Assembly: GCF_001592745.1 (NCBI RefSeq)
Contig: NZ_LUKD01000008.1
Coordinates: 1 to 64,000 of the forward strand
Origin: Bdellovibrio bacteriovorus
GTDB lineage: Bacteria > Bdellovibrionota > Bdellovibrionia > Bdellovibrionales > Bdellovibrionaceae
Length of the DNA: 64,000 nucleotides
Direction: 5' to 3'
Part shown: piece after piece, positions 1 through 64,000 of the stretch
Position numbering within the stretch: the stretch's first letter is position 1
Layout: the number at the start of each line of letters is the position of its first letter
Notes under the pieces: generated by a model
Database searches by the model: none
Seen by the model: the letters and a program-made list of their open reading frames with translations, nothing else
What the model was told of the DNA's origin: nothing
Position numbers and translations under genes: made by a program

Positions 1-96
1 GGCAGTAAGCTGATGCGTTATCCCGTGTTGTTCTTGCCCGAAAATTACTTCCACGATGGAAGTGAATCTAAAGTTGTCTTTAAATGGTGCGGTTAA
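1..96 (+). CDS. C-terminal fragment of an unidentified protein
   Basis: The first reading frame is open from the window edge to a TAA at 94-96 and encodes 31 residues ending in KVVFKWCG. The start and most of the gene lie outside the window, so no family can be named. The frame could be a chance opening, but its codon use resembles the neighbours and the next gene begins about 100 bases later on the same strand. Confidence 0.45.
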   Translation, partial: GSKLMRYPVLFLPENYFHDGSESKVVFKWCG

Positions 97-203
97 GCGC
101 TCACAGCCAGGGTAAAACAGCCATCTGCAACGAGTTTTCCTATAGTGTTGTAGCCTTATTCTTTCTGCTTAATGAGAGTCATCAAGCTTGATACGATGGA
201 AGC

Positions 204-482
204 ATGAAGCAAAACGTGGAAATCTGCTCGGGCTGTGTTGTGAGATCGGCTGAAGGAGTAGAGGAAAGTACATTTCTTATTAAGAAGAAGTTTTTGCAAG
301 AGCTCGTCGCTCGATTGAAGGAACTTCGTCCCGATGTGGAGTGGAATGTCTCATTCACTTCCTGTATGCGCTTTTGTCCCGATAAAAGAATGTCCCTGGT
401 GATTAAAAATCAGATGGGTATGTCGACTGGGAACTCAGTTGATGTAGTAGCTGAAGATATTATTTCTCGCGCACTATCTTGA
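204..482 (+). CDS. small thioredoxin-like [2Fe-2S]-type protein
   Basis: This encodes a 92-residue soluble protein with no signal peptide. Two cysteine pairs are visible: CSGC near residues 8-11 and CMRFC near residues 54-58. A C-x2-C followed about 45 residues later by C-x3-C is the arrangement of small thioredoxin-fold ferredoxin-like proteins (DUF1636 and relatives), so iron-sulfur or other metal binding is the likely role. The electron-transfer partner is unknown. It stands alone and ends before a shared hairpin terminator. The family assignment is from the motif only. Confidence 0.65.
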   Translation: MKQNVEICSGCVVRSAEGVEESTFLIKKKFLQELVARLKELRPDVEWNVSFTSCMRFCPDKRMSLVIKNQMGMSTGNSVDVVAEDIISRALS

Positions 483-528
483 ATTAAAATCTGCAACTGA
501 AAGTTTAGATCTCGCTTCGCAAAAATAA

Positions 529-550
529 GGGAAAGAATTTTCTTTCCCTT
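529..550. terminator. bidirectional intrinsic terminator
   Basis: The arms GGGAAAG (529-535) and CTTTCCC (542-548) form a 7-bp hairpin with a 6-base loop. It lies between two convergent genes, with A-rich and T-rich flanks, and could serve both strands. Confidence 0.6.
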
Positions 551-584
551 CTAATTCAAAGATTTAAATCTCTAATCGCGTAAC

Positions 585-1598
585 CTATAAATTCTTTGTT
601 AGTGCTTTCCAGAAAACCTCGAAGTCTTCGACGAAAGGCATGTGGCCTAGGCCTTTGAGTTCTACGAGTTTTGCTTTTGGAATCATCTTAGTTACCTGAC
701 GGCTGATGATGGGGTAATTGCCCATTTTCTTTTTCATGTCTTCAGAAGCCCACGCTTTGCCGACGGCGGTGCGATCGCGGTCGCCAATGATCAATACGGT
801 CGGAACTTTGATGTTTTTGAATTCATAGAATACGGGTTGTGTGAAAACCATGTCTGAAGTTAAAGCGGCATTCCAAGCAATCAGTGGATAGTCTGGGCCT
901 TGCAACCAGCCAGTAGGGATCTCTAACCACTTATCGTATTCTGGCTTCCATTTGCCGTCATAATAACTATCAAGCTGGTATTGCTTAATCTTTTCTGGCG
1001 TTGTCGCTAATTCAGATTTGTAAGACTCATCGATATTTCTATACGACGTCATGGTCTTCCAATCTTCTAAACCAATCGGATTCACTAAAAATAATTTCGT
1101 TACTTTTTCGGGATACATCAAAGCGAAACGAGAAGCGACCATTCCACCCATGGAGTGTCCTAGCAGATGAAACTTTTGAACATTTAAGCTTGCTAGCAAA
1201 TTAGAAGTATTTTGAGCCAGAGTTTGAAAGCTATATTGATACTTCTGCGGCTTTGATGATTTTCCAAAACCGATTTGATCAGGAACGATTACGCGATAGC
1301 CTTCTTGATTCAAGCCTAAGATCACTTGTTCAAAGTAAGCTCCAGGGAAGTTCTTGCCATGAAGTAGGACAATGACTTTATCGCTAGGACGACCGGCTGG
1401 AATATCCATGTAAGCCATTTTCAAATCTTGCTCTTGGGATTTTAAAGAATAGTACTGCACCGGAAATGGGTATTGATAAGTTGAAAGTTCTGCGTTGAAA
1501 CCCTTAGACGTCGTTGTTTCCGAGGCATTGTCTTTTACTGTTTTTCCCGCGCACGCAGTGAGTGCTAATAAACCTAAAGCGACAGTCCATTTTTTCAT
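585..1598 (-). CDS. alpha/beta-hydrolase lipoprotein
   Basis: This encodes a 337-residue protein with a lipoprotein signal peptide; the lipobox LTAC puts the lipidated Cys at residue 16. The alpha/beta-hydrolase fold is clear: an oxyanion-region LLHGKNFPG near 78-86, the nucleophile elbow GHSMGG with Ser149, an acidic strand IIGDRDRT near 270, and the catalytic His in GLGHMPF near the C-terminus. It is probably a membrane-anchored esterase or lipase in the periplasm; the substrate cannot be read from sequence. The next upstream gene on this strand starts 676 bases away and ends 10 bases before this one, so the two may be co-transcribed. Confidence 0.85.
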   Translation of the reverse strand: MKKWTVALGLLALTACAGKTVKDNASETTTSKGFNAELSTYQYPFPVQYYSLKSQEQDLKMAYMDIPAGRPSDKVIVLLHGKNFPGAYFEQVILGLNQEGYRVIVPDQIGFGKSSKPQKYQYSFQTLAQNTSNLLASLNVQKFHLLGHSMGGMVASRFALMYPEKVTKLFLVNPIGLEDWKTMTSYRNIDESYKSELATTPEKIKQYQLDSYYDGKWKPEYDKWLEIPTGWLQGPDYPLIAWNAALTSDMVFTQPVFYEFKNIKVPTVLIIGDRDRTAVGKAWASEDMKKKMGNYPIISRQVTKMIPKAKLVELKGLGHMPFVEDFEVFWKALTKNL

Positions 1599-1608
1599 TC
1601 ACGTTCTC

Positions 1609-2274
1609 CTATTTCTGAGGTGCCGATGGAGTTGCTGTTGGAGTGGAGTTTATAGCGGGAGCTGGCGCTTGTTGAGTATTTGTGTTTTGACCTTGCGCAG
1701 GTGCGACGTTTTGTTGCTGTGCTTGCGCAGGATTTGTATCGGGGGCCGCAGTTTGTGTCGGAGCCGCACTCGGTGCTGGAGCTGCTGGCGGTGGAGTTGG
1801 AACTTCCAGCGGAGTAATTTTGTTTAGGTTGTCCATCGTATAAGTGCGACCGACTTCAAAGATTTTATTTTTTGATTTAATATCGAAAAGGCTCGCTTGA
1901 ATAATGATCCCAGGATTTTCCTCATCTGGCAGATCCATGAACTCCATCTCTAGAAATGCCGTGCCCTCTTTCACTCTTTGAATGTGAGGACGCTGTTTGC
2001 CGAGAATGGCCTTGGCAAGCTCAGAGTTCATGCGGATTTCTACGGTCGCAATTGAGTTCCACTGCGCAGGAAGCTGTTGTGCTTGCGCGAGGGCATGAAA
2101 ATCATCGTTGATCATTTGAGCCAGTTGTTGCGCGGGAGTCAGTTGAACGCAGGCTTGCTCCTTCTTTTCTTTTTTGCCGACTGCAAGAAGACCACCGTCA
2201 TCTTGTTGAAGGGTGATGTAAGCTAGAACTCCTGCCGCAGCGATAATTAAAACGCCCAAAATTTTGTAAAGCAT
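1609..2274 (-). CDS. membrane-anchored protein with Pro/Ala/Gln-rich tail
   Basis: The chosen start gives 221 residues beginning MLYKILGVL, because GAGGTG lies just upstream of that ATG; a longer in-frame start 23 codons earlier lacks a ribosome binding site. One transmembrane helix spans residues 4-21. The next 140 residues are mixed alpha/beta without recognised motifs. The last 60 are rich in Pro, Ala, Gln and Thr and probably disordered, as in proteins that cross peptidoglycan. Topology suggests a periplasmic domain anchored to the inner membrane. Function is unknown. It lies upstream of the hydrolase lipoprotein, with a 10-base gap. Confidence 0.7.
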   Translation of the reverse strand: MLYKILGVLIIAAAGVLAYITLQQDDGGLLAVGKKEKKEQACVQLTPAQQLAQMINDDFHALAQAQQLPAQWNSIATVEIRMNSELAKAILGKQRPHIQRVKEGTAFLEMEFMDLPDEENPGIIIQASLFDIKSKNKIFEVGRTYTMDNLNKITPLEVPTPPPAAPAPSAAPTQTAAPDTNPAQAQQQNVAPAQGQNTNTQQAPAPAINSTPTATPSAPQK

Positions 2275-2558
2275 GGTGCACCTCGCTTGAATATTATTGG
2301 AAAGTTTTGAGGCAGCCTCAAAGCCTTTCGCCTCAGAGCCCAAAATCGCTTCTTCGGACTAGGTCTCTTGAAAGAGATAAGTCTTCGAAATTTCACGGCA
2401 AAAAAGTGTCCTTCGCGGGCTCTTGTCTAAGACTTCGACAACCAGGAAGGGCCACTGTGTAAAAGAGATAAAGGTATAAATCGAGTAAAATCAAACACTT
2501 AGGCCGCGCTGCTTTTTCTGGCATCAGGCTTGGAAGTAATTGAGTGAGAGAGGTGTCT

Positions 2559-3692
2559 ATGAATACGCTCACTAGAATGGCAGCATTGTCCTTTTTGGTA
2601 GGACTTTATGTGGGATGTTCCCCAGTGAAGTTCTCGTTGGATGACAGTAAATGTAAAGATAGCGGCTGCGTGGTCGTTGATGGAAAGTATTCTTTCGAAT
2701 ACTCAGCAACAGCAGGCTATGGCAAAGTCGACATTCTAATAGTGAACGACAACTCTGCTTCGATGTCGTTTGAACAAGCTCGTCTTGCTCCTCGTTTCCA
2801 AAACTTCATCGCGGATCTTGATAGTAAAAAAATCGATTACCGAATCGCGATGACGACAACAGATGTTGCTGGATCAGGAGCAGGTTCTCTGATTCCATTT
2901 AAGTCAGGCGTAAATTACATCACTAATCAAATGAGCGATCGCTACACATTATTCTACTCGACGATTCAAAGACCAGAAACTTTGGCGTGTGAGAAGTTTA
3001 TCGCAAACTGGATCCGTAATAATGGTGGTAACAGAGAGTCTATCAACTCTTCAGCTTACTCTTCTGCTTATGCTCAGAACTGTCCATCAGGTGACGAGCG
3101 TGGCGTTTATGCAGCGAACTTGGTGGTGAATAACAATCCTTCTAGCTTTATCCGTTCGGACGCTCACTTGGCTGTGATTTTCTTGGCCGATGAAGATGAA
3201 AGAAGTGGTCTTTATGGAAACCAAGGTTACTACTTGGATCAAATGGATCAACCGTCTTACTTGATCTCGAATGTGAAAAGCAAATTGGGTGAAGATAAGT
3301 ACAACTCTTTGAGTGTGCACGCGATTGTTGTTAAAGATAATGCCTGCTTGAATCAACAGAACAGTCAGACTTTGGATGGCTACTCTGTAACAACGGGTAT
3401 GGTAACAGGTAGCATTGGTAACGTTTACTTGGCTTTCACAAATCAAGGCTGGGGTAATGCGGCTGATATCTGTTCTTCGGATTATACGACTCAGCTTGGT
3501 CAAATTCGCACGAAGATCACAGAGCGTATCAAAGATATCGTGTTGAACTGTTCTAATCCTACAGACCTTGTGGTGACGGTGTCTGGTTCGCCGGTGTCTC
3601 ACTACATGGATGGAAAGACATTGAAGTTCAACCAATATCTGACCCCAGGTACAAGCGTAAGCTTGTCTTATAAGTGTGAGTCTTTGCAGTAA
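2559..3692 (+). CDS. VWA-like surface lipoprotein
   Basis: The ATG at 2559 has GAGAGAGGTG just upstream and gives 377 residues with a lipoprotein signal ending LYVGCS. After about 35 residues comes VDILIVNDNSASM, which fits the MIDAS Asp-x-Ser-x-Ser signature of von Willebrand factor A domains with Asn in the first position. Later HLAVIFLADEDE matches the downstream acidic strand of the same fold. It is likely an envelope-anchored adhesion or metal-dependent protein-binding module. Several cysteines (for example CSSD and VLNCS) may form disulfides. Stand-alone gene with its own terminator. The substitution in the MIDAS makes metal binding uncertain. Confidence 0.7.
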   Translation: MNTLTRMAALSFLVGLYVGCSPVKFSLDDSKCKDSGCVVVDGKYSFEYSATAGYGKVDILIVNDNSASMSFEQARLAPRFQNFIADLDSKKIDYRIAMTTTDVAGSGAGSLIPFKSGVNYITNQMSDRYTLFYSTIQRPETLACEKFIANWIRNNGGNRESINSSAYSSAYAQNCPSGDERGVYAANLVVNNNPSSFIRSDAHLAVIFLADEDERSGLYGNQGYYLDQMDQPSYLISNVKSKLGEDKYNSLSVHAIVVKDNACLNQQNSQTLDGYSVTTGMVTGSIGNVYLAFTNQGWGNAADICSSDYTTQLGQIRTKITERIKDIVLNCSNPTDLVVTVSGSPVSHYMDGKTLKFNQYLTPGTSVSLSYKCESLQ

Positions 3693-3723
3693 GATTTAAG
3701 TTAAATCTGAATAAGGTTTTTAA

Positions 3724-3755
3724 AAAAAGGATTCTATAATGGAGTCCTTTTTCTT
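3724..3755 (+). terminator. intrinsic terminator
   Basis: The arms AAAAAGGATTC (3724-3734) and GAGTCCTTTTT (3742-3752) pair with one mismatch and are followed by a T-rich stretch. They lie 32 bases after the VWA-like gene. Confidence 0.7.
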
Positions 3756-3931
3756 TTATTGGTAAGAGCTTATGTGCAGTCTCGCGATGAGACGTGAACT
3801 GATGTGATTAATTATATATGTGTTGCAAACTAGAACGGTGGAAATAGGCCGTGCGGTAATTGTGCGGCTGAATCAGATTTATTTTCGCTAATGCTTTAGT
3901 CCTGGATTGTGTTTCCGATACATCTAAACAT

Positions 3932-4612
3932 ATGGGCATGTTAGACAGATACAAAAAAAAGGGCGGCTTTTATCAATTATTACAATTGTTGGAGACATCA
4001 CCAGCGACAAAGCGGGAACAGTTTCTTACATTGATTGCGGGGGAGAGTCCTGCGTGGGAAGAGGCACTTCGTAAGCGCATTCTGACTATTACGCGCGTCT
4101 ATTCTTGGGATGGTCAATACTTGGTCGAGATCTTTTCTCGTGTGCAGCCATTGACGTTGGCGAATGCAATGCACGGAAATCCTCCAGAGCAAGTTGAGCA
4201 ACTACTGGGTTGTTTGCCGCCGATTTCAAAACGCAAAATCACGGATCTTATGGCCGAGTCGAACCCAACTCCCGCAGAGAAATCGACGTGCATTTCAAAA
4301 ATGCTGTCTGATGTGCGTGGATTTGTTTCTCAAGGTATTATCCGTCTTGAAAAGGTAGATCCCGAGCTTCATATTCCTGAAAATATTGAAGAGATGTTGA
4401 GTGTGAATGCTTTCGCTGTCCCAACATATGAAGTGGATGTGGCGAAGAAAGATGCGAAGCCTAATATCGTTGGTGAGTCTTCAGAACCTGCTTCCCAAGA
4501 GGTGGAGTTCTTAAAACGTAAGATGAATCAGTTGGCTTCAGAAGTGAATGCTTTGAAGCACGAGAACTCTGTTCTTAAAGACAAGTTGGCGCAGATTAAG
4601 AAGATCGCTTAG
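3932..4612 (+). CDS. FliG C-terminal-domain-like protein with coiled-coil tail
   Basis: This encodes 226 residues with no signal peptide or membrane helix. Residues 50-150 follow the pattern of the FliG C-terminal domain: an IFSRVQPLTLANAMHG segment resembling the FliG stretch around its charged rotor helix, then a CLPPISKRKITDLM-like helix and a long helix before RLEKVDPELHI. The N-terminal FliG domains are missing. Residues 180-224 form heptads (VEFLKRKMNQLASEVNALKH) that predict a coiled coil. It may be a cytoplasmic adaptor derived from a rotor protein. No flagellar genes lie nearby. Start could be the ATG at 3932 or 3938; neither has a good ribosome binding site. Confidence 0.6.
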   Translation: MGMLDRYKKKGGFYQLLQLLETSPATKREQFLTLIAGESPAWEEALRKRILTITRVYSWDGQYLVEIFSRVQPLTLANAMHGNPPEQVEQLLGCLPPISKRKITDLMAESNPTPAEKSTCISKMLSDVRGFVSQGIIRLEKVDPELHIPENIEEMLSVNAFAVPTYEVDVAKKDAKPNIVGESSEPASQEVEFLKRKMNQLASEVNALKHENSVLKDKLAQIKKIA

Positions 4613-4872
4613 TTTACAGAGTTAAAAGAAAAAATAAAAAAGGTGGAGTTTAATACTTCACCTTTTTCATTTCTATCCATCGCACCAGATTTCCATTGAT
4701 TCGTCATCATCACAAACTCAAAGTCACGAACCGGGACGACTGGTTTCGTGAATCCTTCTTTCTTCAATCGCAATTTTCTATATGGGCCACCATCATTCTG
4801 TCTTGATGGCTGGTCCGGAGAAGTCGTTTTGGAATGTGAGTCGTTGCGATTTCAACCTCTTAGTTCGGACAT
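4609..4872 (-). pseudogene. possible small gene interrupted by TGA at codon 7
   Basis: On the minus strand a strong GAGGAG sits before an ATG at 4872, but the seventh codon (4854-4852) is TGA. Beyond it the same frame is open for about 80 codons to a TAA at 4609-4611 and reads as a hydrophilic protein (QNDGGPYRKLRLKKEGF...). A strong hairpin with a long T-tract for this strand lies at 4663-4624, inside the frame, which argues that transcription ends before the TAA. It could be a decayed gene, a readthrough gene or chance. Nothing identifies a family. Confidence 0.25.
4640..4667. terminator. bidirectional intrinsic terminator
   Basis: AAGGTGGAGT and ACTTCACCTT pair with one G-T wobble and are flanked by A-runs on the left and T-runs on the right. 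It follows the FliG-like gene by 28 bases. On the minus strand the T-tract is longer, so it would also stop a leftward transcript. Confidence 0.75.
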
Positions 4873-5038
4873 AGGTAGCTCCTCGAAAAGACGCGAAAAA
4901 TGTATCGCAACGAAACGAAGTTCGGCGAGTTTCCAGCGAAAAGTCCCTAATTTTGTAAAGAGTTTTGACGAAATTAGTTTTCTCTAAACCCCGACGAAAC
5001 CCTAGTCGATAGGCCTCATGAAGTACGTGAGGTAAAAA
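4873..5038 (+). promoter_or_regulatory. leader of the secreted hydrolase gene
   Basis: No convincing gene lies between 4670 and 5038 on the plus strand; short open frames there have no ribosome binding site. Just before the ATG at 5039, CCTCA (5014-5018) can pair with TGAGG (5028-5032), and the second arm is the ribosome binding site. The 5-bp stem is short and may be chance. Confidence 0.3.
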
Positions 5039-6766
5039 ATGTCAGCTAAGATTTTCAGCATGTGTGTTGGAACGTTTTTGTCAGTAACTGCGATCGCTCA
5101 GGCGCAATCCGTCGGAAAAGCGGGAGTCGATTCTGAAACTCTTTTTTATCAAGAACTAGCCAAAGAATCAGGTGAGGATGTTCCCAAGGTTCAAGGTCTT
5201 ATGGATGAAGTCCCAGATGGACTTAGTACAAAAGATATCAGCCCTGGATGTGATCCGCGTCGCTTTGAAGATAGTGTCGTTGGTAAGAAACTAACAACAG
5301 CCCAATACTACGCTACGGTAAATAAATATTTTAAGAACTGCTCTGCAGAGCTCACTCGTCGTTCGACGTTAGGTATCTTGGGACTTTTGAAGTATTCAAG
5401 TTATATCTATCCAATGTTCACACATCCACAAATCAAGCAAGTTGTGATTAAACTTGCTGATGGTACAAAGGTGCCAGCGATTCTAGCGATGAAGAATGAT
5501 CCGCGTCCACGACCCTTAGTGATCGTACGCTGTGGTGTGTTCTGTTCTGCAGTCCAATCAGCTTCGATCAAAGCTTACACTATGATGTTATTTGACCAAA
5601 GCCCGTTCAATCTTCTGTTCTTAGCGAATCAGACGGGAATGGACTATATCTACAATAACAAGCGCGTGACTTTAGGTGGCTGGTCGGAAGGTTACGAATC
5701 TTTGGAAGTTGGCAAGTGGATGCTGGAGAAATGGGAACACAAAGACCGTATCTCGAGTGTTCATTTAATGGGTATTAGCTTGGGTGGAAACGCGGCGGTT
5801 CTGGGTGCGGCTTTCAACGACAAATATCCTCTGGCTAATGGGAAAAAAGTTTTTAACTCTGTCACATCTATCTGTGGCGTCGTGAGTCTTCGTCCCACTT
5901 TAGATAAGCTTTATGGAGGTCAAATCGTCGGTCGCATCTTTACGAAGATGACGAAAGACCACTTCAGAGAAGCGCGCGAATACGTGAAAGACGTCCCGGA
6001 TCTTATTACCGACGAAAATATTCCGGGCAGTCGCAGAAACATGCCGGATTATATCGGTTTGTTGGCCTCTGAATCTTTAAAACGTCGTGGTATCGCCAGT
6101 ACTCCTGAATCCTACTTCAAAAGTAATAACTTCTGGAATTGGAAAGACGAAGTGAAGACGCCACTGATGTTATGGGCTTCTCGCGATGATATGGTCGTGA
6201 GTAACAAGATCAACACCGAAGTCGTCGAGTATAGCGATCAATATGAAAACTCTCCGATCGTGGGTACGTTGAACTTGAACTATGGAAATCACTGCGGCTT
6301 TTCTTCTGCATACGGCATGGCGGCTTCTGCGGCCGTATTAAGAACTTTCGTTCTGAATCACAGCCCCGAGTTCGTAGAGTCTTACAACCAAAAACAAGAA
6401 CTTCCTTGGACATTTGGTTTTAAGAAAATCGGCACGACTCAAGAGCACGTGGGACAAAGCTTCACTTTCTACTCTCAATCAGAAGAGGTGAAGGTGACCT
6501 TCCGTTTGTTCAACTGGAATGGCGCTGACAGTTGTTCTACGTCGGGTCCGTGGAATGCTTCAGGCGCTTGTGTGCAAAAGCGTGAATACTGGATTCCGAT
6601 TTCAAGTCTGAAAGCCTTAGGGGCTCGTGTTCCTCGCACTGATGCCGAAGCGCAAGCAATGACACGTGAATTTAATACGAAAGTAGAATTCCGTATCAAG
6701 GGCCATCCATTAAGTGGTACTAGTAGCAGTGATTTTTACATGACTTGGAGAAGCCATTTCGAATGA
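5039..6766 (+). CDS. secreted alpha/beta-hydrolase-like protein
   Basis: This encodes 575 residues with a Sec signal peptide cleaved near AIAQAQS. Residues 160-260 look like an alpha/beta-hydrolase core: a strand PLVIVRCGVF, then HLMGISLGGNAA with the G-x-S-x-G nucleophile at Ser247. MLWASRDDMVV near 385 fits the acid-bearing strand and GNHCGF near 418 the catalytic His. The last 130 residues form a separate beta-rich region with paired cysteines. It is probably exported to the periplasm or outside the cell and could act on prey material; substrate unknown. Its stop overlaps the start of the next gene by 4 bases (ATGA), so the two are translationally coupled. Confidence 0.7.
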   Translation: MSAKIFSMCVGTFLSVTAIAQAQSVGKAGVDSETLFYQELAKESGEDVPKVQGLMDEVPDGLSTKDISPGCDPRRFEDSVVGKKLTTAQYYATVNKYFKNCSAELTRRSTLGILGLLKYSSYIYPMFTHPQIKQVVIKLADGTKVPAILAMKNDPRPRPLVIVRCGVFCSAVQSASIKAYTMMLFDQSPFNLLFLANQTGMDYIYNNKRVTLGGWSEGYESLEVGKWMLEKWEHKDRISSVHLMGISLGGNAAVLGAAFNDKYPLANGKKVFNSVTSICGVVSLRPTLDKLYGGQIVGRIFTKMTKDHFREAREYVKDVPDLITDENIPGSRRNMPDYIGLLASESLKRRGIASTPESYFKSNNFWNWKDEVKTPLMLWASRDDMVVSNKINTEVVEYSDQYENSPIVGTLNLNYGNHCGFSSAYGMAASAAVLRTFVLNHSPEFVESYNQKQELPWTFGFKKIGTTQEHVGQSFTFYSQSEEVKVTFRLFNWNGADSCSTSGPWNASGACVQKREYWIPISSLKALGARVPRTDAEAQAMTREFNTKVEFRIKGHPLSGTSSSDFYMTWRSHFE

Positions 6767-7377
6767 GGAAGATCCTCGTAACAGGGTTTGAGCCCTTTTT
6801 AAATGAAAAGATAAATCCCAGCAAAATCCTTCTTGATTGGCTCAAGAGGGATTTTGCTCATCAAGCTGAAACGCTGCTATTGCCCGTGTCATTCACTGAA
6901 GCACATAAGCACGTCAAAAGTTATCTGCAGCAGAACACCTATGACGTCATTCTTATGCTCGGGCAAGCAGGGGGCCGAAATAAAGTCTCCTTAGAGCGAG
7001 TGGCATTAAACTGGATCGAGACCGAACATCCTGATGAAGATGGATATAAGCCTTCACGGGGAGTGATTGAAGAAGGTGCTGCCAGCGCTCTATTTACGTC
7101 AGCGCCTGTTACTACTTGGAAAGAGGTTTTGATTCAAAAGGATCTTCCCGTAGAAATTTCCTTAAGTGCGGGTGGCTATGTTTGCAACTACACCTACTAT
7201 CAAGTTCTGCAGTGGCTTAAAACGAACGGAAAAGCCTCTGCCGCGTGTTTTATTCATGTGCCGTATCTCAAAGAGCAAGTGGTCGACAAAGCCGCAGGAA
7301 CGCCGTATATGGAGCTAGAGACCATGAAGGCGGTTTTAATTGAAATCCTTTCGCAAGTGGCCGCAATTTCAAAATGA
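6763..7377 (+). CDS. pcp: pyroglutamyl-peptidase I-like protease (family C15)
   Basis: This encodes 204 residues starting MRKILVTGFEPFL, the usual N-terminus of pyrrolidone-carboxylate peptidases, followed by INPS. The catalytic triad residues are in place: Glu79 in LERVALNW, Cys141 in GGYVCNYTYY and His165 in CFIHVPYLKEQ. The enzyme removes N-terminal pyroglutamate from peptides in the cytoplasm. The ATG at 6763 lies in the ATGA overlap with the upstream hydrolase gene; a start six codons earlier would lengthen the overlap and lose the family N-terminus. Coupling to a secreted hydrolase suggests joint use in peptide breakdown (inference). Confidence 0.85.
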   Translation: MRKILVTGFEPFLNEKINPSKILLDWLKRDFAHQAETLLLPVSFTEAHKHVKSYLQQNTYDVILMLGQAGGRNKVSLERVALNWIETEHPDEDGYKPSRGVIEEGAASALFTSAPVTTWKEVLIQKDLPVEISLSAGGYVCNYTYYQVLQWLKTNGKASAACFIHVPYLKEQVVDKAAGTPYMELETMKAVLIEILSQVAAISK

Positions 7378-7438
7378 GAAAAATAAAAATGAACCTTCTG
7401 AACGCTTGTTTCGTCTAAGGAAGCAAAGAGGAGGAACA

Positions 7439-7864
7439 ATGAAATTGAATCAATTTCTTGCATCCATCGTGGTCCTATCTGTTATTTCCGGCCCGGCCTT
7501 AGCCCGTGGTCCTGGACGCGACGGCGGCCGCCACAAGGATGAAATTGTCCCAATGGAAAAGCACTTTAATCCAGAGAAGATGAAAGAGCTGGGACTGAGT
7601 GAAGAGCAATCCGCAAAACTCAAAGCCATCCGTGAAGCTAAACAGGCGGAGTCCGAAAAGCTGCGTGCTGAAGCGAAAGAGGCGCGCCATAAATTCAAAC
7701 AATCAATTCGTTCCAACGCTTCTCGTGAAGAAGTTCGACAAGCGTTCCAAGCTATGATTGATAAAAAAGAACAGCTGGGGAAGCTTCGCTTAGAAAGCAT
7801 TTTGGACGCTCGTGATGTTTTAACAGATGAACAAAAGGCGAAACTTTTTAGCCAGGGAAAATAA
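7439..7864 (+). CDS. Spy/CpxP-like periplasmic protein
   Basis: This encodes 141 residues from the ATG at 7439, which follows AGGAGGAAC. A signal peptide ends near GPALARG. The mature protein is almost all charged helix, with LSEEQSAKLKAIREA and VLTDEQKAKLF matching the LTxxQ motifs of Spy/CpxP/ZraP proteins. Those family members act as periplasmic chaperones or as sensors of envelope stress and metals. It is followed 6 bases later by an ECF sigma factor gene and then a membrane protein, so it is probably the sensor or output of that system. Confidence 0.75.
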   Translation: MKLNQFLASIVVLSVISGPALARGPGRDGGRHKDEIVPMEKHFNPEKMKELGLSEEQSAKLKAIREAKQAESEKLRAEAKEARHKFKQSIRSNASREEVRQAFQAMIDKKEQLGKLRLESILDARDVLTDEQKAKLFSQGK

Positions 7865-7870
7865 ATCGAC

Positions 7871-8359
7871 GTGAGCGCTAAAACTGCAGAGTCATTTCAT
7901 AAACTTTATGAAGTCCATGCCACGAAAGTGCGTGGTCTTCTTTTTCGTTTAGCGGGAGAAGGTCCTTTGAAGGATCTCACGCAAGAAACGTTTATGAAGG
8001 CCTGGGAGTATCGAGATAAGTTTCGTGGCGAAAGTGAAGCTTCGACCTGGATCTTTCGAATCGCCTATAACTGTGCCGTCGATTATCTTCGTAAGAATAA
8101 AAAATTAGAAGAGCTTCCAATCATCGAAGTGGAAAACTCTTTAGAGTCTGATCTTTCCAACCGTCAACTGGTGGATCTTATGCTTTCCTCTTTGAGCATT
8201 GAGAATCGCGCCGTTGTCGTTTTGTTTTATCTGGAGGATCAGAGCATTAAAGAAATATCTGAAGCGCTCAGTATTCCGGAAGGTACGGTGAAGTCGCGCT
8301 TGAGTCAGGCGCGCACGAGGATGACTGAACTCATGGCCAGAAAAGGAGTGCAAGTATGA
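7871..8359 (+). CDS. ECF-type RNA polymerase sigma factor
   Basis: This encodes 162 residues from a GTG start. Region 2 is visible in the first half (LTQETFMKAWEYRDKF and ASTWIFRIAYNCAVDYLRK) and region 4 in the second (IKEISEALSIPEGTVKSRLSQARTRM), the standard two-domain ECF layout. It directs RNA polymerase to a stress regulon. The ribosome binding site is weak, which fits coupling to the gene 6 bases upstream. The downstream gene overlaps it by 4 bases (ATGA), as anti-sigma genes often do. Confidence 0.9.
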   Translation: MSAKTAESFHKLYEVHATKVRGLLFRLAGEGPLKDLTQETFMKAWEYRDKFRGESEASTWIFRIAYNCAVDYLRKNKKLEELPIIEVENSLESDLSNRQLVDLMLSSLSIENRAVVVLFYLEDQSIKEISEALSIPEGTVKSRLSQARTRMTELMARKGVQV

Positions 8360-8655
8360 ATGATAAATCTTTAAAGGACTTTTTAAAGGCTCACGCCAGT
8401 AAAGCTCCCGAAGCGGATTATGCGGAGTCATCTCGCATCTGGGCTCATATTCAGGCAGAAAGACCGCGACGTATTGCGTGGATCTTATTTCCTACTTTGA
8501 TGACATCTTTAGTAGCTGTGGTGTTCCTGCGATTTGAAACAGCGCCTTCGCAAATGAATGAAGAAGAAGTCTATCTTCAGCAGGAGTGGGCCGAGATGCA
8601 AAGTGAAGTCGATTCGGAAATAGATCAAGAATTTGTCACGGTATTTGAAAAATAA
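8356..8655 (+). CDS. single-span membrane protein, probable anti-sigma factor
   Basis: This encodes 99 residues: a cytoplasmic N-terminal half, one transmembrane helix near 38-56 (RIAWILFPTLMTSLVAVVFL) and a short acidic periplasmic tail. No zinc-binding H-x3-C-x2-C motif is present. The function is inferred from position: the ATG overlaps the stop of the ECF sigma gene, and small single-span proteins in that place commonly hold the sigma factor at the membrane. With the Spy-like gene upstream, the three genes form a plausible envelope-stress module. Confidence 0.6.
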   Translation: MNDKSLKDFLKAHASKAPEADYAESSRIWAHIQAERPRRIAWILFPTLMTSLVAVVFLRFETAPSQMNEEEVYLQQEWAEMQSEVDSEIDQEFVTVFEK

Positions 8656-8689
8656 AAAAGACCTGACTTTATTAAGCCAGATCTTTTTT
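8656..8689 (+). terminator. intrinsic terminator
   Basis: A 14-bp stem with two mismatches and a short loop, flanked by A-runs and T-runs, directly follows the ECF sigma module and precedes the convergent OmpA gene. It could act on both strands. Confidence 0.7.
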
Positions 8690-8707
8690 ATCGTCAGCTA
8701 TCAAAGA

Positions 8708-9808
8708 TTATTCAATCGTTGATAAAGCCTCACGAAGTTTCGCCTCATCTTTGACCCCAATAAAGATCAATTCGGCGCGACGATCCGAATCTTGCATGCC
8801 GGTAGAATCGGCAGTTCCTTTACCGACAGCGGCGACATCGACATCATCTAAACCATTTTGTTGTAAGATGGAACGAACCTGTTCGGCACGTTGTTCAGAC
8901 AGTTGTTGGTTGAATTGTTCACTTCCTGTAGAATCGGCGTATCCGTGGATTTCAACTCGATCATAGAGGTCTTTATTTTCCTCGAGGACACCGGCGATGC
9001 TAGCCAGTTTCTCTTTATCTTCGGGAGAGACCGTGGCTTTAGCTGTCGGGAACTCGATATTGGATTCATCTTCAACTAAGGCTGTTAAGCCAACGGCTCC
9101 CAGGGCGGCAGCGGGTTCAACATCCGCGACAGGACGAGCAGGTTCGACAACCTCTTCAACGATAGTTTCTTCAGTCTCGACAGGATTTTCTGTTGTTCTG
9201 ACCGAAGTTCTGTACGCCGAAGGGTTCCAACCGATTTGCAAATCAATCAAATACATGTAGACGTTATTATCTACAGTATTTGTCATCGCCATCGCGCGGG
9301 CTCCTAAGCGGGCTAACCAACTTGGTGAAAGATTGAATTCTTTCAAAGCTTGCAAGCCAACGAAGTGCGCGTCCCCTTGATCGGCGCCTAAGTCCTGACC
9401 TTGTTCATAAAATTGGTTGCCTACGACACCGGCTTGCCAACGTGTACTATCCCAGCGATAGCGAGCCGCAAATTCCAACGCGCCACCTGTCATGGCTGTG
9501 TCTTCATTGTCACCAGCTTGTGAGAATTGTTGGTTGTTCACCCCGTAACCTAGGTCAAAAACCACGGGGGCCTGTAGGTACCAGGAACCTAATAATTTGA
9601 GTGTTGCGGGTGTTCCTTCCGCGGAACCATCTTCGTCATATCCAGTGTAACCACCACCTAGCCCAATGAAGGGTAAGAGGCCTCGGGGAGCTGTTTCAGC
9701 TTCTTCTCGAGTGAACTCCATCGTACTGGATGTTGACTCTTGGTCTGCTTGATTCGCGTAAGAAAAGGAACCAACGCATAGTATTGCAGTGAGGATCAGT
9801 GTTTTCAT
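8708..9808 (-). CDS. OmpA-family outer-membrane protein
   Basis: This encodes 366 residues with a signal peptide ending near SYANQ; GGAG lies upstream of the ATG. Residues 40-190 contain alternating aromatic strands typical of a small outer-membrane barrel (LPFIGLGGGYTGY). A Pro/Glu/Val-rich linker follows. The last 110 residues are an OmpA peptidoglycan-binding domain: IHGYADSTGSEQFNQQLSEQ and then SDRRAELIF, with the Asp and Arg that contact diaminopimelate. It likely ties the outer membrane to peptidoglycan. It is convergent with the ECF sigma operon. Confidence 0.9.
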   Translation of the reverse strand: MKTLILTAILCVGSFSYANQADQESTSSTMEFTREEAETAPRGLLPFIGLGGGYTGYDEDGSAEGTPATLKLLGSWYLQAPVVFDLGYGVNNQQFSQAGDNEDTAMTGGALEFAARYRWDSTRWQAGVVGNQFYEQGQDLGADQGDAHFVGLQALKEFNLSPSWLARLGARAMAMTNTVDNNVYMYLIDLQIGWNPSAYRTSVRTTENPVETEETIVEEVVEPARPVADVEPAAALGAVGLTALVEDESNIEFPTAKATVSPEDKEKLASIAGVLEENKDLYDRVEIHGYADSTGSEQFNQQLSEQRAEQVRSILQQNGLDDVDVAAVGKGTADSTGMQDSDRRAELIFIGVKDEAKLREALSTIE

Positions 9809-10055
9809 GGTAGTCTCCTTTTTTGTCAGCTTTAGTATTTACCTCTCATGCACAGAATCAAATTTTCACAGGCCTAAAGAATGTAGGTTTGTCGAGATAA
9901 ATGACGCAGACTAGGCATCTGTCCCAAAAAGAAGTTACCGCGGCGTAATTCGATCCTGGTCTTAATCTGAAACGTCTTGGGATCGTCATGGCGCATAGAA
10001 TTTGACCTTGTCGGTTGCCCTGCTACAGTGAAGAAGCAGAACTCGTGGAGGATGT

Positions 10056-10625
10056 ATGCGTAAGTTACTTCTAGTATGTGCAGTGTTCGCTGTTGCAGCC
10101 TGTTCATCAAAACACAAAGCAAAAGACATTGATACGACCGTAGGTATGTCAGCACCCGTGCGTGGTGATTCCGTCGTCGGCGTGAAAGACGGAGATATGG
10201 TGTACCAACGCAAAGTCGTCATGAGCGAAGAGCTTCGCCGTCTAGAGTTAGATGTGTACGATTTAGAAGCGAAGGTCCTGGGTGGCCCTCGATACCTAGA
10301 CAATCGTGGCCTTTACGGAGTTTTGCGCGATTGCAGAGTTTCGCTTGGCAGTGTGGAAAACAGTGGGGATGGCAAAGTACGTTGGACGGAATCAAGACAG
10401 TATGTTACTCCGGATGATGATTTTTCATCCATCGGTGTGGAAGATAAAAAACGTATCGTCGGAGTTTCTGAGGAGTATTTAAAAGACCGTTTGGCGCGCT
10501 TTAAAGACTACAAAAACACTTTAGAAAAGCGTCAGGACGAGTACGAAACAAAAGTGAAAGTCTGTGAATTGGAGCTGGCAGCGCAAAAGAAAAAAGGTAA
10601 AGCCTCAGCTGCTAACAACGAATAA
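10056..10625 (+). CDS. small lipoprotein of unknown function
   Basis: This encodes 189 residues with a lipoprotein signal; the lipobox is AVAAC and Cys16 would be lipidated. GGAGG sits 4 bases before the ATG. After a short linker the protein contains two helical stretches (EELRRLELDVYDLEAKVLG and the charged C-terminal helices), suggesting a coiled-coil envelope protein. No family is recognised. It ends exactly where the convergent carboxylesterase gene ends, with no space for a separate terminator. Confidence 0.7.
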   Translation: MRKLLLVCAVFAVAACSSKHKAKDIDTTVGMSAPVRGDSVVGVKDGDMVYQRKVVMSEELRRLELDVYDLEAKVLGGPRYLDNRGLYGVLRDCRVSLGSVENSGDGKVRWTESRQYVTPDDDFSSIGVEDKKRIVGVSEEYLKDRLARFKDYKNTLEKRQDEYETKVKVCELELAAQKKKGKASAANNE

Positions 10626-12137
10626 TTATTCAAAAGTGATTTCTTTTTCCCAGGGAGGAAGCTTCTTGGGAAGAAGAAGGTTGGGACTTCCAGTCCAAAA
10701 AAATGATCTAAAATAGTGTGACATCGTCGCACGCAGTTCTTCTCTGGATTTTTTATTTTCTTTGGTCCAAGCAAAGCGCGCGAAATTTTCTTTTTCAGTT
10801 TCGAAGTTACCTAAGTAAAACATAGCGTCCATTCCGTGAACCGCGCCGAAAACTTCCTTCCAAGGGGAAGGGGTCTGCTTCCATTTAAAAGTGTATTTAT
10901 AGACGTTGTCCTGATGAGTGCGCATAAGATGCGAAAGAGCGTCTGTGGTTTGAGACATTGCAAGACTTCCTGACGCCGTTGTTGCACGATAAGTGTTGGC
11001 GTCAACCTTGATTAAATCATGCACTGAAAGATCCGCCGGCGAGTTTTGAATCAGATTCCAAAGTTCCGTGGCAGAAGGCTTTAAGAAGTAGCTGCCAATA
11101 AGATAGGTGGCTTCATCGTCCGTAGAACCTATTATTAAAGGAACCTGGTGGTACTTTCCTAAAACGGTCTCTTGGAGGCCCACCGGAAAAACAAAATCGT
11201 CCACGAAATGTTGAAGAGGGACCGAATAATGTTGAGCACGAATGATTTCGTCTGTGCTCAAAGAAGACATAAATTTTCGGAGCCATTCACGGCTTCTAGT
11301 TTTCAGGAAGTCAGCGGCTTCGTCTTTGGAATCGACAAGTCCTCTATTCAGGATCAGAGTTTCCAAAAAATCTGTGGCGCGGGACTCAGCAAGCTTCCGA
11401 GGATAAATATTCGGGAGACCTGCAGAGCACACCGCTTTATGAAATAGATTCTTTGCAAGGGGCGTTTGCAAAAGTCCCCAGACATTCATACACCCAGCGG
11501 ATTGACCCATAATGGTTACGTTATTGATATCGCCGTCAAAGTGTTCAATATTTTTTTGCACCCAGGTTAAAGCACTGACTAAATCCAAGGTTGTGAAATT
11601 TCCGGACCGGTCCCATTTATTTCCATCTAAATAGTGAGAAGATATTGCCCCCAGAAGTCCTAAACGATAATTGACGCTAACGAATACGACATGAGCGCTC
11701 GCGGCTAAATAGGATCCATCATACAGAGGGTCCGATGCTGTTCCTTTAAAGTTAGACCCACCGTGAATCCAAAAAACGACGGGGAGTTTTTCTTTGGAAG
11801 CTTTCGGTTTCCATACATTAAGGTAAAGACAATCTTCGTTCCCTACGGGAACTCCGAATTGTGAAGAAGGAACATTTGAAAAGTAGTTGCCGATCTGAGG
11901 ACAGACGGAGGGAAGCTCCTTGGCCTTTAAATTTGCCTTCCACGCCCTCACGGCCCGAGGTGCTTTCCAACGAAGATGGCCCACGGGTGGGGAGGCATAA
12001 GGAATTCCTAGAAATGCTTCGGTATCATAGGCCCCGAAAGTCCCTTCAAGTTGGCCTGTGCTAATTTGCAATCGGGGAGAAGCGATTGTTTGGAGTCCTA
12101 TCATCATTGTGGAAAGCACAAATAAAAAAAGCTTCAT
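10626..12137 (-). CDS. secreted type-B carboxylesterase
   Basis: This encodes 503 residues with a signal peptide ending near TIASPR. It has the standard carboxylesterase/lipase type-B features: EDCLYLNVW near 101-109, the oxyanion stretch VFWIHGGSNF, the nucleophile Ser213 in MGQSAGC, and a catalytic-His region FGAVHGMDAMF near 430. The enzyme hydrolyses carboxylic esters in the periplasm or outside the cell. It stands alone on the minus strand; the tail-to-tail junction with the lipoprotein gene leaves no gap. Confidence 0.88.
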   Translation of the reverse strand: MKLFLFVLSTMMIGLQTIASPRLQISTGQLEGTFGAYDTEAFLGIPYASPPVGHLRWKAPRAVRAWKANLKAKELPSVCPQIGNYFSNVPSSQFGVPVGNEDCLYLNVWKPKASKEKLPVVFWIHGGSNFKGTASDPLYDGSYLAASAHVVFVSVNYRLGLLGAISSHYLDGNKWDRSGNFTTLDLVSALTWVQKNIEHFDGDINNVTIMGQSAGCMNVWGLLQTPLAKNLFHKAVCSAGLPNIYPRKLAESRATDFLETLILNRGLVDSKDEAADFLKTRSREWLRKFMSSLSTDEIIRAQHYSVPLQHFVDDFVFPVGLQETVLGKYHQVPLIIGSTDDEATYLIGSYFLKPSATELWNLIQNSPADLSVHDLIKVDANTYRATTASGSLAMSQTTDALSHLMRTHQDNVYKYTFKWKQTPSPWKEVFGAVHGMDAMFYLGNFETEKENFARFAWTKENKKSREELRATMSHYFRSFFWTGSPNLLLPKKLPPWEKEITFE

Positions 12138-12220
12138 AGTCTTTTAATACTTTGAAGCTTTCTAACGATAAAGTTTAATAACTGTAAGAAACTTACTTAC
12201 CACTCTAGGTGTGTAAGCAT

Positions 12221-13003
12221 CTACAATCGCGCCCACATTAGGATGCGTTTGAACGGATAGAAAAAAGGTTTGTCATCAGGAAGTTCGTGAAAAAGGCGCT
12301 CTTTGTATTCTTCCGTAAAATCGGAAAAATCATCTGCAGAGAGTCTGCTTTGGAAGTAAGTGAGCAGGCTTCCTTTCACCCAACTGATGACATCTTCACG
12401 TGAGTTCATAACGTGGGCATAAACTCGTTGAAGGACTTTCTGCTCTTTAAAGCCCAATCTAAAAAGAAGGGTCGCGTAAGCTTCGGGAGTCAACATGGTC
12501 AGATGTTGTTTGTAGGATTCCCCTTGCAAAAGTTTTAACCACTTTTCTTCTTCGCTCATGCGGACGGCAAGAATATGTGTCGGATAGTCGTGATTCATTG
12601 GCATTTGAACGGCGAGCTGTCCCTGAGGTTGCAAAGAATCTTTGAGCTCTTTGTAAAGGGCCGGATGATTCTCACACCATTGAATTGCCGCGTTTGAAAA
12701 TATCAAATCAAACTTTCCGTGTTGCCCGATGTTTTCAATGGATTCTTTTTTAAAATGCAAACCTTCGACAGAAATATTTTTCGCCTTTTCTAGCATCGCA
12801 TCTGAAGTATCAAAACCCAAAGTTTCTTGAGCATGCATCGTCCGATGTAGAGTTTCGGTCAAATCCCCGGCGCCGCAGCCGAGGTCCACCACGCGTCGTA
12901 GGGAAGTTTTACTGTCCACCATTTCCATCAGATCGAAGAAGGGCTGAGAACGTTCGTTAACGAATTTATGATATTGCTGGGGATTCCAAGTATCTTTACT
13001 CAT
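12221..13003 (-). CDS. tam: SAM-dependent methyltransferase, trans-aconitate 2-methyltransferase-like
   Basis: The ATG at 13003 has AAGGA upstream and gives 260 residues. The N-terminus TWNPQQYHKFVNERSQPF matches the WNPxxYxxFxxERxRP start of Tam proteins; VVDLGCGAGDLTE is the SAM-binding glycine motif, LGFDTSDAML the acidic strand and LIFSNAAIQWC motif IV. Tam methylates trans-aconitate, an inhibitor of the citrate cycle. An upstream in-frame ATG at 13039 would overlap the divergent gene and lacks a ribosome binding site. Substrate is inferred from similarity of motifs only. Confidence 0.8.
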   Translation of the reverse strand: MSKDTWNPQQYHKFVNERSQPFFDLMEMVDSKTSLRRVVDLGCGAGDLTETLHRTMHAQETLGFDTSDAMLEKAKNISVEGLHFKKESIENIGQHGKFDLIFSNAAIQWCENHPALYKELKDSLQPQGQLAVQMPMNHDYPTHILAVRMSEEEKWLKLLQGESYKQHLTMLTPEAYATLLFRLGFKEQKVLQRVYAHVMNSREDVISWVKGSLLTYFQSRLSADDFSDFTEEYKERLFHELPDDKPFFYPFKRILMWARL

Positions 13004-13037
13004 AGACAATGTCCTTGGTTTCAGTGATACTTCCATC

Positions 13038-13367
13038 ATGCCTCATATTCGCATGCGCGCAATTAAAACCGAAGTTGTAAGCCAAATGAGTTTTGAACTG
13101 CCAAAAATCTTGGCGGCAGAGATGAGTACCTCTGAAGATAATTTCACTTTCGAAGCTGTTGCGACTCAATTTTTCAATATGGGAAAAGCCGACGCTTCTT
13201 ATCCCTTTATCGAAGTTCTGTGGTTCGCGCGTTCACAAGAAGTGCAGAATCGCTGTGCCGAAATTATTACTACAAAAGTAAAAGAAGCGATGAAGTGTGA
13301 CGATGTCGTCGTTGTGTTTCAAGTTTTGGAAAAAACAGCGTATTACGAAAATGGAAAACATTTCTAA
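13038..13367 (+). CDS. DUF1904-family protein
   Basis: This encodes 109 residues starting MPHIRMRAIKTEVV, the N-terminus typical of the DUF1904 family, whose members are small cytosolic proteins of unknown role, structurally similar to tautomerases. No membrane segment or signal. It starts 34 bases from the divergent Tam-like gene, so the two share a short promoter region, and its stop overlaps the end of the convergent M24 gene by 4 bases. Confidence 0.7.
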   Translation: MPHIRMRAIKTEVVSQMSFELPKILAAEMSTSEDNFTFEAVATQFFNMGKADASYPFIEVLWFARSQEVQNRCAEIITTKVKEAMKCDDVVVVFQVLEKTAYYENGKHF

Positions 13368-14455
13368 GGTTCTTTGATCCAAGGTTGAGGACGGCGCAGT
13401 CCTTCGTATTCTTGTGTTGGCCAGCGCTCGTCAACAGTAAGGATTTCTAGACCTTTATCGTTTACTAATATCGTATCTTCAATTTTTGCTCCTGGCAGTG
13501 TTGGGTTCCACGCGACCGCGCAAGAATCAAATATGCGAAAGTCTTCTGGCGACTCGGGGCGCGCCACGTGTTCCCGGGAAAGATACCCTGTGAGCCCTCC
13601 TTGATGATGGCGATGAACCTCTTCCGGATATCCGCGCTGAGTGTAACTACTCTTTAAAACTTGATACAAAGAACTCATACTTGGTTTTTTCAGACACGCT
13701 TTTAAGACGGCGTTTTCGACTTCCATCACATGTTGATGATGCCGCTTTTCTTCGTCTTTCAGTTTGCGAAAGTAAACGAAGCGGGTGAGATTTGCATAAA
13801 GCCCTCCTTGGCGGGCGCAGAACACCATCATGGCGGCGTCACCGATTTTTTCTTCAGTCGCGATAGGATGGCGATAAATCTGCATGCGTCGATGACTGCC
13901 CACCATGACCAATGTGGGATCGATTCCTCGGCGAAGTAAAGAACGCGCTCCTTCAGAAGCGACGTCAAACTCAGTCCACTCAGGTGTCGCAAAAGAAAGC
14001 GCTTCCGTCATGGCTTCTGCGGCGTCTTTTCCTAGTTTCCGATAACGTTCTACCTCGTCATCACCTAAGGTCATTTTTGCCTTGTGAAAGTCAAAGTGCA
14101 GCGGAAGTTCTCGACTGGAGGGGCGATCCGAAGCACATCGCGAAATCTTTAAGTGTTGATGAACGAAGTCTTGGGAGGAGTTGATATTTTCCCAAGGAAA
14201 TGCCAATAGTGCGAAAATCGGTGGCACTTCCTCATTGAGAAGCCTTTCGCGCTCAATAGCATCGGTAAGAACCCAGGCTTTTTCTTGTGTTATAAGAACT
14301 TCAGCGACACCGACTTCGGAAGTATAGATGACGACGCTATTTCCGCCACCGGTGACCCAGCTAAACCAGTCTACACCTTTTAGTAAGACGGCCTCTAAGT
14401 CATGAGCCTTCATGAGCTCGCGCACAATGTCGATTTTTCTGACCGCCTCACTCAT
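13364..14455 (-). CDS. M24 aminopeptidase-P-fold protein lacking most metal ligands
   Basis: This encodes 363 residues with a creatinase-like N-terminal domain (about 1-130) and a pita-bread M24 domain (about 130-360). Where active M24 enzymes have D-x-G...GY-x-S-D-x-T-R, this one reads FCARQGGLYANLTR (212-225), so both Asp ligands are replaced. His284 (HHQGG) and Glu326 (IEDTILV) are kept, but the EPG Glu is replaced by WNPTLPG (316-322). Three of five ligands are therefore missing. It may bind substrate without metal-dependent proteolysis, as creatinase does with other chemistry. Alone on the minus strand, before the 1158-residue secreted-protein gene. Confidence 0.75.
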   Translation of the reverse strand: MSEAVRKIDIVRELMKAHDLEAVLLKGVDWFSWVTGGGNSVVIYTSEVGVAEVLITQEKAWVLTDAIERERLLNEEVPPIFALLAFPWENINSSQDFVHQHLKISRCASDRPSSRELPLHFDFHKAKMTLGDDEVERYRKLGKDAAEAMTEALSFATPEWTEFDVASEGARSLLRRGIDPTLVMVGSHRRMQIYRHPIATEEKIGDAAMMVFCARQGGLYANLTRFVYFRKLKDEEKRHHQHVMEVENAVLKACLKKPSMSSLYQVLKSSYTQRGYPEEVHRHHQGGLTGYLSREHVARPESPEDFRIFDSCAVAWNPTLPGAKIEDTILVNDKGLEILTVDERWPTQEYEGLRRPQPWIKEP

Positions 14456-14491
14456 AGAGTTAGGATCGGCCAGCCCGTCCGCACAAACAAG

Positions 14492-17400
14492 TTATTGGAA
14501 TACCGGCTGCAATAACACAGTTCGACGGAAGCGATCTAAATAGCTATGACCTTGATACTTCCCAATCTCGGGACCCCAAAATTCACTTTGTTTTTGGTGC
14601 CTAAAGGTCGGGTGACTGAGCTCTAGCATGTTGGATATATTTGTTGTCACCCAAATTTTTTCGTCTTTTGTTAACTTACGAAGCTGTCCTATGTACTCGG
14701 CTTTTCGTCCAATTAAATGATCTAGAACATAGATCAGATCTTTTGCTTGGTCACTCAAAGGGTAAGGTTTTCCAAACGGTGTGGTGCCTTTTTTAATTCC
14801 ATAAGACAATTTGTAGGCACGATCTTTAACTTGCGATCGAGCGTCCGAAACAGAGTTTTCATAGTGGTCGTGGAAACGCCCTCCACCGGGTAAAAGATAT
14901 TCGAGATTATTGATATTAGAAGCGGCTGTCAGGATGTCATGAATAGCTTCTTTTGATATTTGCCAGCGCATGGTGCCTTCGATCTCAGGATATGCTCCGA
15001 GCTCATCGGGCATCACAAAGCGGATATATCTATTAGATCCTGAACGAGAGTTAAAAAACTTTTTGAAATCGTTTTCAAACTCTTTACGAGTGCAGTAATT
15101 ATCAAACATCGAAAGTGTGATCATCACTTCCATTTCAGAAAAAGTTTTACTACCGGCACCTACAACACCTTCAAAAGCTAGATTCACATATTTTCCTTCA
15201 CCCCAAAATTCACCGACGAAGTTAACGGCAGGCTCCGCCAGTCCGCCTTTGACTTTGTCGTTCCAGATGCGACTTAAAGATCGATCATAGGTGTCAGTTT
15301 TGTGAGCGACATAAAGTTTTTGACCATTGACCGTCAACTCGCTGACGCCAGAGTTTCTTCCACGATTCCAAACGAAGAAGGCAAAGTGGGAGTTTTTATT
15401 TCTTGCGGACTCCGTCCATTCGTGTGGTTTCACGAGGCGAGCCAGAGTGCTAAAGTCATTATCTATGAGAGCTGAATCGAAGGACTCTTGCAATTGTGCT
15501 TGTCCCAAAGGGTCTTCATTAAGAGTGTCTACGCGATAGATTTTATATGTGCGCTGAACTTTTTCAGCTCGAAAATTCGCTGCTAAACGCACGTAGGTGC
15601 GAACGTCCAGACCGGTTTGGAAAGAGGCGACGTCGACATAGTCTGTTGAAATTTCGAATAATGTGGGGTGCGGCTTTGCGAAGTACAGAGTCTTCACCGA
15701 GGCATAGCTCAATCCTAAAAGGGCGGCTTCAATTTGAATATCTTCGATGACCTTTAATTTAGTTTTTCCCACTGAAGCCCCGATAGAGTGGGTGACTTGC
15801 AGTTGCTCACCGATTCCCAGGGAACGACGAATGTCTAAAATACTAAAGGGATTTAACAAGGCAAAGAAACGGCTCGTTCCCACCTCTTTCATCGTCGAAA
15901 CACTATGCATGTATTCAAAGGTGTAGGTGTAATACAAACCTACGGGGGTCGTGATTCTGTCTGAAACCAGGCCAATAGGGATGCTGATGCTGAGTTTGTC
16001 TTTAAGAAGATAGCGTTTTTGCCCAGGTCCAAGTTCGGGATTTACACTGACACTTCGAGAAGCATCATAACCGATATCGCCATGAACAGTGGCGTGACCT
16101 AAATCGATGGTGAAGTTTCCCGCGTTTTCATAAGTCGCCGGATTAAAAATTTGGAGAAAGCGGTTTTGAAGATAGTTGATTGTATAGACGACTCCAGCCT
16201 GCAGGGGCGTGAAACGATTTCCTAAAATCGGAAGAGTGTTTTCTGGATATTCTTGTGCGCCTTCTTTAAGAAAGCCCTTTTCACTAATGTATTCTGGATA
16301 GCTTGCCGCCAAAGATTCTTTTGAAAGTACAGGATGAAGGGAATAACCTTCCTGATCTAAGTTAAAATCAGTCATCATTTTATTCAGGCGAGATTTAAAC
16401 TTTTCGGCGTAAAGTTTCGCAGCGGGTTCCGGGAAACCCGAAGTCGCCATAATAGCATCAATCTGTGCGGTGCTGATGCGAGCCAAGCGACGGGCTAACC
16501 ATTTCACATCGCTATAAGTGGTGTCTTTCCATGTGCGAGAATTAAATACAGAGAACCAGAATAAACGAACCTGTCCATCGCTCCGTTTCGTGAATTCCCA
16601 GGTAAATTCATTCACGGCTCCTACATTCCCTAACATCGCAGGAAGCCCTAGGGCAGAGCTTGTATCAGAAATGAAGAAAATAGGAAGCCAGCCTCGCGCT
16701 TCATCTTTAACGGCGTCGACACGAGCCTGATACTCAAACTGGTCTTGTAAAGAAATCAAGGCATTATAAAGTACCATCGCGCGATATTCGCGGCGATTGC
16801 GAAGGCCATTGTCTCCCATGCGGAAAGGACCCATTCGACGGTACTCTTCTTTATCGGGATAAGCCTCTAAGGTCACGTTTTTCAGAATGACTGCGTTTTC
16901 ACCGACGATCCGCTCAACGTGAGTGATGGCGCTTCCCATTTCTGTTCCGTGGACACGCTTCCACTGAGTCACCAATTCTTCAAAACTAACATCACCCAGT
17001 TCCAACTTGATATGGCGGCGGAAAGTGGTGGGGTTGGCTGGATAACCAATGATTCGCGCAAGATGATTTACGACCGAAGCATTGTAAGCTTCAAATCCGA
17101 CACGCAAGGTGACGTCTTTCTTTTTAGGCTTTCCTTTTTTGTTCAGTTCATTTTCATCAAACCAGTGCGTTTTAAATTTAATCGTTCCATTCCCCATTCT
17201 TTCATAGTGAAAAACGGGAAGTTCAACATCAGGGGCCGGGAAGAACTTTTTATTCCAATACACTTCGGCGTACGGATCGTAAGCTTCAACCTCATTATCA
17301 GTCCAGATCGGTGAAGAGGGCGGGTTTAATAAGCTGATGTCTCCGCCGGATGCTTTGAATTTCGCTAACGCCGTCTGTGTGGCGAACTGACCGTTGAGAA

Positions 17401-17968
17401 GCAAATTACTGGCTTGAGTCTGGCCCTGCTCATTCACGGGAAATTCAAAAAAGTTTTCGATTAAGTTTTTTGCGCGATCGATGGCATCTGTAAATAGCGT
17501 TTTAGGGTAAGGTGTGTATCCTGCTCCGATAAACAGAAGAATGAGTTCGACCTTCTCATGAATTTGAAGGGGCGTCATCTGAGGATAGCGGTTTTTAAGA
17601 TCTTGAGTGTGCTCGATCGCAAAAATCAGCGGAGCAATGGTTTCTGCTTCTTCTGTTTGGGCTTCAAGACCTTCTTTCTCTGCCCTGTCATTTTCATAGC
17701 CATGCACCAAGATAAGGTTGGCTTTACGATTCATTTTCGCCGAATCCATTAAAAGAGATTTTTGAAATTCTAGGAACTGCAATAAGCTATTCAGTTTTAC
17801 GGAACTGATTTTTCCGTCTTCGTAAAAATATTTACGGCGGTACTTGTTGAGAACGGGATCGTGTCCTTGTTCAATAATTCCTTCAGATGGGGAATAGGGG
17901 CTCCCGGCATAGGCGGGGAATGCGGAAATCGCGACTAAGACACAGAGGATCGATTTTACGAACGTCAT
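14492..17968 (-). CDS. large secreted protein of unknown function
   Basis: This encodes 1158 residues with a clear Sec signal ending SAFPAYAGS and no further transmembrane segments. The first 600 residues are mixed helix and strand with long helical stretches; the rest is rich in aromatic beta strands. A single transmembrane anchor or lipobox is not seen. The segment around 470-560 (SRTWKDTTYSDVKWLARRL) is helical and basic. No catalytic motif was recognised. It is probably periplasmic, outer-surface or secreted. It starts 37 bases before the M24-like gene on the same strand and may share its transcript. Length makes it a notable unannotated protein. Confidence 0.7.
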   Translation of the reverse strand: MTFVKSILCVLVAISAFPAYAGSPYSPSEGIIEQGHDPVLNKYRRKYFYEDGKISSVKLNSLLQFLEFQKSLLMDSAKMNRKANLILVHGYENDRAEKEGLEAQTEEAETIAPLIFAIEHTQDLKNRYPQMTPLQIHEKVELILLFIGAGYTPYPKTLFTDAIDRAKNLIENFFEFPVNEQGQTQASNLLLNGQFATQTALAKFKASGGDISLLNPPSSPIWTDNEVEAYDPYAEVYWNKKFFPAPDVELPVFHYERMGNGTIKFKTHWFDENELNKKGKPKKKDVTLRVGFEAYNASVVNHLARIIGYPANPTTFRRHIKLELGDVSFEELVTQWKRVHGTEMGSAITHVERIVGENAVILKNVTLEAYPDKEEYRRMGPFRMGDNGLRNRREYRAMVLYNALISLQDQFEYQARVDAVKDEARGWLPIFFISDTSSALGLPAMLGNVGAVNEFTWEFTKRSDGQVRLFWFSVFNSRTWKDTTYSDVKWLARRLARISTAQIDAIMATSGFPEPAAKLYAEKFKSRLNKMMTDFNLDQEGYSLHPVLSKESLAASYPEYISEKGFLKEGAQEYPENTLPILGNRFTPLQAGVVYTINYLQNRFLQIFNPATYENAGNFTIDLGHATVHGDIGYDASRSVSVNPELGPGQKRYLLKDKLSISIPIGLVSDRITTPVGLYYTYTFEYMHSVSTMKEVGTSRFFALLNPFSILDIRRSLGIGEQLQVTHSIGASVGKTKLKVIEDIQIEAALLGLSYASVKTLYFAKPHPTLFEISTDYVDVASFQTGLDVRTYVRLAANFRAEKVQRTYKIYRVDTLNEDPLGQAQLQESFDSALIDNDFSTLARLVKPHEWTESARNKNSHFAFFVWNRGRNSGVSELTVNGQKLYVAHKTDTYDRSLSRIWNDKVKGGLAEPAVNFVGEFWGEGKYVNLAFEGVVGAGSKTFSEMEVMITLSMFDNYCTRKEFENDFKKFFNSRSGSNRYIRFVMPDELGAYPEIEGTMRWQISKEAIHDILTAASNINNLEYLLPGGGRFHDHYENSVSDARSQVKDRAYKLSYGIKKGTTPFGKPYPLSDQAKDLIYVLDHLIGRKAEYIGQLRKLTKDEKIWVTTNISNMLELSHPTFRHQKQSEFWGPEIGKYQGHSYLDRFRRTVLLQPVFQ

Positions 17969-18071
17969 ATCAATTACCTTATGGAAAGTGAAAGACGACG
18001 TCTTAGTGGTTGTTTATGTAGAATGCCAGTTGCGAAAAGATCAGGTTTGTTACTAGAACGAAATACTGTTC

Positions 18072-18200
18072 TTAAAGAGACTCAGGCTTGAATAATTTGC
18101 GACGAGTGACGTTGCGTCCAGATAATATAAAAACACCATCTCCAGTATAGTGAAAAGTTTTTGGGTATTTTGGAGGCTTCGCCGCAGGGGCTTTTACCAC
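18072..18200 (-). CDS. 42-residue basic protein downstream of the VOC gene
   Basis: A GTG at 18200 has GGAGAGG 6 bases upstream and opens a 43-codon frame ending in TAA at 18074-18072. The product is basic and proline-rich at its start (KAPAAKPPKYPKTF) and ends VTRRKLFKPESL. It begins 14 bases after the VOC gene stop on the same strand, which suggests co-transcription. No family is recognised. The ribosome binding site and operon position are the support; the length alone is weak evidence. Confidence 0.5.
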   Translation of the reverse strand: MVKAPAAKPPKYPKTFHYTGDGVFILSGRNVTRRKLFKPESL

Positions 18201-18214
18201 TTCATACCTCTCCT

Positions 18215-18628
18215 TTAAAGCTTCTTGATTTCGTCATAGCCTCTTCCCGTAAATTCGATCAGGCAAAAGCCGTGGCCGAAAGGATCTGAAAACGTGGCGA
18301 GCTTGCCATAGGGTTCGATACGAATGTCGGTTTCTAATTTTGCACCGGCACTCAACACTTGTTTTTTGCTTTCAGCTATTGATGAAACGACAAAGTCCAA
18401 GTGAACCGGACTCCAGTGTCGAGAATAATTCCGCCCCGCCATGGCTCCGGGGTAAGGAAGGGTTCCTGTCTCGTTTTCTAAAAGAAAAAGGGAGAAGGAA
18501 CTGCCGATAAGTTCAATAAATTTAGAGTCGAAGCGACGGCCTATTTTAAATCCCAAAGCTTCCGTATAAAACTTCACGGCCCGTTCTGAGTTGTCGACGT
18601 CGATATTTATTAATATATCTTGTAACAT
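18215..18628 (-). CDS. VOC-family protein (glyoxalase/bleomycin-resistance fold)
   Basis: This encodes 137 residues with the two beta-alpha-beta-beta-beta repeats of the VOC fold: ILINIDVDNSERAVKFYTEALGF at the N-terminus and FSDPFGHGFCLIEF near the end. The C-terminal Glu (LIEF) is a usual metal ligand; the matching N-terminal His is replaced by Asn in LINIDV, so metal binding is uncertain. Such proteins act as dioxygenases, isomerases or drug-binding proteins. The start codon lies 1 base after a hairpin that holds the ribosome binding site. Confidence 0.85.
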   Translation of the reverse strand: MLQDILINIDVDNSERAVKFYTEALGFKIGRRFDSKFIELIGSSFSLFLLENETGTLPYPGAMAGRNYSRHWSPVHLDFVVSSIAESKKQVLSAGAKLETDIRIEPYGKLATFSDPFGHGFCLIEFTGRGYDEIKKL

Positions 18629-18665
18629 TCTTCACTCCCGTAGCTATGTATTCTAGGGAGTGAAG
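18629..18665 (-). promoter_or_regulatory. leader hairpin enclosing the VOC ribosome binding site
   Basis: A perfect 10-bp inverted repeat lies at 18630-18639 and 18656-18665 (CTTCACTCCC and GGGAGTGAAG) with a 16-base spacer. On the minus strand the downstream arm is the GGAG ribosome binding site, directly before the ATG at 18628. It could be an RNA switch hiding the site or a DNA operator for a repressor. Confidence 0.5.
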
Positions 18666-18708
18666 ATGCGGAACCCAAGTTACTACTTCGAAACGATGAA
18701 CAGCGCGT

Positions 18709-19044
18709 TTATTCGCAGATCAGAGCTTCTGTTTGACGAACACTTAAAACTGGGTTTTCAAGTTTTGCCGTGATTTCAGTGTCGACAAAATTCATATCGA
18801 AACTTTGACCAACATAGCGAGTGTACGAATCAACCAGAACACCTTGGTCTGTAGCTTTTACTTCGCCATTTACGAAAATCACTAGATCAATAATGTCTGT
18901 GTTTTCTTGAGGAATTCCGTAAATGAGTAAAGCAGAGTCGGCCGTAGGAAGGCTTCTGCATGTGAAAAGCGTCGAGCTATCCGCCAAAGCAGACTGTGCA
19001 AATAGCGCCATCAAAATTGCGGGGATCATTGTTTTTAGTTTCAT
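18709..19044 (-). CDS. small secreted protein, paralogue of the gene upstream
   Basis: The ATG at 19044 follows AAAGGA and gives 111 residues with a signal peptide ending near SALADSS. The mature part has a Cys near its start (LFTCRSL), a core LVIFVNGEV and the motif YVGQSFDMNF. The same layout (LFKC, VLVFWQG, FVGQSF) occurs in the next gene upstream, so the two are probably diverged duplicates. Two cysteines, one at each end, could form a disulfide. Function unknown. Confidence 0.7.
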   Translation of the reverse strand: MKLKTMIPAILMALFAQSALADSSTLFTCRSLPTADSALLIYGIPQENTDIIDLVIFVNGEVKATDQGVLVDSYTRYVGQSFDMNFVDTEITAKLENPVLSVRQTEALICE

Positions 19045-19045
19045 G

Positions 19046-19092
19046 TGATTTCCTTTCATGAAGGGTTGTTGTTTTGTTGTGAACCCTTCATA
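19046..19092 (-). promoter_or_regulatory. leader inverted repeat with AAC-rich loop
   Basis: ATGAAGGGTT and AACCCTTCAT (19058-19067 and 19082-19091) form a perfect 10-bp inverted repeat 5-prime of the small secreted-protein gene. The loop on the minus strand is rich in AAC. The ribosome binding site follows directly after the hairpin. A closely similar leader precedes the small gene at 34756. Confidence 0.45.
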
Positions 19093-19136
19093 CGACAGCT
19101 TCTGCAAAGGCTCCAGAAATCCTGACACAAACTGTG

Positions 19137-19445
19137 TCAGTCACCGCCACGTGTACAATTTAGAATAGCTAGGTCCAAAATGAAACTTTGACCAACAAAA
19201 GTAGTTCCATCTTCGCTGATATGACCTGAATCTTGGTGAAGAAGTTGCCCTTGCCAAAAAACCAGAACTTGGACTTCTGAGGGTGCGTTGTCTAATCCAA
19301 TAATGGTCAATGCCTTATTTTTATCTATACATTTGAAAAGCATAGATTGGTCACCGCCACCTTCTTTAAAGCGATGAATGCGGGCAAGGGCCGAAGAGGA
19401 GGCAGCAAAAATAAGAGCCGCTAAAGTGATTTGACGTAGAACCAT
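19137..19445 (-). CDS. small secreted protein
   Basis: From the ATG at 19445 (AAAGG upstream) this encodes 102 residues; a TTG three codons earlier would overlap the previous stop. The signal peptide ends near SSALARI. The mature protein has LFKCIDK, VLVFWQGQL and FVGQSFILD in the same order as its downstream neighbour, and ends with a cysteine in LNCTRGGD. It starts 5 bases after the TIGR02147-type regulator gene, so regulator and secreted protein are in one operon. Function unknown. Confidence 0.7.
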   Translation of the reverse strand: MVLRQITLAALIFAASSSALARIHRFKEGGGDQSMLFKCIDKNKALTIIGLDNAPSEVQVLVFWQGQLLHQDSGHISEDGTTFVGQSFILDLAILNCTRGGD

Positions 19446-19450
19446 AAAAT

Positions 19451-20248
19451 TCAACCTTTCAATTTAGTGAGTGGAAAAAAACTGATTTGAATCTGAAAAA
19501 CTTCTTTGCTTTTTTTAGGTTTAAATTCGCGGGCGAAGGCCCGTCTAAATTCCGTAATTCTCTGTGCCGCCTGAGGCAGATCTTCGGGATCGAAACAAAA
19601 TGTGGCCGAGGTGTGATTGCGTCGATCCAGCGGCACTTCTTGCACGGTCTTTTTTGAAAGCTCTAAAAGTTGACACTGGTAAGTCCTAGCTGCATCGGAA
19701 GTTTGCCTAGGAGTCAGATGGGTCAATTCACCGTTGTCCGAGGTGTCGAGCCACTGTCCTTGCGAAGTTTTCTTTAGAAGCTGAAGATTAAAAAGTCGCT
19801 CAACGGCAATATTGGCCTCTGTGCGCGTGATACCCAAGCGTTGGGCGATCCAGGCAATGTTAGGTTGAAAACCGTCGACATGAGTTAACTCCAAAATGGC
19901 ATAGTGGTACCAATCCGCAATAGCCGCAAAGGTATCCAGGGTGAGGTTTTTCGGTTCGCGTTCCTCGGGAAAATCTTCGCTGGGAAGGCGACGAATTTGT
20001 TCGGTGTTAAGCCCTAAGGCGGCACCCAGACGAAGTTTCATTTTGGCGGTGATAGGGCGTTTGCCGTTAATCATTTGAGAGAGCGAAGAAGGCTCTACGT
20101 TCAGGGATCTGGCAAACGATCTTAATGAGTAGCTGGGATTCAGTCGACATCTCTCTGTCAGTTCGGCCTGTAAAAGCTGACGGAAATTTGCGGCGACGAT
20201 TTTTTTACGCTTTACTTTGAGAGTTTCCATAGCCGCACGGTTTATCAT
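19451..20248 (-). CDS. TIGR02147/DUF4423-type regulator
   Basis: This encodes 265 residues. The N-terminal part has a helix-turn-helix: YSLRSFARSLNVEPSSLSQMINGKR, the XRE-like pattern typical of TIGR02147 proteins, which are abundant in Bdellovibrio and Fibrobacter. The middle (FAAIADWYHYAILELTHVDGF) and the rest, up to FCFDPEDLPQAAQRI, match the DUF4423-type region. It probably acts as a DNA-binding regulator of the secreted genes that follow it. The start is set by GGAGG 13 bases upstream; an ATG at 20230 is possible. Confidence 0.8.
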   Translation of the reverse strand: MINRAAMETLKVKRKKIVAANFRQLLQAELTERCRLNPSYSLRSFARSLNVEPSSLSQMINGKRPITAKMKLRLGAALGLNTEQIRRLPSEDFPEEREPKNLTLDTFAAIADWYHYAILELTHVDGFQPNIAWIAQRLGITRTEANIAVERLFNLQLLKKTSQGQWLDTSDNGELTHLTPRQTSDAARTYQCQLLELSKKTVQEVPLDRRNHTSATFCFDPEDLPQAAQRITEFRRAFAREFKPKKSKEVFQIQISFFPLTKLKG

Positions 20249-20344
20249 TCCAATAGAAAAACCTCCATTTTTTTGAAACAGAGTGTGTCAGCTTTTGCCA
20301 CGGTAAAGATGGTAATTCCCTAAATTTAATCTAGGGAGCGTGGA

Positions 20345-20364
20345 AAAGCCCCGGATGGGGCTTT
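20345..20364 (-). terminator. hairpin terminator
   Basis: AAAGCCCC (20345-20352) and GGGGCTTT (20357-20364) form an 8-bp stem with a 4-base loop at the stop codon of the small Cys-rich gene. The T-tract on the minus strand is short. Confidence 0.55.
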
Positions 20365-20632
20365 AGCGACACACATGTCCTTCATACTCATTGTTGCCAA
20401 GAAAGCAGCTGCAAGGCTGACCGAAGCGGTCGTAATATCCCATATCGCAATATGTGCCCCCACGTCGGATGCAGCAGTAACGTGACGTCGACTGAATGTC
20501 GGCCTCTGTGTTTGAGCCCTCGGAAGACATAACGACGGGTTGAGTGGTGACAGGAAGGCTAAACAAAGATCTTTCCTGCGCACTGGCGATCGCGGATACG
20601 AACAAAAGACTGCTTATTAAAAGCATTTTCAT
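20363..20632 (-). CDS. small secreted cysteine-rich protein
   Basis: This encodes 89 residues with a signal peptide ending near IASAQER; GGAGG precedes the ATG. The C-terminal 40 residues hold six cysteines (YCCIRRGGTYCDMGYYD, CSCFLG, HVCR), enough for three disulfides, as in small extracellular knottin-like proteins. Function unknown. It stands alone upstream of the TIGR02147 regulator, with which it may share control. Confidence 0.7.
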   Translation of the reverse strand: MKMLLISSLLFVSAIASAQERSLFSLPVTTQPVVMSSEGSNTEADIQSTSRYCCIRRGGTYCDMGYYDRFGQPCSCFLGNNEYEGHVCR

Positions 20633-20843
20633 GAAAGTTCCTCCTTGAATATTTCGTATTATTCTTCAAAGCGCCATTACCAACAGCAATATGTAAAATG
20701 TGAAATAGCTCCGCGAAATTCCGAAGTGTGACCTAACAGAGCCGACCCTTTACGGCACTGAAAACGCTCTGGTCAGACCAGCTCCAATAGGTTTCTTTAT
20801 AAGTGGCACAGGAATTGGAATCTTGGACCCTTCGGAGTTACTC

Positions 20844-21584
20844 ATGAAAAAATTGATTTTGTCTGTTTTGGTAGCGGTTCTTTCCTTTCAAAATATCGCC
20901 TGGGCACAGAATGCGGATTCTGCCTGTGACACTCGCACGCTAGCGATAAAGGCGAAAATATATCGTCAGCAGGCTAAAGACCTTCGCACTCTTTCAGAAG
21001 ACTTTAAAGACATGCACTTAAGTGCTACTCGCGATAACGAGCGTTCGATGGCCATTCTGGGAGTCAGTGCGGGACTTCTTTTTATCGCCGAGTTTATGCT
21101 CGTTTCTGAAGGAGCTGCCGTTGTGACATCCACGCGCGGAGTGATTGGAAAGCTCGCTTACAAACGGGCCGCTGCTTCAGAAATTATCGCGGAAAGAGCC
21201 GGCTCGATGGTGACCAGTGAGTTCTTATCCGTATTTCCTGTGATGGCAAGCACTGTAGTGACTTCGCCTCATCTGGCGAGCTTAGGGGCTAGCATGGTGA
21301 TCTCATCTCAAGTTCCTGAGTTATCTGAAGATCAAAGTATTCGTCAAAAGCAGATTTTAGATTATACAGAGAAGCTTTTGCTTTCAGCGATGAACGACCG
21401 AAGAGAACAGCAGGCGCAAATTCTGAGTGATGCCCCTCATTCTTTTTTGGATGGACTAAGCCTGGGCGCCTTAGATCGTAAGTGGACTTATCGCATGTAT
21501 GAGAACTCTGTTGCCATGGCTGAGATCACAGAAAAACTAGCGCGACTTAAATCCGACGAACTTGTTCAGTGTTCATCAAAATAA
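20844..21584 (+). CDS. secreted helical protein of unknown function
   Basis: The ATG at 20844 has GGAG 7 bases upstream and gives 246 residues with a signal peptide ending near IAWAQNA. The mature protein is helical, with a charged first helix, a hydrophobic Ala/Gly/Val-rich centre (residues about 75-105) that could insert into a membrane, and charged C-terminal helices. Two cysteines lie near the two ends. No family recognised. It converges with the subtilase gene. Confidence 0.6.
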   Translation: MKKLILSVLVAVLSFQNIAWAQNADSACDTRTLAIKAKIYRQQAKDLRTLSEDFKDMHLSATRDNERSMAILGVSAGLLFIAEFMLVSEGAAVVTSTRGVIGKLAYKRAAASEIIAERAGSMVTSEFLSVFPVMASTVVTSPHLASLGASMVISSQVPELSEDQSIRQKQILDYTEKLLLSAMNDRREQQAQILSDAPHSFLDGLSLGALDRKWTYRMYENSVAMAEITEKLARLKSDELVQCSSK

Positions 21585-21596
21585 AACGAGCGTGGG

Positions 21597-23216
21597 TTAT
21601 TCCCACGCCGCTCTTGTGATATCAAACCCGTAGTCGTTGACGCTGCCATCAGATGAAAAAACGATTTTTACGTAATCTCCTTCGACGGGGAGAGAGTATT
21701 CTCCGTCATTTCTGCCAAAGATTTCAGTGACTTTAGTGCCCGCCCGATCAAAGAGTTCCACCTTATCGAGATCCACTTCGGTTTTAAATTTTGAAAAGAA
21801 GAGGGCGATGCGCTTCGCGCCCGGGATTGTAACTTCAAATTCTTGCCGGGTGTTGTTGGCGTAAGGGTGTGCGGTAGAAATACTTAATGTCTGTCTATTC
21901 CACGATCTAGGATCATCGGGATCTGGATTCATCACTGAATTTTGCAAAGCTGCGGGCGCATACACCAAGCCTCGGCGAATGCGGGCTCCGCCTAAAAGAT
22001 TTTTGGTGGTGCTCATAATACGACTTCGGATTGATGTGTTTTTAAGTGCGGGATTTTTACTCCATAAAAGAACCGCGATCCCCGAGACGTGGGGTACGGC
22101 CATCGACGTACCTGAGAGGATCGTGTAGCCTCCGTACAGATCGGTTGAAAGAATGTTTTCTCCCGGAGCAGCCACGTCCACTGTGTAACGGCCAAAATTT
22201 GAAAAATCTGAGAGTCGACCTCGATTGTTCATCGAACCTACGGCAATCACATTTGGTACTGCGTAATTTGCGGGGTATTCTGGAGTCTCATCGTTGTCAG
22301 ATGAATCATTTCCAGCTGAAGCGACGAAGACCCCGCCGGCTTCGTGAGTCATTTTGATAGCTTGTTTTAAATTCTCAGAATAACCTCCGCCACCCCAAGA
22401 ATTTGAATAAATGCGCGCCCCCATTTTTCGGGCATAGTGGATGGCTTTAATGGCGCTATCTAGATAACCATTGCCATTTTCATTTAAAAATTTAACGGGG
22501 AGAATACGAACATGCCAGGCCGTTCCTGCGACACCTTGTCCATTAAAGGATTGGGCTCCTAGTGTTCCAGAAACATGTGTTCCATGCCCGTAGTCATCAG
22601 CCGGATCTCCTGTTGGCTTTGCGCTATCGACAAAGTTAGCTCCGAAAATATCATCGATGATTCCGTTACCGTCATCGTCGACGCCAGCCGTCCCTTTTTG
22701 TTCTGCTTCATTGATCCAAAGGTTGCCTTGTAAGTCAGGATGGTAGTAGTCCACTCCTGAATCCACAACAGCGACAACGATCTCTTTTGATCCCGTTGTC
22801 AAATCCCAAGCTTTTAAGGCGCCAATATCCATGCCGCGAATTCCTGGTGTTAGATCCGCATCGCTCTGACCATAGTTATAAAATCCCCACTGTTGTGGGA
22901 ACATCGGGTCATTGGGAGTTCGATGTGCGGTGTATTTGTAATTGGGTTCCGCAATCTCCACGAGATCATTCTGGGAAAGAATTTTTAAAGCGGCGTCGCG
23001 TTTCTCAAAACTCGCTCTTTTTAGAACGACAATGTTTTGCTCAGGGATCGTAGCCTTGATCGCGGACCCCAAGCTTTGCGCCAAACTCGGCAAGGAAGAG
23101 ACTTGAACGGTCACATTGTTTTTGATTTTGACAACAAATTCGCCGGGGGCTGATTCAATCTCGTGTGCGAATGAAAACGTGGGCCAGCAAAGCACCAGCC
23201 AAAGAATGTATTTCAT
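21597..23216 (-). CDS. secreted subtilisin-like serine protease (S8)
   Basis: This encodes 539 residues: a signal peptide to about residue 17, an inhibitor-I9-like propeptide (about 24-95, ending IAEPNY), the S8 catalytic domain (about 125-410) and a C-terminal domain of about 110 residues (beta-rich, P-domain/pre-peptidase-like). The triad is Asp152 (VVDSGVD), His211 (YGHGTHVSG) and Ser371 (SGTSMAVPH), with oxyanion Asn303. It is probably an exported protease. Stand-alone gene; its neighbour upstream on this strand is another exported protein. Confidence 0.93.
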   Translation of the reverse strand: MKYILWLVLCWPTFSFAHEIESAPGEFVVKIKNNVTVQVSSLPSLAQSLGSAIKATIPEQNIVVLKRASFEKRDAALKILSQNDLVEIAEPNYKYTAHRTPNDPMFPQQWGFYNYGQSDADLTPGIRGMDIGALKAWDLTTGSKEIVVAVVDSGVDYYHPDLQGNLWINEAEQKGTAGVDDDGNGIIDDIFGANFVDSAKPTGDPADDYGHGTHVSGTLGAQSFNGQGVAGTAWHVRILPVKFLNENGNGYLDSAIKAIHYARKMGARIYSNSWGGGGYSENLKQAIKMTHEAGGVFVASAGNDSSDNDETPEYPANYAVPNVIAVGSMNNRGRLSDFSNFGRYTVDVAAPGENILSTDLYGGYTILSGTSMAVPHVSGIAVLLWSKNPALKNTSIRSRIMSTTKNLLGGARIRRGLVYAPAALQNSVMNPDPDDPRSWNRQTLSISTAHPYANNTRQEFEVTIPGAKRIALFFSKFKTEVDLDKVELFDRAGTKVTEIFGRNDGEYSLPVEGDYVKIVFSSDGSVNDYGFDITRAAWE

Positions 23217-23297
23217 AAGAGCTTCCTTTTTTAAAAATGGTAGCTCTTATAAAAATGAGAGGTAAAAGAATTTACCAATGACGTTAAAGATCAGGAG

Positions 23298-23954
23298 TTA
23301 TTTTTGAAAGCGCAAAAGAGCCGTTTTTGTATCTTCATTGATTTGGCGCAATTTAAATTCCATTTTGGGGAACACCAAGCCTCCACCAACGCCGACTTTG
23401 ATTGCGACGTGAAAAACATCGTGCTTTCTATTTTTTGCCGGAAGCCACGAGCCTTCAAGGCCCAGAAGGGCATCTGCCACAAGACCAACACCTCGGCCGT
23501 ATACTCCGCCATGCAGTTCATCAACATTCACGCCACTTGGAATAAAAGTGAACATCCACTTATAGGCGATTTCAAACTTAAAGCCTCCATTGTGAAAGTC
23601 ACAAATAAAGAGCTCTTTCATGTCAATCAACTCATTTGTTTTCGGATCCCGAATCGTGGCATCAAAATACCAAGTGTCGTGATCTAACAAAAAGGCCCAG
23701 TTCATTCCGGCAGAATAAAGATATCCTTGAATCGGGATTTTTTGTTCTGGTTTGACACCCAATTGTTGCTGCAATGTTTGGATGAGCGCGCTGATTTGCT
23801 CGGGGTTCAGGTCCGTGTTCTTTGCCAATGACTCGGTCAATTTTTCTTTTGAAATTCCAGTATCGTTGTCAAAACTTGCGGCATAGACGGATTTCATTTG
23901 TACAAAGAAACAGAATAAAACCGATATGCAGGCCCACAGAATTCTTTGAGTCAT
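23298..23954 (-). CDS. exported protein of unknown function
   Basis: From the ATG at 23954 (AGAGGTG upstream) this encodes 218 residues with a signal peptide ending near VYAASFD. The N-terminal third is a helical region with a helix-turn pattern; the rest is beta-rich with aromatic strands (GMNWAFLLDHDTWYFDATI), suggesting a periplasmic or outer-membrane protein. A GTG two codons upstream is possible. No family recognised. It precedes the subtilase gene on the same strand by about 80 bases. Confidence 0.65.
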   Translation of the reverse strand: MTQRILWACISVLFCFFVQMKSVYAASFDNDTGISKEKLTESLAKNTDLNPEQISALIQTLQQQLGVKPEQKIPIQGYLYSAGMNWAFLLDHDTWYFDATIRDPKTNELIDMKELFICDFHNGGFKFEIAYKWMFTFIPSGVNVDELHGGVYGRGVGLVADALLGLEGSWLPAKNRKHDVFHVAIKVGVGGGLVFPKMEFKLRQINEDTKTALLRFQK

Positions 23955-24085
23955 AATCACCTCTGCCTAAATCCTAACTGCACTCTCGGTAAAAGCCAAA
24001 GATTCTTATTCGGCACGGGTGTGAAAACACAACTCATCTTCCTGAAGTTTCAAGGTTAATTTTAGGTTAAGAGGAGAATTTCAAC

Positions 24086-24985
24086 GTGAACTTAAAACAA
24101 CGGTTTTCAAATTTTGTTGATCAAATGGGAAAGCATGAGGTCTTTATTCTGTCGGCTTCGATTGCTTATACGACGGGCTTGGCACTGGCTCCGTTCGTGC
24201 TGATCCTCTTATCGCTGGCAGCGCTTTTTGGTGATCAAACTCGTGAAAAAATCTTTACGGGATTTTCTGATGTTGTCGGCAAACAAGCGAGCGGTTCGAT
24301 TCAAATGATTGTTGAAAATGCAGAACGCAATCCTACCGGAACGGGGATTTCTGGTGTCATCGGATTTATTGTGCTTTTAATTTCAGCTTCCGCCATTTTT
24401 TCGCAACTTCGTTATGCTCTGGATAAAATCAACGAACACAAAGCCGGCGAAAAAGAGCAAGGCATTATGGGTTTTGTGAAAGATCGTTTTTTCTCTATGG
24501 GATTGTTGCTGGGTTTCGTGTTTTTAGCGATTGCTTCAATGCTTCTGACAACTGTATTGACTGTAGCTTTTCCTGAACAGCAGGGGTGGATCTGGCAAAC
24601 TGTGGCTTTCGTTGTAAGCTTCGTGGTTTTCAGCTTTCTTTTTACCGCGATCTACCGTTTTGTGCCTTCCGACAGAATGGTATGGAAAAGGTGTGCGATT
24701 GCCGGGGTCACCAGCGCGATTTTTTTCGTAATCGGAAAGACCCTCATAGGTCTTTATCTGGGAACGGCAGGCCTTGAAAAGTCCTATGGCGCTGCGGGTT
24801 CCATCGTCGTGTTTTTAGCTTGGGTTTATTATACCGCTTTAACATTGCTGGTTAGCTATGAGTTCGCCAACTGGATGATTTTAGGGGCAACCCCGGTCTT
24901 AGCTAAAGATCAAGAAGCGCCTAAGAAAGAAAAGACGCCACCGCCACCGCGCACTCGTCCTCGCAGTCCTGATCTCAGTATGTAA
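24086..24985 (+). CDS. YihY/BrkB-family membrane protein
   Basis: This encodes 299 residues from a GTG with GAGGAG upstream. About six transmembrane helices are visible, with LSASIAYTTGLALAPFVLIL at the start and SYGAAGSIVVFLAWVYYTALTLL at the end, which match the YihY/BrkB pattern. The family is widely annotated as ribonuclease BN by error; its true role is an inner-membrane transporter or envelope protein of unclear function. The last 40 residues are cytoplasmic and Pro/Lys-rich. Confidence 0.88.
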   Translation: MNLKQRFSNFVDQMGKHEVFILSASIAYTTGLALAPFVLILLSLAALFGDQTREKIFTGFSDVVGKQASGSIQMIVENAERNPTGTGISGVIGFIVLLISASAIFSQLRYALDKINEHKAGEKEQGIMGFVKDRFFSMGLLLGFVFLAIASMLLTTVLTVAFPEQQGWIWQTVAFVVSFVVFSFLFTAIYRFVPSDRMVWKRCAIAGVTSAIFFVIGKTLIGLYLGTAGLEKSYGAAGSIVVFLAWVYYTALTLLVSYEFANWMILGATPVLAKDQEAPKKEKTPPPPRTRPRSPDLSM

Positions 24986-25067
24986 GCTTCTTAGACAGTT
25001 CTGCATTTTCTACATCGGGTTCGGGCCGCCGTGGGAATAGGGTCTTAAGTTTGCTAAAACGACAGCA

Positions 25068-25943
25068 ATGACATGGCGTCCTTGGAGCTATTTTCTATTT
25101 CTGTTTTTCCTATCCTTTAGCGCTGGCGCTTCAAACTCTTTCATTGACCCAGAAAATCTTCGACTTAAAAAAATAATTTCTTACGGTGGGGCGAACTATC
25201 TTACTGGCAAAAACATCAAAGTCGCCGTCATTGATTCGGGAGTTTCGTTGCCTGAATCCTATGATGCCCAAATACTTCCGGGCTGGGATGCCTTTGACAA
25301 TGATACGACCTTTGAAGATTCCGATGGGCATGGGACTGCGGTAGCGGGAATAATTCTGTCTTTAGCTCCGCAGGCGCAAATCATGTCTGTGCGAGCGTTC
25401 AATCAAGGAATGGGTTCTATCGCTGCCGCTATTGAGGGATTTAAGTTTGCTGTGGATCAAGGCGTTTTTATTGTGAATTGCTCCTTTTCCCTGAGCGAAG
25501 ATATTCTGCGACAGATGCGGGCTTCGGTGGGCCCTGAGCGCTTTAAACGAACTCTGTTGATTTGGTCTTCAGGCAATCAGTCATGGCAGCTTCCTGATTT
25601 CGAAGAGTCTTGGCCCAATGTTATTGTTGTAGGAGCAACGAATCTGAATCCACCGATCTCTCGCGTTTTTTACTCTAACACGGGCTCCGTTGTTGATGTC
25701 TTAGCGCCTGCCGGGGACCCCGGGGATGGCCTGACGACATGGACTCCTCAAGGCGACTACCGAACATTCAATGGAACTTCCGGGGCAGCTCCCGTCGTGG
25801 CGGGGCTTGCGGTTTTGTATAAAGAGCAAAACGCCGGGGCTTCACCCGCGGCTATCAAGCGCGCCATTGTCGAATCTTCTTGTAGGGGAGTTGTAAACTC
25901 CGCACGTCTGCTTAGCATTTCTGAAGCTTGCCCGGCATTGTGA
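25068..25943 (+). CDS. minimal secreted subtilase (S8)
   Basis: This encodes 291 residues: a signal peptide (to about residue 21) and directly after it an S8 domain. Asp56 (AVIDSGV), His88 (SDGHGTAVAG), Asn170 (SSGNQS) and Ser238 (FNGTSGAAP) make the triad and oxyanion hole. Between signal and catalytic domain there are only about 25 residues, too few for an I9 propeptide, so it must fold without one or be assisted. The C-terminus ends soon after the Ser helix. A second, full-length subtilase lies 2 kb upstream on the other strand. Confidence 0.85.
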   Translation: MTWRPWSYFLFLFFLSFSAGASNSFIDPENLRLKKIISYGGANYLTGKNIKVAVIDSGVSLPESYDAQILPGWDAFDNDTTFEDSDGHGTAVAGIILSLAPQAQIMSVRAFNQGMGSIAAAIEGFKFAVDQGVFIVNCSFSLSEDILRQMRASVGPERFKRTLLIWSSGNQSWQLPDFEESWPNVIVVGATNLNPPISRVFYSNTGSVVDVLAPAGDPGDGLTTWTPQGDYRTFNGTSGAAPVVAGLAVLYKEQNAGASPAAIKRAIVESSCRGVVNSARLLSISEACPAL

Positions 25944-25989
25944 TCGTCAACACCAGCCTGCGATAAATCACCTATATAAAGCCAAAAAT

Positions 25990-26013
25990 CCCCCGTAAAT
26001 TTAAATAAAGGGG
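25990..26013 (+). promoter_or_regulatory. short leader hairpin before the basic-protein gene
   Basis: CCCCC (25990-25994) can pair with GGGG (26010-26013), which begins the GGGGAGG ribosome binding site. The stem is only 4-5 bp, so occlusion is a weak possibility. Confidence 0.25.
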
Positions 26014-26021
26014 AGGTTTCG

Positions 26022-26282
26022 ATGAGAGCGCAAGCCGCAAAATCTATAGTCAGAAAAGAGAAGGCCCACGTCGCCGGCAGAAAGGCCGCTAAAAAAAGAT
26101 TGTCGGATGTTCCAGGAGCGAAGTTAAAAAAGATTCTAAAAACCGAGGCCGACACGATGATTGAGCCCGCCAAAAGAGCGGCTCCGAAAAGCACTCAAGG
26201 TCAAAATCGTCGCCGTAAAAAAGGCACTACTCAAAATCCAGAGCGAAGTGAAGAACGACGTCAAAGCCGGATGAAGCACTGA
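26022..26282 (+). CDS. small highly basic protein
   Basis: This encodes 86 residues, with about a third Lys or Arg, starting after GGGGAGG. It has no signal or membrane helix and reads as disordered (RKKGTTQNPERSEERRQSR). It may bind nucleic acid. Its TGA overlaps the ATG of the alarmone-hydrolase gene by one base, so the two are translationally coupled. No family recognised. Confidence 0.6.
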   Translation: MRAQAAKSIVRKEKAHVAGRKAAKKRLSDVPGAKLKKILKTEADTMIEPAKRAAPKSTQGQNRRRKKGTTQNPERSEERRQSRMKH

Positions 26283-26851
26283 TGATCGAGGTTCAACTTC
26301 TTAAAGCTGTCGAATTTGCCGCCGAGGCGCATGTGGGACACAAGCGCAAATCAAGTGATGAACCTTATATAAATCATTTGATTCGTGTTGCTCATCAAGC
26401 AGCGAAGGCCGGTCTGTCATTAGAGGCAGTCGAAGCCTCTTTACTTCACGACATTCTTGAAGATACCAGTGTTACCGCGGAAGACCTGGAACAGGCGTTT
26501 AGCAAACGGGTGGTAGACCTGGTAGAGCTCATGACTCAGTGGTGGCCCGACGATGCCCCCCAAAATTTGAAACGCACGGAAATTCCAAAGTACTATGCAG
26601 CGATATTAAAAGATCCTGAAGCCATTGCGATCAAACTTTTGGATCGGGCAGACAACTTGCGAGAGATGGCTAGAACAATCGATATTGTACCAAGGTGGGC
26701 GCAACGATATCTCAAAAAATCAGAGATGGAGATGGAGGAGCTGTTAAATCAATCCCAACATCTCTTCGCGGTCGAGGACTGCCGGCGCGCACTTGAAGAG
26801 TTGCGCCGGGCTCTTATGAAACATAAGCCTTCTAGGTCACTGGATGTTTAG
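26282..26851 (+). CDS. small alarmone hydrolase-like HD protein
   Basis: This encodes 189 residues of the RelA/SpoT HD hydrolase domain alone. Motifs: AHVGHKRKSSDEPYINHLIRVA at the N-terminus, SLLHDILEDT with the HD pair near residue 55, and IKLLDRADNLREM near 120. There is no synthetase or TGS/ACT domain, as in small alarmone hydrolases (SAH/MESH1 type), which break down (p)ppGpp with manganese. It is coupled to a basic-protein gene and overlaps the end of the convergent beta-barrel gene by 15 bases. Confidence 0.85.
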   Translation: MIEVQLLKAVEFAAEAHVGHKRKSSDEPYINHLIRVAHQAAKAGLSLEAVEASLLHDILEDTSVTAEDLEQAFSKRVVDLVELMTQWWPDDAPQNLKRTEIPKYYAAILKDPEAIAIKLLDRADNLREMARTIDIVPRWAQRYLKKSEMEMEELLNQSQHLFAVEDCRRALEELRRALMKHKPSRSLDV

Positions 26852-27625
26852 CGGGAACTGGAAATTTAAGCCGATAAATGTTTGAAAGTTGGGAACTCCG
26901 TCACCTTCATGCGCCACCGTCCATTGAGGTTCCGCGAAAAGATTCATATTAATTCCACCTTCAAGTTTCCAGATTTTGCCACCCCCAACACCGACCGGAA
27001 TATAATAGTCACCTGTTTCAAAATTGAAGAACCAAATTCCTGTCGAGCGGGCATAAAATCCTGCGGGAAGGTTGTACATGATCAAAGGTTGAAAGGTTGT
27101 GATGTTTTGAGTGGGCCGGTCTTCATCACCTGCTATGTCGTGTTGATATGTTAGCAGGGCTCCGACAAGTCCCCAGGGTTTTGGACTGATCGCCGTTCCC
27201 GAAAATCCAATTTGCCATTTTCCTGCTCCCGTTTCATCTTCACTCGCCGTCGGAAAAACGAAGTAGGGGCCGATTCCAAGTTGCACGTTCCCTATAGGTC
27301 GAAGCAAAAATATATCGAATATATTTAGATCACCAACGCCAGTGATTTGGTCGCCGTCAATTCCCGGGACACTAAGATAAGGAAGAGACACTCTGGTCAA
27401 TTGGGGCAATCCGCCTATTTTTTGCGGAGTCGAGCCCCTCAGGAAAAACGTGTTTGAAGTTTCGTCGGTTCCGAATATTGATGAAGCTATGTAATCGTGA
27501 AAGTTCAATCCGACAGAAGGTGTTAAGGGGTTGTTAGACTTGTTCATCTCATCGTCTGAAACTTCGGAAAAAGCACGGGGAGCAAATAGAATCATCATCA
27601 CGAAGAAAATCGACTGCAGTTTCAT
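26837..27625 (-). CDS. outer-membrane beta-barrel protein
   Basis: From the ATG at 27625 (GGAG upstream) this encodes 262 residues with a signal peptide ending near RAFSEVS. The mature protein has many alternating amphipathic strands (VQLGIGPYFVFPTA, TTFQPLIMYNLPAGFY, FQTFIGLNFQFPL) and ends in a strand with a terminal aromatic-rich pattern, like MetA-pathway or transporter-type barrels. It may form a channel or act as a porin. A TTG directly before the ATG is less likely. Confidence 0.7.
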   Translation of the reverse strand: MKLQSIFFVMMILFAPRAFSEVSDDEMNKSNNPLTPSVGLNFHDYIASSIFGTDETSNTFFLRGSTPQKIGGLPQLTRVSLPYLSVPGIDGDQITGVGDLNIFDIFLLRPIGNVQLGIGPYFVFPTASEDETGAGKWQIGFSGTAISPKPWGLVGALLTYQHDIAGDEDRPTQNITTFQPLIMYNLPAGFYARSTGIWFFNFETGDYYIPVGVGGGKIWKLEGGINMNLFAEPQWTVAHEGDGVPNFQTFIGLNFQFPLNIQ

Positions 27626-27848
27626 CAAAAACTCCTTTTAAAAATGATACGGATTTTGTTTACGACAAACGAACCGTATTAATGAGCATTGAAGAAAAAC
27701 AGGCGTATGTTGAAATCGCAGTATTTTAATCAAACAAGTTGGACTCAAAGTGACCATTTGCACTAGCATCTGTGCAAATTTTGTGTGGGAGTTTAATAAT
27801 CGAGATCGAGATCAGATCGATTAATAAGAGACAATAACATATAAAGAA

Positions 27849-27875
27849 AAGAAGGGCGCGTAGAGCTCCCTTCTT
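27849..27875. terminator. intrinsic terminator
   Basis: AAGAAGGG (27849-27856) and CCCTTCTT (27868-27875) form an 8-bp stem. On the minus strand it is followed by TTCTTT and serves the gene ending at 27891. Confidence 0.65.
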
Positions 27876-27890
27876 ACTGTTTTAAAATGA

Positions 27891-28358
27891 CTATTTCAAA
27901 ATTAAAGTCGGTTGGGCGCCGTCTGGTGTTGTTAAAATAAAGAAGTCATACTGACCTGTGCTTACAGGAATTGACAAAAGGAATTTCTGTTCTGCCTCTA
28001 ATAAAGCCTGTGTAGCAAATTGCAGTTGAGCTCTGTAAGTATAGGCGTTCAGCTTCCAAAGTCTTGGTTCAGACGCAATAGCAGAGCCTTCACTAACCTG
28101 AGTCAGGCTTGGAGCATAGAATGTGTTGTAGTCTTTAGGAACGCCTTGTCCGTTCAGGCAGTCAGCCTCAACGATGGATATAATGACTTTTGTAATTTGA
28201 GGCCCGCGAATAACCGCTTCAACTGTTGGCAAAATCACTTCTTTACGGTCACCTTGAGAACAGTAGTGTTTTACCTCAGGTGGTGCATCTAAAGAAACAG
28301 AGCGAGCTTCGCTGACACAAGTACCTAGTAAAAGAACAAGAGATAAGATGGAACGCAT
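27891..28358 (-). CDS. small secreted protein of unknown function
   Basis: The ATG at 28358 with AGGAGG upstream gives 155 residues and a signal peptide ending near VSEARSV. The mature protein is beta-rich (VILPTVEAVIRGPQITKVIISIVEADC) with two cysteines that could pair. No family recognised. It faces the next gene (28606) divergently, leaving about 250 bases of promoter region. Confidence 0.65.
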   Translation of the reverse strand: MRSILSLVLLLGTCVSEARSVSLDAPPEVKHYCSQGDRKEVILPTVEAVIRGPQITKVIISIVEADCLNGQGVPKDYNTFYAPSLTQVSEGSAIASEPRLWKLNAYTYRAQLQFATQALLEAEQKFLLSIPVSTGQYDFFILTTPDGAQPTLILK

Positions 28359-28605
28359 TTTAATCCTCCTAAATTTGGATAGGCTCTCATAAAACGGTTT
28401 TTGGTATGTCATAAAGATAAAAACACTTATCTACAAAAATCTTGCGGATCTTTCGTACCCGAATTGTTTAAACATGATGAATTTGAAACGGAAAGAAGCT
28501 TGATTAATGGATGTTCCGGAGCATCCCGCGAATTAAACTGCGATTGGCGTTGACGGAAGGAACTACGAATCGCAAGCTTAAAGAGATTCGTTTTAAGGAG
28601 GCTTC

Positions 28606-28986
28606 ATGAAAAACATTTTGCTCGCCAGCGCAGTCCTGTTTTCAGCTCACTTCGCAAATGCAAAAACTTTGGATCTTCTTTGTAAAAACAGGGAACATCT
28701 TGCTCAAATTAGTTTTGATGCAGAGATCATTCACATGGCCTGCCGTAACGAGGCTCATCCGCATCCGGCGATCTCTTACTCCTTGAACCTTGGAGACGCT
28801 GTGACCTGGTCTCCGGTTCGCACTGTCTTGTTGTGTTCTGAACCTTTGCAAAAGACGATGATGACGTTCCACCGCAGCCCGGAAGAGTCTATTTACGTGG
28901 AAGTTGAGCATGGACTTAAAAGAGCGACAGCTTCATTAAAAGTTCAAGGTCAGCACTACAACATGGAATGCATCTCGACCCTTTAA
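28606..28986 (+). CDS. small secreted protein
   Basis: This encodes 126 residues with a signal ending near HFANAKT; AAGGAGG precedes the ATG. The mature part has four cysteines (LLCKN, MACRN, LLCSE, MECIS) and is beta-rich, likely a small disulfide-bonded periplasmic or surface protein. Stand-alone, with its own terminator. No family recognised. Confidence 0.65.
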   Translation: MKNILLASAVLFSAHFANAKTLDLLCKNREHLAQISFDAEIIHMACRNEAHPHPAISYSLNLGDAVTWSPVRTVLLCSEPLQKTMMTFHRSPEESIYVEVEHGLKRATASLKVQGQHYNMECISTL

Positions 28987-29000
28987 AATTTTTCCACGTT

Positions 29001-29032
29001 ACAGGGACTTCCGAAAGTCCCTGTATTTCTTT
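29001..29032 (+). terminator. intrinsic terminator
   Basis: ACAGGGACTT (29001-29010) and AAGTCCCTGT (29015-29024) form a perfect 10-bp stem with a 4-base loop, followed by ATTTCTTT. Confidence 0.8.
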
Positions 29033-29133
29033 ATAGCTGTTTTTCGCGAAGACGTTTAATCTTTCTAAACAACACTGACTAGACTTCATGAGTTTGTGAT
29101 GCATTCTTTATCACTTCGCTGTATCTCTTCTTT

Positions 29134-29868
29134 ATGCGGTATGTACGTTCTATCTTTTTGTGTTTCGTGGGGCTGGTCTGTTCTGTGGTTTCAAAGGCCG
29201 AATCCATCTCCTTAGTCGCGACGACAGGTTATAAAGATGTTGAGGCTTATAAAGAGGCCGTGGAGTTTGTTGCTGATTCCATCCAAAGCGTGGGAATCAC
29301 CGTCAAGCTCATAGAGCTTCCCAGAAAGCGCAATGCTGCTGAAGTGAATAATGGAACTTTTGACGCTTTACCTATTCGCGGACTAGAAGATGCCCAAGAA
29401 TTTCCCAACGTCATTACCTCAAGTATACCTGTTGCCTTCACCAATTTTCGAATGATGTGGCTTAAAGACAAAACCGTGAACGGTTCGGAGATTCATAAAT
29501 ACTCTGGGGCGATCGTGTTAAACAATGCCACTCTTCAGGCAAGAGTTAAAAAAGTCGGACTTAAGGTCACAGAGGTGAACGTTGGGTACGCTGAACTTTT
29601 AAAGCTCTTGAATTCTAAAAGGGTTGATTACGTCATCATGCCTGAAGAGATTATTGAAAGCCTCAAGGCGGCAAGTCCAAAGCTCGCTGAAGGTGTGCAA
29701 GTCAGTGAGAGCATTTTTGTGCGCACCCCTCTTTATTTTACGATGCACAAAAAACACAAGGATCTGATGGTGAAGATTGAAGAAGGTCTTCGCAAATCTT
29801 TAAAAGGGGATTTATCAAAGTACCCCTTCATACGGCATTCTTTGAATGTAAAGTTAGAGAAAGAATAA
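29134..29868 (+). CDS. periplasmic solute-binding-like protein (family 3 type)
   Basis: This encodes 244 residues with a signal peptide ending near SKAESIS. It follows the two-lobe solute-binding protein layout seen in family-3 (amino-acid type) proteins: ISLVATTGYKD at the start, LIELPRKRNAAEVNNGTFDALPIRG and then LLKLLNSKRVDYVIMPEE. It is likely a receptor or sensor for a small solute. No permease or ATPase gene is adjacent, so it could serve a distant transporter or act alone. Confidence 0.75.
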   Translation: MRYVRSIFLCFVGLVCSVVSKAESISLVATTGYKDVEAYKEAVEFVADSIQSVGITVKLIELPRKRNAAEVNNGTFDALPIRGLEDAQEFPNVITSSIPVAFTNFRMMWLKDKTVNGSEIHKYSGAIVLNNATLQARVKKVGLKVTEVNVGYAELLKLLNSKRVDYVIMPEEIIESLKAASPKLAEGVQVSESIFVRTPLYFTMHKKHKDLMVKIEEGLRKSLKGDLSKYPFIRHSLNVKLEKE

Positions 29869-29884
29869 TCTGCGTCGTCTAGCG

Positions 29885-29916
29885 AAACAAGGACGTCGTT
29901 AGACGTCCTTGTTTTT
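29885..29916. terminator. strong bidirectional terminator
   Basis: AAACAAGGACGTC and GACGTCCTTGTTT (29885-29897 and 29902-29914) form a perfect 13-bp stem with a 4-base loop, flanked by A- and T-rich DNA, between convergent genes. Confidence 0.85.
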
Positions 29917-29917
29917 A

Positions 29918-30172
29918 TTAATCAAAGAGTTCTTCAAAGAAAGATTTTCTTCGTTTATAAGGTTTGTGACCGTAACCAGGGTTTGCATTTGGCATGAAAG
30001 CCTCTTGTGAAGGCTGTGCACGTTTTTCTTCTTCTTCTTGGGATCTATCTAGAATTTTATCAAGCTCGCCTTTATCTAACCAGATACCACGGCATTCAGG
30101 ACAGTAATCGATTTCCACACCTTTTCTTTCACTCATGACCAGATCTTTATCTTTACAGTGAGGGCATTTCAT
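29918..30172 (-). CDS. TFIIB-type zinc-ribbon protein
   Basis: This encodes 84 residues. CPHC at residues 3-6 and CPEC at about 24-27 form a zinc ribbon, followed by RGIWLDKGELDKIL, the zf-TFIIB pattern. The rest is hydrophilic and basic. Such proteins are cytoplasmic and of unknown role. Stand-alone gene, convergent with the solute-binding protein gene. Confidence 0.85.
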   Translation of the reverse strand: MKCPHCKDKDLVMSERKGVEIDYCPECRGIWLDKGELDKILDRSQEEEEKRAQPSQEAFMPNANPGYGHKPYKRRKSFFEELFD

Positions 30173-30429
30173 AACGGACCTCCTTTTCTTTCGATCAGGT
30201 TACCAAAATGCAGTTCATTCAGATAATAGATAATTAATAAGAAAATCTTCGTTTAAATGAATAAGATCGTTGTTATTGTCCTAAGGTGACTTCATTCAGA
30301 TGACATTAGAGGGTGCAAGGAATATAGGAATGCCCATAGTTTAGACACTGCATTTAATATTCGCGTACCATTTTTATCTGCTCGACGAAAAGACGCGCCT
30401 TTCTTGCGATTCCTGTATACATTGCGGGG

Positions 30430-31626
30430 ATGAATAATTTCTCAGAATTCGGTCTATTACCTTCTCTTTTAAAAACTCTTAAAACGCAGCGTATTTTTAC
30501 GCCGACAGAAATTCAGCGCATGGCCATTCCCTTGCTCATGTCGGGTCAATCCGTTGTCGGTGTTTCTGAAACTGGCAGTGGTAAGACACTGACCTATGCT
30601 CTGCCACTTTTAAACATGCTTAAAAAATTGGAAGAGGACGGGGAGCCAGTGAAGGCTGAGGCAGCTCCGCGCGCGCTGGTGATGGTGCCGTCTCGCGACC
30701 TCGGCGAACAGGTGGCCAAGGTCTTTAAGACTTTTACTCATGAAACCCGTCTGCGTGTGCGTCCGGCTTTAGGCGGGATGAGCATGGAACAAACGATTCG
30801 CAACATTAGCGGCTCTTTTGAGATTTTGTTAGCCACCCCGGGACGCTTGATTCAACTGCTGAATAAAAAGCTGATTGATTTATCGGACGTGCGTGTTTTG
30901 GTTTTTGATGAAGCGGATCAGATGTTGGATAAAGGATTTTTGACGGATTCGAACTATATCGTGGATACCTGTCCTCAGGATATTCCATTAGCACTTTTTT
31001 CCGCGACAGTTTCCAAGAATGTTGAAGAGATGATGAACTCGCTTTTTGCTAAGGCGGAGGTCATTCGTAGTGGTGGTAGCGGTAAAACCGCAAAAACTCT
31101 GACGACAAAGAATGAAACCGTGATTGATGGCCTTCGTTGGCCTATCTTTGAAAAGCTTTTAAAGAAGAAAATCGAAGGTGGAACCATTGTCTTTGCGAAC
31201 ACACGTGAGCAATGCGACAAGATCGCCAAAGAAATGACGGATAAAGGCTACAAGTGCCTTCTTTATCGCGGTGAAATGGATAAAAACGAACGTCGAACAA
31301 ATCTTAAAAAATTTCGCAGCGGAGAAGTCGACCTGTTGATTTCGACAGACTTAGCGGCTCGCGGTTTAGATGTACAACACGTCGGCCGAGTTATTAACTA
31401 TCATCTTCCGCAACAACTGGATAACTATCTTCACAGAGCGGGACGCACAGCACGCGCCGGTCGTGAAGGCTTGGTCGTCAATCTTGTCACTGAGCGCGAC
31501 CTCCCATTGATCGCGAAAATCGAAGGCAAAGGCCAAACGGCGAAAGAATTGAAATCTCGCTTTAAGGACAAAGACGGCAAACGCCTACACGTGAAGCGCG
31601 ATGAGAAAGCCGTGAAGAAGAAATAG
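30430..31626 (+). CDS. DEAD-box RNA helicase
   Basis: This encodes 398 residues with all core motifs: Q-motif near 24-31, SETGSGKT (46-53), PSRDLGEQ near 87, ATPGRL (135-140), DEAD (160-163), SAT (191-193), STDLAARGLD near 306 and HRAGRTAR (335-342). It unwinds RNA duplexes with ATP, in ribosome assembly or RNA decay. The C-terminus after residue 360 is Lys-rich, an RNA-binding tail. No operon partner. Confidence 0.95.
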   Translation: MNNFSEFGLLPSLLKTLKTQRIFTPTEIQRMAIPLLMSGQSVVGVSETGSGKTLTYALPLLNMLKKLEEDGEPVKAEAAPRALVMVPSRDLGEQVAKVFKTFTHETRLRVRPALGGMSMEQTIRNISGSFEILLATPGRLIQLLNKKLIDLSDVRVLVFDEADQMLDKGFLTDSNYIVDTCPQDIPLALFSATVSKNVEEMMNSLFAKAEVIRSGGSGKTAKTLTTKNETVIDGLRWPIFEKLLKKKIEGGTIVFANTREQCDKIAKEMTDKGYKCLLYRGEMDKNERRTNLKKFRSGEVDLLISTDLAARGLDVQHVGRVINYHLPQQLDNYLHRAGRTARAGREGLVVNLVTERDLPLIAKIEGKGQTAKELKSRFKDKDGKRLHVKRDEKAVKKK

Positions 31627-31685
31627 AGGATAGAAACTCTCCGCACTTTTGATCGAAGAGTCGAATTCAATCTCTCCGAAATGAA

Positions 31686-31735
31686 AAAAGCCTTTTGAAG
31701 CGAACCACGGTTGTGACCACTATCAAAAGGCTTTC
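31686..31735. terminator. possible terminator with long loop
   Basis: AAAGCCTTTTGA (31686-31697) and TCAAAAGGCTTT (31723-31734) are a 12-bp inverted repeat with a 25-base loop between the convergent helicase and MerR-DnaE genes. The long loop contains its own short dyad. The T-tract is poor. Confidence 0.4.
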
Positions 31736-31759
31736 GAAGCTCTGTGTAAAGCCGGTTCC

Positions 31760-33247
31760 CTAAGCTTTTAAATAAAATTCGTGGGGAGTGGGTTTGTATC
31801 CAAACTCAAACCAAACCAGGCCATGTTCTTTTTCCCAAGCTTCAACTGTCGCAAGGTACTCTTTTGGCCAAAGTCCTTTCAAAATTGCTGTTTGCTTGTA
31901 CTGAAGCCACCCATTCACCGAATGAGCCTTTGAGTAGACGCTCTTGCAAGTTGAAAGTAATAATTTTCTAAGCTCAGTGTTCTCCACCTCTTCAAGAACT
32001 GAAAACTCAGGCGCATTTTCATTTTTAGCGATCGCTCTTTGAATCCTGTTCGCTTCAAGAATTGAAACTCCTGTCGTTCTTGCAAGAATTTTAAGCCAGT
32101 CCTCACGGAATATTAATAAGCCCTTGGTGTCCTTCAGTTCCGGTAAAGAGCTGGGACAATCGCTCGCCCTTCGCTGTGGGTAAGCAAAGAACTCCTCGCG
32201 CATTCCCAGCGACATTAAACAGTCTTGAACCATATAATCCATAGGGCTTTCAAAGCTATTTACTTTAAAGAACTCTTCAAGCTCCTCATTCTTCCATCGA
32301 GATTTTTCACGCCATTCAACAGAACTATTCTGATGTGCGTGGAAATTAGGATTCCAGTCGAGCCAGAAAAGACCTCGCGTACCATTTTTAGGGGCTTGTA
32401 AAATCATCGGGTCATAGTCGGAAAAGGAATTAAACTCCACTTTGCCGATTTGTTTTTCAAGGGATTTAAAAATATCTAAAAGGGGACTTCGAAAGGCGAT
32501 GACCTCGACGCCAGTTTTTTGCGTGAGTTCATCACACATCCGACCAATTTCTTCATGACGAGAATACTCGACATCCAGCCAAACAAATTTAGTGGCACTA
32601 AAAAGCTCGGGCAATAACCCATAGTCCATAGGATTTCTTTTTGAATAACCTTCGGCAAATAAAACTAAACTGCCTGCCGAATTTCCGCGCCCAGGGCCTA
32701 AAAGAATATTTTCTTTTTTTGCGTATTCGATAATCTCGCGAATGCCAGCAATAACTTGCTTTTTCTCATGGGAATAAAGCGAGATCTCTTCACGCACTTG
32801 TAAAAGAGCATGCTCATCAACAACGCCTTTTCTTTTTAGATTGTTCTCGCTGATTTCTAGGATGTTCTCCATAACTTGAGTCCTCTCTGTCTCTGACAAT
32901 TCCTTGTCTTGGTTTAAAGAGGTCAAAATGGATTCCAGGCTTTTTATCTGTTGCTGCATTTGGGCGGCACTTTTGCGACTCTCATAAAGACGCGCTTCTA
33001 GGAGTTCTTGCAGTGATTGCTCGTTAGTTTCGCGCAACAATGTCTTAATTTGCTCAAGCGTAAAACCAAGATGTTTGTAGTGCACAATGCGTTTCGCCGC
33101 CGAGACTTGCTCGGTCGTATACACGCGATAACGGCTTTCACTCCGAGTATGCGGAGATAAAATCCCCTTTTCTTCATAGAGGCGCAAAGCTTTAACCGAA
33201 AGCCCTGTGAGTTCGCCAAATTCGCTGATAGTAAGCCAGTTCTTCAT
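31760..33247 (-). CDS. MerR-family regulator fused to a degenerate DnaE polymerase core
   Basis: This encodes 495 residues from the ATG at 33247 (AGAGG 6 bases upstream; an ATG 3 bases earlier is possible). Residues 4-74 are a MerR winged helix (LTISEFGELTGLSVKALRLY, then the YRVYTTEQV wing); 80-145 a coiled coil. From about 150 it follows the DNA polymerase III alpha core: a helix before LGPGRGNSAGSLV (183-195), then KFVWLDVEY (220-228) in place of the PDFDVDF motif, keeping one catalytic Asp (D225) with Trp223 at the other, then GLFWLDW with D297 in place of the third Asp. Later KDTKGLLIFREDWLKILART and SVYSKAHSVNGWLQYKQT match the late palm region. PHP, fingers-tail and OB domains are absent. 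Function inferred: a regulator whose ligand or DNA end is sensed by a polymerase-like module. Stand-alone gene. Confidence 0.72.
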   Translation of the reverse strand: MKNWLTISEFGELTGLSVKALRLYEEKGILSPHTRSESRYRVYTTEQVSAAKRIVHYKHLGFTLEQIKTLLRETNEQSLQELLEARLYESRKSAAQMQQQIKSLESILTSLNQDKELSETERTQVMENILEISENNLKRKGVVDEHALLQVREEISLYSHEKKQVIAGIREIIEYAKKENILLGPGRGNSAGSLVLFAEGYSKRNPMDYGLLPELFSATKFVWLDVEYSRHEEIGRMCDELTQKTGVEVIAFRSPLLDIFKSLEKQIGKVEFNSFSDYDPMILQAPKNGTRGLFWLDWNPNFHAHQNSSVEWREKSRWKNEELEEFFKVNSFESPMDYMVQDCLMSLGMREEFFAYPQRRASDCPSSLPELKDTKGLLIFREDWLKILARTTGVSILEANRIQRAIAKNENAPEFSVLEEVENTELRKLLLSTCKSVYSKAHSVNGWLQYKQTAILKGLWPKEYLATVEAWEKEHGLVWFEFGYKPTPHEFYLKA

Positions 33248-33325
33248 CATGAACCTCTGATACTAAGGCTCAAGTCCGCCCCAAGGGCAGAGTAAAGTAA
33301 AAAAAAAGGGCGGATAGAACGGGAT

Positions 33326-33398
33326 GGGGCTCGCGCCGTCGTGGCGCTCGGTCCTTCGGACTGCCTTCGGCACCCTCGCGCTAGCATCCTGCTAGGGC
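33326..33398. repeat. 73-bp hairpin-rich repeat, copy 1
   Basis: The element contains four small hairpins in order: GCGCC-gtcgt-GGCGC, GTCC-ttc-GGAC, GCC-ttc-GGC and TAGC-ATCCT-GCTA. A second 73-bp copy lies at 33551. The two agree except for two loop bases and the outer four bases on both sides of the last stem, which change together. It is flanked by GGAT on the left and GATCGAA on the right. Confidence 0.75.
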
Positions 33399-33532
33399 GA
33401 TCGAAGCAACTAAGACCTTCAAAAGAACAAAACCAAATGGGCCCCAGCGCCATAGCGATGGGGTTCAGCAACATTTTTTTAAATTATGGTGAGATGAGAG
33501 AATCGAACGAACAGCCGCGCTGTTTAAAAAAA

Positions 33533-33638
33533 TGGTCGGGGAGATAGGATGGGGCTCGCGCCGTCGTGGCGCTCGGTCCTGCGGACTGCCTCCGGCACCC
33601 TCAAAATAGCATCCTGCTATTTTGATCGAACCTACGAC
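33533..33638 (-). pseudogene. tRNA-Pro 3-prime-end remnant split by the repeat
   Basis: Bases 33533-33550 equal the 3-prime end of the intact tRNA-Pro at 33735-33752, and 33626-33638 continue it (TCGAACCTACGAC, its T-arm). The 73-bp repeat lies between them with GAT at both junctions. The remainder of the tRNA is absent. A weaker tRNA-like 3-prime pattern (TGGT then GAATCGAAC) occurs at about 33487-33506. Confidence 0.7.
33551..33623. repeat. 73-bp hairpin-rich repeat, copy 2
   Basis: The same element as 33326-33398, with loop changes TTC to TGC and TTC to TCC, and the last hairpin AAAATAGC-ATCCT-GCTATTTT instead of GCGCTAGC-ATCCT-GCTAGGGC. Both arms changed so that pairing is kept (perfect here, one mismatch in copy 1). 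That supports selection on, or a copying mechanism for, the hairpin. It sits inside a tRNA-Pro remnant. Confidence 0.75.
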
Positions 33639-33685
33639 AGCTTGACCGATAAATTCGAAGCCTATCGCTTCCAGATCACAAAAAC

Positions 33686-33726
33686 AAAAAAGCCGACTGG
33701 CATCTTTGATGCCACTCGGCTTTTTT
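33686..33726. terminator. terminator of tRNA-Pro
   Basis: A 19-bp stem with one mismatch (AAAAAAGCCGAC... at 33686-33704 and GATGCCACTCGGCTTTTTT at 33708-33726), 3-base loop, lies 9 bases after the tRNA 3-prime end on the minus strand and is followed by a T-tract there. Confidence 0.85.
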
Positions 33727-33734
33727 GAAAAAGT

Positions 33735-33811
<77 letters not shown>

Positions 33812-33893
33812 ACGAGGAGTGGACAATAAATAATTATTGGCCCTGTTGTCAAATCACTAGATAGTAACGCACGACATTGCTATTCTTTTTTTC

Positions 33894-34556
33894 ATGGAAA
33901 ACTTCATAAACTCGCTTCCCAAACCTGTTCTCGCATTTTTAGCCATATTAATAGGCATCGGCGTCTTCATGCTGGTCAGCCCGCCGCACACGGTTTGTGA
34001 TTCCCAGCAGACGACTTTTCAAGAGTTGCAGAAGGGGAATATCTTCCCAACAGAGATTAAGAAGAACAAAATTCCTCCTACAATTGTTCGCGCTAAAGAG
34101 GCTTGTCAGCTCGGAAACAGCGCGGGTTCCTGCTATGAGTACTTCATGGTGCTGAAAAATGTGGCAGATGGTATCGGGAAGGCTTCTAGCGAATGCACGA
34201 CGCAGTTATTTAACGTGACCGAAGTGCGCTCGGCGATGAATGACGGGATTGAGTTGATGGCGCGTTTGGCCTGGGGGATTAAGCCGCCCGAGCCAGGGAT
34301 TGAAAGATTTGGTTGGATGCAAGAAGCCGACATCGCGATCTTCTGCCGTCTGAAGAACATCTACATTCGCGCCAACGGCGAAGAAGCGTGGGTGAATTTG
34401 CGTAAAAAAATATATGAAAAACTGCCGGGGGAGGAAGTGCCTCCACCGACAGATCCTACTCAGGTAGCGGTCGAACCTCGTAAGGCGACGCTGATGTTGA
34501 ATGAGCAGGATATTTTCAATCGAAGTTTGTTCTCGGTTCGTTGCGAAGCTTTCTAG
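33894..34556 (+). CDS. single-span membrane-anchored protein of unknown function
   Basis: This encodes 220 residues with one transmembrane helix at about 11-29 (VLAFLAILIGIGVFMLVSP) and a periplasmic or cytoplasmic soluble part containing six cysteines, several close together (CQLGNSAGSCYEYF). A Pro-rich segment near 175 precedes the end. No family recognised. The CDS stop overlaps the convergent small gene by 4 bases. Confidence 0.65.
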   Translation: MENFINSLPKPVLAFLAILIGIGVFMLVSPPHTVCDSQQTTFQELQKGNIFPTEIKKNKIPPTIVRAKEACQLGNSAGSCYEYFMVLKNVADGIGKASSECTTQLFNVTEVRSAMNDGIELMARLAWGIKPPEPGIERFGWMQEADIAIFCRLKNIYIRANGEEAWVNLRKKIYEKLPGEEVPPPTDPTQVAVEPRKATLMLNEQDIFNRSLFSVRCEAF

Positions 34557-34756
34557 AGAGAATACACCTCCAAAGATTTCCACTGCGGCTTGCGGTTGCG
34601 ATACTCAAGCCGTCCGTACAAAGCGAATGTTTCGTCATTGCGATTTTGAACCAGGAAGTTCAAAGCCTGCAGGCGAGAGATGTTCCATTCCGCAGGGTTC
34701 AGGCCGAAGTTTTTAAGCTGATTGCGAAGAAGTTCTAAAGTCATTTCGTTTTTCAT
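34553..34756 (-). CDS. small hypothetical protein
   Basis: The ATG at 34756 with AAGGA upstream gives 67 residues; the longer frame lacks a ribosome binding site. The product starts KNEMTLELLRNQLKNFGLNPAEW and is helical and soluble. Unknown function. It shares a leader hairpin type with the gene at 19044. Confidence 0.5.
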   Translation of the reverse strand: MKNEMTLELLRNQLKNFGLNPAEWNISRLQALNFLVQNRNDETFALYGRLEYRNRKPQWKSLEVYSL

Positions 34757-34800
34757 AAAGGGTTCCTTTTTAAAGTGTGTTGTTGTTCGATGAACCCTTT
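34757..34800 (-). promoter_or_regulatory. leader inverted repeat abutting the start codon
   Basis: AAAGGGTTC (34757-34765) and GAACCCTTT (34792-34800) form a 9-bp perfect inverted repeat with a 26-base AAC-rich loop. One arm touches the ATG at 34756 and the ribosome binding site (AAGGA) straddles the end of the loop. The layout resembles 19058-19091. Confidence 0.45.
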
Positions 34801-34904
34801 GTGCAAGGCGAAAGCCGGATGCATGCAGCCTATAGCTGCGGTATATTTGAATTGAGCTGCTCCTTGTCTTGAGTTGTCTAGCCTCGTGGACTACCTTCTT
34901 GGAC

Positions 34905-35294
34905 ATGAGACGAAATGTTTTTTCCAAATATTTATTAGCGCAAGCGATCGTGATCGCCTTGGTGATGATTATCTTTAGAGTGATAGCGGACCGTCAGGTG
35001 GCGGCTACGGTCGCGGGATTTTTATTTGTTCTATTGCCTCTGGTCCTGATGGTTCTTGAATATCGTCGGGCCAAGTTCGCGCATCCCATCTGGTTTGCGG
35101 CGGTTTTGCAGTTCTGGATTCTTTTTGCCTTACCGATTTTAGGAATTCGCCTTCTAAATTGGGGAGTGCCATTTGATCAGCTATCGGCCTTTGGGGTGCC
35201 GGGACCGGTGTTGCATCAGTTCTCAAGTAAAAGTTACATGGTCATGATGATAGTGACGCTCTTCATATCCTGGAAACGTCCCCAGAAGGGTTGA
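34905..35294 (+). CDS. small multi-pass membrane protein
   Basis: From the ATG at 34905 this encodes 129 residues with four likely transmembrane helices (LLAQAIVIALVMIIF, VAGFLFVLLPLVLMVLEY, IWFAAVLQFWILFALPILGI and the last YMVMMIVTLFISW). It ends WKRPQKG. The ribosome binding site is weak and the start uncertain; an ATG 36 bases upstream is in frame. No family recognised. Its last codons form the left arm of an inverted repeat. Confidence 0.55.
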   Translation: MRRNVFSKYLLAQAIVIALVMIIFRVIADRQVAATVAGFLFVLLPLVLMVLEYRRAKFAHPIWFAAVLQFWILFALPILGIRLLNWGVPFDQLSAFGVPGPVLHQFSSKSYMVMMIVTLFISWKRPQKG

Positions 35295-35396
35295 TCCTTC
35301 GTTGCTTGGGCGGGCGGCTTGTGCGGCCTACCTCCAGTAGGCCTCCGCGCCTTCCTCGGTCGCGCCTTGGCTGAACCCCTCTGGGAACGTTTCGGG
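35273..35396. repeat. inverted repeat with hairpin core
   Basis: A 25-bp imperfect inverted repeat (about 22 matches) has arms at 35273-35297 and 35372-35396 around a GC-rich core. The core has a perfect hairpin GGCCTA-cctccag-TAGGCC (35325-35343). The left arm is the end of the upstream coding region including its stop codon. Confidence 0.5.
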
Positions 35397-35441
35397 TGGC
35401 GCGTAGGGTTGATGGGGAAGAAGAGGGGAGTTTTTGGGCAT

Positions 35442-35473
35442 AAAAAAAGCCGGTCTTGGACCGGCTTTTTTTG
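35442..35473. terminator. strong bidirectional terminator
   Basis: AAAAAAAGCCGGTC and GACCGGCTTTTTTT form a 14-bp stem with a 3-base loop, between the membrane-protein gene and the convergent rpsR gene. Confidence 0.85.
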
Positions 35474-35516
35474 TTTTCCCAACAGGAAATCTATAATTTC
35501 AGCAGTTTATTCGGGA

Positions 35517-35786
35517 TTAGATCTCGAAAGGAACTGGAGAGATTGCTTCAGCTCTGTGGAAAGTATCGTAAGCGTCTGAACCAGAAGGCAATAGAGCTAG
35601 GTTACGAGCTTTTTTAACTGCAGCAGCCACTTTCTTTTGTTGAGCTACTGATAGTTTAGAGATGCGAGATGGAGTGATTTTACCACCGTCACCGATGAAA
35701 CGAGTCAAAGATGCTGGATCTTTGTAATCGAATACGTGGTCGCCGGAGAATTCTTGACGGTATTTGCTACGAGTTGTCTTTTTCAT
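35517..35786 (-). CDS. rpsR: 30S ribosomal protein S18
   Basis: From the ATG at 35786 (GAGGA upstream) this encodes 89 residues, MKKTTRSKYRQEF...FDYKDPASLTRFI...GKITPSRISKLSV, the S18 (bS18) family sequence. S18 sits on the 30S platform with S6. It is outside the usual rpsF-rpsR-rplI operon and has no cysteine, so it is a zinc-free form. It is divergent from rpmB-rplX, with a shared 180-base promoter region. Confidence 0.92.
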   Translation of the reverse strand: MKKTTRSKYRQEFSGDHVFDYKDPASLTRFIGDGGKITPSRISKLSVAQQKKVAAAVKKARNLALLPSGSDAYDTFHRAEAISPVPFEI

Positions 35787-35965
35787 TACTATCCTCTTTT
35801 TAGATTTCCTATTGGTTAGCGAGTTAATGTGTGTACAAGAAAAAAGAGTTGCCATCAAGTGTCTTTTTACTTTATATGGTTACTTCTTGTTTGCGGCGCC
35901 CCTATTTAATTTGAAGGATGGCGTTGACCCAGACTTGTAGCCAGACTGTATTAGAGGAGCTTCGT

Positions 35966-36253
35966 ATGAGCAAATGTGAAATTACTGGAAAAGGCCCTGT
36001 TGTAAAAAACTTGGTGTCTCACTCCAACATTAAAACTAAATCAACAGCTCAACCAAATGTTCAAAAAAAACGCATCTTTAGCCGTGTTTTGAACCAAATG
36101 GTGAGATTGCAAATCGCAACTAGCGCGATCCGTGACATGGAGCACATGGGCGGTTTCGACAACTTTATTCTTAATTCTGACGACGCTAAGCTTTCTAAAA
36201 GAGCTATGGCTGTTAAATTGAGAATCAAAAAGAAAATCTCTACTAAGAAGTAA
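35966..36253 (+). CDS. rpmB: 50S ribosomal protein L28
   Basis: From the ATG at 35966 (AGAGGAG upstream) this encodes 95 residues starting MSKCEITGKGPVVKNLVSHSNIKTK, the L28 (bL28) signature. A single Cys replaces the CxxC of zinc-binding forms. It is not followed by rpmG as in many genomes; rplX comes 14 bases later, so the two are co-transcribed. The last third is Lys/Ala-rich. Confidence 0.92.
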   Translation: MSKCEITGKGPVVKNLVSHSNIKTKSTAQPNVQKKRIFSRVLNQMVRLQIATSAIRDMEHMGGFDNFILNSDDAKLSKRAMAVKLRIKKKISTKK

Positions 36254-36267
36254 TTAAGAGGCCGCAG

Positions 36268-36528
36268 ATGAAATTGAAAATCAAAAAAGGCGCAACTGTA
36301 CAAGTTATCACTGGATCTGACAAAGGTAAGAAGGGTTCAGTAATGGCTGTTGACGTTAAAAACATGAAAATCCAAGTTCAAGGTGTGAAAGTACAAACAC
36401 ACTATGACAAAAAAGACGGTCTTTTGAAAAAAGAAGGCTTCATCGACTACTCAAATGTGAAGTTGGTAGAAGCTGCTACTAAAGAGAAAAAGACTTCTAA
36501 AAAAGCTACTAAGTCTAAATCAGCTTAG
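36268..36528 (+). CDS. rplX: 50S ribosomal protein L24-like
   Basis: This encodes 86 residues: MKLKIKKGATVQVITGSDKGKKGSVMAVDV is the KOW motif of uL24, with a shortened middle and a Lys-rich tail. It is co-transcribed with rpmB. uL24 normally lies in the spc operon, so this copy outside it may be a second gene or a rearrangement; only a whole-genome check can tell. Shorter than the usual 100 residues. Confidence 0.8.
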   Translation: MKLKIKKGATVQVITGSDKGKKGSVMAVDVKNMKIQVQGVKVQTHYDKKDGLLKKEGFIDYSNVKLVEAATKEKKTSKKATKSKSA

Positions 36529-36539
36529 TCATCTCTGAA

Positions 36540-36588
36540 GGTGCTGTCGTCCTGACAGCACCCTGGCTTTGCCTGGCGGCAAAGTTTT
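36540..36588 (+). terminator. two-hairpin terminator of rpmB-rplX
   Basis: GGTGCTGTC and GACAGCACC (36540-36548, 36554-36562) form a first hairpin with loop GTCCT. CTTTGCC and GGCAAAG (36567-36573, 36578-36584) form a second, followed by TTTT. The second looks like the actual terminator. Confidence 0.7.
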
Positions 36589-36717
36589 CCTAAGACAAAG
36601 TCTAAATTTGGTCCTTACAGCGATCTCTTCGTTTTAGTCTCCTATATAGCTGCGTAAAATCAAAGTTGGGTTTAGAAGTTTGTATTTCAACTGAACTTTG
36701 AAATAGAGGAGAGCAGC

Positions 36718-37068
36718 TTGAACAGGGACCAAATCTCAGCACTAAAAAGCAAAGTAGCACTGTTCTCGGCGACGACGACGGTGTTTTTTTTCGCGTCGTT
36801 AGCAGCCGCGGATCTTGGCGACTCTTTGGTGTTGTGCAAGAACAATAAGACCGTTCGTACCTTGCGTGTTGAAATGGGCGCAGACTCAAAATGCCGCGCG
36901 ATTTACACGAAACAAGGTGTGGATGAAACCATTGGCTCTGGCCTCAATCCAAACTCTTGCGTTGAATTCGTATCGAATGTTCGCAAAAATCTAGAAGAAG
37001 CAAAGTGGAATTGCCGTGAAGTTAAAGAAGCACGCACTTCCAATGTTCTTATAGATTCTGCGGAGTAA
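36718..37068 (+). CDS. small secreted protein with TTG start
   Basis: A TTG at 36718 follows GAGGAG by 6 bases and gives 116 residues. A hydrophobic N-terminal segment (VALFSATTTVFFFASLAAADLG) with a signal-peptidase site suggests export. The mature protein has four cysteines (LVLCKNN, SKCRAI, NSCVEF, NCREV), which could form two disulfides. Unknown family. It ends 4 bases before the nitrilase gene, so the two are probably co-transcribed. Confidence 0.65.
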   Translation: MNRDQISALKSKVALFSATTTVFFFASLAAADLGDSLVLCKNNKTVRTLRVEMGADSKCRAIYTKQGVDETIGSGLNPNSCVEFVSNVRKNLEEAKWNCREVKEARTSNVLIDSAE

Positions 37069-37072
37069 AAAA

Positions 37073-37909
37073 ATGAGTTCTTCCTCTGAGTTGGTGGTCG
37101 CAGCAGTGCAAATGACATCGATTGACGATGTCGACGCCAACCTTATGCAGATGGAAGCTCTTCTTGAAGAAACCTTCCGACAATCTCAACCTCGTCTGGT
37201 CTGCTTTCCTGAAAATTGCCTGTATTTGCGACTGAAAGAGGGCGAAAAAATCGAAGGTTTCGCCTTGGATCACTCGGCCTTCAAGTCACTTTCTGAGGCC
37301 GCAAAAAAATATAATACGTTTTTGCACCTGGGTTCGGTGCCTCTTTTTGTAGAGGGGCATTTGTATAATTCTTCCATGCTGATCACTCCACTTGGAGAAG
37401 TTCGACCCACTTATCAAAAGCTACATCTTTTCGACATCCAACTCGAAGGACAAAAACCTATTCGGGAATCCGATGTTTTTCGTCATGGTCAACGCCCGAA
37501 TATCTTGGACATTGATGGGTGGAAAATTGGCGAAGCGATTTGTTATGATGTGCGATTTGCCGAGCTATTTTCTCAGTATGCTCGCAAGGAAGTGGATGTG
37601 ATTTTATTGCCCGCAGCTTTTCTTGTTAAAACGGGAGAGGCCCATTGGGAAATCCTGCTGCGAGCAAGAGCGATTGAGAATCAGTCTTATGTCGTCGCCG
37701 CGGCACAGGGTGGTACGCACACAAGTTCTCATGGTGGCACTCGCGAAACTTACGGGCATTCTTTGTTGATTGATCCTTGGGGAACCGTTGTGGGACAAAT
37801 TGAAAAGCGGGCGCCAGGCATCGCGGTTGCGAAGTTCACAAAAGATCGCATCGACAAAGTGCGCGCGCAAATCCCGATGAAGTTCCATCGTCGCTTGCCG
37901 GTGGGCTAA
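37073..37909 (+). CDS. carbon-nitrogen hydrolase (nitrilase/Nit family)
   Basis: This encodes 278 residues with the Glu-Lys-Cys triad: E47 (CFPENC), K116 (YQKLHLFD) and C157 (EAICYDVRF). The order and spacing match Nit1/Nit2-type omega-amidases (deaminated glutathione amidase), cytosolic enzymes that hydrolyse C-N bonds to repair or recycle amides. YQKLHLFD is typical of that branch. Start codon follows the previous stop by 4 bases. Confidence 0.88.
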   Translation: MSSSSELVVAAVQMTSIDDVDANLMQMEALLEETFRQSQPRLVCFPENCLYLRLKEGEKIEGFALDHSAFKSLSEAAKKYNTFLHLGSVPLFVEGHLYNSSMLITPLGEVRPTYQKLHLFDIQLEGQKPIRESDVFRHGQRPNILDIDGWKIGEAICYDVRFAELFSQYARKEVDVILLPAAFLVKTGEAHWEILLRARAIENQSYVVAAAQGGTHTSSHGGTRETYGHSLLIDPWGTVVGQIEKRAPGIAVAKFTKDRIDKVRAQIPMKFHRRLPVG

Positions 37910-38005
37910 GGGTTGCCTAAAGTCTAGAAATCCTGCACTATTTCAATGACAATTTTCTCAATTAGCTTTTAATATGCGCTCAAAGCGCTAACAGGGAGCT
38001 GGATT

Positions 38006-38254
38006 ATGATCCGAGTTTTCTTAGTTTTATTTCTGCTATCGTCTTTAGTGGGCTTTAAAGCCCTTGCTCAAGAAGCATCGGCAGAGCCTCAGTACGACGA
38101 AGCCCGTGAAGCTGAACTCGCTCAGAAGGCCAAAAAACGCATTTATCCTGGCGGCCGTGACGAAGAAGACCTCAAAGTCCAAAGTCAGCTAACAACCCCT
38201 GTGCGTAAGCTAGCTCCTCAAGCTGAAGTAAAAGAAGAAGCTACTGAGGAGTAG
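38006..38254 (+). CDS. small secreted acidic/basic protein
   Basis: This encodes 82 residues; a signal peptide ends near KALAQEA. ACAGGGAG precedes the ATG by 8 bases. The mature 60 residues are charged, helical and without cysteine. Unknown function. A repeat element follows its stop. Confidence 0.6.
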   Translation: MIRVFLVLFLLSSLVGFKALAQEASAEPQYDEAREAELAQKAKKRIYPGGRDEEDLKVQSQLTTPVRKLAPQAEVKEEATEE

Positions 38255-38280
38255 GGCCGGATGGCCGCAGAGCTGAAGAG

Positions 38281-38319
38281 CCGGCAGAGCGCAGGGCCTC
38301 GGCCCGAAGCTGAAGCAGC
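38281..38319. repeat. GCTGAAGCAGC-ended intergenic repeat, copy 1
   Basis: This stretch after the stop of the small secreted gene shares its layout with 47269-47317: GGCAG, CGCAG, GCC, then a small hairpin (GGGCC-TC-GGCCC-like here) and GCTGAAGCAGC. The hairpin differs between copies while the flanks are conserved. Confidence 0.5.
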
Positions 38320-38356
38320 ATTAGAATTTTTGTTTTGAGAATATTTTGGAGTACCT

Positions 38357-40093
38357 ATGTCAATCTATACTGAACTACCAGAAGGCGTAACTCGCGAGAC
38401 TATGGACGTTGACGTTTTGATCGTCGGCGGCGGAGCTGCGGGACTTTCTTGCGCGCTTCACTTGCAAAATCAAATTCAAAAACACAACGAAGACATTTTC
38501 GCGGGTCGCAAACAAGGCGAACAAATTCCTGATCAAATGATCGTGGTTTTGGAAAAGGCTTCTGAGATTGGTGCGCACAGTTTTTCCGGCGCCGTTTTAA
38601 ATCCAAGAGCTTTGAGTGAACTTATTCCTAACTTCAAAGACGAAGGTTGCCCTATCGATTCCGAAGTTAAGAAGGATGCTGTTTATTATCTAGGTTCTGA
38701 TTTCTCTTTCAAACTTCCGATCACTCCGCCTCCATTCCATAATGAAGGCAACTACATCATCTCTTTAAGCAAGTTCAACCGCTGGTTGGCAACGAAGTGT
38801 GAAGAGAAGGGCATCAACATCTTCCCAGGTTTCGCTGCGGTGGAAGCTCTTTATGAAGGAAATAAAATCGTCGGTGTTCGTACGGGTGATAAAGGCCGTG
38901 ATAAAAATGGCAAACCTAAAGCGAACTTCGAACCAGGTTTGATCTTGAAGTCCAAAGTCACGATCTTCGCAGAAGGAACTCGTGGATCTTTGTTCAAACA
39001 AGTGGAAAAGAAATTGAACCTTCGCGCCGGTAAAAATCCAGATGTGTACGAAGAGGGCGTTAAGGAAGTGATCCAAATGCCAGCGGGTACAGTGGAAGCG
39101 GGCCAAGTGATTCACACTTTGGGGTTCCCTCTTTCTAAGTCTATCGGTGGAACTTTCATTTATACTCTTCCAGGGGACAAGATCATCGTAGGTCTTGTAG
39201 CTTACCTGGATTCTGAAGATCCTCTATTGGATCCACATCGTGAACTGCAAAAACTTAAAACTCATCCGTTCCTGCAAAGCATGCTCAAGGGCGGTAAAGT
39301 GGTCGCTTACGGTGGTAAGACTTTGCCAGCCGGTGGTTGGTATTCTATGCCGAAGCTTTACGGCGATGGATTCATGGTTTGCGGAGACTCTGCAAGCATG
39401 GTCGATGTACAAAAGCTCAAAGGCATCCACTTGGCGATGAAGTCGGGTATGCAAGCCGCTGACACCATTATGGAAGGTTTGGCGAAGGGTGCGGATTTCT
39501 CTGAAGCTGTTACCCAAGGTTATGAAAAGCGTATTGAGTCTTCTTATGTGAAAGACGATCTTTACCGCGTTCGTAACTTCCACCAAACTTTAAGCAAAGG
39601 AATGTTTGCATCTATGCCGCTTTTGGCATTGCAAGAGATCTCGGGTGGTCGCGGTCTTCATGATTTCATGAAAATCGATCATATCGACGCCGATACGACT
39701 GAAAAGGTCGTCGACGTTTGGGGTCCTTATGGTCTAGATCATGAGGATAATAAGCTGCCTAAGCCTGACGGAGAGCTTTTCTTTGATAAGCTTTCTAGTG
39801 TGTATTTGACGGGCACTATGCACGACGAGGATTCTCCTAATCACTTGATCCTTAAGGATGGGGATATCTGTCGTTCGGTATGTGAGCCTCAGTACAAATC
39901 ACCGTGTAATCATTTCTGCCCAGCCTCTGTATACGAAATGGTACCGTCTACAGTTGAAGCAGGTAAGAAGGACTTACAAATCAATTATACCAACTGTATT
40001 CACTGTAAGACTTGTGATATTAAGTGCCCATTCGAAAACATCGAGTGGACCGTTCCTGAAGGGGGCGGTGGACCACAATATCGCGAAACATAG
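38357..40093 (+). CDS. electron transfer flavoprotein-ubiquinone oxidoreductase
   Basis: This encodes 578 residues. The N-terminus has the FAD-binding DVLIVGGGAAGLSCALHL; the C-terminal 50 residues hold the 4Fe-4S motif NCIHCKTCDIKCP preceded by CEPQYKSPCNHFCP. This is the membrane enzyme that takes electrons from ETF to quinone in fatty-acid and amino-acid oxidation. No etf genes are nearby in the window. It ends 8 bases before a long inverted repeat. Confidence 0.95.
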   Translation: MSIYTELPEGVTRETMDVDVLIVGGGAAGLSCALHLQNQIQKHNEDIFAGRKQGEQIPDQMIVVLEKASEIGAHSFSGAVLNPRALSELIPNFKDEGCPIDSEVKKDAVYYLGSDFSFKLPITPPPFHNEGNYIISLSKFNRWLATKCEEKGINIFPGFAAVEALYEGNKIVGVRTGDKGRDKNGKPKANFEPGLILKSKVTIFAEGTRGSLFKQVEKKLNLRAGKNPDVYEEGVKEVIQMPAGTVEAGQVIHTLGFPLSKSIGGTFIYTLPGDKIIVGLVAYLDSEDPLLDPHRELQKLKTHPFLQSMLKGGKVVAYGGKTLPAGGWYSMPKLYGDGFMVCGDSASMVDVQKLKGIHLAMKSGMQAADTIMEGLAKGADFSEAVTQGYEKRIESSYVKDDLYRVRNFHQTLSKGMFASMPLLALQEISGGRGLHDFMKIDHIDADTTEKVVDVWGPYGLDHEDNKLPKPDGELFFDKLSSVYLTGTMHDEDSPNHLILKDGDICRSVCEPQYKSPCNHFCPASVYEMVPSTVEAGKKDLQINYTNCIHCKTCDIKCPFENIEWTVPEGGGGPQYRET

Positions 40094-40101
40094 TGCGGCC
40101 T

Positions 40102-40239
40102 TCGATGACCGCCGAGTACTAGGGACTATCCCAGAGGCAAGGGCCTCGGACAGTCCTCGCGGACGTGCCCCTTCGGGGCTACTGCTGTGGAACTCGGCGT
40201 TTGCCTCTGGGATAGTCCCTAGTACTCGGCAGTCATCGA
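40102..40239. repeat. long inverted repeat with hairpin-rich core
   Basis: The 39-bp arms at 40102-40140 and 40201-40239 match with a single mismatch. The 60-base core has hairpins such as GTCC-tcgc-GGAC and GCCCC-tt-CGGGGC. It starts 9 bases after the ETF-QO stop. No gene is in it. The arms are unlike those of other copies. Confidence 0.8.
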
Positions 40240-40322
40240 GTGCCTTCCAAATATAGCGGTATTTTTAGATGGGAAGCTTGGCGAGGGATCAGGCTTCTTT
40301 AACCAACGGAAAGGAACCGTTT

Positions 40323-41447
40323 ATGCCTCAGTTTTTTGCCTCCACAGCTCGTGGCCTTGTAGAACCTCTTGAACAAGAATTAAAAGACCTCGGTCTTCAA
40401 GTTACCGGAAAATACATCGGTGGCGTTTTCTTCGAAAGCAATTGGGAAGGCTGCTATAAAGCGAATCTTCAATCTCGTCTTGCAAGCCGTATCTTAAAAC
40501 CGGTTTTGGATTTCACGGCTTATCAGCCGGAAGAGCTTTACAATCAAATTCTTCGCCATGATTTCACGAAGTATATCAAGCCAACGCAAACGATCTCTAT
40601 CGACGCGAGTGTGTCTGATTCAAAAATGCGTGATCAACGTTTTGTTGCGATGAAAGTGAAAGACGCTATCGTCGACCAATTCCGTGAAAAGTTTGGTGTA
40701 CGTCCTGACGTTGATAATGAAAATCCATCTTTAAGAATTCACGTTCGCGCTATTAAAAATCAATTCAACGTTGCGATCGACACTTCGGGTGATAGCTTGT
40801 TTAAGCGTGGCTACCGTAAAGAAGTGGGCGATGCTCCTTTGAAAGAAAACTTGGCAGCAGGCCTGATCAAAGTTTCTGAATGGGATCAAAAATCTCCGAT
40901 CGTGGACTTCATGTGTGGATCTGGAACTTTCTTGATTGAAGCCGCAATGATGGCTTTGAATATCGCTCCGGGTTTGAATCGCACTCGCTTCGGTTTCCAA
41001 AACTGGTTGAACTACGACAAAGGCCTTTGGGAGCAAGTTGTTCAAGAGGCGATGGATGCGGAAAAAGAAGAACTTGATTTCAAATTCTATGGTTTCGACA
41101 TCGACAATCGCGTGATTAAAAATGCCAAAGATAATGCAAAACGTGCGGGCGTTGATCAAGTGATTGAGTTCAAAAAAGAATCGGTAGCGACGGTTGAGCC
41201 ACCAGTTGAAAAAGGTTTGATCATTGTGAATCCTCCGTACGGTGCGCGTATCGGTGATGAAGACAATCTTCGTGACGTCTATCGTGATTTAAGTTTTACG
41301 CTTAAACATCGTTTCAAAGGTTGGGACGCGTGGATTCTTTCTGGAAACAAAGAGTTGATCGCTGATTTGAAATTGAAATCGACGAAGAAGCACTTTGTAT
41401 TTAACGGCAATATCGAATGTCGTTTCCTAAAATATAGCATGTTCTAA
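40323..41447 (+). CDS. THUMP-type 23S/tRNA RNA methyltransferase
   Basis: From the ATG at 40323 (GGAAAGGA upstream) this encodes 374 residues. N-terminal THUMP region (about 50-160) with a leading MPQFFASTARGLVEPLEQEL; the methyltransferase domain has IVDFMCGSGTFLIEAA, then FYGFDIDNRVIKNAKDN and the catalytic NPPYG (near 304). It is the RlmL-N/YcbY-like family that makes N2-methylguanine in 23S rRNA. Specific site not certain. Confidence 0.88.
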   Translation: MPQFFASTARGLVEPLEQELKDLGLQVTGKYIGGVFFESNWEGCYKANLQSRLASRILKPVLDFTAYQPEELYNQILRHDFTKYIKPTQTISIDASVSDSKMRDQRFVAMKVKDAIVDQFREKFGVRPDVDNENPSLRIHVRAIKNQFNVAIDTSGDSLFKRGYRKEVGDAPLKENLAAGLIKVSEWDQKSPIVDFMCGSGTFLIEAAMMALNIAPGLNRTRFGFQNWLNYDKGLWEQVVQEAMDAEKEELDFKFYGFDIDNRVIKNAKDNAKRAGVDQVIEFKKESVATVEPPVEKGLIIVNPPYGARIGDEDNLRDVYRDLSFTLKHRFKGWDAWILSGNKELIADLKLKSTKKHFVFNGNIECRFLKYSMF

Positions 41448-41479
41448 GGCGCGTGAGCGCCACTCGCGAAAGAGTCCTT

Positions 41480-41857
41480 ATGAAATCGCTTGTCCTTTTT
41501 CTTTTAGCATTTCCAGGCATCGCGCAAGCCGCAATGCCTGTTCTTTCCTATAAAAACGTTCAATGCCGTTACACGGAAAACGACAAGCTTGTTAAGGAGC
41601 AGACAGTCGCACTTATGACCCTTGTCATTGAAGACAGTTTGGGTCGTTTTGCGCAAATTCAGTTCGGCGACGACGCTAAAAAGATTCAATATCAAATTCT
41701 AATTGAAGACGATCTAAAGACAAAAGACAGCGTCGTGATTCTGCAAAATCTCATGGTCGATAAACTGGAAAGTTCTTCTGAGCTTTCGGGAAAAGAAGTA
41801 AGCTGGGTTCGTATCGCACAGGGCACACACAGTGTCCGCTGCGATTTGAAACCATGA
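41480..41857 (+). CDS. small secreted protein
   Basis: From the ATG at 41480 this encodes 125 residues with a signal peptide ending near GIAQAAM. The mature protein is a beta-rich domain with two cysteines (VQCRYTE and VRCDLKP). Unknown family. Its TGA overlaps the next ATG by 4 bases, so it is translationally coupled to the Mut7-C gene. Confidence 0.65.
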   Translation: MKSLVLFLLAFPGIAQAAMPVLSYKNVQCRYTENDKLVKEQTVALMTLVIEDSLGRFAQIQFGDDAKKIQYQILIEDDLKTKDSVVILQNLMVDKLESSSELSGKEVSWVRIAQGTHSVRCDLKP

Positions 41858-42336
41858 ATGAAAAACACACATTTTTAGTCGACGAAAATTTATTGGGTTT
41901 GGTGCGCTGGTTGCGCATGATGGGCTTTGATGCCGCGAGTTTCAAAGCTCTTTCCGACGATGAACTCTTAAAAATTGCCTATCATCAAAAGCGGATTCTT
42001 TTAACAAAGGACCGCCTTTTTTTTGCCCGCATGCCTGAAAACTTGGGATACCTTGTTCAAAGCGAAGAGCCCGAAGATCAGCTTGTTGAAGTTCTTAAGC
42101 ACTACCGAATCATGCCCGATGAAAATGCTTTGTCTCGTTGTTTTAAGTGCAATACGCCGATCGAAGAAATTGATCGCGACAAAGTAAAAGATAAAGTCGA
42201 TGCAAAAACCTTTTCTATTTATCAAAGCTTCTTCTGGTGCCCTCACTGCCAGAAAGTTTATTGGGAAGGTTCCCATTTCAGTAAAATGCAAAACAAAGTG
42301 GAAGAAGTTCGCAAGGCTTGTAAGTTTGACGAGTGA
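41854..42336 (+). CDS. Mut7-C RNase-domain protein
   Basis: This encodes 160 residues. FLVDENLLGLVRWLRMMGFDA with the first acidic residue, then ILLTKDRLFFARM, is the PIN-like fold; the C-terminus has a zinc ribbon CFKC ... CPHC with KVYWEGSHF, the Mut7-C signature. These proteins are putative nucleases of unknown substrate. Overlaps the upstream stop by 4 bases (ATGA). Confidence 0.85.
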   Translation: MNEKHTFLVDENLLGLVRWLRMMGFDAASFKALSDDELLKIAYHQKRILLTKDRLFFARMPENLGYLVQSEEPEDQLVEVLKHYRIMPDENALSRCFKCNTPIEEIDRDKVKDKVDAKTFSIYQSFFWCPHCQKVYWEGSHFSKMQNKVEEVRKACKFDE

Positions 42337-42434
42337 TGGTTGTCTTTGAATCAAACGGCCACAAGTTCATGTCCGACAACTTAAGTAGTTCAAAAGGTTA
42401 AGTACCACAGACGGGGCTGATCTGATTAGAAATA

Positions 42435-42465
42435 AAAAAGGCCCCGGAATCCCAGGGCCTTTTTT
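42435..42465. terminator. strong bidirectional terminator
   Basis: AAAAAGGCCC (42435-42444) and GGGCCTTTTT (42455-42464) form a 10-bp stem with a 10-base loop between the convergent Mut7-C and membrane-protein genes. Confidence 0.85.
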
Positions 42466-42487
42466 ATTATTTTTCTAAATTTTAAAA

Positions 42488-42853
42488 TTAGAACGGTTTG
42501 TTGATCGCGATGTAAGCGGCAGAGCCACCCAAGATCCAAAGAAGGATCGCGATAGGCCAACCGAAGTAACCTTTTCTTTTCACCAAAGAAATAGCCACGC
42601 CCAAAACTAACCAGATACCGATCTTAGCTTGCACCCACGTTGGCAAACCTTGAACCATTCCCAAGCGAGCTGCCATACCAAAACCGCTGACAAGAACCAA
42701 AAGAAGACCCACACCATGAGTAGCATAAGCCATGATGCGCGCGCCTTTCGTCAAAGTGAGTTTTGCGAAAGCCGGAATGAGAAGTCCTCCGAAACCAAAA
42801 AACATGATCATGAAGCCCAGCATGTGAAGGACTTTATAAAACTGATAGGACAT
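42488..42853 (-). CDS. four-helix membrane protein
   Basis: This encodes 121 residues with about four transmembrane helices (VLHMLGFMIMFFGFGGLLIP, IMAYATHGVGLLLVLVSGFG, AKIGIWLVLGVAISL and the last WPIAILLWILGGSAAY). The histidines in helices 1 and 2 (VLHMLG and YATHGVG) resemble SirB-like or haem-binding membrane proteins, but this is not certain. It starts about 60 bases after LpxD ends (15 bases to the LpxD stop), so may share its transcript. Confidence 0.65.
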   Translation of the reverse strand: MSYQFYKVLHMLGFMIMFFGFGGLLIPAFAKLTLTKGARIMAYATHGVGLLLVLVSGFGMAARLGMVQGLPTWVQAKIGIWLVLGVAISLVKRKGYFGWPIAILLWILGGSAAYIAINKPF

Positions 42854-42867
42854 TGATGCGTCTCCTT

Positions 42868-43917
42868 TTATTCTTCTTCGTTGAGGCCCAGGTGTTTCAT
42901 CACGCGGGACAGGTCTTTTCTGATTCGAGTTAGGTGCGCCTTGTTTGCCAAGGTCTTAAGAGAATCACGCAACGGCTCTAGAGGGTAACCTCCGTAAGCA
43001 CCCGGCTTTGTGACATCGTTCGTGACGCCAGAGCGTCCAGCAAGAATCACTTTGTCGCCAACATTGACGTGATCTGAGATCGCGGCGTCTCCGCCGATCA
43101 TGCAGTTATTTCCGACGGTGCTAGAGCCTGCCACCTTAAAACCTGCGGCCATCACACAGTTATCACCGATGATAACGTTGTGGGCGACGTGACAGAAGTT
43201 ATCCATTTTCGTCCCATTGCCGATACGCGTTTCAGTCAAAGCCGCGCGGTCAATTGCGCAGTTGGCTCCGATTTCGACGTGATTTCCAATAACCACGCGG
43301 CCGATTTGCGGGATTTTTTTGTGAGTACCTTCTTTGGTCATCGCAAAAGAAAATCCGTCAGCGCCGATTGTCGTGTGAGGATGAATTTCGCAATAAGAAC
43401 CTAGGGTGCAGGAAGCTCCGACGAAAACTTGTGGATGCAAGATCGTGTGGTCGCCAATTTCGGCGTAGTATTCAACAACAGTGTGGGCGCCAATAGTGCA
43501 GCCGTCGCCGATTTTAACATGTTCACCGATCACTGCAAAGGGGCCGACTCCCACGTTTTTTCCCAAGTGAGCCGTCGGGTGAACGAAGGCGGTCGGGTGG
43601 ATTTTTGTTTCTTGGTTGAAGCGATTCATCTTTCCGTCAAAAAGGGGAAGGATGGCTGCCATCGCCAATTGCACGTTCGCGGCTTGGAAGAAGGTGGTCT
43701 TAGAGTCCGCAGGAAGTTGCAAAGCTTTGTGCGCCACGATGATGGGAGCTTGTGCTTGCAAAGCGGAATCAAGTTGCTCTTTCTTCGATACGAAAATCAA
43801 ACTTTGTGCGTCTGCTTTTTCGGGTGGAAGAACCTTCTGAGCCACTGCTTGCAGCGAACCAGAAACGAAAGAGAGATCGGAAGAATTTAGATCTTTGATA
43901 ACTTCAGCTGTAATCAT
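42868..43917 (-). CDS. lpxD: UDP-3-O-acylglucosamine N-acyltransferase
   Basis: From the ATG at 43917 (GAGG upstream) this encodes 349 residues. An N-terminal uridine-binding domain (about 1-100) is followed by left-handed beta-helix hexapeptide repeats (VGVGPFAVIGEHVKIGDG and many more) and a C-terminal helical region. The catalytic His is in FCHVAHNVIIG. It adds the second acyl chain in lipid A synthesis. Gene neighbours lpxA/fabZ are not seen, so the lpx genes are dispersed. Confidence 0.93.
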   Translation of the reverse strand: MITAEVIKDLNSSDLSFVSGSLQAVAQKVLPPEKADAQSLIFVSKKEQLDSALQAQAPIIVAHKALQLPADSKTTFFQAANVQLAMAAILPLFDGKMNRFNQETKIHPTAFVHPTAHLGKNVGVGPFAVIGEHVKIGDGCTIGAHTVVEYYAEIGDHTILHPQVFVGASCTLGSYCEIHPHTTIGADGFSFAMTKEGTHKKIPQIGRVVIGNHVEIGANCAIDRAALTETRIGNGTKMDNFCHVAHNVIIGDNCVMAAGFKVAGSSTVGNNCMIGGDAAISDHVNVGDKVILAGRSGVTNDVTKPGAYGGYPLEPLRDSLKTLANKAHLTRIRKDLSRVMKHLGLNEEE

Positions 43918-44041
43918 AGTGATGCCTCGCGCTAACACTTAACAATTATTTTTTTGATGTCAAGTCACTGGGTGATAGTATAAACCAGCTAATTAAACAC
44001 TTTTGATTCTTTCTCACCTTTAATTTTAGAGAGGAACTGAG

Positions 44042-44581
44042 ATGGCGAAAAAGGCTGCGAAAAAGGAAGCACCTGCGGCAAAAGCAAAAAAGGCAGCAGC
44101 AAAACCAGTAGCAAAACCGCAACAAAAAGCGGCGGCAAAACCTGCGGCGAAGGCGGCAGCTAAACCGGCTGCGAAACCAGTGGCGGCAAAACCCGCTAAG
44201 CCAGCAAAGGAAGCGAAGGCTGAAAAGCCGGAAAAAAAATCAGCTCCCGTTGAAGCTCCAGTGAAAGCGGAAAAGGCAGAGAAAAAGGCGAAAGCAGAAC
44301 CCGTTGTTGAAGTCGCTGAAAAAGCTCCTAAAAAAGAGAAAAAAGCTAAGATTGATAAAAGCGGGCTGTCTGAAGATCAAGTGAAGTGGCATGAACTTCA
44401 TGAGAAATACAAAGCCGTCAAAGCCCCTGCCTACAGCATTTCTGGGCAGTTTGAAGCTAAAACTCCGCTGCAACATAAGATCTTTGGCTGGGGATATGTT
44501 CTATCGAATGAATATGACCGTTTAGAGGTGCTTTTCGAGGACGGAAAGCGAATGCTGATCAGCAACAGAAAGCTCTCTTAA
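44042..44581 (+). CDS. Lys/Ala/Pro-rich protein with a small C-terminal domain
   Basis: This encodes 179 residues. Residues 1-100 are a low-complexity repeat of Ala, Lys and Pro (AKPAAKAAAK...), like histone H1 tails. Residues 110-179 form a small compact domain (KWHELHEKYKAVKAPAYSISG and LEVLFEDGKRMLISNRKL). It probably binds nucleic acid. The C-terminal domain is unrecognised. Upstream AGAGAGGA is a ribosome binding site. Confidence 0.7.
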   Translation: MAKKAAKKEAPAAKAKKAAAKPVAKPQQKAAAKPAAKAAAKPAAKPVAAKPAKPAKEAKAEKPEKKSAPVEAPVKAEKAEKKAKAEPVVEVAEKAPKKEKKAKIDKSGLSEDQVKWHELHEKYKAVKAPAYSISGQFEAKTPLQHKIFGWGYVLSNEYDRLEVLFEDGKRMLISNRKLS

Positions 44582-44643
44582 GGGAGAGCTCTTCTAAAAA
44601 AGGTATTGCAAGCAGCCCCTTTCTGACCTACTAATTTATCTGC

Positions 44644-44862
44644 ATGGCAAAAGACGATTTAGTACAAATTGACGGAAAAGTAATCGACGCCCTTGCGGGT
44701 GGCCTTTACAAAATTGAACTTGATAACAAAGCGATCATTAACGCAAAACTTTGCGGAAAAATGAGACGTTTTAACATTCGTGTCGTGGTCGGTGACCGTG
44801 TTAGCGTGGGAGTTTCTCCTTACGATCCAACACATGGTCTGATCATGTTCCGTCACAAATAA
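44644..44862 (+). CDS. infA: translation initiation factor IF-1
   Basis: This encodes 72 residues with the S1-like OB fold and the usual IF-1 length. AKDDLVQIDGKVIDALAGGLYKIELDN and RVVVGDRVSVGVSPYDPTHGLIMFR are the family signatures. Binds the 30S A-site during initiation. Confidence 0.93.
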   Translation: MAKDDLVQIDGKVIDALAGGLYKIELDNKAIINAKLCGKMRRFNIRVVVGDRVSVGVSPYDPTHGLIMFRHK

Positions 44863-44912
44863 TTGATTTAATTTAACTCAACCTTAAATTCCCAATTAAA
44901 TCTAGAGGTTCT

Positions 44913-47267
44913 ATGGATCAGGCTCTTCAGAGTTATTTGGCTCGTATTGTCCCAACTGTTCCCGCAAAATCAGCACAGGCTGTTATTGAGCTTGCGGCAG
45001 AGGGCGCTACTGTCCCTTTCATCGCTCGTTACCGTAAAGAGAAAACTGGCAACTTGGACGAAGTTCAAATTCGCGCAGTCATCGAAGGTCACGAAACTTA
45101 CAACGAAATCGTCAAGCGTAAGGCGTTCTTGATTAAAGAAATCGGAGAACAAAACAACCTTACCGCTGAAATCCAAAAGCGCATCGAGCTTTCTTGGGAT
45201 TTGGGCGAACTTGAAGAGATTTACAAACCATTCAAGAAAAAGAAAAAAACCAAAGCGACTATTGCCCGCGAAGCTGGCTTGGAACCTTTGGCAAACTGGA
45301 TCTGGGAAATGGGCCACGGTTTGATCAAAGACGATCAAACAATGGAAATGAAGGCAAAGAACTTCCTCAACCCGGCTGCAAAAATCCAAACATACGAAGA
45401 AGCGCTTAAAGGCGCTCAAGACATCATCGTCGAAAAAATCGCCAATGATGCGGATCTTCGTGCGATGGTTGCGAAAAACTACAACGAAAAAGGCCGTATC
45501 GTTTCTAAAGCGGCTAAGGGCTTTAAACCAAACTCTAAGTACGACATGTACAAAGAATTTGAAGAGCCCGTTAAAAACTTGATGGATGCGAAAAACAATC
45601 ACCGCTACTTGGCGATGAGACGTGGCTGGCAAGAAGAAGAGCTTTCGGTTGATGTGAAAGGCGATGACGAAGACATCTTGAAGTCTTACGAAAAATTCGC
45701 AACGTCGACTCCGGACAATGCTATCGGCGACTACTTAAAACAGTGCGCTCGTTTGGCATTGAACGTTTACGTTCTTCCATCAGTTGTGAATGAAGTTCAC
45801 CGTGTTCTTAAAGAAAAAGCGGACACAGACGCTATCAACGTTTTCGCTGAAAACGTACGTAAGCTTTTGTTGGCTTCTCCTTATGGACCAAAATGTGTAT
45901 TGGGTGTCGACCCGGGTTTAAGAACGGGTTGTAAGGTAGCTTTGATTGATAAATCTGGCGCTTTCATTTCTCACACAGTTCTTTACACTTTGGGTGACGA
46001 TGCCGACAGAAAAGCGAAAGCTCTTTTCGGTGACGTGTTAAAACAAATTCAAATCGAAGCGATTGCTGTCGGTAACGGTACTGCGGGTCGCGAGACAGAA
46101 TCTTTCCTAAGAAAAGTTCTAAAAGATCTTGGTAAGAACATTCCAGTGGTGATGGTTTCTGAATCGGGTGCCTCTGTGTACTCAGCTTCAGAAGCCGCTC
46201 GTGAAGAGTTCCCGGATCTGGATGTGACAGTGAAAGGTGCGATCTCGATCGCGCGTCGTTTGCAAGATCCTTTGGCGGAGCTTGTGAAGGTAGATCCTAA
46301 GTCTATCGGTGTCGGGCAATACCAACACGACGTCAGCCAATCCCAATTGAAAAAATCATTGGAAGCCGTGGTTGAGTCTTGCGTGAATGCTGTGGGCGTT
46401 GACGTGAATACAGCATCGGCGGCTTTATTGTCTCACGTTGCGGGCATCGGTCCGGCGTTGGCAAAAGGCATCGTTGAGGCTCGTAAGAAAACTCTTTTCA
46501 CAGACCGTTCTGAGCTTTTGAAAGTACCAAAATTCTCTGCAAAAGTTTTCGAACAAGCAGCGGGTTTCCTAAGAATTCCTTCTGGAAAACAAGTTTTGGA
46601 TTCAACAGGTATCCATCCAGAGCGTTACCAAGCGGTGACGGACATGGCGAAAGATCTTGGTGTTTCTTTGAGCGAAATCATCGGTGAAGGTGCTAAGAAG
46701 TTGCTTGCGCAAAGAACAAAATGGGCTCAGCTAGTCGGTGAGTTTACTTTTGATGACATCGTGAAAGAGCTTGAAAAACCAGGTCGTGATCCTCGTGATC
46801 CGTTCAAGGTTTTCCAATTCCGTGACGACATCATGGAAGTGAAAGACCTTCAGGAAGGCATGATCTGCCCAGGTATCGTGACGAACGTAACGAATTTCGG
46901 TGCGTTTGTGGATATCGGTGTTCACCAAGATGGTTTGGTGCATATTTCTGCGCTTTCTCACAAGTTCGTGGATGATCCTCGTAAAGTCGTGAATCCAGGC
47001 GATCATGTGACTGTTAAAGTTCTTAAAGTAGACCAGGTGAAAAACCAGATCTCTTTGACAATGAAGATGGATGACGCTCCAGAGGCTTCAGCGCCTCGTG
47101 GTGAAAGACGTCCTGATCAACGCGCCGGCGGTCCAAGACCGGCTGGTGGCGGCCGTCCTCAGGGCGGTGGCCGTGATCAACGTCCTTCCGGTCCTCCACC
47201 AAAACCTGCAAATCCGTTCAACAACCCATTTGCAGCATTGATGAACGTTCCAACGAATAAAAAATGA
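44913..47267 (+). CDS. tex: Tex-family RNA-binding protein
   Basis: This encodes 784 residues. Domains: N-terminal helical region (to about 310), YqgF-like RNase-H domain with VLGVDPGLRTG near 330, HhH motifs near 500-560 (VDVNTASAALLSHVAGIG and LKVPKFSAKVFEQAAGF), and a C-terminal S1 domain with ITNVTNFGAFVDIGVHQDGLVHIS near 650. Tex is a conserved transcription/RNA-binding accessory factor. The C-terminal 70 residues are Arg/Gly/Pro-rich, an RNA-binding extension. Confidence 0.95.
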   Translation: MDQALQSYLARIVPTVPAKSAQAVIELAAEGATVPFIARYRKEKTGNLDEVQIRAVIEGHETYNEIVKRKAFLIKEIGEQNNLTAEIQKRIELSWDLGELEEIYKPFKKKKKTKATIAREAGLEPLANWIWEMGHGLIKDDQTMEMKAKNFLNPAAKIQTYEEALKGAQDIIVEKIANDADLRAMVAKNYNEKGRIVSKAAKGFKPNSKYDMYKEFEEPVKNLMDAKNNHRYLAMRRGWQEEELSVDVKGDDEDILKSYEKFATSTPDNAIGDYLKQCARLALNVYVLPSVVNEVHRVLKEKADTDAINVFAENVRKLLLASPYGPKCVLGVDPGLRTGCKVALIDKSGAFISHTVLYTLGDDADRKAKALFGDVLKQIQIEAIAVGNGTAGRETESFLRKVLKDLGKNIPVVMVSESGASVYSASEAAREEFPDLDVTVKGAISIARRLQDPLAELVKVDPKSIGVGQYQHDVSQSQLKKSLEAVVESCVNAVGVDVNTASAALLSHVAGIGPALAKGIVEARKKTLFTDRSELLKVPKFSAKVFEQAAGFLRIPSGKQVLDSTGIHPERYQAVTDMAKDLGVSLSEIIGEGAKKLLAQRTKWAQLVGEFTFDDIVKELEKPGRDPRDPFKVFQFRDDIMEVKDLQEGMICPGIVTNVTNFGAFVDIGVHQDGLVHISALSHKFVDDPRKVVNPGDHVTVKVLKVDQVKNQISLTMKMDDAPEASAPRGERRPDQRAGGPRPAGGGRPQGGGRDQRPSGPPPKPANPFNNPFAALMNVPTNKK

Positions 47268-47268
47268 T

Positions 47269-47317
47269 CGGCAGGTCGCAGTGCCGAAGCGCCTTCGGGC
47301 GCGTAGGCTGAAGCAGC
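47269..47317. repeat. GCTGAAGCAGC-ended intergenic repeat, copy 2
   Basis: The second copy of the element at 38281-38319, directly after tex. The hairpin here is GCGCC-tt-CGGGCGC-like, and the end is again GGCTGAAGCAGC. Confidence 0.5.
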
Positions 47318-47347
47318 TTTCCCGAAAAAATTTAAAGGAGAATTAAC

Positions 47348-47443
47348 ATGGCAGTAAAAGGCAAATCTAGAAAAGGCATCCGTCATAAGAAAAAAAGAAT
47401 TGCGACTAAAAAACGCATGATCAAAGCAAAAATCCGTAAGTAA
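47348..47443 (+). CDS. 31-residue basic protein
   Basis: An ATG at 47348 follows AAAGGAG by 6 bases and opens 31 codons to TAA: MAVKGKSRKGIRHKKKRIATK... Sixteen of 31 residues are Lys or Arg, which resembles tiny ribosomal or AURKAIP1-like proteins. It follows tex and a hairpin terminator lies 24 bases after its stop. No family can be assigned securely. The ribosome binding site and terminator support a real gene. Confidence 0.6.
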   Translation: MAVKGKSRKGIRHKKKRIATKKRMIKAKIRK

Positions 47444-47466
47444 GATTTTTGAGATTTGAAAGATTT

Positions 47467-47497
47467 AAGCCCGCTTTCCTTAAGGTGCGGGCTTTTT
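47467..47497 (+). terminator. intrinsic terminator
   Basis: AGCCCGC (47468-47474) and GCGGGCT (47487-47493) form a 7-bp stem with a T-run, after the 31-residue gene. Confidence 0.75.
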
Positions 47498-47664
47498 CTT
47501 TTCCAAAAGGTGCCAGGGAGCTTTCGGCTCGACCTTTGACACGCTGACACCTTTGTTTGAAGTATCAATTAGTGATACCGGCCTTCGTTTCCGTTGCGGC
47601 TTATTCGAATTCTCTTTAGTGAGGGCTTTCTTTCGGGCTATCCTTGTCAGATCAAGGAGGTCCT

Positions 47665-49053
47665 ATGATCGTTCAACCTCATATCCTTACTAAGGCTCTG
47701 GATGCGGCTTTAAGCACCGGTGCTGACTTCGCGGATATTTTTCTCGAGGACACTTATTCTTCTCAACTTTCCATTTTAAATTCAAAACCAGAACAAGCTA
47801 TCGTGGGCCAGCTTTACGGAGCGGGCATTCGTTTGTTTTTCGGGCATGAAATTGTTTACGTAACCACCAACGATCTATCTGAAGACGGCTTGGTGAAGGC
47901 CGCTCTGAATGCGGCGAAAAGCCGTGGTCAAGGGGATGCCAAAAAATCCATGCCTTTGATGCAAGTGCCATTTGATTCCATCCATACTTACGGTGAAAAG
48001 CCTTGGGAGATGGATCGCGCTAAAAAACTTCACTGGTTGAATTCAGTGGATCAATACTCACGCGCGCGCAATTCGGCGGTCACTCAAGTCGAAGCGGGTT
48101 TGAATGAAAAATTTCAGAAAGTGCAAATCGCCAACTCTCGCGGTTTGATGGCTTATGATGAGCGTGCTTACAGCCGCATTCGTATGGAAAGTTTTGTTGA
48201 GCATAACGGTGTGAAAGAAAGTGCCTCTGAAGACGAAGGTCACATGGGAACTTCTGAAATCTACGATCAAATCGACCTTAAGTCTTTGGCCGAAATGGCG
48301 GTCGATCGTGCCATGATGCTGACAAAAGCTGATTATGCTCCGGCGGGTGAAATGCCGGTGGTGATTGATAACGCTTTTGGTGGCGTGATCTTCCACGAGG
48401 CTTGTGGACATGGATTAGAAACTACCAGCGTCGCTAAAGATGCTTCGGTCTTCTGCGGTAAGCTCGGACAAAAAATCGCTCACGAAAGTGTGACGGCGAT
48501 CGATGATGGAACGATTGAAAACGGTTGGGGTTCTTTGAACCTTGATGACGAAGGAAATAAAACTAAGAAGACGACTCTTATCGAAAACGGTGTTTTGAAA
48601 TCCTATATCGTCGATGAAATGGGTTCTCGTCAAACAGGTTACGAAGCGACCGGCAGTGGTCGTCGTCAATCCTACAAGTATGCTCCAGCATCTCGTATGA
48701 GAAACACCTACATCGCCGCCGGAAAAGACAAATTCGAAGATATGATTCGTGACGTGGATTACGGATTGTACGCAAAGAAAATGGGCGGTGGCTCAGTCAA
48801 CCCAGGTACAGGTGACTATAACTTCCAAGTCGGCGAAGCGTACATCATTCGCAACGGTCGTATTGAAGAAGCCGTGAAAGGCGCTTGCTTGATCGGTCGC
48901 GGAATCGACACACTTGGAAAAATCACCAAAGTTTCTGATGATTTGAAATTGGCTCGCGGTATGTGCGGCTCGGTCAGTGGATCTATCCCTGCTGCCGTAG
49001 GACAACCACAAATTCTTGTTTCCAGCCTGATGGTTGGGGGGAGAGCGAAATAA
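47665..49053 (+). CDS. tldD: metalloprotease TldD
   Basis: From the ATG at 47665 (AAGGAGG upstream) this encodes 462 residues. GVIFHEACGHGLE near 235 is the zinc-binding HExxxH-type motif, and the C-terminal part (TGDYNFQV...EAYIIRNG) follows TldD. With TldE it forms a heterodimer that degrades unfolded short peptides and matures some RiPPs. Its stop overlaps the TldE gene start (TAATG). Confidence 0.95.
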   Translation: MIVQPHILTKALDAALSTGADFADIFLEDTYSSQLSILNSKPEQAIVGQLYGAGIRLFFGHEIVYVTTNDLSEDGLVKAALNAAKSRGQGDAKKSMPLMQVPFDSIHTYGEKPWEMDRAKKLHWLNSVDQYSRARNSAVTQVEAGLNEKFQKVQIANSRGLMAYDERAYSRIRMESFVEHNGVKESASEDEGHMGTSEIYDQIDLKSLAEMAVDRAMMLTKADYAPAGEMPVVIDNAFGGVIFHEACGHGLETTSVAKDASVFCGKLGQKIAHESVTAIDDGTIENGWGSLNLDDEGNKTKKTTLIENGVLKSYIVDEMGSRQTGYEATGSGRRQSYKYAPASRMRNTYIAAGKDKFEDMIRDVDYGLYAKKMGGGSVNPGTGDYNFQVGEAYIIRNGRIEEAVKGACLIGRGIDTLGKITKVSDDLKLARGMCGSVSGSIPAAVGQPQILVSSLMVGGRAK

Positions 49054-50393
49054 TGGATGCTATTAAATCTAATTTCGAAAAAATCGCTCAGCAAGCTCGT
49101 CAAGACGGCGCCAAAGTTGAAATGCTTTTGTCGGGTGGTGAGAGTCTTAGCATTGGTTACCAAAAAAAGAAGTTGGATGCCTTTGAGTCGACACAGTCTC
49201 AGATGGCGGGGTTCCGTGTGATCTTAGGTGGGAACCAAGGTTACGCTTACACCGAAAATCTTTCCGAAGAGTCGTTGGTAAGAACTTATCGTGAGGCTTT
49301 GAATAACGCGAAGACCGTGCAAAAGGGCGAAGGCTTTGAAGTGCCTTTAGCAAAACCTGTCGCACATCAATCCATGAATCTTTTTAATCCTGAAAATATC
49401 GAAATGGATAAGAAGATGGAAATCGCGCGATTGCTTGAAGAAAAATGTTTAAGCAAGGATGCACGTGTGCAGTCCGTTCCGTATTCCAATTTTGATTCTT
49501 CCGTGAGCTTTAAGCGCATCTTAAACTCGGAAGGTTTGGATCAAGAGTTTAAACAGACCTATTATTCTGGTTATGCTTACCCTTTGGCAAAAGAGGGGGA
49601 GTCTTCGAAAATGGGTGGTGAAGGATTCTTTGCTCGTAAATTTTCAGAAATCAATATCGACCAAGTGGTTGATGAAGGTGTTAATAACGCAGTATCCAGA
49701 CTGGGAGCACAAAAGCTGACAACTGGAAAGTATGCTGTCGTGATCGACCGTACTCAGTTCCCCATGATTTTAGCCATGATTAATGATTATTTTTCTGCCA
49801 AAGAAGTGCATGAAGGAAAATCTTTGTTCGATGGAAAATTGGGTCAGAAGATTGCCAGTGAAAAGTTTTATCTGGTGGACGATCCATTTGAACTTCGTGG
49901 TTCTGCGGTCAGACCCTTCGACGATGAGGGCTCTTCTTCACAAAAGACAGTTCTATTCGAAAAGGGCGTCTTAAAGAACTTCTTAACGAATTTAGAATAC
50001 GCTAAGAAGATGTCGTTACCTCACACCGCTCATGCAAGTCGCAGCCCGGCTTCTCAATCGTCGATCGCGCCGACAAATTTGATTGTGGCTAAAGGGACAA
50101 AATCTTTGCAGGAACTTTTAAGTTCTTATGAAAAAGTTGTTCACCTCAAAGAATTTTCGGGGGGCTTGCACGCGGGCTTTAAAGAATCCACAGGGGATTT
50201 TTCTATGCCAGCAGAAGGCTTCTTATATGAAAACGGAAAGCTCGTGGGCGCTATTGACCAGTTTGTTATGTCTGGAAATGTGCTGGAGCTTTTACGTGAT
50301 ATTGAAGAGCTGGGGAATGAATACAATAAACCCGGCAGCTCTCGTATTTGTCCTGATGTTCTTATCAAAAGTCTAAGCTTTGCTGGCGCTTAA
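49053..50393 (+). CDS. tldE: TldE/PmbA-type metalloprotease partner
   Basis: From the ATG at 49053, overlapping the tldD stop by one base, this encodes 446 residues. TldE resembles TldD but lacks the HExxxH zinc motif; here no such motif is seen, as expected for the inactive partner. Conserved MSGNVLELLRDIE and SSRICPDVLI close the protein. Co-translated with TldD. Confidence 0.93.
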   Translation: MDAIKSNFEKIAQQARQDGAKVEMLLSGGESLSIGYQKKKLDAFESTQSQMAGFRVILGGNQGYAYTENLSEESLVRTYREALNNAKTVQKGEGFEVPLAKPVAHQSMNLFNPENIEMDKKMEIARLLEEKCLSKDARVQSVPYSNFDSSVSFKRILNSEGLDQEFKQTYYSGYAYPLAKEGESSKMGGEGFFARKFSEINIDQVVDEGVNNAVSRLGAQKLTTGKYAVVIDRTQFPMILAMINDYFSAKEVHEGKSLFDGKLGQKIASEKFYLVDDPFELRGSAVRPFDDEGSSSQKTVLFEKGVLKNFLTNLEYAKKMSLPHTAHASRSPASQSSIAPTNLIVAKGTKSLQELLSSYEKVVHLKEFSGGLHAGFKESTGDFSMPAEGFLYENGKLVGAIDQFVMSGNVLELLRDIEELGNEYNKPGSSRICPDVLIKSLSFAGA

Positions 50394-50397
50394 TAGC

Positions 50398-50841
50398 CTA
50401 GCGAAGTTCCACTTTTCCTTCTTTAGTGAAGGGGATGGTCGCAAAAGAAAATTTCGCATCCCCTTCAATTTTATACGGCAATTCACCCGAAGTTAAAATA
50501 GAAGCCACGTGTCCCATCAGGTCGCCATACTTCACAGGTAATGGCAGTTCGATGTTGGCGTCCTTCGATGCAGGAACCTTGATCGCCTTATCTGTTTTAG
50601 AGGTTGTGAGTTGTTTATCGCCCACAAAAACTTTGTACGCCACTTCTTCCACTTCGATGTCAAAACGATTGGGATTTTGCACGTTCACGACAAAGACCAA
50701 TGTGGTTCCTGAAAGATTTGTATCTTTCGCATAGACGTTTTCTAGCTTCGCCTCCGGTTTTTCAGCAAACCCTAAAAGACTTTTGCCCGAACAGGCCGTC
50801 AGCACAGAGAGAAATATAAAAGCCAAAGTCCAAAATTTCAT
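50398..50841 (-). CDS. LEA14/WHy-domain lipoprotein
   Basis: This encodes 147 residues with lipobox LTAC at residue 16. The mature part carries a WHy-type domain (LVFVVNVQNPNRFDIEVEEVAYKVFVGD), a beta-sandwich of about 110 residues known in LEA14-type desiccation proteins. It is anchored in the envelope; role unknown. Convergent with TldE, 4 bases apart. Confidence 0.85.
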   Translation of the reverse strand: MKFWTLAFIFLSVLTACSGKSLLGFAEKPEAKLENVYAKDTNLSGTTLVFVVNVQNPNRFDIEVEEVAYKVFVGDKQLTTSKTDKAIKVPASKDANIELPLPVKYGDLMGHVASILTSGELPYKIEGDAKFSFATIPFTKEGKVELR

Positions 50842-50974
50842 TCTTGTTTCCTTTAAAGATTAAACTTAATCGCTCGCACCCTTGGTCGCAAGCGGAAAGT
50901 CTGTTGGGCAAATACAGCTCCATACCTATTTGGACCCATGATAAATTTTGGGAATGGCAGGAAGGAGGTTCACG

Positions 50975-51208
50975 ATGGGAACTTGTGAAAATTGTGGCAA
51001 CGTCTATGATAAGGCTTTTCGAGTGACGATCGGCGACCAAGAACATGTGTTTGATAGTTTTGAGTGCGCTATCAATCAACTGGCACCTCGTTGCGAGCAT
51101 TGTCGTACACGCATCATAGGGCACGGACTGGAAGCGCAGGGAAAGATCTATTGCTGCGCTCACTGCTCTCATGCTGACAATGTGAAAGAGTTAAAAGATC
51201 GAATTTAA
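50975..51208 (+). CDS. small zinc-binding cysteine-rich protein
   Basis: From the ATG at 50975 (GAAGGAGG upstream) this encodes 77 residues with three cysteine clusters: CENC, CEHC and CCAHC, plus single cysteines (FECAI). Spacing suits zinc binding by two sites. DKAFRVTIGDQEHVFDSFECAI occurs in uncharacterised small prokaryotic zinc proteins. Function unknown. Its terminator lies inside the end of the next convergent gene. Confidence 0.75.
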   Translation: MGTCENCGNVYDKAFRVTIGDQEHVFDSFECAINQLAPRCEHCRTRIIGHGLEAQGKIYCCAHCSHADNVKELKDRI

Positions 51209-51215
51209 ATCGTGG

Positions 51216-51243
51216 AAGGTTCTAGGGGAACCCCTAGAACCTT
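51216..51243. terminator. perfect hairpin terminator overlapping a stop codon
   Basis: AAGGTTCTAGGGG and CCCCTAGAACCTT (51216-51228 and 51231-51243) form a perfect 13-bp stem with a 2-base loop. The stop codon of the convergent SDR gene (TAG at 51236-51234) lies in the right arm. Confidence 0.8.
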
Positions 51244-52265
51244 TGTTCATTATTTCTACGAGCCGCATCTTCCGACAACCGCGTCGCCGCCGATGGTGAA
51301 ATCGCGGAATGAGAATCCATGCCTAGCTTTTTGGTGTTATGCACGGTAGGCGTGGGTAACAGGGTGTTTGCTAAAGACAAGATGTCGGCATGAATTTCTG
51401 GAAATAGATTTTGAAATCCGATCGCCAGTTTGGCCGGAATCGAAATTGTCAGTTCCGCCTTTCCATATTTCATCGCGCGAATAATCTGCCGAGCTGCTGA
51501 CTCCGCACTCACGGTAAGAAGCGGCATTGAGCCTGAAATAGAGAACCATGCAAATTCATTCTCATGTTGGCCGCCAAACTCGGCATGTCCTTGAGAACCC
51601 GTGCGCATAAGTCCCGGGAATACGGTCGTCACATAGATGCCATCCTTCATCAGTTCGGCTCGTAAAGTTTTAGAATAGCCCGCCAGTGCAAATTTTCCTG
51701 CACAGTAAGGTGCAAGGTGAGGCACGGCCATGCGACCGCCGATAGAGCTGATATTGACGATACGACCTCCGTCTTTCATCAAGTAAGGTCTTGCCGCTTC
51801 AATGATGTTGAACGGAGCCCAGAAGTGAACATCCAGAGAATCGCGGAACTCTTGCTCTGTCGCGTTGACGTAGGGCATGACAGAAATGATGCCGGCATTG
51901 TTGATGACCACATCCAGACGCTTAAAGTGATCTATGCATTTACTCACGGCAAGCTTTGCATGTTCCGACTTCGTCGAGTCGCAAATTTGATAAATCACTT
52001 GAGAGTTCGGGTGATTGAATTGGATCAAGTTTTGCGCCTTCTTAAGCTCGTCTTCGTCGCGCGCAAGCAGGCACACCGATGCACCTTCTTCGACAAGTTG
52101 ATTTGCTAAGACAAATCCCAGGCCTCGAGAGCCTCCAGAGATCAGCACCACTTTTCCCTGAAAACTAAAGCGACGAAGAGCTCCTTTAACGAGGTCATAG
52201 GCAAGATATCCCAAAAGTCCCAAACCCACATATTTCGCAAATTTGTTGGATGATTTCTTTTTCAT
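51234..52265 (-). CDS. short-chain dehydrogenase/reductase
   Basis: This encodes 343 residues. A short membrane-like N-terminus (YVGLGLLGYLAYDLVKGAL) precedes the Rossmann fold: GGSRGLG (near 40), NNAGI, and the YxxxK of the catalytic pair (YCAGKFAL). It is a NAD(P)-dependent oxidoreductase, probably membrane-tethered; substrate unknown. The stop codon lies within a terminator stem. Confidence 0.88.
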   Translation of the reverse strand: MKKKSSNKFAKYVGLGLLGYLAYDLVKGALRRFSFQGKVVLISGGSRGLGFVLANQLVEEGASVCLLARDEDELKKAQNLIQFNHPNSQVIYQICDSTKSEHAKLAVSKCIDHFKRLDVVINNAGIISVMPYVNATEQEFRDSLDVHFWAPFNIIEAARPYLMKDGGRIVNISSIGGRMAVPHLAPYCAGKFALAGYSKTLRAELMKDGIYVTTVFPGLMRTGSQGHAEFGGQHENEFAWFSISGSMPLLTVSAESAARQIIRAMKYGKAELTISIPAKLAIGFQNLFPEIHADILSLANTLLPTPTVHNTKKLGMDSHSAISPSAATRLSEDAARRNNEQRF

Positions 52266-52276
52266 GTCATATCCCT

Positions 52277-52774
52277 TTAATATTCTTTGTAGTGACGGCC
52301 GCGGCGAAGGTCTTCCTGAAAGCGTTCTTCCGTATTGTTTTCGTTATGGTGATATTCGAAATTTTTTTGATGATTGCTCCCCATATGTGGGTAGTGATGA
52401 TCTGAATGGCACTCGCGGAAACGGTCCTGACAGATCTCGTTGTAGCGATCTTGCGGGGCCCAGTCTGAAATATTTTGCGGTTCGTTCAGATATTCACTTC
52501 GTTGAGCATGACGGCGACGACCGCGATTGTAATCACGGTTCATACTTTCATCGGCATTGTCATAGTTGCGGTCGCGTTCACGACGTGATTCACGTTCGTC
52601 GTCGGCGTCGCGATAGCCGGCTCCATGATTCCCCTCGCTGTAGTTTGATACTGGACGAGATCGATGTCGGGGGCTTTCTTCTCTCTGCAAGCGATGAGGC
52701 CCGTGATATCTTTCACTGCCGTGCGATCCTTGTTGTCGAGAATAGTTGTCCTGCGGTGATCTGCGATGTGGCAT
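52277..52774 (-). CDS. hydrophilic Arg/His/Asn-rich protein
   Basis: From the ATG at 52774 (GGAGG upstream) this encodes 165 residues, almost all charged or polar, with strings of Arg, His, Asp, Asn and Tyr; no hydrophobic core. It is probably disordered. It ends 11 bases before the SDR start, same strand, so may share its transcript. The opposite strand also has a long open frame, but that lacks a good ribosome binding site. Confidence 0.5.
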   Translation of the reverse strand: MPHRRSPQDNYSRQQGSHGSERYHGPHRLQREESPRHRSRPVSNYSEGNHGAGYRDADDERESRRERDRNYDNADESMNRDYNRGRRRHAQRSEYLNEPQNISDWAPQDRYNEICQDRFRECHSDHHYPHMGSNHQKNFEYHHNENNTEERFQEDLRRGRHYKEY

Positions 52775-52914
52775 GTGTTCCTCCTTGTGCATACACGTCA
52801 TTCCTTGGGAAGAGTTGCAAAAGCGGAACCACTTTAAAAAAATGAGAGGAAGAGCTGAGGGAGTTTCAGGGGCACATCTCCGTGAACGAATTTGACGAAA
52901 TGCCCCGAAGAAAT

Positions 52915-53691
52915 TTATTTCTGTTTAAGAATCGCGTTCGCAATTTCTGTGAAACCCAAGCCGCCTCTTTGTTGAGACACATACGTAGGTTTGTTTTTGA
53001 TCTGATCAATGAAATTTTGAATGTTCGCCACCGCAAAGCTATGCGGGAAATAGGCAAACATGGGCTCATCGTTTGGGGAATCCCCACTGAATCCGCAAAC
53101 TTTCTTGGCCTCGTCGGCCGTGACGGAAAATTCTTTTTCTAAAAATTTGAGTGACATCGTCAGCTTGTCGTAAGCGCCAAACCAGCCATTCACATGAATG
53201 GAGCTGACTTTGGCCTGAGCGCCATGGGAGTGAAAGATGTCCACAATTTTTTGAACTTCGGCCCGTGGCAAAGCGGCAACATCTTCGCAAAAGTCGATGG
53301 CTAAATCCATCAAACGACAAAACTGGTCGCTTGCTAAATCACAGCCCGGAACTTTTTGCAGAATTTCTTTTTCTAGCGCGTTTAGTTTTTTACGATTCTC
53401 GCTTTGAGTTTTTTCATCGAAGAAAAAGTGACGATGCATTTTTTTTCCGTGATAGCGGAAGTAGAATCCGCCGTTTTCTCCGACAATGCCGCTGACGGGC
53501 CAAACGCGGGCGATCATTTCACACCACCCAGCAGGGCGGCCAGTTACCGGAATCACGTGGATTCCTGCCTCGTGAAGTTGCCACAAAGCTGTGTAAGCTT
53601 CAGGACCTAAAAGGCCTTCGTCAGTCAAAGTGTCATCGATATCAGTCAGAAGAAACTGCAGGCGTTCAGAGAAGTGAGAAACATTTTGCAT
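52915..53691 (-). CDS. HAD-IIB-type sugar phosphatase
   Basis: This encodes 258 residues. Motif I is LLTDIDDTLTDE (near 15), motif II is VIPVTGRPAGW, and motif IV is CGFSGDSPNDEPMF. A type IIB cap lies between motif II and the end. It belongs to the Cof/sucrose-phosphatase-like group of HAD enzymes and probably dephosphorylates a sugar or polyol phosphate. Stand-alone and divergent from topA. Confidence 0.88.
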   Translation of the reverse strand: MQNVSHFSERLQFLLTDIDDTLTDEGLLGPEAYTALWQLHEAGIHVIPVTGRPAGWCEMIARVWPVSGIVGENGGFYFRYHGKKMHRHFFFDEKTQSENRKKLNALEKEILQKVPGCDLASDQFCRLMDLAIDFCEDVAALPRAEVQKIVDIFHSHGAQAKVSSIHVNGWFGAYDKLTMSLKFLEKEFSVTADEAKKVCGFSGDSPNDEPMFAYFPHSFAVANIQNFIDQIKNKPTYVSQQRGGLGFTEIANAILKQK

Positions 53692-53870
53692 GCTTAAATT
53701 ATCAACCTGGTTCCTTTTTTAAACAAAGGGAAGCAGGTACCTTTGGTATGGCTTGTCAAAAATTAGACTTGCACCTGAAAGCAATCGCCTTCATTTTTTG
53801 TCTATATATATAGGTCGGGCTGCAAGAGTCGTTATCCCTCGACTTTGGATGAGCCCTTAGGAATTAGAGC

Positions 53871-56591
53871 ATGGCCAAAAAAAGTGAAGCATCTGATGGT
53901 ATCAAGCTGGTCGTTGTGGAGTCCCCAACGAAGGCTAAGACCATTCGTAAATTCCTCGGGAAAGATTATGTGGTTGAGTCCTGCATGGGGCATATTCGTG
54001 ATTTGCCACAATCTGCGAAAGACATTCCTGAAAAAGTAAAAAAAGAAAAATGGGCCCAACTTGGGGTCAATGTAGATAAGAACTTCGAACCTCTTTACTG
54101 CGTGCCTAAGGACAAGACTAAAGTCGTAAAGAACTTGAAGGACAAATTAGAAGAGGCCACGGAGCTTTACCTCGCGACCGATGAAGACCGCGAAGGGGAG
54201 TCTATCAGCTGGCACTTGCTTGAAGTTTTAAAGCCCAAAGTTCCAACAAAGCGCATGGTGTTTCACGAGATCACTAAAGACGCGATTCAGAAAGCTTTGA
54301 AGGATACGCGCGAAATCGATTTGAACCTGGTGCGTGCGCAAGAAGCGCGTCGTATTTTGGATCGTTTGGTGGGTTACACGATTTCTCCACTTTTGTGGAA
54401 GAAAGTAGCTTACGGTCTGTCTGCGGGTCGCGTGCAGTCCGTGGCAGTTCGCCTGATCGTTGAAAGAGAACTTGAGCGCATTCGTTTTAAAAAATCCGCT
54501 TACTGGGGAGTTCTTGCTGAACTTTCTAAAGATGGTGTGAACTTTGAATCTCGTCTGCAACAGTACAAGAATCAAAGAATCGCAACGGGTAAAGACTTCG
54601 ATGGGCTTACGGGTCAGTTGACGGCCGGAAAAGATGTTCTAGTCCTTGATGAAAAATTAGCAGCAAAACTTGCGGCCGATTTGAAAGCGGGGAACTGGAC
54701 AGTTACGGAAGTTGAAGAAAAACCAACTTTCAGAAAACCGGCACCGCCATTTATCACTTCGACTTTGCAACAAGAGGCGAACAGAAAATTAGGTTTGAGT
54801 TCGCGTGAAACCATGCAAGTGGCTCAAAAACTTTACGAGCAAGGTTTCATCACTTATATGCGTACGGATTCTACGTTCTTGTCGAACGAAGCAATCACGG
54901 CATCTCGTGATTCTATTGGCAGCAAGTACGGTAAAGAGTATTTACCACCGCAACCACGCACTTACGCGGCGAAAAAAGTCAAAGGCGCGCAAGAGGCCCA
55001 TGAAGCGATTCGTCCTGCTGGAAATCAGTTTATGGATCCGGATGAAACAGGTCTGACAGGCACTCAATTCCGCCTTTATGATTTGATCTGGAAACGTACG
55101 ATTGCATCGCAAATGGTGGATGCTCGTCAGAAACAAGTCAGTGCAAAAATTCAAGTGGGTGAAGCTTTGTTCGGGGCTTCTGGTATGACGATTGAGTTTG
55201 CCGGTTTCCTTCGCGCTTACGTCGAAGGCAGTGATGATCCGGAAGCAGATTTGGCAGAACGCGAAGTGCGTTTGCCAGCTCTGAAAACAAAAGACAGCGT
55301 GAAGTGTGCGAAGCTGGATCCGACATCTCATGAAACAAAGCCACCGGCTCGTTACACAGAGGCCAGCCTTGTACAGACTATGGAAAAAGAAGGTATCGGT
55401 CGTCCGTCGACGTACGCCTCTGTCATCGGAACTATTATTGATCGTGGTTATGTTCGTAAAAATGGCACGGCTCTAGTTCCGACATTCACGGCGATGATTG
55501 TTTCAAAACTTTTGAGCAGCTATCTTTCTGAATACGTCGATTTGGGTTTTACTTCTGAAATGGAACAAAGCCTGGATAATATCGCGGATGGCGATTTAGA
55601 TTGGGAAAAGTACCTAGCTTCGGTTTATAAAGGCCCTAAAGGTCTGCGTGCGCTCGTTGATACTCAAGAAGAAAAAATCAATCCGGATGAAGCGCGTACG
55701 ATGACTTTGGAAGGCATGGATAGATATAAATTCCACGTCGGTCGCTACGGTGCTTACGTCACAACGACTCGTGATGGGGAAGATGTCAGTGCTTCTTTGC
55801 CGGATAATGAATCTCCAGCAGACATCACTCCTGAGATCGCAGAAAAGCTGATTGATCAAAAAATCAATGGGGCCGATGCTTTAGGAAAAGACCCAAAAAC
55901 AGGCTTGCCGATTTATGTGTTGAACGGCCGTTATGGTCCTTATGTTCAGTTGGGTGATGTGAGTCCTGAAGATGACAAACCGAAACGGGCGTCTCTTCCG
56001 CCGAACACACAGCCAGAGCAAGTGGATTTGCAAATGGCCTTGGATCTTTTGTCTTTGCCAAAACTTTTGGGAACTCACCCAGGGACCGGCAAAGAGATCA
56101 AAGCGGGCTTAGGTCGCTTCGGACCTTTTATCGTGCATGACGGTGACTATCGTTCGATTCCTAAGGGCGAAAGCATTTTCACAATCACGCTGGAGCGCGC
56201 TCTTGAGATGCTGAGCCAGCCGAAAAAGGGTCGTGGAAAAGCAGCTCCTTTAAAAGAGCTTGGTGTTTATCCTGAGACTACAGACGCAGTCCAAGTTTAT
56301 AACGGACCTTACGGACCATATATTAAATGCGGAAAGGTGAACGTGTCTCTGCCAGAGGGAACAACTCCGGACACAGTGACCTTGGAACAAGCGGTCGCTC
56401 TTATCAACGAAAAGGGTGGACCCGCGAAGGGCAAAGGAAAGGCCAAAGCCAAGGGTAAAAGTGCGGGCGCGGCGAAATCCGCAGCTCCCAAAGCGGCTCC
56501 GAAAAAGTCTTTAAAGCAAGCTGAGACGGCGAAAGAAAAAGCGCAAGTCTTAGGTGTCAAAAAAGTAGTCACTCGCAAGTCAAAAAAGTAA
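53871..56591 (+). CDS. topA: DNA topoisomerase I
   Basis: This encodes 906 residues: TOPRIM with DEDRE at 104-108, the catalytic Tyr329 in FITYMRTDS, and the SAGRVQS motif. The C-terminus has no zinc fingers but at least four C-terminal repeats (GRYGAYV, GRYGPYVQLG, GRFGPFIV, GPYGPYIKCG), then a Lys/Ala-rich tail of about 60 residues. It relaxes negative supercoils. The tail probably adds DNA binding. Confidence 0.95.
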   Translation: MAKKSEASDGIKLVVVESPTKAKTIRKFLGKDYVVESCMGHIRDLPQSAKDIPEKVKKEKWAQLGVNVDKNFEPLYCVPKDKTKVVKNLKDKLEEATELYLATDEDREGESISWHLLEVLKPKVPTKRMVFHEITKDAIQKALKDTREIDLNLVRAQEARRILDRLVGYTISPLLWKKVAYGLSAGRVQSVAVRLIVERELERIRFKKSAYWGVLAELSKDGVNFESRLQQYKNQRIATGKDFDGLTGQLTAGKDVLVLDEKLAAKLAADLKAGNWTVTEVEEKPTFRKPAPPFITSTLQQEANRKLGLSSRETMQVAQKLYEQGFITYMRTDSTFLSNEAITASRDSIGSKYGKEYLPPQPRTYAAKKVKGAQEAHEAIRPAGNQFMDPDETGLTGTQFRLYDLIWKRTIASQMVDARQKQVSAKIQVGEALFGASGMTIEFAGFLRAYVEGSDDPEADLAEREVRLPALKTKDSVKCAKLDPTSHETKPPARYTEASLVQTMEKEGIGRPSTYASVIGTIIDRGYVRKNGTALVPTFTAMIVSKLLSSYLSEYVDLGFTSEMEQSLDNIADGDLDWEKYLASVYKGPKGLRALVDTQEEKINPDEARTMTLEGMDRYKFHVGRYGAYVTTTRDGEDVSASLPDNESPADITPEIAEKLIDQKINGADALGKDPKTGLPIYVLNGRYGPYVQLGDVSPEDDKPKRASLPPNTQPEQVDLQMALDLLSLPKLLGTHPGTGKEIKAGLGRFGPFIVHDGDYRSIPKGESIFTITLERALEMLSQPKKGRGKAAPLKELGVYPETTDAVQVYNGPYGPYIKCGKVNVSLPEGTTPDTVTLEQAVALINEKGGPAKGKGKAKAKGKSAGAAKSAAPKAAPKKSLKQAETAKEKAQVLGVKKVVTRKSKK

Positions 56592-56600
56592 TTTGTTCAT

Positions 56601-56624
56601 CCCCCTTTTCCCAAGGGGGATTCT
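56601..56624 (+). terminator. hairpin after topA
   Basis: CCCCCTT and AAGGGGG (56601-56607, 56613-56619) form a 7-bp stem with a 5-base loop and a short T-rich tail. Confidence 0.55.
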
Positions 56625-56670
56625 TTGCTAAATTTGCTCCACGTTATTCGGTCTATGCGTTGGAGTTCGT

Positions 56671-57570
56671 ATGAGTAACAGTTCCCGTAAGGGACAACTA
56701 GAATTAGGGATCAACCGTTCCCCAGAGAAAGATAGAAACTTTCATCTGGGCGGTCGTAGTTTCTATTTCTTCGACTTCGACGACAACATTGCTTTCTTGA
56801 CCACACCTTTGATCCTTTTCCATAAAACCGATCGTCATGAAGTGAAAATCTCCAGTGGAGATTTCGCCCAGTATCATCAGTCTATTGGGAAATCCGGTCC
56901 GTATGCGGACTATGATTTAGATTTCTGTGACATGACCGGGACGTTCCGTAATTTCCGTGACCATCACATCGAGGATATTGAAAAGCTTCAGGGAAAAAAA
57001 CAGATCTTCGTGCAGGATGTGGCTGAAGCCCTAGGCTTTCCTGATTTTCAGTGGAAGGGCCCGTCATGGGAATGCTTCTATCATGCGACGTTCAATCAAC
57101 GTCCTTTGTCGGTGATCACTGCCCGCGGACATCATCCCGAAACTTTGAAAGACGGGATTCGCGTTTTTGTGCAAAACAAGCTTCTTCCTTTGGAGCCCAA
57201 TTACCTAAGCGTTTATCCTGTGAGTCACAAAGAGACACGGGCACTTTTGGGAGACGCAGAACTCAAAGAAGGAACTGCGGAGCTTAAACAACGCGCCATC
57301 CGTGCGAGTGTGGAAACTGCGATTGAAACTTATGGTTACAATCCTCATCATCGCTTTGGGATGTCGGATGATGACCCCAAGAATATCCAACTCATCGCCG
57401 AGGAGATGACTCGACTTAAGGCGAGATTCCCCGAGATGTCTTTCTTCCTGATCGAGACTCAGCATGGAAATTTCGTGAAACATGAAATAAAGTTGGGCGG
57501 GCTTCGCGGTGAAAAAGTGGAGAACCTCTCACAACTGTCATTCTTCGAAGAAGATCGACAAAAGTCTTAA
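56671..57570 (+). CDS. HAD-like hydrolase of unknown type
   Basis: This encodes 299 residues. FYFFDFDDNIAF near 31-42 looks like HAD motif I (DxD), SVITARGH motif II and RFGMSDDDPKNI motif IV; the layout is not a standard HAD family. No membrane or signal segment. Function unknown; a phosphatase is likely. Upstream topA on the same strand, separate transcript possible. Confidence 0.65.
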   Translation: MSNSSRKGQLELGINRSPEKDRNFHLGGRSFYFFDFDDNIAFLTTPLILFHKTDRHEVKISSGDFAQYHQSIGKSGPYADYDLDFCDMTGTFRNFRDHHIEDIEKLQGKKQIFVQDVAEALGFPDFQWKGPSWECFYHATFNQRPLSVITARGHHPETLKDGIRVFVQNKLLPLEPNYLSVYPVSHKETRALLGDAELKEGTAELKQRAIRASVETAIETYGYNPHHRFGMSDDDPKNIQLIAEEMTRLKARFPEMSFFLIETQHGNFVKHEIKLGGLRGEKVENLSQLSFFEEDRQKS

Positions 57571-57692
57571 CAATAAATAACAAGTCCTAATTTATAACGT
57601 CCTTCATAAATTGCATGCCTCCTTCTAAATCTTTGATAATCTAGTGAAATCAGTATGGCTTCCTAGAGGGGAAGCTGCATGGAAGGATCAGC

Positions 57693-59711
57693 ATGAGTTC
57701 ATTCTCAAATGGCGTTAAAGGTTTCATTATTGCCGGCTCTTTAGCCGTTTCCTCTTTGGCATCTGCCCAGTTGAAAGAGGGCTTAGAGTGCCGATATCTT
57801 ACTGTGATCGAACAAGGTTTCTTAGCGAATCACGTGAAATATTCTAACCGCGATACAGAATTGCAAGTTCGCGTGATGGATCAATATCTGAAGCGTTTAG
57901 ATCCTTCCAAAATTTATTTAACTCAAGCCGATGTTGATTCCATTAAAAAAACAGCCGGAAATGTTTTTGATAAAACGAAAAACCGTGACTGTTCATTCTT
58001 AGAAGCCACTCAGAAAATCGTTCTGCAAAGAGTGCAAGATCGCGCGGAGTTTGCAAAAAAATATCTGGGCAAAGATTTTAAATTCGATGCGCAAACGGAA
58101 TTTACTTTTGATCCGGATAAAAAACCTTGGCCTAAAGACTCTAATGAAGCCAATGAGTATTTGAAAAAATACATTCAGTTCCAGATTGGTAACTATCTAG
58201 CGACCGACATGAAACTTGATGAAGCCAAAAAGAATGTAGCTAAGAACTACGAGCGTGCAGTGAAGAGAACTCAAGAAACTTCATTGGATGATTTATTCTC
58301 TGGCTATCTTGATTCTTTCGCGAGAGCTTTAGATCCACATTCCAGCTTCTTCTCTCGTGACGTGCTTGAAGACTTTGAAATCCAAATGCGCCTTTCTTTG
58401 GAAGGTATTGGGGCGACACTTTCTTCTCAGGACGGTTTCACAGTTGTTGAACAACTTGTACCTGGTGGCGCCGCTGCGAAATCAGGTTTGATTGAACCTC
58501 AAGATAAAATCATCGCTGTTGGTCAGGAAAAAGGACCGATGGAAAACGTGATCGACATGGATTTAAAAGACGTTGTCAAAAAAATCCGTGGTAACAAAGG
58601 CACGAAAGTGCGTTTGACGATCTTGCGTAAATCCGGTGATGCGAAAAATCGTTTCGATGTTACTTTGACTCGTGAAAAAGTAAATCTTGAAGACGAAGCA
58701 GCTTCTATCATTTATCAAGATAAAGAAATCAACGGTCAGAAGAAGAAATTGGGTATCATCAACTTCCCATCTTTCTATGCGGATTCTCGCCGTGGGGGGC
58801 GCTCTTCAGCTTCTGATATGAAAAAGCTGATCAAAGAAGCGAACGAAAAGAAAGTTGATGGCTTGGTGCTCGATCTTTCTAATAACGGTGGTGGATCACT
58901 TGAAGACGCGGTGAAAATCGCCGGTCTGTTCTTCCAAACTGGAAACGTTGTAAAACAATCTTCTAAAAACGAAGGTCGTGCAGAGTCTGCATTGCGTGAT
59001 ACGGATCCGGCTGTGGACTGGGCGGGACCGCTTGTCGTTTTGACCAGCCGTATTTCTGCTTCCGCTTCAGAGATTGTGTCTGGAACTTTGCAAGATTATA
59101 AACGGGCCGTGATCGTCGGTGGCGACCACACTTACGGTAAAGGTTCTGTTCAATCGGTATTGCCGATTCCAAATAATTTGGGCGCGATTAAAGTCACTGT
59201 AGGTATGTTCTTCATCCCTGGTGGCAAGTCGACTCAGCACCGTGGTGTTGATGCCGACGTGGTTCTTCCGGGTCCATTCAGCACGGATGATATCGGTGAA
59301 AAGTACATGGATTACTCTTTGCCTCCGAAAACTATCGAGGCGTTCTTGTCTCCAGATGCTTACGTGAAAGAAGGCCCTGGAACTTGGAAAGAGCTGAAGT
59401 CCGATTGGATCAAGTCATTGAAAGAAAGATCTGCGGATCGCGTTGCTAAAAACGATGAGTTCAAAAAGATCGTTGATGAGTTGAACAAAGCCAAAGCGCG
59501 CGGAAAATTAATCCGTGTCAGCGAAGTGCTAAAAGATAAAAACGAAAAAGATAAAAAAGAAAAAGCGAAAAAGACTGCTAGTAAGGCTAAGAAAAATGAA
59601 GAGTACTTAAAGCGACCTGATATTCAGGAAGCGGAAAATGTACTTCTTGATTTGATTCAGCTGCAAGAGGGGAAAGCTCTCGTGCCCCCCAAACAAGCCA
59701 GCGCCAAGTAG
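57693..59711 (+). CDS. C-terminal processing peptidase (S41, Prc-like)
   Basis: This encodes 672 residues with a signal peptide ending near LASAQLK. N-terminal helical region, PDZ domain at about 230-325, and the S41 domain with Ser457 (ISASASEIVSG) and Lys483 (TYGKGSVQ) as the catalytic dyad. The C-terminus has a Lys-rich stretch. It is a periplasmic protease like Prc/CtpA. Stand-alone with its own terminator. Confidence 0.93.
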   Translation: MSSFSNGVKGFIIAGSLAVSSLASAQLKEGLECRYLTVIEQGFLANHVKYSNRDTELQVRVMDQYLKRLDPSKIYLTQADVDSIKKTAGNVFDKTKNRDCSFLEATQKIVLQRVQDRAEFAKKYLGKDFKFDAQTEFTFDPDKKPWPKDSNEANEYLKKYIQFQIGNYLATDMKLDEAKKNVAKNYERAVKRTQETSLDDLFSGYLDSFARALDPHSSFFSRDVLEDFEIQMRLSLEGIGATLSSQDGFTVVEQLVPGGAAAKSGLIEPQDKIIAVGQEKGPMENVIDMDLKDVVKKIRGNKGTKVRLTILRKSGDAKNRFDVTLTREKVNLEDEAASIIYQDKEINGQKKKLGIINFPSFYADSRRGGRSSASDMKKLIKEANEKKVDGLVLDLSNNGGGSLEDAVKIAGLFFQTGNVVKQSSKNEGRAESALRDTDPAVDWAGPLVVLTSRISASASEIVSGTLQDYKRAVIVGGDHTYGKGSVQSVLPIPNNLGAIKVTVGMFFIPGGKSTQHRGVDADVVLPGPFSTDDIGEKYMDYSLPPKTIEAFLSPDAYVKEGPGTWKELKSDWIKSLKERSADRVAKNDEFKKIVDELNKAKARGKLIRVSEVLKDKNEKDKKEKAKKTASKAKKNEEYLKRPDIQEAENVLLDLIQLQEGKALVPPKQASAK

Positions 59712-59735
59712 CTTCGTTCCACGTTCGTTGTTGTT

Positions 59736-59768
59736 AAGCCCAGAAGAAATTCTGGGCTTTTTTTTGCT
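59736..59768 (+). terminator. intrinsic terminator
   Basis: AAGCCCAGAA (59736-59745) and TTCTGGGCTT (59750-59759) with loop GAAA and a run of T to 59765. Confidence 0.9.
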
Positions 59769-59800
59769 TCGAACGGAGGGAGGGGAGGCTTCGAGCGACG

Positions 59801-59972
59801 GATTTGCGGTGGCAAGGAGGGGGTGGCAGCTTATGGCTCCAATCGCTTCGTGCGGCACGCGTCCTTGCTCATCGCCGCCGCCCGTTCGGGCGGTTCGCGC
59901 ATCCTGCGCCGGCGAAGGCCGCACTTCGCGCTTGGTCCCTAAGCTGCCACCCCCTCCTTGCCACCGCAAATC
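59801..59972. repeat. long perfect inverted repeat with hairpin core
   Basis: The arms at 59801-59833 and 59940-59972 are perfect 33-bp inverted copies. The core of 106 bases is GC-rich with hairpins, one CCGCCCG-ttcg-GGCGG-like and one GCGC-ATCCT-GCGC that shares the ATCCT loop of the 33326/33551 elements. Within 59712-60192 no convincing gene was found; short frames crossing the repeat are not supported. Confidence 0.8.
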
Positions 59973-60192
59973 TGTGCTGGAATTCCTTTTCCTTTCTTTG
60001 AAAGAAAATCCCGGAATTTGTTTTGAGTTTGGTCGTTTTTTCGTGGAATGAAGTGGCCTTTCCGGTGTTTTTTTGGTGGGAGGGCGGTTTAATTGGTTTT
60101 CAGCGGGTTTTTGGGGTTCTTTGGCCGTGACAAAAGCTTCTCTTTTCGCTTAGATAGAGCGGCAATTTGGGTCCTATTTTAAGGGGTAGTTC

Positions 60193-61302
60193 ATGTCTAA
60201 AAAGACCACTGTGAAAGCTGGCAGTAAGTCTGCGGCTAAGAAGTCTGTGAAGACTTCGGCTAAGACGGCTGTGAAGGCTTCTAAGAAAGCTTCGGCCAAA
60301 GCGGATAACTTTGGTGGGTTGTCGGAAGATCTTTTACTTCGTATTCATGATTTGATGGTGAAATCGCGCGTTCTTGAAGAGCGTTTGATTAAAATCTATA
60401 AAGCGGGTGAAGCTTATTTCTGGATCGGTGGACCTGGTGAGGAAGCTTTTGGTGTTCCGCTCGGGTTGTTGGCTCGTAAGGGGCAAGGGCCTGCTTATGA
60501 TTGGTTCCACTTGCACTACCGTTGTACTCCGACGATGGTGGCTTTAGGAATGAACATGGTGGATTCGATTCGTTTGATTATGAATCGTGCGACAGATCCT
60601 TCAACAGGTGGTCGTAACTTTGCCAATCACTATTGCTTCCCTCAGTGGAACGTAGCTCCTGTGACTTCTCCTATCGAAGTTCAGTATCCATTGGCTTGCG
60701 GTACGGCTCACGTGCAAAAGCGCTTTGGTAAAAAAGCTCTTTCGATTGTGACTGGTGGTGATGCGGGTACGGCGGAAGGTGATTTCGCTTCGGCATTGAT
60801 TCTAGCTTCTCGTAAGGGACAAGAGCTTCCGGTTCTTATCACTGTTCAAAATAATAAATTCGGTATCTCGACTCCGTTTGAAGGTCAGCATGGTGAAACG
60901 CACATTGCGGATCGCGCGAAGGCTTTCAACATTCGTGCTCGTGTGATCAACGGGAATGATCCTGTTGAGACCTACTTGGCGATGCAAGAAGAGATGGAAT
61001 ACATCCGTAAAACAGGTAAGCCTTCGTTTATCGAGGCTCACGTCAGTCGTTTGTATGGTCACTCCTCGGCCGATGGAGCTAATAAGAAAGCTCACTTGTT
61101 AGATCCGGTTTTCACTTTTGAAAATCGCCTGATCGACGCTGGAATCTTGACTGAAAAAGCAGCGAAGAAAATCTGGGAAATCTACGAAGCAGAAGGTGTA
61201 GCGGCTCAAGAGCAAGCTCGTACCGAGCCCGTACCGACACCAGAATCTGTTTGGGAACATGTTTACGTTGATAGCGAAAATGCAGACTGGAGAAAATTCT
61301 AA
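60193..61302 (+). CDS. 2-oxoacid dehydrogenase E1 alpha with basic N-terminal extension
   Basis: This encodes 369 residues. The first 40 are Lys/Ala/Ser-rich (SKSAAKKSVKTSAKTAVK). From there it is E1 alpha: the thiamine-diphosphate motif GDAGTAEGDFASALILASRK...NN, and RNFANHYC with the phosphorylation-loop-like context. It is nearest the branched-chain or pyruvate type E1 alpha. Stop overlaps the E1 beta start (TAATG). No E2 or E3 gene in the window. Confidence 0.9.
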   Translation: MSKKTTVKAGSKSAAKKSVKTSAKTAVKASKKASAKADNFGGLSEDLLLRIHDLMVKSRVLEERLIKIYKAGEAYFWIGGPGEEAFGVPLGLLARKGQGPAYDWFHLHYRCTPTMVALGMNMVDSIRLIMNRATDPSTGGRNFANHYCFPQWNVAPVTSPIEVQYPLACGTAHVQKRFGKKALSIVTGGDAGTAEGDFASALILASRKGQELPVLITVQNNKFGISTPFEGQHGETHIADRAKAFNIRARVINGNDPVETYLAMQEEMEYIRKTGKPSFIEAHVSRLYGHSSADGANKKAHLLDPVFTFENRLIDAGILTEKAAKKIWEIYEAEGVAAQEQARTEPVPTPESVWEHVYVDSENADWRKF

Positions 61303-62357
61303 TGGCAAGCGTAGCACAAGCTATCAGAATGGCCCTTCACTACGGTGAAACTAATTTGGGCGTAAAAGATATTTTCGGACAAGACGTGGGAGCTCCACTC
61401 GGTGGTGTTTTCACGGCGACTCAAGGCCTTAAGACAGCGTGGAATTCTCCGCTTGATGAGCGTGGTATCATTGGTATGGCGATGGGTATTGCGATGGGTG
61501 GCGACAAGTGTGTGGCTGAAATCCAATTTGCAGACTACATCTTTAACACAATCGACCTCTTAAAAATTGCTGGAAACACTTTGTGGTGTACGAACGGTCA
61601 AGTTCAGTTGCCAATGGTTGTGATGACTCCGGTAGGTGCTGGGATTTTCGGATCTGTCTATCACTCTCACTCATTTGATGCGTGGGCGTCTCGTCTTCCA
61701 GGTTGGAAAATCGTGATGCCATCAAATCCTTTGGATGCTTACGGCTTGATGCTGGCAGCGATCAAAGATCCAAATCCAGTGTTGTATCTTAAATCAAAAG
61801 CTTTGATGCGCCATAAGGGTGACGAATTGATCCCTGGTGAGCCTTCAGACGAAAAAGAATTAAAAGCGATGATTGATAAGCCTGTGCAAAACGCCGAAGG
61901 CTGGAAACCTCGCTGGCCGGATTTGGAAGAGTACATCGTTCCAATCGGTAAGGGTAAAATCACTCATGCAGGTGAGCACATCACGGTTGTTACTTACAGT
62001 CGTATGGTTCATCTCTGTGATGAAGTGGCTCACAAACTTGCGGGCGAAGGTATCTCTGTTGAAGTGATTGATCTTCGTTCGATCTATCCTTATGACTGGC
62101 AGATGATTAAATCTTCTATTGAAAAAACGGGTCGCGTTCTTTTCGTGAACGAAGATACTGAAGTGACAAACTTCGGTGAGCACTTGGCTTATCGTGCAAC
62201 ACAAGAGCTATTCTATCAATTGATGGCGCGCCCTCGTGTTCTTGCTGGTAAAAACTTGCCAGGTATTGGTTTGCATCCAAATCTAGAAAAGAATTCCGTT
62301 CCTCAGTTGCATGATATTGAAACGGCAATTCGCGAAGTTGTGGCGGAAGTACCTTAA
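61302..62357 (+). CDS. 2-oxoacid dehydrogenase E1 beta
   Basis: This encodes 351 residues with the E1 beta features: FGQDVGAPLGGVFTATQGL (thiamine-binding Glu region replaced partly by Asp/Gln), GMAMGIAMGGDKCVAEIQFADYIF and SHSFDAWASRLPGWKIVMPSNP. It pairs with E1 alpha in a heterotetramer and its stop overlaps the following methyltransferase start by one base. Confidence 0.92.
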   Translation: MASVAQAIRMALHYGETNLGVKDIFGQDVGAPLGGVFTATQGLKTAWNSPLDERGIIGMAMGIAMGGDKCVAEIQFADYIFNTIDLLKIAGNTLWCTNGQVQLPMVVMTPVGAGIFGSVYHSHSFDAWASRLPGWKIVMPSNPLDAYGLMLAAIKDPNPVLYLKSKALMRHKGDELIPGEPSDEKELKAMIDKPVQNAEGWKPRWPDLEEYIVPIGKGKITHAGEHITVVTYSRMVHLCDEVAHKLAGEGISVEVIDLRSIYPYDWQMIKSSIEKTGRVLFVNEDTEVTNFGEHLAYRATQELFYQLMARPRVLAGKNLPGIGLHPNLEKNSVPQLHDIETAIREVVAEVP

Positions 62358-63199
62358 TGGCAAAAATGGATCTGGCTCATAAGAAAAAAGTTCGCCGTCG
62401 TGTGAACAAAAAAAGTTCGAAGGTTCACTTCGACAAATACGAACTTTATCGTAAGGCTGTTCAATCCGCTGAAAACGATGTGGTTTTTATCCGTGATACT
62501 TACAAAGAGTTGAAAGGGAAGAACCCACGCACATTCCGTGAAGACTTCTGCGGAACTTTTGCGCTTTCGACAGAGTGGATTAAACTCAATCCTCGTCACG
62601 AGTCGGTCGGGATTGATCTAGATCCAGAACCGATGGCTTACGGACGTCAGAACTATCTTGTTAAACTGCGTCCGGAACAGCAACGCCGTATGAAGTTGAT
62701 CGAAGGCAACGTTCTTGATCCGAACTTGCCAAAGGCAGACATTATCGCTGCAATGAACTTTTCTTACTTCTGCTTTAAGCAGCGTGAAGTGATCAAAAAG
62801 TATTTCGTGAATGCATTAAAGTCTTTGAATAAAGACGGCATGTTCTTAGTGGATATTTTCGGTGGCAGTCAGTGTTACGATGCTATTGAAGACACCATCA
62901 AGCATGAAGGTTTCACTTATTACTGGGATCAAACGAACTTCGATCCGGTGACGAATGAAGCTCTTTTCCACATTCACTTCCGTGTGGGTGGAAAAAAGAT
63001 CGAACAAGTTTTCACTTATGACTGGAGAATTTGGACGATCCCTGAAATTCGCGACATCATGATGGAGGCGGGTTTCAGAAAAACGCATGTTTATTGGGAA
63101 GGAACCGCGAAAGATGGTTCCGGTGATGGAAACTTCACTCGTGTCGATCACGGGGAAGCTTGTCAAAGTTGGATTGCCTACGTCGTAGGTGAAAAATAG
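62357..63199 (+). CDS. class I SAM-dependent methyltransferase
   Basis: This encodes 280 residues. The basic N-terminus (AHKKKVRRRVNKKSSK) precedes REDFCGTFALSTEWI (motif I, modified), SVGIDLDPEPMAYGR (motif II) and AAMNFSYFCFK. Its start overlaps the E1 beta stop, so the three genes form one operon. The substrate is unknown; operon position hints at a lipid- or cofactor-linked role, but this is weak. Confidence 0.8.
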   Translation: MAKMDLAHKKKVRRRVNKKSSKVHFDKYELYRKAVQSAENDVVFIRDTYKELKGKNPRTFREDFCGTFALSTEWIKLNPRHESVGIDLDPEPMAYGRQNYLVKLRPEQQRRMKLIEGNVLDPNLPKADIIAAMNFSYFCFKQREVIKKYFVNALKSLNKDGMFLVDIFGGSQCYDAIEDTIKHEGFTYYWDQTNFDPVTNEALFHIHFRVGGKKIEQVFTYDWRIWTIPEIRDIMMEAGFRKTHVYWEGTAKDGSGDGNFTRVDHGEACQSWIAYVVGEK

Positions 63200-63200
63200 G

Positions 63201-63226
63201 AAAGGCGGGGAGACCCGCCTTTTTTA
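63201..63226. terminator. bidirectional terminator
   Basis: AAAGGCGGG (63201-63209) and CCCGCCTTT (63214-63222) form a perfect 9-bp stem with a 4-base loop and a T-run, between the methyltransferase gene and the convergent cytochrome gene. Confidence 0.85.
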
Positions 63227-63592
63227 TTTTCCATTTTTCAGAAACAAAACATAGTAAGCTAAGGAAGCTCTTTCGTCTTCGCTTAAGGTCTTAAATGGTG
63301 CCATCGCAGTTCCTGGAATGCCGTCGCCGATCGTTTTAAGTACATTTTCTGGCTTATCACCATTCACGAATGTCGCATGTTTAAAGTCGCGAGGTTTGGG
63401 TTTCATCATTTTCCCTGCGGGACCTGCGCCATCTCCCTTTTCACCGTGACAGGCTAAGCAGTTTTTCTGATACAGCGCTTTTCCAGCTTCGATGCGTGCG
63501 GGAGTGGAGGGGGGCATTTCTGCGTGCGTCGTTGGCGCACAAAGAATTAGCAATAGTCCGAGGGTGGATAGGATCGCGCGATGTTGTTTCAT
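63224..63592 (-). CDS. small class I cytochrome c
   Basis: This encodes 122 residues with a signal peptide ending near THAEMPP. The haem site is CLACHGEKG, with Met as likely axial ligand in the TAMAPF segment. It is a periplasmic electron carrier. Stand-alone gene, convergent with the methyltransferase gene. Confidence 0.9.
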   Translation of the reverse strand: MKQHRAILSTLGLLLILCAPTTHAEMPPSTPARIEAGKALYQKNCLACHGEKGDGAGPAGKMMKPKPRDFKHATFVNGDKPENVLKTIGDGIPGTAMAPFKTLSEDERASLAYYVLFLKNGK

Positions 63593-63760
63593 TTCAAGGT
63601 CTCCTTTAGGTGAACTCTTTGTCCGTCTGATTTATCGGCGAGATTTTATGAAGATCCATCACGGCCCGAGGTGGATTTATTAAAATTTTATCGAGTGTCT
63701 CTTGATGAGGCTTGGTGATTGACCGAATAAGGGCCATCACTCATCAGGAGTTCTTGCATT

Positions 63761-64000
63761 ATGAAGGTCAGTTTAGAGACGAAGATAGCTGTGCTTATCA
63801 CCATTCCGCTTTTTGCTTTCGTCGCTTTAAGTGGATTCTATATTCATAATAATTGGCGCAGTTATAAAGAGGCCAATAATACACTCGTCATAACACAGCT
63901 TTTTGCCTCCACCGCAAAACTTGTTAAGGAATTGCAGTCTGAAAGAGCCAACGTGGGCCTGATCTTAATCGGGACCCAGAATCTGGAGGAGATTCAAGCG
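63761..64000 (+). CDS. N-terminal part of a NIT-type sensor protein (truncated by the window)
   Basis: An ATG at 63761, 9 bases after CAGGAG, opens a frame to the window edge. A transmembrane helix (KIAVLITIPLFAFVALSGFYI) is followed by VKELQSERANVGLIL, resembling the NIT (nitrate/nitrite-sensing) domain motif. The rest is missing, so the output (kinase, chemoreceptor or cyclase) is not known. Confidence 0.7.
   Translation, partial: MKVSLETKIAVLITIPLFAFVALSGFYIHNNWRSYKEANNTLVITQLFASTAKLVKELQSERANVGLILIGTQNLEEIQA

Follow-up and report, generated by a model that had tools for sequence, protein, structure and literature searches.

The window, a 64,000-nucleotide stretch of Bdellovibrio bacteriovorus DNA, carries a gene whose 496-residue product joins an N-terminal MerR DNA-binding domain to a shortened core of DnaE, the alpha subunit of DNA polymerase III (Table 1). 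In addition to the MerR_1 match, the N-terminal domain matches the Pfam model MerR (E-value: 3.1e-12), and in an AlphaFold2 model of the protein (mean pLDDT 88.6) it superposes on MerR proteins with Z-scores of about 11-12. Long helices follow residue 79, such that both the winged helix and the coiled coil of the MerR family are present. The initial annotation had already described a MerR winged helix at this position, in agreement with both the Pfam match and the fold; it took the second Met as the start of the open reading frame and its residue numbers are therefore one lower than those used here (counted from M1). One orthologue, L063 (G103:C8:109268-110809), has a single in-frame TAG codon between its MerR and polymerase-like parts.

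Table 1. Features of the fusion gene, its surroundings and its sister fusions.
Feature	Position	Strand	Remarks
tRNA-Pro(TGG)	33735-33811	-	upstream of the fusion in the window's clade
Operator-like dyad ACTCTGCCC-TTG-GGGCGGACT	33273..33293	-	sole match in the genome at <=3 mismatches
-10-like TAGTAT	33260..33265	-	19 bp after -35-like CTGCCC (33285-33290)
MerR-pseudoDnaE fusion gene	31760..33250	-	496 aa; stop included
MerR winged-helix DNA-binding domain, residues 7-74	33029..33232	-	Pfam MerR_1, 1.8e-15
Coiled-coil linker, residues 79-126	32873..33016	-	helices 80-113 and 120-140 in AlphaFold2 model
Internal Shine-Dalgarno AGAGGA	32881..32886	-	8 nt before Met127 codon
Putative short form (DnaE-like domain alone), residues 127-496	31760..32872	-	conserved start
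GPGRG motif, residues 185-189	32684..32698	-	R188 = E. coli R362, invariant
Remnant of catalytic PDxDxDF	32573..32581	-	W224 (= D401, lost), D226 (= D403, kept)
D298 (D297 of the initial annotation, its third Asp)	32357..32359	-	opposite E. coli E612 in fingers motif VFQLES
Fingers match, residues 365-412	32015..32158	-	Pfam DNA_pol3_finger, 1.1e-4 (at the curated cut-off); E383, D384 invariant
H443	31922..31924	-	= E. coli H760 = M. tuberculosis DnaE1 His787; invariant
MerR-Mur-like sisters	G000 contig C1:1476215 (L046); L012-L015, L042-L045, L050, L051, L143, L146, L147, L157, L158
MerR-DnaB_C sisters	L162:405-1526, L163:272-1393, L164:217-1335		Pfam 1e-32 to 1e-37
MerR-Lon substrate-binding sister	L052:1501-2586 (G015:C1:1016241)		Pfam 3e-24; operator TTGACCTTTACGTTAGGTCAA
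MerR short type, 213-222 aa	L159:270-935, L160:245-883		same operator type

The C-terminal domain is homologous to the palm and fingers of DnaE. Residues 165-217, which correspond to the DnaE palm, match Pfam DNA_pol3_alpha (E-value: 7.9e-9); this model is matched by all 20 aligned orthologues and the finger model by 16 of them. A profile of 20 C-terminal domains finds DnaE structures at an E-value of 1.3e-30, and hhalign against a profile of 15 DnaE proteins gives an E-value of 1.8e-33 over 316 columns. Residues 118-479 of the AlphaFold2 model superpose on DnaE with a Z-score of 29.5 (334 residues, 3.0 A), the structural homology starting at model residues 118-123. This match is far beyond chance and the fusion is real. 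A DnaE-like segment following the MerR domain had been proposed from the sequence, with the lack of a DnaE profile match or of a palm-like fold named as grounds for giving it up; both searches were run and neither outcome was obtained. The alignment proceeds from the start of the palm to the second Asp and then through a strand and a helix, after which it jumps to the fingers, re-entering at LDxxxIxxDDxxxFxLLxxGxTxxVFQ(F/L)ES. It skips the thumb and stops after the fingers, leaving no PHP, thumb, beta-binding or OB domain in a C-terminal domain of 370 residues (versus about 1,160 for DnaE). The absence of the PHP, beta-clamp-binding and OB parts was correctly noted before, on which both length and alignment agree; the deletion of the thumb was overlooked, as were the operator and internal start described below.

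Catalysis by DnaE depends on three Asp residues, two of which are usually supplied by a PDxDxDF motif (E. coli D401 and D403, with D555 as the third). In the 20 homologues, the position of D401 (residue 224) is occupied by Trp (9/20) or His (11/20), while D403 is kept as D226 in every one, as the initial annotation had it for the window protein. Its choice of D297 (here D298) as the third Asp is rejected: profile alignments put this residue in the fingers, where GLFWLDW aligns with VFQ(F/L)ES (E. coli Q610/E612) and not with D555. The counterpart of D555 is absent from the homologues according to profile alignments, its strand being either deleted or represented by R/K-x-Pro (two chimeric DnaE profiles score 1261 and 1260 bits, respectively). 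With the first Asp lost in 20/20 homologues and no third one, the protein is very unlikely to act as a polymerase; an active polymerase was rejected, as two of the three catalytic Asps, the thumb and PHP are all gone. The earlier proposal stands as to the fusion and the dead core: profile, fold and conservation support an inactive polymerase core joined to a MerR domain that binds DNA. Its third Asp is abandoned.

Of 369 Bdellovibrionota genomes, 22, from at least four families, have full-length or partial homologues. The distribution is patchy, with the fusion missing from many close relatives. A scan of GTDB contigs, made with one degenerate motif from which absence outside the phylum cannot be read, returned sequences from Bdellovibrionota only. 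The C-terminal domains of the fusions form one clade (SH-aLRT 100) outside both DnaE1 and DnaE2. G008 and G015, both from the genus of the window, hold the other clade's type of fusion, which suggests horizontal transfer of the gene. The MerR-domain tree is weakly resolved and gives no dating of the fusions. Searches for carriage by phages or plasmids found no match with both MerR and DnaE domains, and the three viral contigs that came up encode ordinary phage DnaE. Between close orthologues, dN/dS is 0.08-0.11 for the whole gene and 0.03-0.13 for the C-terminal domain; the fusion is under purifying selection. Loss of catalytic residues might be expected of a decaying or chance fusion without function, but these dN/dS values, the monophyly of the domain across the phylum, its invariant residues, and the conserved operator and internal start make that explanation extremely improbable, and a pseudogene or chance fusion is rejected on these grounds.

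The sequence upstream of the gene (TTTACTCTGCCCTTGGGGCGGACTTGAGCCTTAGTAT) contains a near-perfect dyad, with 19 bp between CTGCCC and TAGTAT. Only the last ~50 bp before the gene are conserved between species, DNA farther upstream being unalignable. In the distal clade the promoter reads TTGACC-19 bp-TATGGT with the symmetry TTGAC...GTCAA. Judged by sequence, the gene thus has the putative operator dyad and the 19-20 bp promoter spacer of the MerR family. Because the dyad of the window's clade is offset, overlapping the -35 element instead of lying centrally, it may serve for repression instead of activation in that clade. When 14 genomes were searched for the operator pattern with up to three mismatches, it was found at the fusion gene itself in 13 of them, from two clades (there was none in G011). 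The other matches are the promoter of a MerR-Lon paralogue in G015 and three-mismatch matches in G012 and G022, the latter at about the level of a reversed-pattern control. As close matches occur almost only before its own gene, the fusion looks autoregulated, apparently with no target other than itself.

Activation of other genes is common among MerR regulators, and the protein could be an ordinary regulator of one or more distant targets, with the DnaE domain as a ligand pocket and with autoregulation and the internal start as secondary traits. Since the search tolerated only three mismatches, more degenerate targets may be present elsewhere in the genome. The placement of the operator at the gene itself in 13/14 genomes, the remaining matches being a paralogue promoter and two at control level, argues against this explanation, as does the lack of any conserved neighbouring target gene between the two clades. 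It is decidedly unlikely. As the neighbours are not conserved between the clades, no partner gene is needed.

The coding sequence contains a second putative start, at Met127. This codon is ATG (GTG in L061) and is conserved in 20/20 homologues. A Shine-Dalgarno motif is present at the Met127-type site in 33/33 genes of the DnaE type and the Mur-ligase-like sister type, the corresponding count for the remaining internal Met codons in frame being 15 of 227; a formal p-value for this comparison overstates the case because the sequences are related. The Arg four codons before the internal start is encoded by AGG in 31/32 genes, AGG making up 7% of Arg codons elsewhere in them. Shared ancestry alone is insufficient to account for this, since the motif and the AGG codon are kept even in homologues that have diverged nearly to saturation at synonymous positions (pS about 0.8). 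This start falls where the DnaE-like region begins in the model (residues 118-123 onward). Because motif and start are conserved at the point where the DnaE-like domain begins, a separately translated, free form of the polymerase mimic (residues 127-496) is predicted.

The same MerR subfamily includes sister fusions with a Mur-ligase-like domain, with DnaB_C and with a Lon substrate-binding domain, as well as a short type (Table 1). A TTGAxx-type promoter lies directly upstream in all sister types, and TTGA(C/G) occurs within 90 bp upstream of 33 of the 39 genes of the class, versus 41 of 236 control genes. The organization is the same in the Mur-like sisters and largely the same in the DnaB_C sisters. 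The former (~330-340 aa) resemble the central domain of Mur ligases and have a degenerate P-loop, VTGVNGLEKTA; a model of one (pLDDT 85.1) matches cyanophycin synthetase and Mur ligases with Z-scores of about 19. They share the upstream operator type and a conserved internal SD-ATG. In G002, G005, G006, G012, G020 and G022, a Mur-like sister lies near contig coordinate 12,000-13,000. The DnaB_C sisters keep the GKT of Walker A (3/3), have their own promoter of the type TTGAGC-19bp-TATTGT and carry an SD-like AAGGA ahead of an internal Met. No clear internal SD is found in the Lon or short types, and the ~100-aa C-terminal domain of the short type has no significant Pfam match.

R188, G189, E383 and H443 (E. 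coli R362, G363, E688 and H760, respectively) are invariant in the 20 homologues, and a pocket, likewise conserved, is left between the palm and the fingers. Equivalents of R639 and R709 are kept in the clade that includes L058 and are mostly missing from the window's clade. The palm-fingers core might still hold some of a binding site for (d)NTPs or an alarmone, making the protein a sensor of replication state or nucleotides with feedback; the short form would then act on the replisome (e.g. by titrating a partner) and the full-length form would hold its level constant. The invariance of R188, G189 and H443 and the retention of both further Arg residues in one clade favour this, as does the fact that the class includes C-terminal portions of DnaE as well as of DnaB. 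A patchy gene (22/369), missing in many close relatives, is however unlike core cell-cycle control, two metal-binding Asps are lost, and a role in replication would not explain the Mur-ligase-like and Lon domains. This explanation is considered unlikely.

The DnaE inhibitor nargenicin was considered as a specific ligand. Its contacts in M. tuberculosis DnaE1 are Gln638, Arg667 and His787 (PMC8922275). The His is invariant among the fusions, one clade retains the Arg (10/20) while that of the window has lost it, and Gln638 is replaced by Trp in the window protein. Nargenicin binding to DnaE1 depends on DNA, and the thumb is missing here. As the contacts are only partly kept, nargenicin itself is not claimed as the ligand, and it is unsupported in this role in the window's clade.

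The surroundings of the gene differ between genomes. At the tRNA-Pro site of the window's clade, relatives without the fusion carry other genes. The DNA past the 3' end of the tRNA gene varies among Bdellovibrio genomes (an endonuclease-like gene is found there in G006), and because of these differences the site looks like a variable region. In three distal-clade genomes, a toxin-antitoxin-like pair adjoins the fusion or lies within about 3.5 kb of it (L075:8061-8716, L076:10243-10885 and L079:9465-10050). Patchy distribution, differing genomic sites, a position beside tRNA-Pro that is otherwise filled in relatives and these nearby pairs would all suit a conflict module, in which the copies of DnaE, DnaB, Mur ligase and Lon bait phage or plasmid proteins that attack the host enzymes, or themselves jam foreign replisomes. 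Neither an integrase nor a known defence gene is fused to the gene or regularly found with it, however, and there is no sign of any phage partner; such a module seems improbable.

The model preferred here, put forward as a serious possibility and held tentatively, is an autoregulated, two-form MerR regulator in which the dead, thumbless DnaE core acts both as a target-mimic sensor and as a decoy. The full-length dimer would sit on its own over-long promoter. A ligand of DnaE (an inhibitory small molecule or protein, a replisome partner or a nucleotide) would bind the mimic domain, upon which the MerR domain would remodel the promoter. Both forms would be made, the short one in excess, and both would soak up the ligand such that the real polymerase is spared. 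Ligand binding, activation and sequestration are steps that we infer from this arrangement. Several observations speak against the model: the nargenicin contacts are kept only in part, nargenicin needs DNA to bind DnaE1 and the thumb is gone, more degenerate operators may exist elsewhere, the offset dyad of the window's clade may mean repression, and the Lon sister has no clear internal SD. The initial annotation had supposed that the core senses a signal and controls DNA binding, which is reasonable; the operator and internal start indicate the more specific self-regulating, two-form plan. No observation singles out DNA ends or replication stress, two of the signals that it had suggested.

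With the Mur-ligase-like, DnaB and Lon substrate-binding sisters as further baits, the fusion may belong to a class of one-gene, self-regulating guards in Bdellovibrionota, a possible but more tentative proposal. Each would consist of a MerR domain and a copy, often inactivated, of a domain of an essential enzyme (DnaE, DnaB, Mur-ligase-like or Lon substrate-binding), acting as bait for agents directed at the real enzyme and as a separately translated sponge. If this is true, essential enzymes have been copied, disarmed and made into sensors of their own attackers. Each fusion would name a target under attack and offer a direct way to screen for the attacker, natural inhibitors of DnaE, DnaB, Mur ligases or Lon among them.

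Several known systems resemble parts of this arrangement. The C-terminal domain shares with DnaE the start of the palm (GPGRG and the second Asp) and all of the fingers domain, in the same order and fold, and differs from it in the missing PHP, thumb, beta-binding and OB domains, in the W/H replacing the first Asp, in the absent third Asp and in its fusion to MerR. A hypothetical 480-aa protein of Butyrivibrio proteoclasticus pCY186 (L113:3728-5167) is likewise a short DnaE-like protein with a shortened thumb region and an altered catalytic motif (CIRIDVE); it has no MerR domain, is encoded near dnaX and DnaA/Hda-like genes and falls outside the fusion clade. NarR/NgnU, a DnaE homologue encoded beside the nargenicin gene cluster of Nocardia, has been proposed to be a decoy against nargenicin (PMC8922275), a proposal that provides a precedent for a DnaE decoy. 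It is likened here by description and not by sequence, and is not described as fused to a regulator. In the literature searched, most of it freely accessible, no description was found of a MerR domain fused to DnaE or DnaB or of such a class, in line with the earlier statement that no regulator of this layout is known to have been described.

The closest counterparts in plan are TipA of Streptomyces lividans and AlbA of Klebsiella oxytoca, which also consist of a MerR domain, a coiled coil and a C-terminal effector and have their own promoter with an over-long spacer. TipA, which yields TipAL and TipAS through its two start codons, has been described as a minimal autoregulated MDR system (PMC7762955). 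In the AlbA operator the spacer measures 19 bp, and no other copy of this operator was found in the genome (PMC10189885); the putative operator of the window gene is similarly found only at its own gene when up to three mismatches are allowed. Like TipA and AlbA, the fusion would come in two protein forms, with the short form consisting solely of the effector domain, as predicted from sequence here. The effector itself differs: it is a dead DnaE palm-fingers core and not TipAS, whose domain (PF07739) is absent from the Pfam matches at E-values up to 10. The preferred model follows the TipA/AlbA plan of sensing and sequestering, but a target mimic would take the place of the binding domain. If it is correct, the TipA/AlbA principle would extend from purpose-built drug pockets to target mimicry, and what goes beyond that kind of regulator would be the target-mimic principle together with the repeated, parallel choice of domains.

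Follow-up and report, generated by a model that had tools for sequence, protein, structure and literature searches.

A 202-bp unit is precisely inserted at the tRNA-Pro(TGG) gene of the DNA analysed here, from the predatory bacterium Bdellovibrio bacteriovorus (the window, a stretch of 64,000 nucleotides from the genome that we call G000), and its relatives are present behind no fewer than five other genes of the tRNA type. The unit carries segments that match its host tRNA and four hairpins that covary in the way expected under selection. We consider it fairly probable that the unit represents an integrative element of about 200 bp that is not autonomous, is specialised for tRNA and tmRNA genes and is moved in trans by a putative recombinase. 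An earlier sequence-only reading had described a 73-bp element in two copies with four hairpins each. The hairpins are indeed found in both copies, at 33322-33410 (copy 1) and 33547-33635 (copy 2), which are 85-89 bp in size and 87% identical over 89 bp, but the extent was too small: the complete unit is 202 bp long. A terminator and the tRNA 3' end in inverted orientation also belong to it, it restores the tRNA, and it is found at several host tRNAs.

The insertion was seen by comparison with a close relative, the sister genome G001. In G001 the sequence TTTTTTTAAACAGCGCGG directly follows tRNA-Pro whereas, in G000 it is found only beyond the 202-bp unit, and G000 minus exactly 202 bp (33533-33734) is the same as G001 over 180 bp across the junction, which gives one clean pair of filled and empty sites. 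Since this exact deletion restores the G001 sequence, copy 2 belongs to a recent and precise insertion that left tRNA-Pro (33735-33811, minus strand) intact. The unit, also on the minus strand, is bounded by two copies of the 18-bp sequence ATCCTATCTCCCCGACCA, which runs from nt 59 in the T-loop to CCA, and one of these is counted in the 202 bp; the repeat, as TGGTCGGGGAGATAGGAT, was found at 33533 and 33735 only, within 33200-34000. Copy 2 had been placed inside a copy of the tRNA-Pro 3' end near an intact tRNA-Pro, and this was correct, as it interrupts that copy within the T-loop with GGAT and GATCGAACC as its flanks. The proposal of a mobile or tRNA-associated element that targets the T-arm or contains a part of it holds on both counts, because the T-loop is the insertion point with an empty site in G001 and because the unit contains host-matching T-arm and acceptor segments. 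Copy 1 (core at 33322-33406, minus strand) lies further out and is common to G000 and G001, with partial degradation in G001. It has the GGAT and GATCGAA junctions that had been reported for it, without further tRNA sequence, and its displaced tRNA end is no longer recognisable; it is an older insertion of the same family at the same tRNA-Pro. Between the two copies, at 33488-33513, TGGTGAGATGAGAGAATCGAACGAAC resembles the reversed 3' end of another tRNA and is also present in G001. Nearby on the minus strand (31760-33250) is a protein with an odd combination of domains, MerR DNA-binding ones first and then weak matches to those of DNA polymerase III alpha.

Read in the sense of the tRNA, the unit begins with the tRNA 3' end, followed by a terminator-like inverted repeat (33685-33727) with 20-nt arms that are 95% complementary; this repeat is also found in the elements of G007, G016, and G005 and is absent from the list of a simple terminator scan. 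Then come an inverted copy of the tRNA 3' end from T-loop to acceptor (33653-33672, plus strand), which matches at 14 of 20 positions here and at up to 19 of 20 in relatives, a short spacer that is a hairpin in the Glu copies read, and a copy of the 5' half of the T-arm (33626-33638, minus strand GTCGTAGGTTCGA) with 12 of 13 positions matching the host tRNA-Pro. The hairpins H4 (33601-33625), H3 (33587-33597), H2 (33575-33586), and H1 (33558-33572) follow, and the unit closes with GAGCCCC (minus strand; GGGGCTC at 33551-33557), which in the family alignments is the conserved element end at the T-loop junction, and with the displaced 18-nt tRNA 3' end (33533-33550, minus strand). There is no gene inside the unit and a simple promoter scan had no match inside it. 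The unit is 87% identical to the element at tRNA-Pro of G007 while the neighbouring chromosomes of G000 and G007 are only 73% identical, and therefore it is a discrete unit that was probably acquired separately.

Four bases on each side of the H4 stem differ between the window copies (TCGCGCTAGCATCCTGCTAGGGCGA and TCAAAATAGCATCCTGCTATTTTGA), as had been noted earlier. That the stem nevertheless stays complementary is fully true for copy 2, with 11 Watson-Crick pairs, but not for copy 1 (H4 at 33376-33400), where 10 of 11 pairs are Watson-Crick and one is a G.G mismatch. With a covariance model built from 14 copies, the E-values of the two window copies at genome scope were 5e-19 and 1e-18, and the complete 202-nt unit including the terminator had a z of -8.1 when folded as DNA; these values show that the window copies are not there by chance. 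The cores alone, when folded as RNA, gave z of -0.8 and -1.5 and are not unusually stable, so that the case is based on covariation and anatomy and not on folding energy. When covariation was computed on 32 distinct copies and 27 stem pairs, 93.7% of the cells were paired and 20 of the 27 pairs had changed on both sides, with 164 two-sided cells against about 10 one-sided ones, a result that none of 500 shuffles reached. The constraint on the hairpins that had been suspected from two copies is borne out by these figures. Wobble pairs made up 14 of 785 cells in the element and 26 of 408 in the tRNAs of the same loci (p = 6e-5), and covariation with almost no G-T wobble suggests that the stems pair as DNA rather than as RNA. 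Loops and linkers are conserved. Of 31 copies across the family, 21 retain the G.G mismatch of H4, and the pairs adjoining it vary among several Watson-Crick types.

The covariance search gave 27 strong matches in Bdellovibrio (E below 1e-7), and a third copy in G000, at C8:531934, is of the Glu type. The element is present in 15 of 24 Bdellovibrio genomes and absent from 9 at E<=1e-4, and further families of the order Bdellovibrionales have relatives detected by the covariance model, so the copies expected in related genomes do exist. Their expected association with tRNAs was also observed, since most copies lie 86-155 bp from a tRNA or tmRNA gene, always downstream and in the tRNA sense. The neighbours that could be identified are tRNA-Pro, Glu, Met, Leu, probably Ser (a weak copy), and tmRNA. 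Outside the genus the element was found at tmRNA in G055 and at tRNA-Pro in G047 and, in another family, G085, and the displaced end in G047, TGGTCTGCGCGACTGGATT, is identical to its own tRNA-Pro in 19 of 19 nt. No tRNA was present within the 1.2-2 kb read around the two matches in G066 and the one in G097. A loose sequence pattern searched against genome contigs matched Bdellovibrio sp. UBA4095 only, the plasmids, phages, and viral contigs searched had no match, and at the Rfam gathering score only tRNAs passed and the element had no match. In the literature searched, which consisted of open-licence papers, no description was found of an element with this build, that is, a hairpin element of the tRNA T-loop. 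Inside two Glu-type elements, in G001 (L064) and G016 (L072), there is a smaller two-hairpin sequence (AAAATAGCAGGA(T/A)GCTATTTT plus GGGTTGAGGGCAGGAGCCC), the 21-bp hairpin of which recurs alone and exactly across the genus. Beside the Glu-type copy of G000 (C8:529500-541500, L148) there are genes whose sequences suggest a type I restriction system, and they follow a small protein that has part of a recombinase domain.

Each element has three host-related segments, and mostly their best match is the neighbouring tRNA, although the segments are short, the scores are modest and in some old copies no host is matched above background. The flanks of copies with an identifiable neighbour correspond to the T-arm and acceptor end of that neighbour. 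The displaced end matches at 18 of 18 nt in the fresh copies (copy 2 of the window, G018b, and G008a), whereas in older copies (G005a, G005c, G018a, G007b, G000c, and G023a) it is at background and the inverted arm still matches at 15-19 of 20; in copy 1 of the window, G006a, G007d, and G000d the inverted arm is at background. The tRNA of G017 has the T-stem GCAGG/CCTGT in place of GTAGG/CCTAT, a variant that its element shares in the half T-arm copy and in the inverted arm alike. A tree of the cores groups them by host tRNA and not by genome, with 5 label changes compared to 13.6 in shuffles, and none of 200 shuffles was as low.

In the course of events that we consider probable, the element enters at the T-loop (in tRNA-Pro, between nt 58 and 59) and brings a tRNA 3' end of its own, which restores the gene and is followed by the terminator of the element, and the old 3' end stays at the far side of the element and decays. 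A recombinase supplied in trans may recognise the conserved hairpin core as folded DNA, and the identity of the target may come from the host-matching segments, the direct copy of the left half and the inverted copy of the right half. Islands at the same tRNA-Pro with large serine recombinases could be a source of the enzyme. What is hard to explain is the presence of one core at about six hosts, because a site-specific recombinase normally needs a different specificity for each tRNA, and this leaves room for the host-matching segments to address the element. It is conceivable, but we think unlikely, that the element is re-addressable, with these segments setting the target, one enzyme reading one conserved folded-DNA core, and transfer occurring between tRNA genes. 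The one apparent host switch, from Glu to tmRNA in G005, fits this idea, as the core of the tmRNA copy is related to that of the Glu copy of the same genome and its flanks lean towards tmRNA. No MITE-type parent with the same ends was seen, and the larger gaps between tRNA and core held either an ISL3-type insertion, recognised by reading the sequence, or island genes. G009a, with an ISL3-type transposase inside by sequence reading, and G000c, G018a, and G017a, with island sequence between tRNA and element, had been candidates for larger autonomous versions and because of these contents they are not autonomous parents.

There is another, larger family of hairpins, type B, with a copy at 59788-59980 of the window and others at L133-L143 and L209-L222; at E<=1e-6 there are 23 copies in G000, 26 in G001, and 17 in G018. 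A conserved core is enclosed by arms of about 30-60 bp, which form a near-perfect palindrome and are different at every locus, and between G000 and G001 both arms change jointly, including a matching one-base insertion. One type-B element of G001 has no counterpart at the corresponding place in G000 (C1:740200-741300; L049, L132), where 11 bp are left.

Strong covariation would also be expected if the unit were a structured non-coding RNA, or an antisense or tRNA-mimic gene, that co-evolves with the tRNA and whose mobility is incidental. An RNA of this kind would fit with the inverted arm, whose sequence is antisense to the 3' end of the tRNA and which outlasts the displaced end, and with the CUUCGG-type loops of the plus strand. 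However, wobble pairs are far rarer than in tRNAs, the simple scan placed no promoter inside the unit, the insertion in G000 is recent and missing from G001, and 9 of the 24 genomes of the genus have no copy at E<=1e-4, and we regard an RNA function as quite unlikely. Palindrome correction by template switching, instead of selection at the DNA level, could account for part of the low wobble, and the covariation as a whole might be a by-product of such correction and not of selection on structure. Template switching would give two-sided stem changes and very few intermediates, as seen here (164 against about 10 cells), and also the joint change of type-B arms in G000 and G001 orthologues, down to the one-base insertion. 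But the retained G.G mismatch, with adjoining pairs of several Watson-Crick types, argues against palindrome correction alone, the loops and linkers are conserved too, and both the host matching and the insertion would be left unexplained, which makes it improbable as the whole cause.

It may also be asked whether the unit is a mini-island, that is, a cut-down relative of the islands at these tRNAs that is moved by their integrases and whose hairpins are ordinary att-site arms. tRNA-Pro is much used by islands in this genus, and G021 and G017 have islands there with a large serine recombinase (Resolvase, Recombinase, and Zn ribbon) adjoining the tRNA; in G021 (L108) the reading frame of the recombinase extends into the antisense strand of tRNA-Pro (GRGDRIRTYDPLVPNQ) and G017 (L122) is similar, a sign of islands at this site. 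The island ends bear a similar T-arm-like inverted sequence (GCGAACC...), and islands are known to regenerate the tRNA and to displace its old end (Islander, PMC4383910). Nevertheless, the hairpin core is common to elements at different tRNAs that would be served by different integrases, none of the island ends read has a hairpin core, and a displaced tRNA-Pro island end was sought and none was recovered; this origin appears to us somewhat unlikely. Movement of the unit as a REP/REPIN-type element by a RAYT (Y1 HUH) transposase that recognises hairpins with a fixed mismatch is very unlikely. Y1_Tnp genes are present in most genomes searched and the conserved G.G mismatch of H4 resembles the irregular hairpins of REP sequences, but G008 and G017 have the element without a Y1_Tnp match, none of the seven RAYT loci read is flanked by the hairpin motifs searched, and T-loop specificity is not REP-like.

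In the reading that we prefer, few integrative elements at tRNA genes would be smaller than this one, and the question arises how one gene-free core sits behind many different tRNAs while the arms fit each of them. Arms that set the target would make this an unrecognised kind of addressable DNA insertion, and arms that are copied at insertion would point to a mechanism that duplicates and inverts the target. Bdellovibrio genomes also gain a repeat family without an Rfam match.

Among known systems, the attC sites of integrons resemble the element in that they are folded DNA whose stems covary and whose non-paired features are fixed. The target of the element, however, is the tRNA T-loop, and a link to integrons was not supported, as the integron integrase (TIGR02249) was over the cut-off in none of the 24 genomes of the genus. 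A link to IS110/IS1111 elements with a guide RNA likewise had no support, with PF02371 in only 1 of 24 genomes (G008). Like REP/REPIN sequences with their RAYTs, the element is short, intergenic, hairpin-rich, and gene-free without an obvious enzyme of its own, but unlike them it is specific for the tRNA T-loop and has host-matching segments. MITEs, which have been reviewed with other small mobile bacterial repeats (PMC2229807), are also non-autonomous, small, and flanked by direct repeats, with inverted repeats, whereas the 18-bp repeat of the element is part of the gene that it restores and its inverted copy is that of the target and not a fixed terminal repeat. In islands of the Islander type the target is split in its 3' part and restored by a copy on the element while the old fragment is displaced to the far end (PMC4383910), and the T-loop is a known place of crossover, as in the Ms6 phage (PMC1762012). 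The element shares with tRNA and tmRNA islands the restored tRNA and the displaced 3' fragment, but it is only 202 bp long without integrase or cargo. Unlike them, it combines an inverted target copy with four conserved hairpins, which lie between the half-copy of the T-arm and the displaced end, and it has a single core at many tRNAs. By this analogy, the element would work like a tRNA-targeting island reduced to its ends, minus the integrase.
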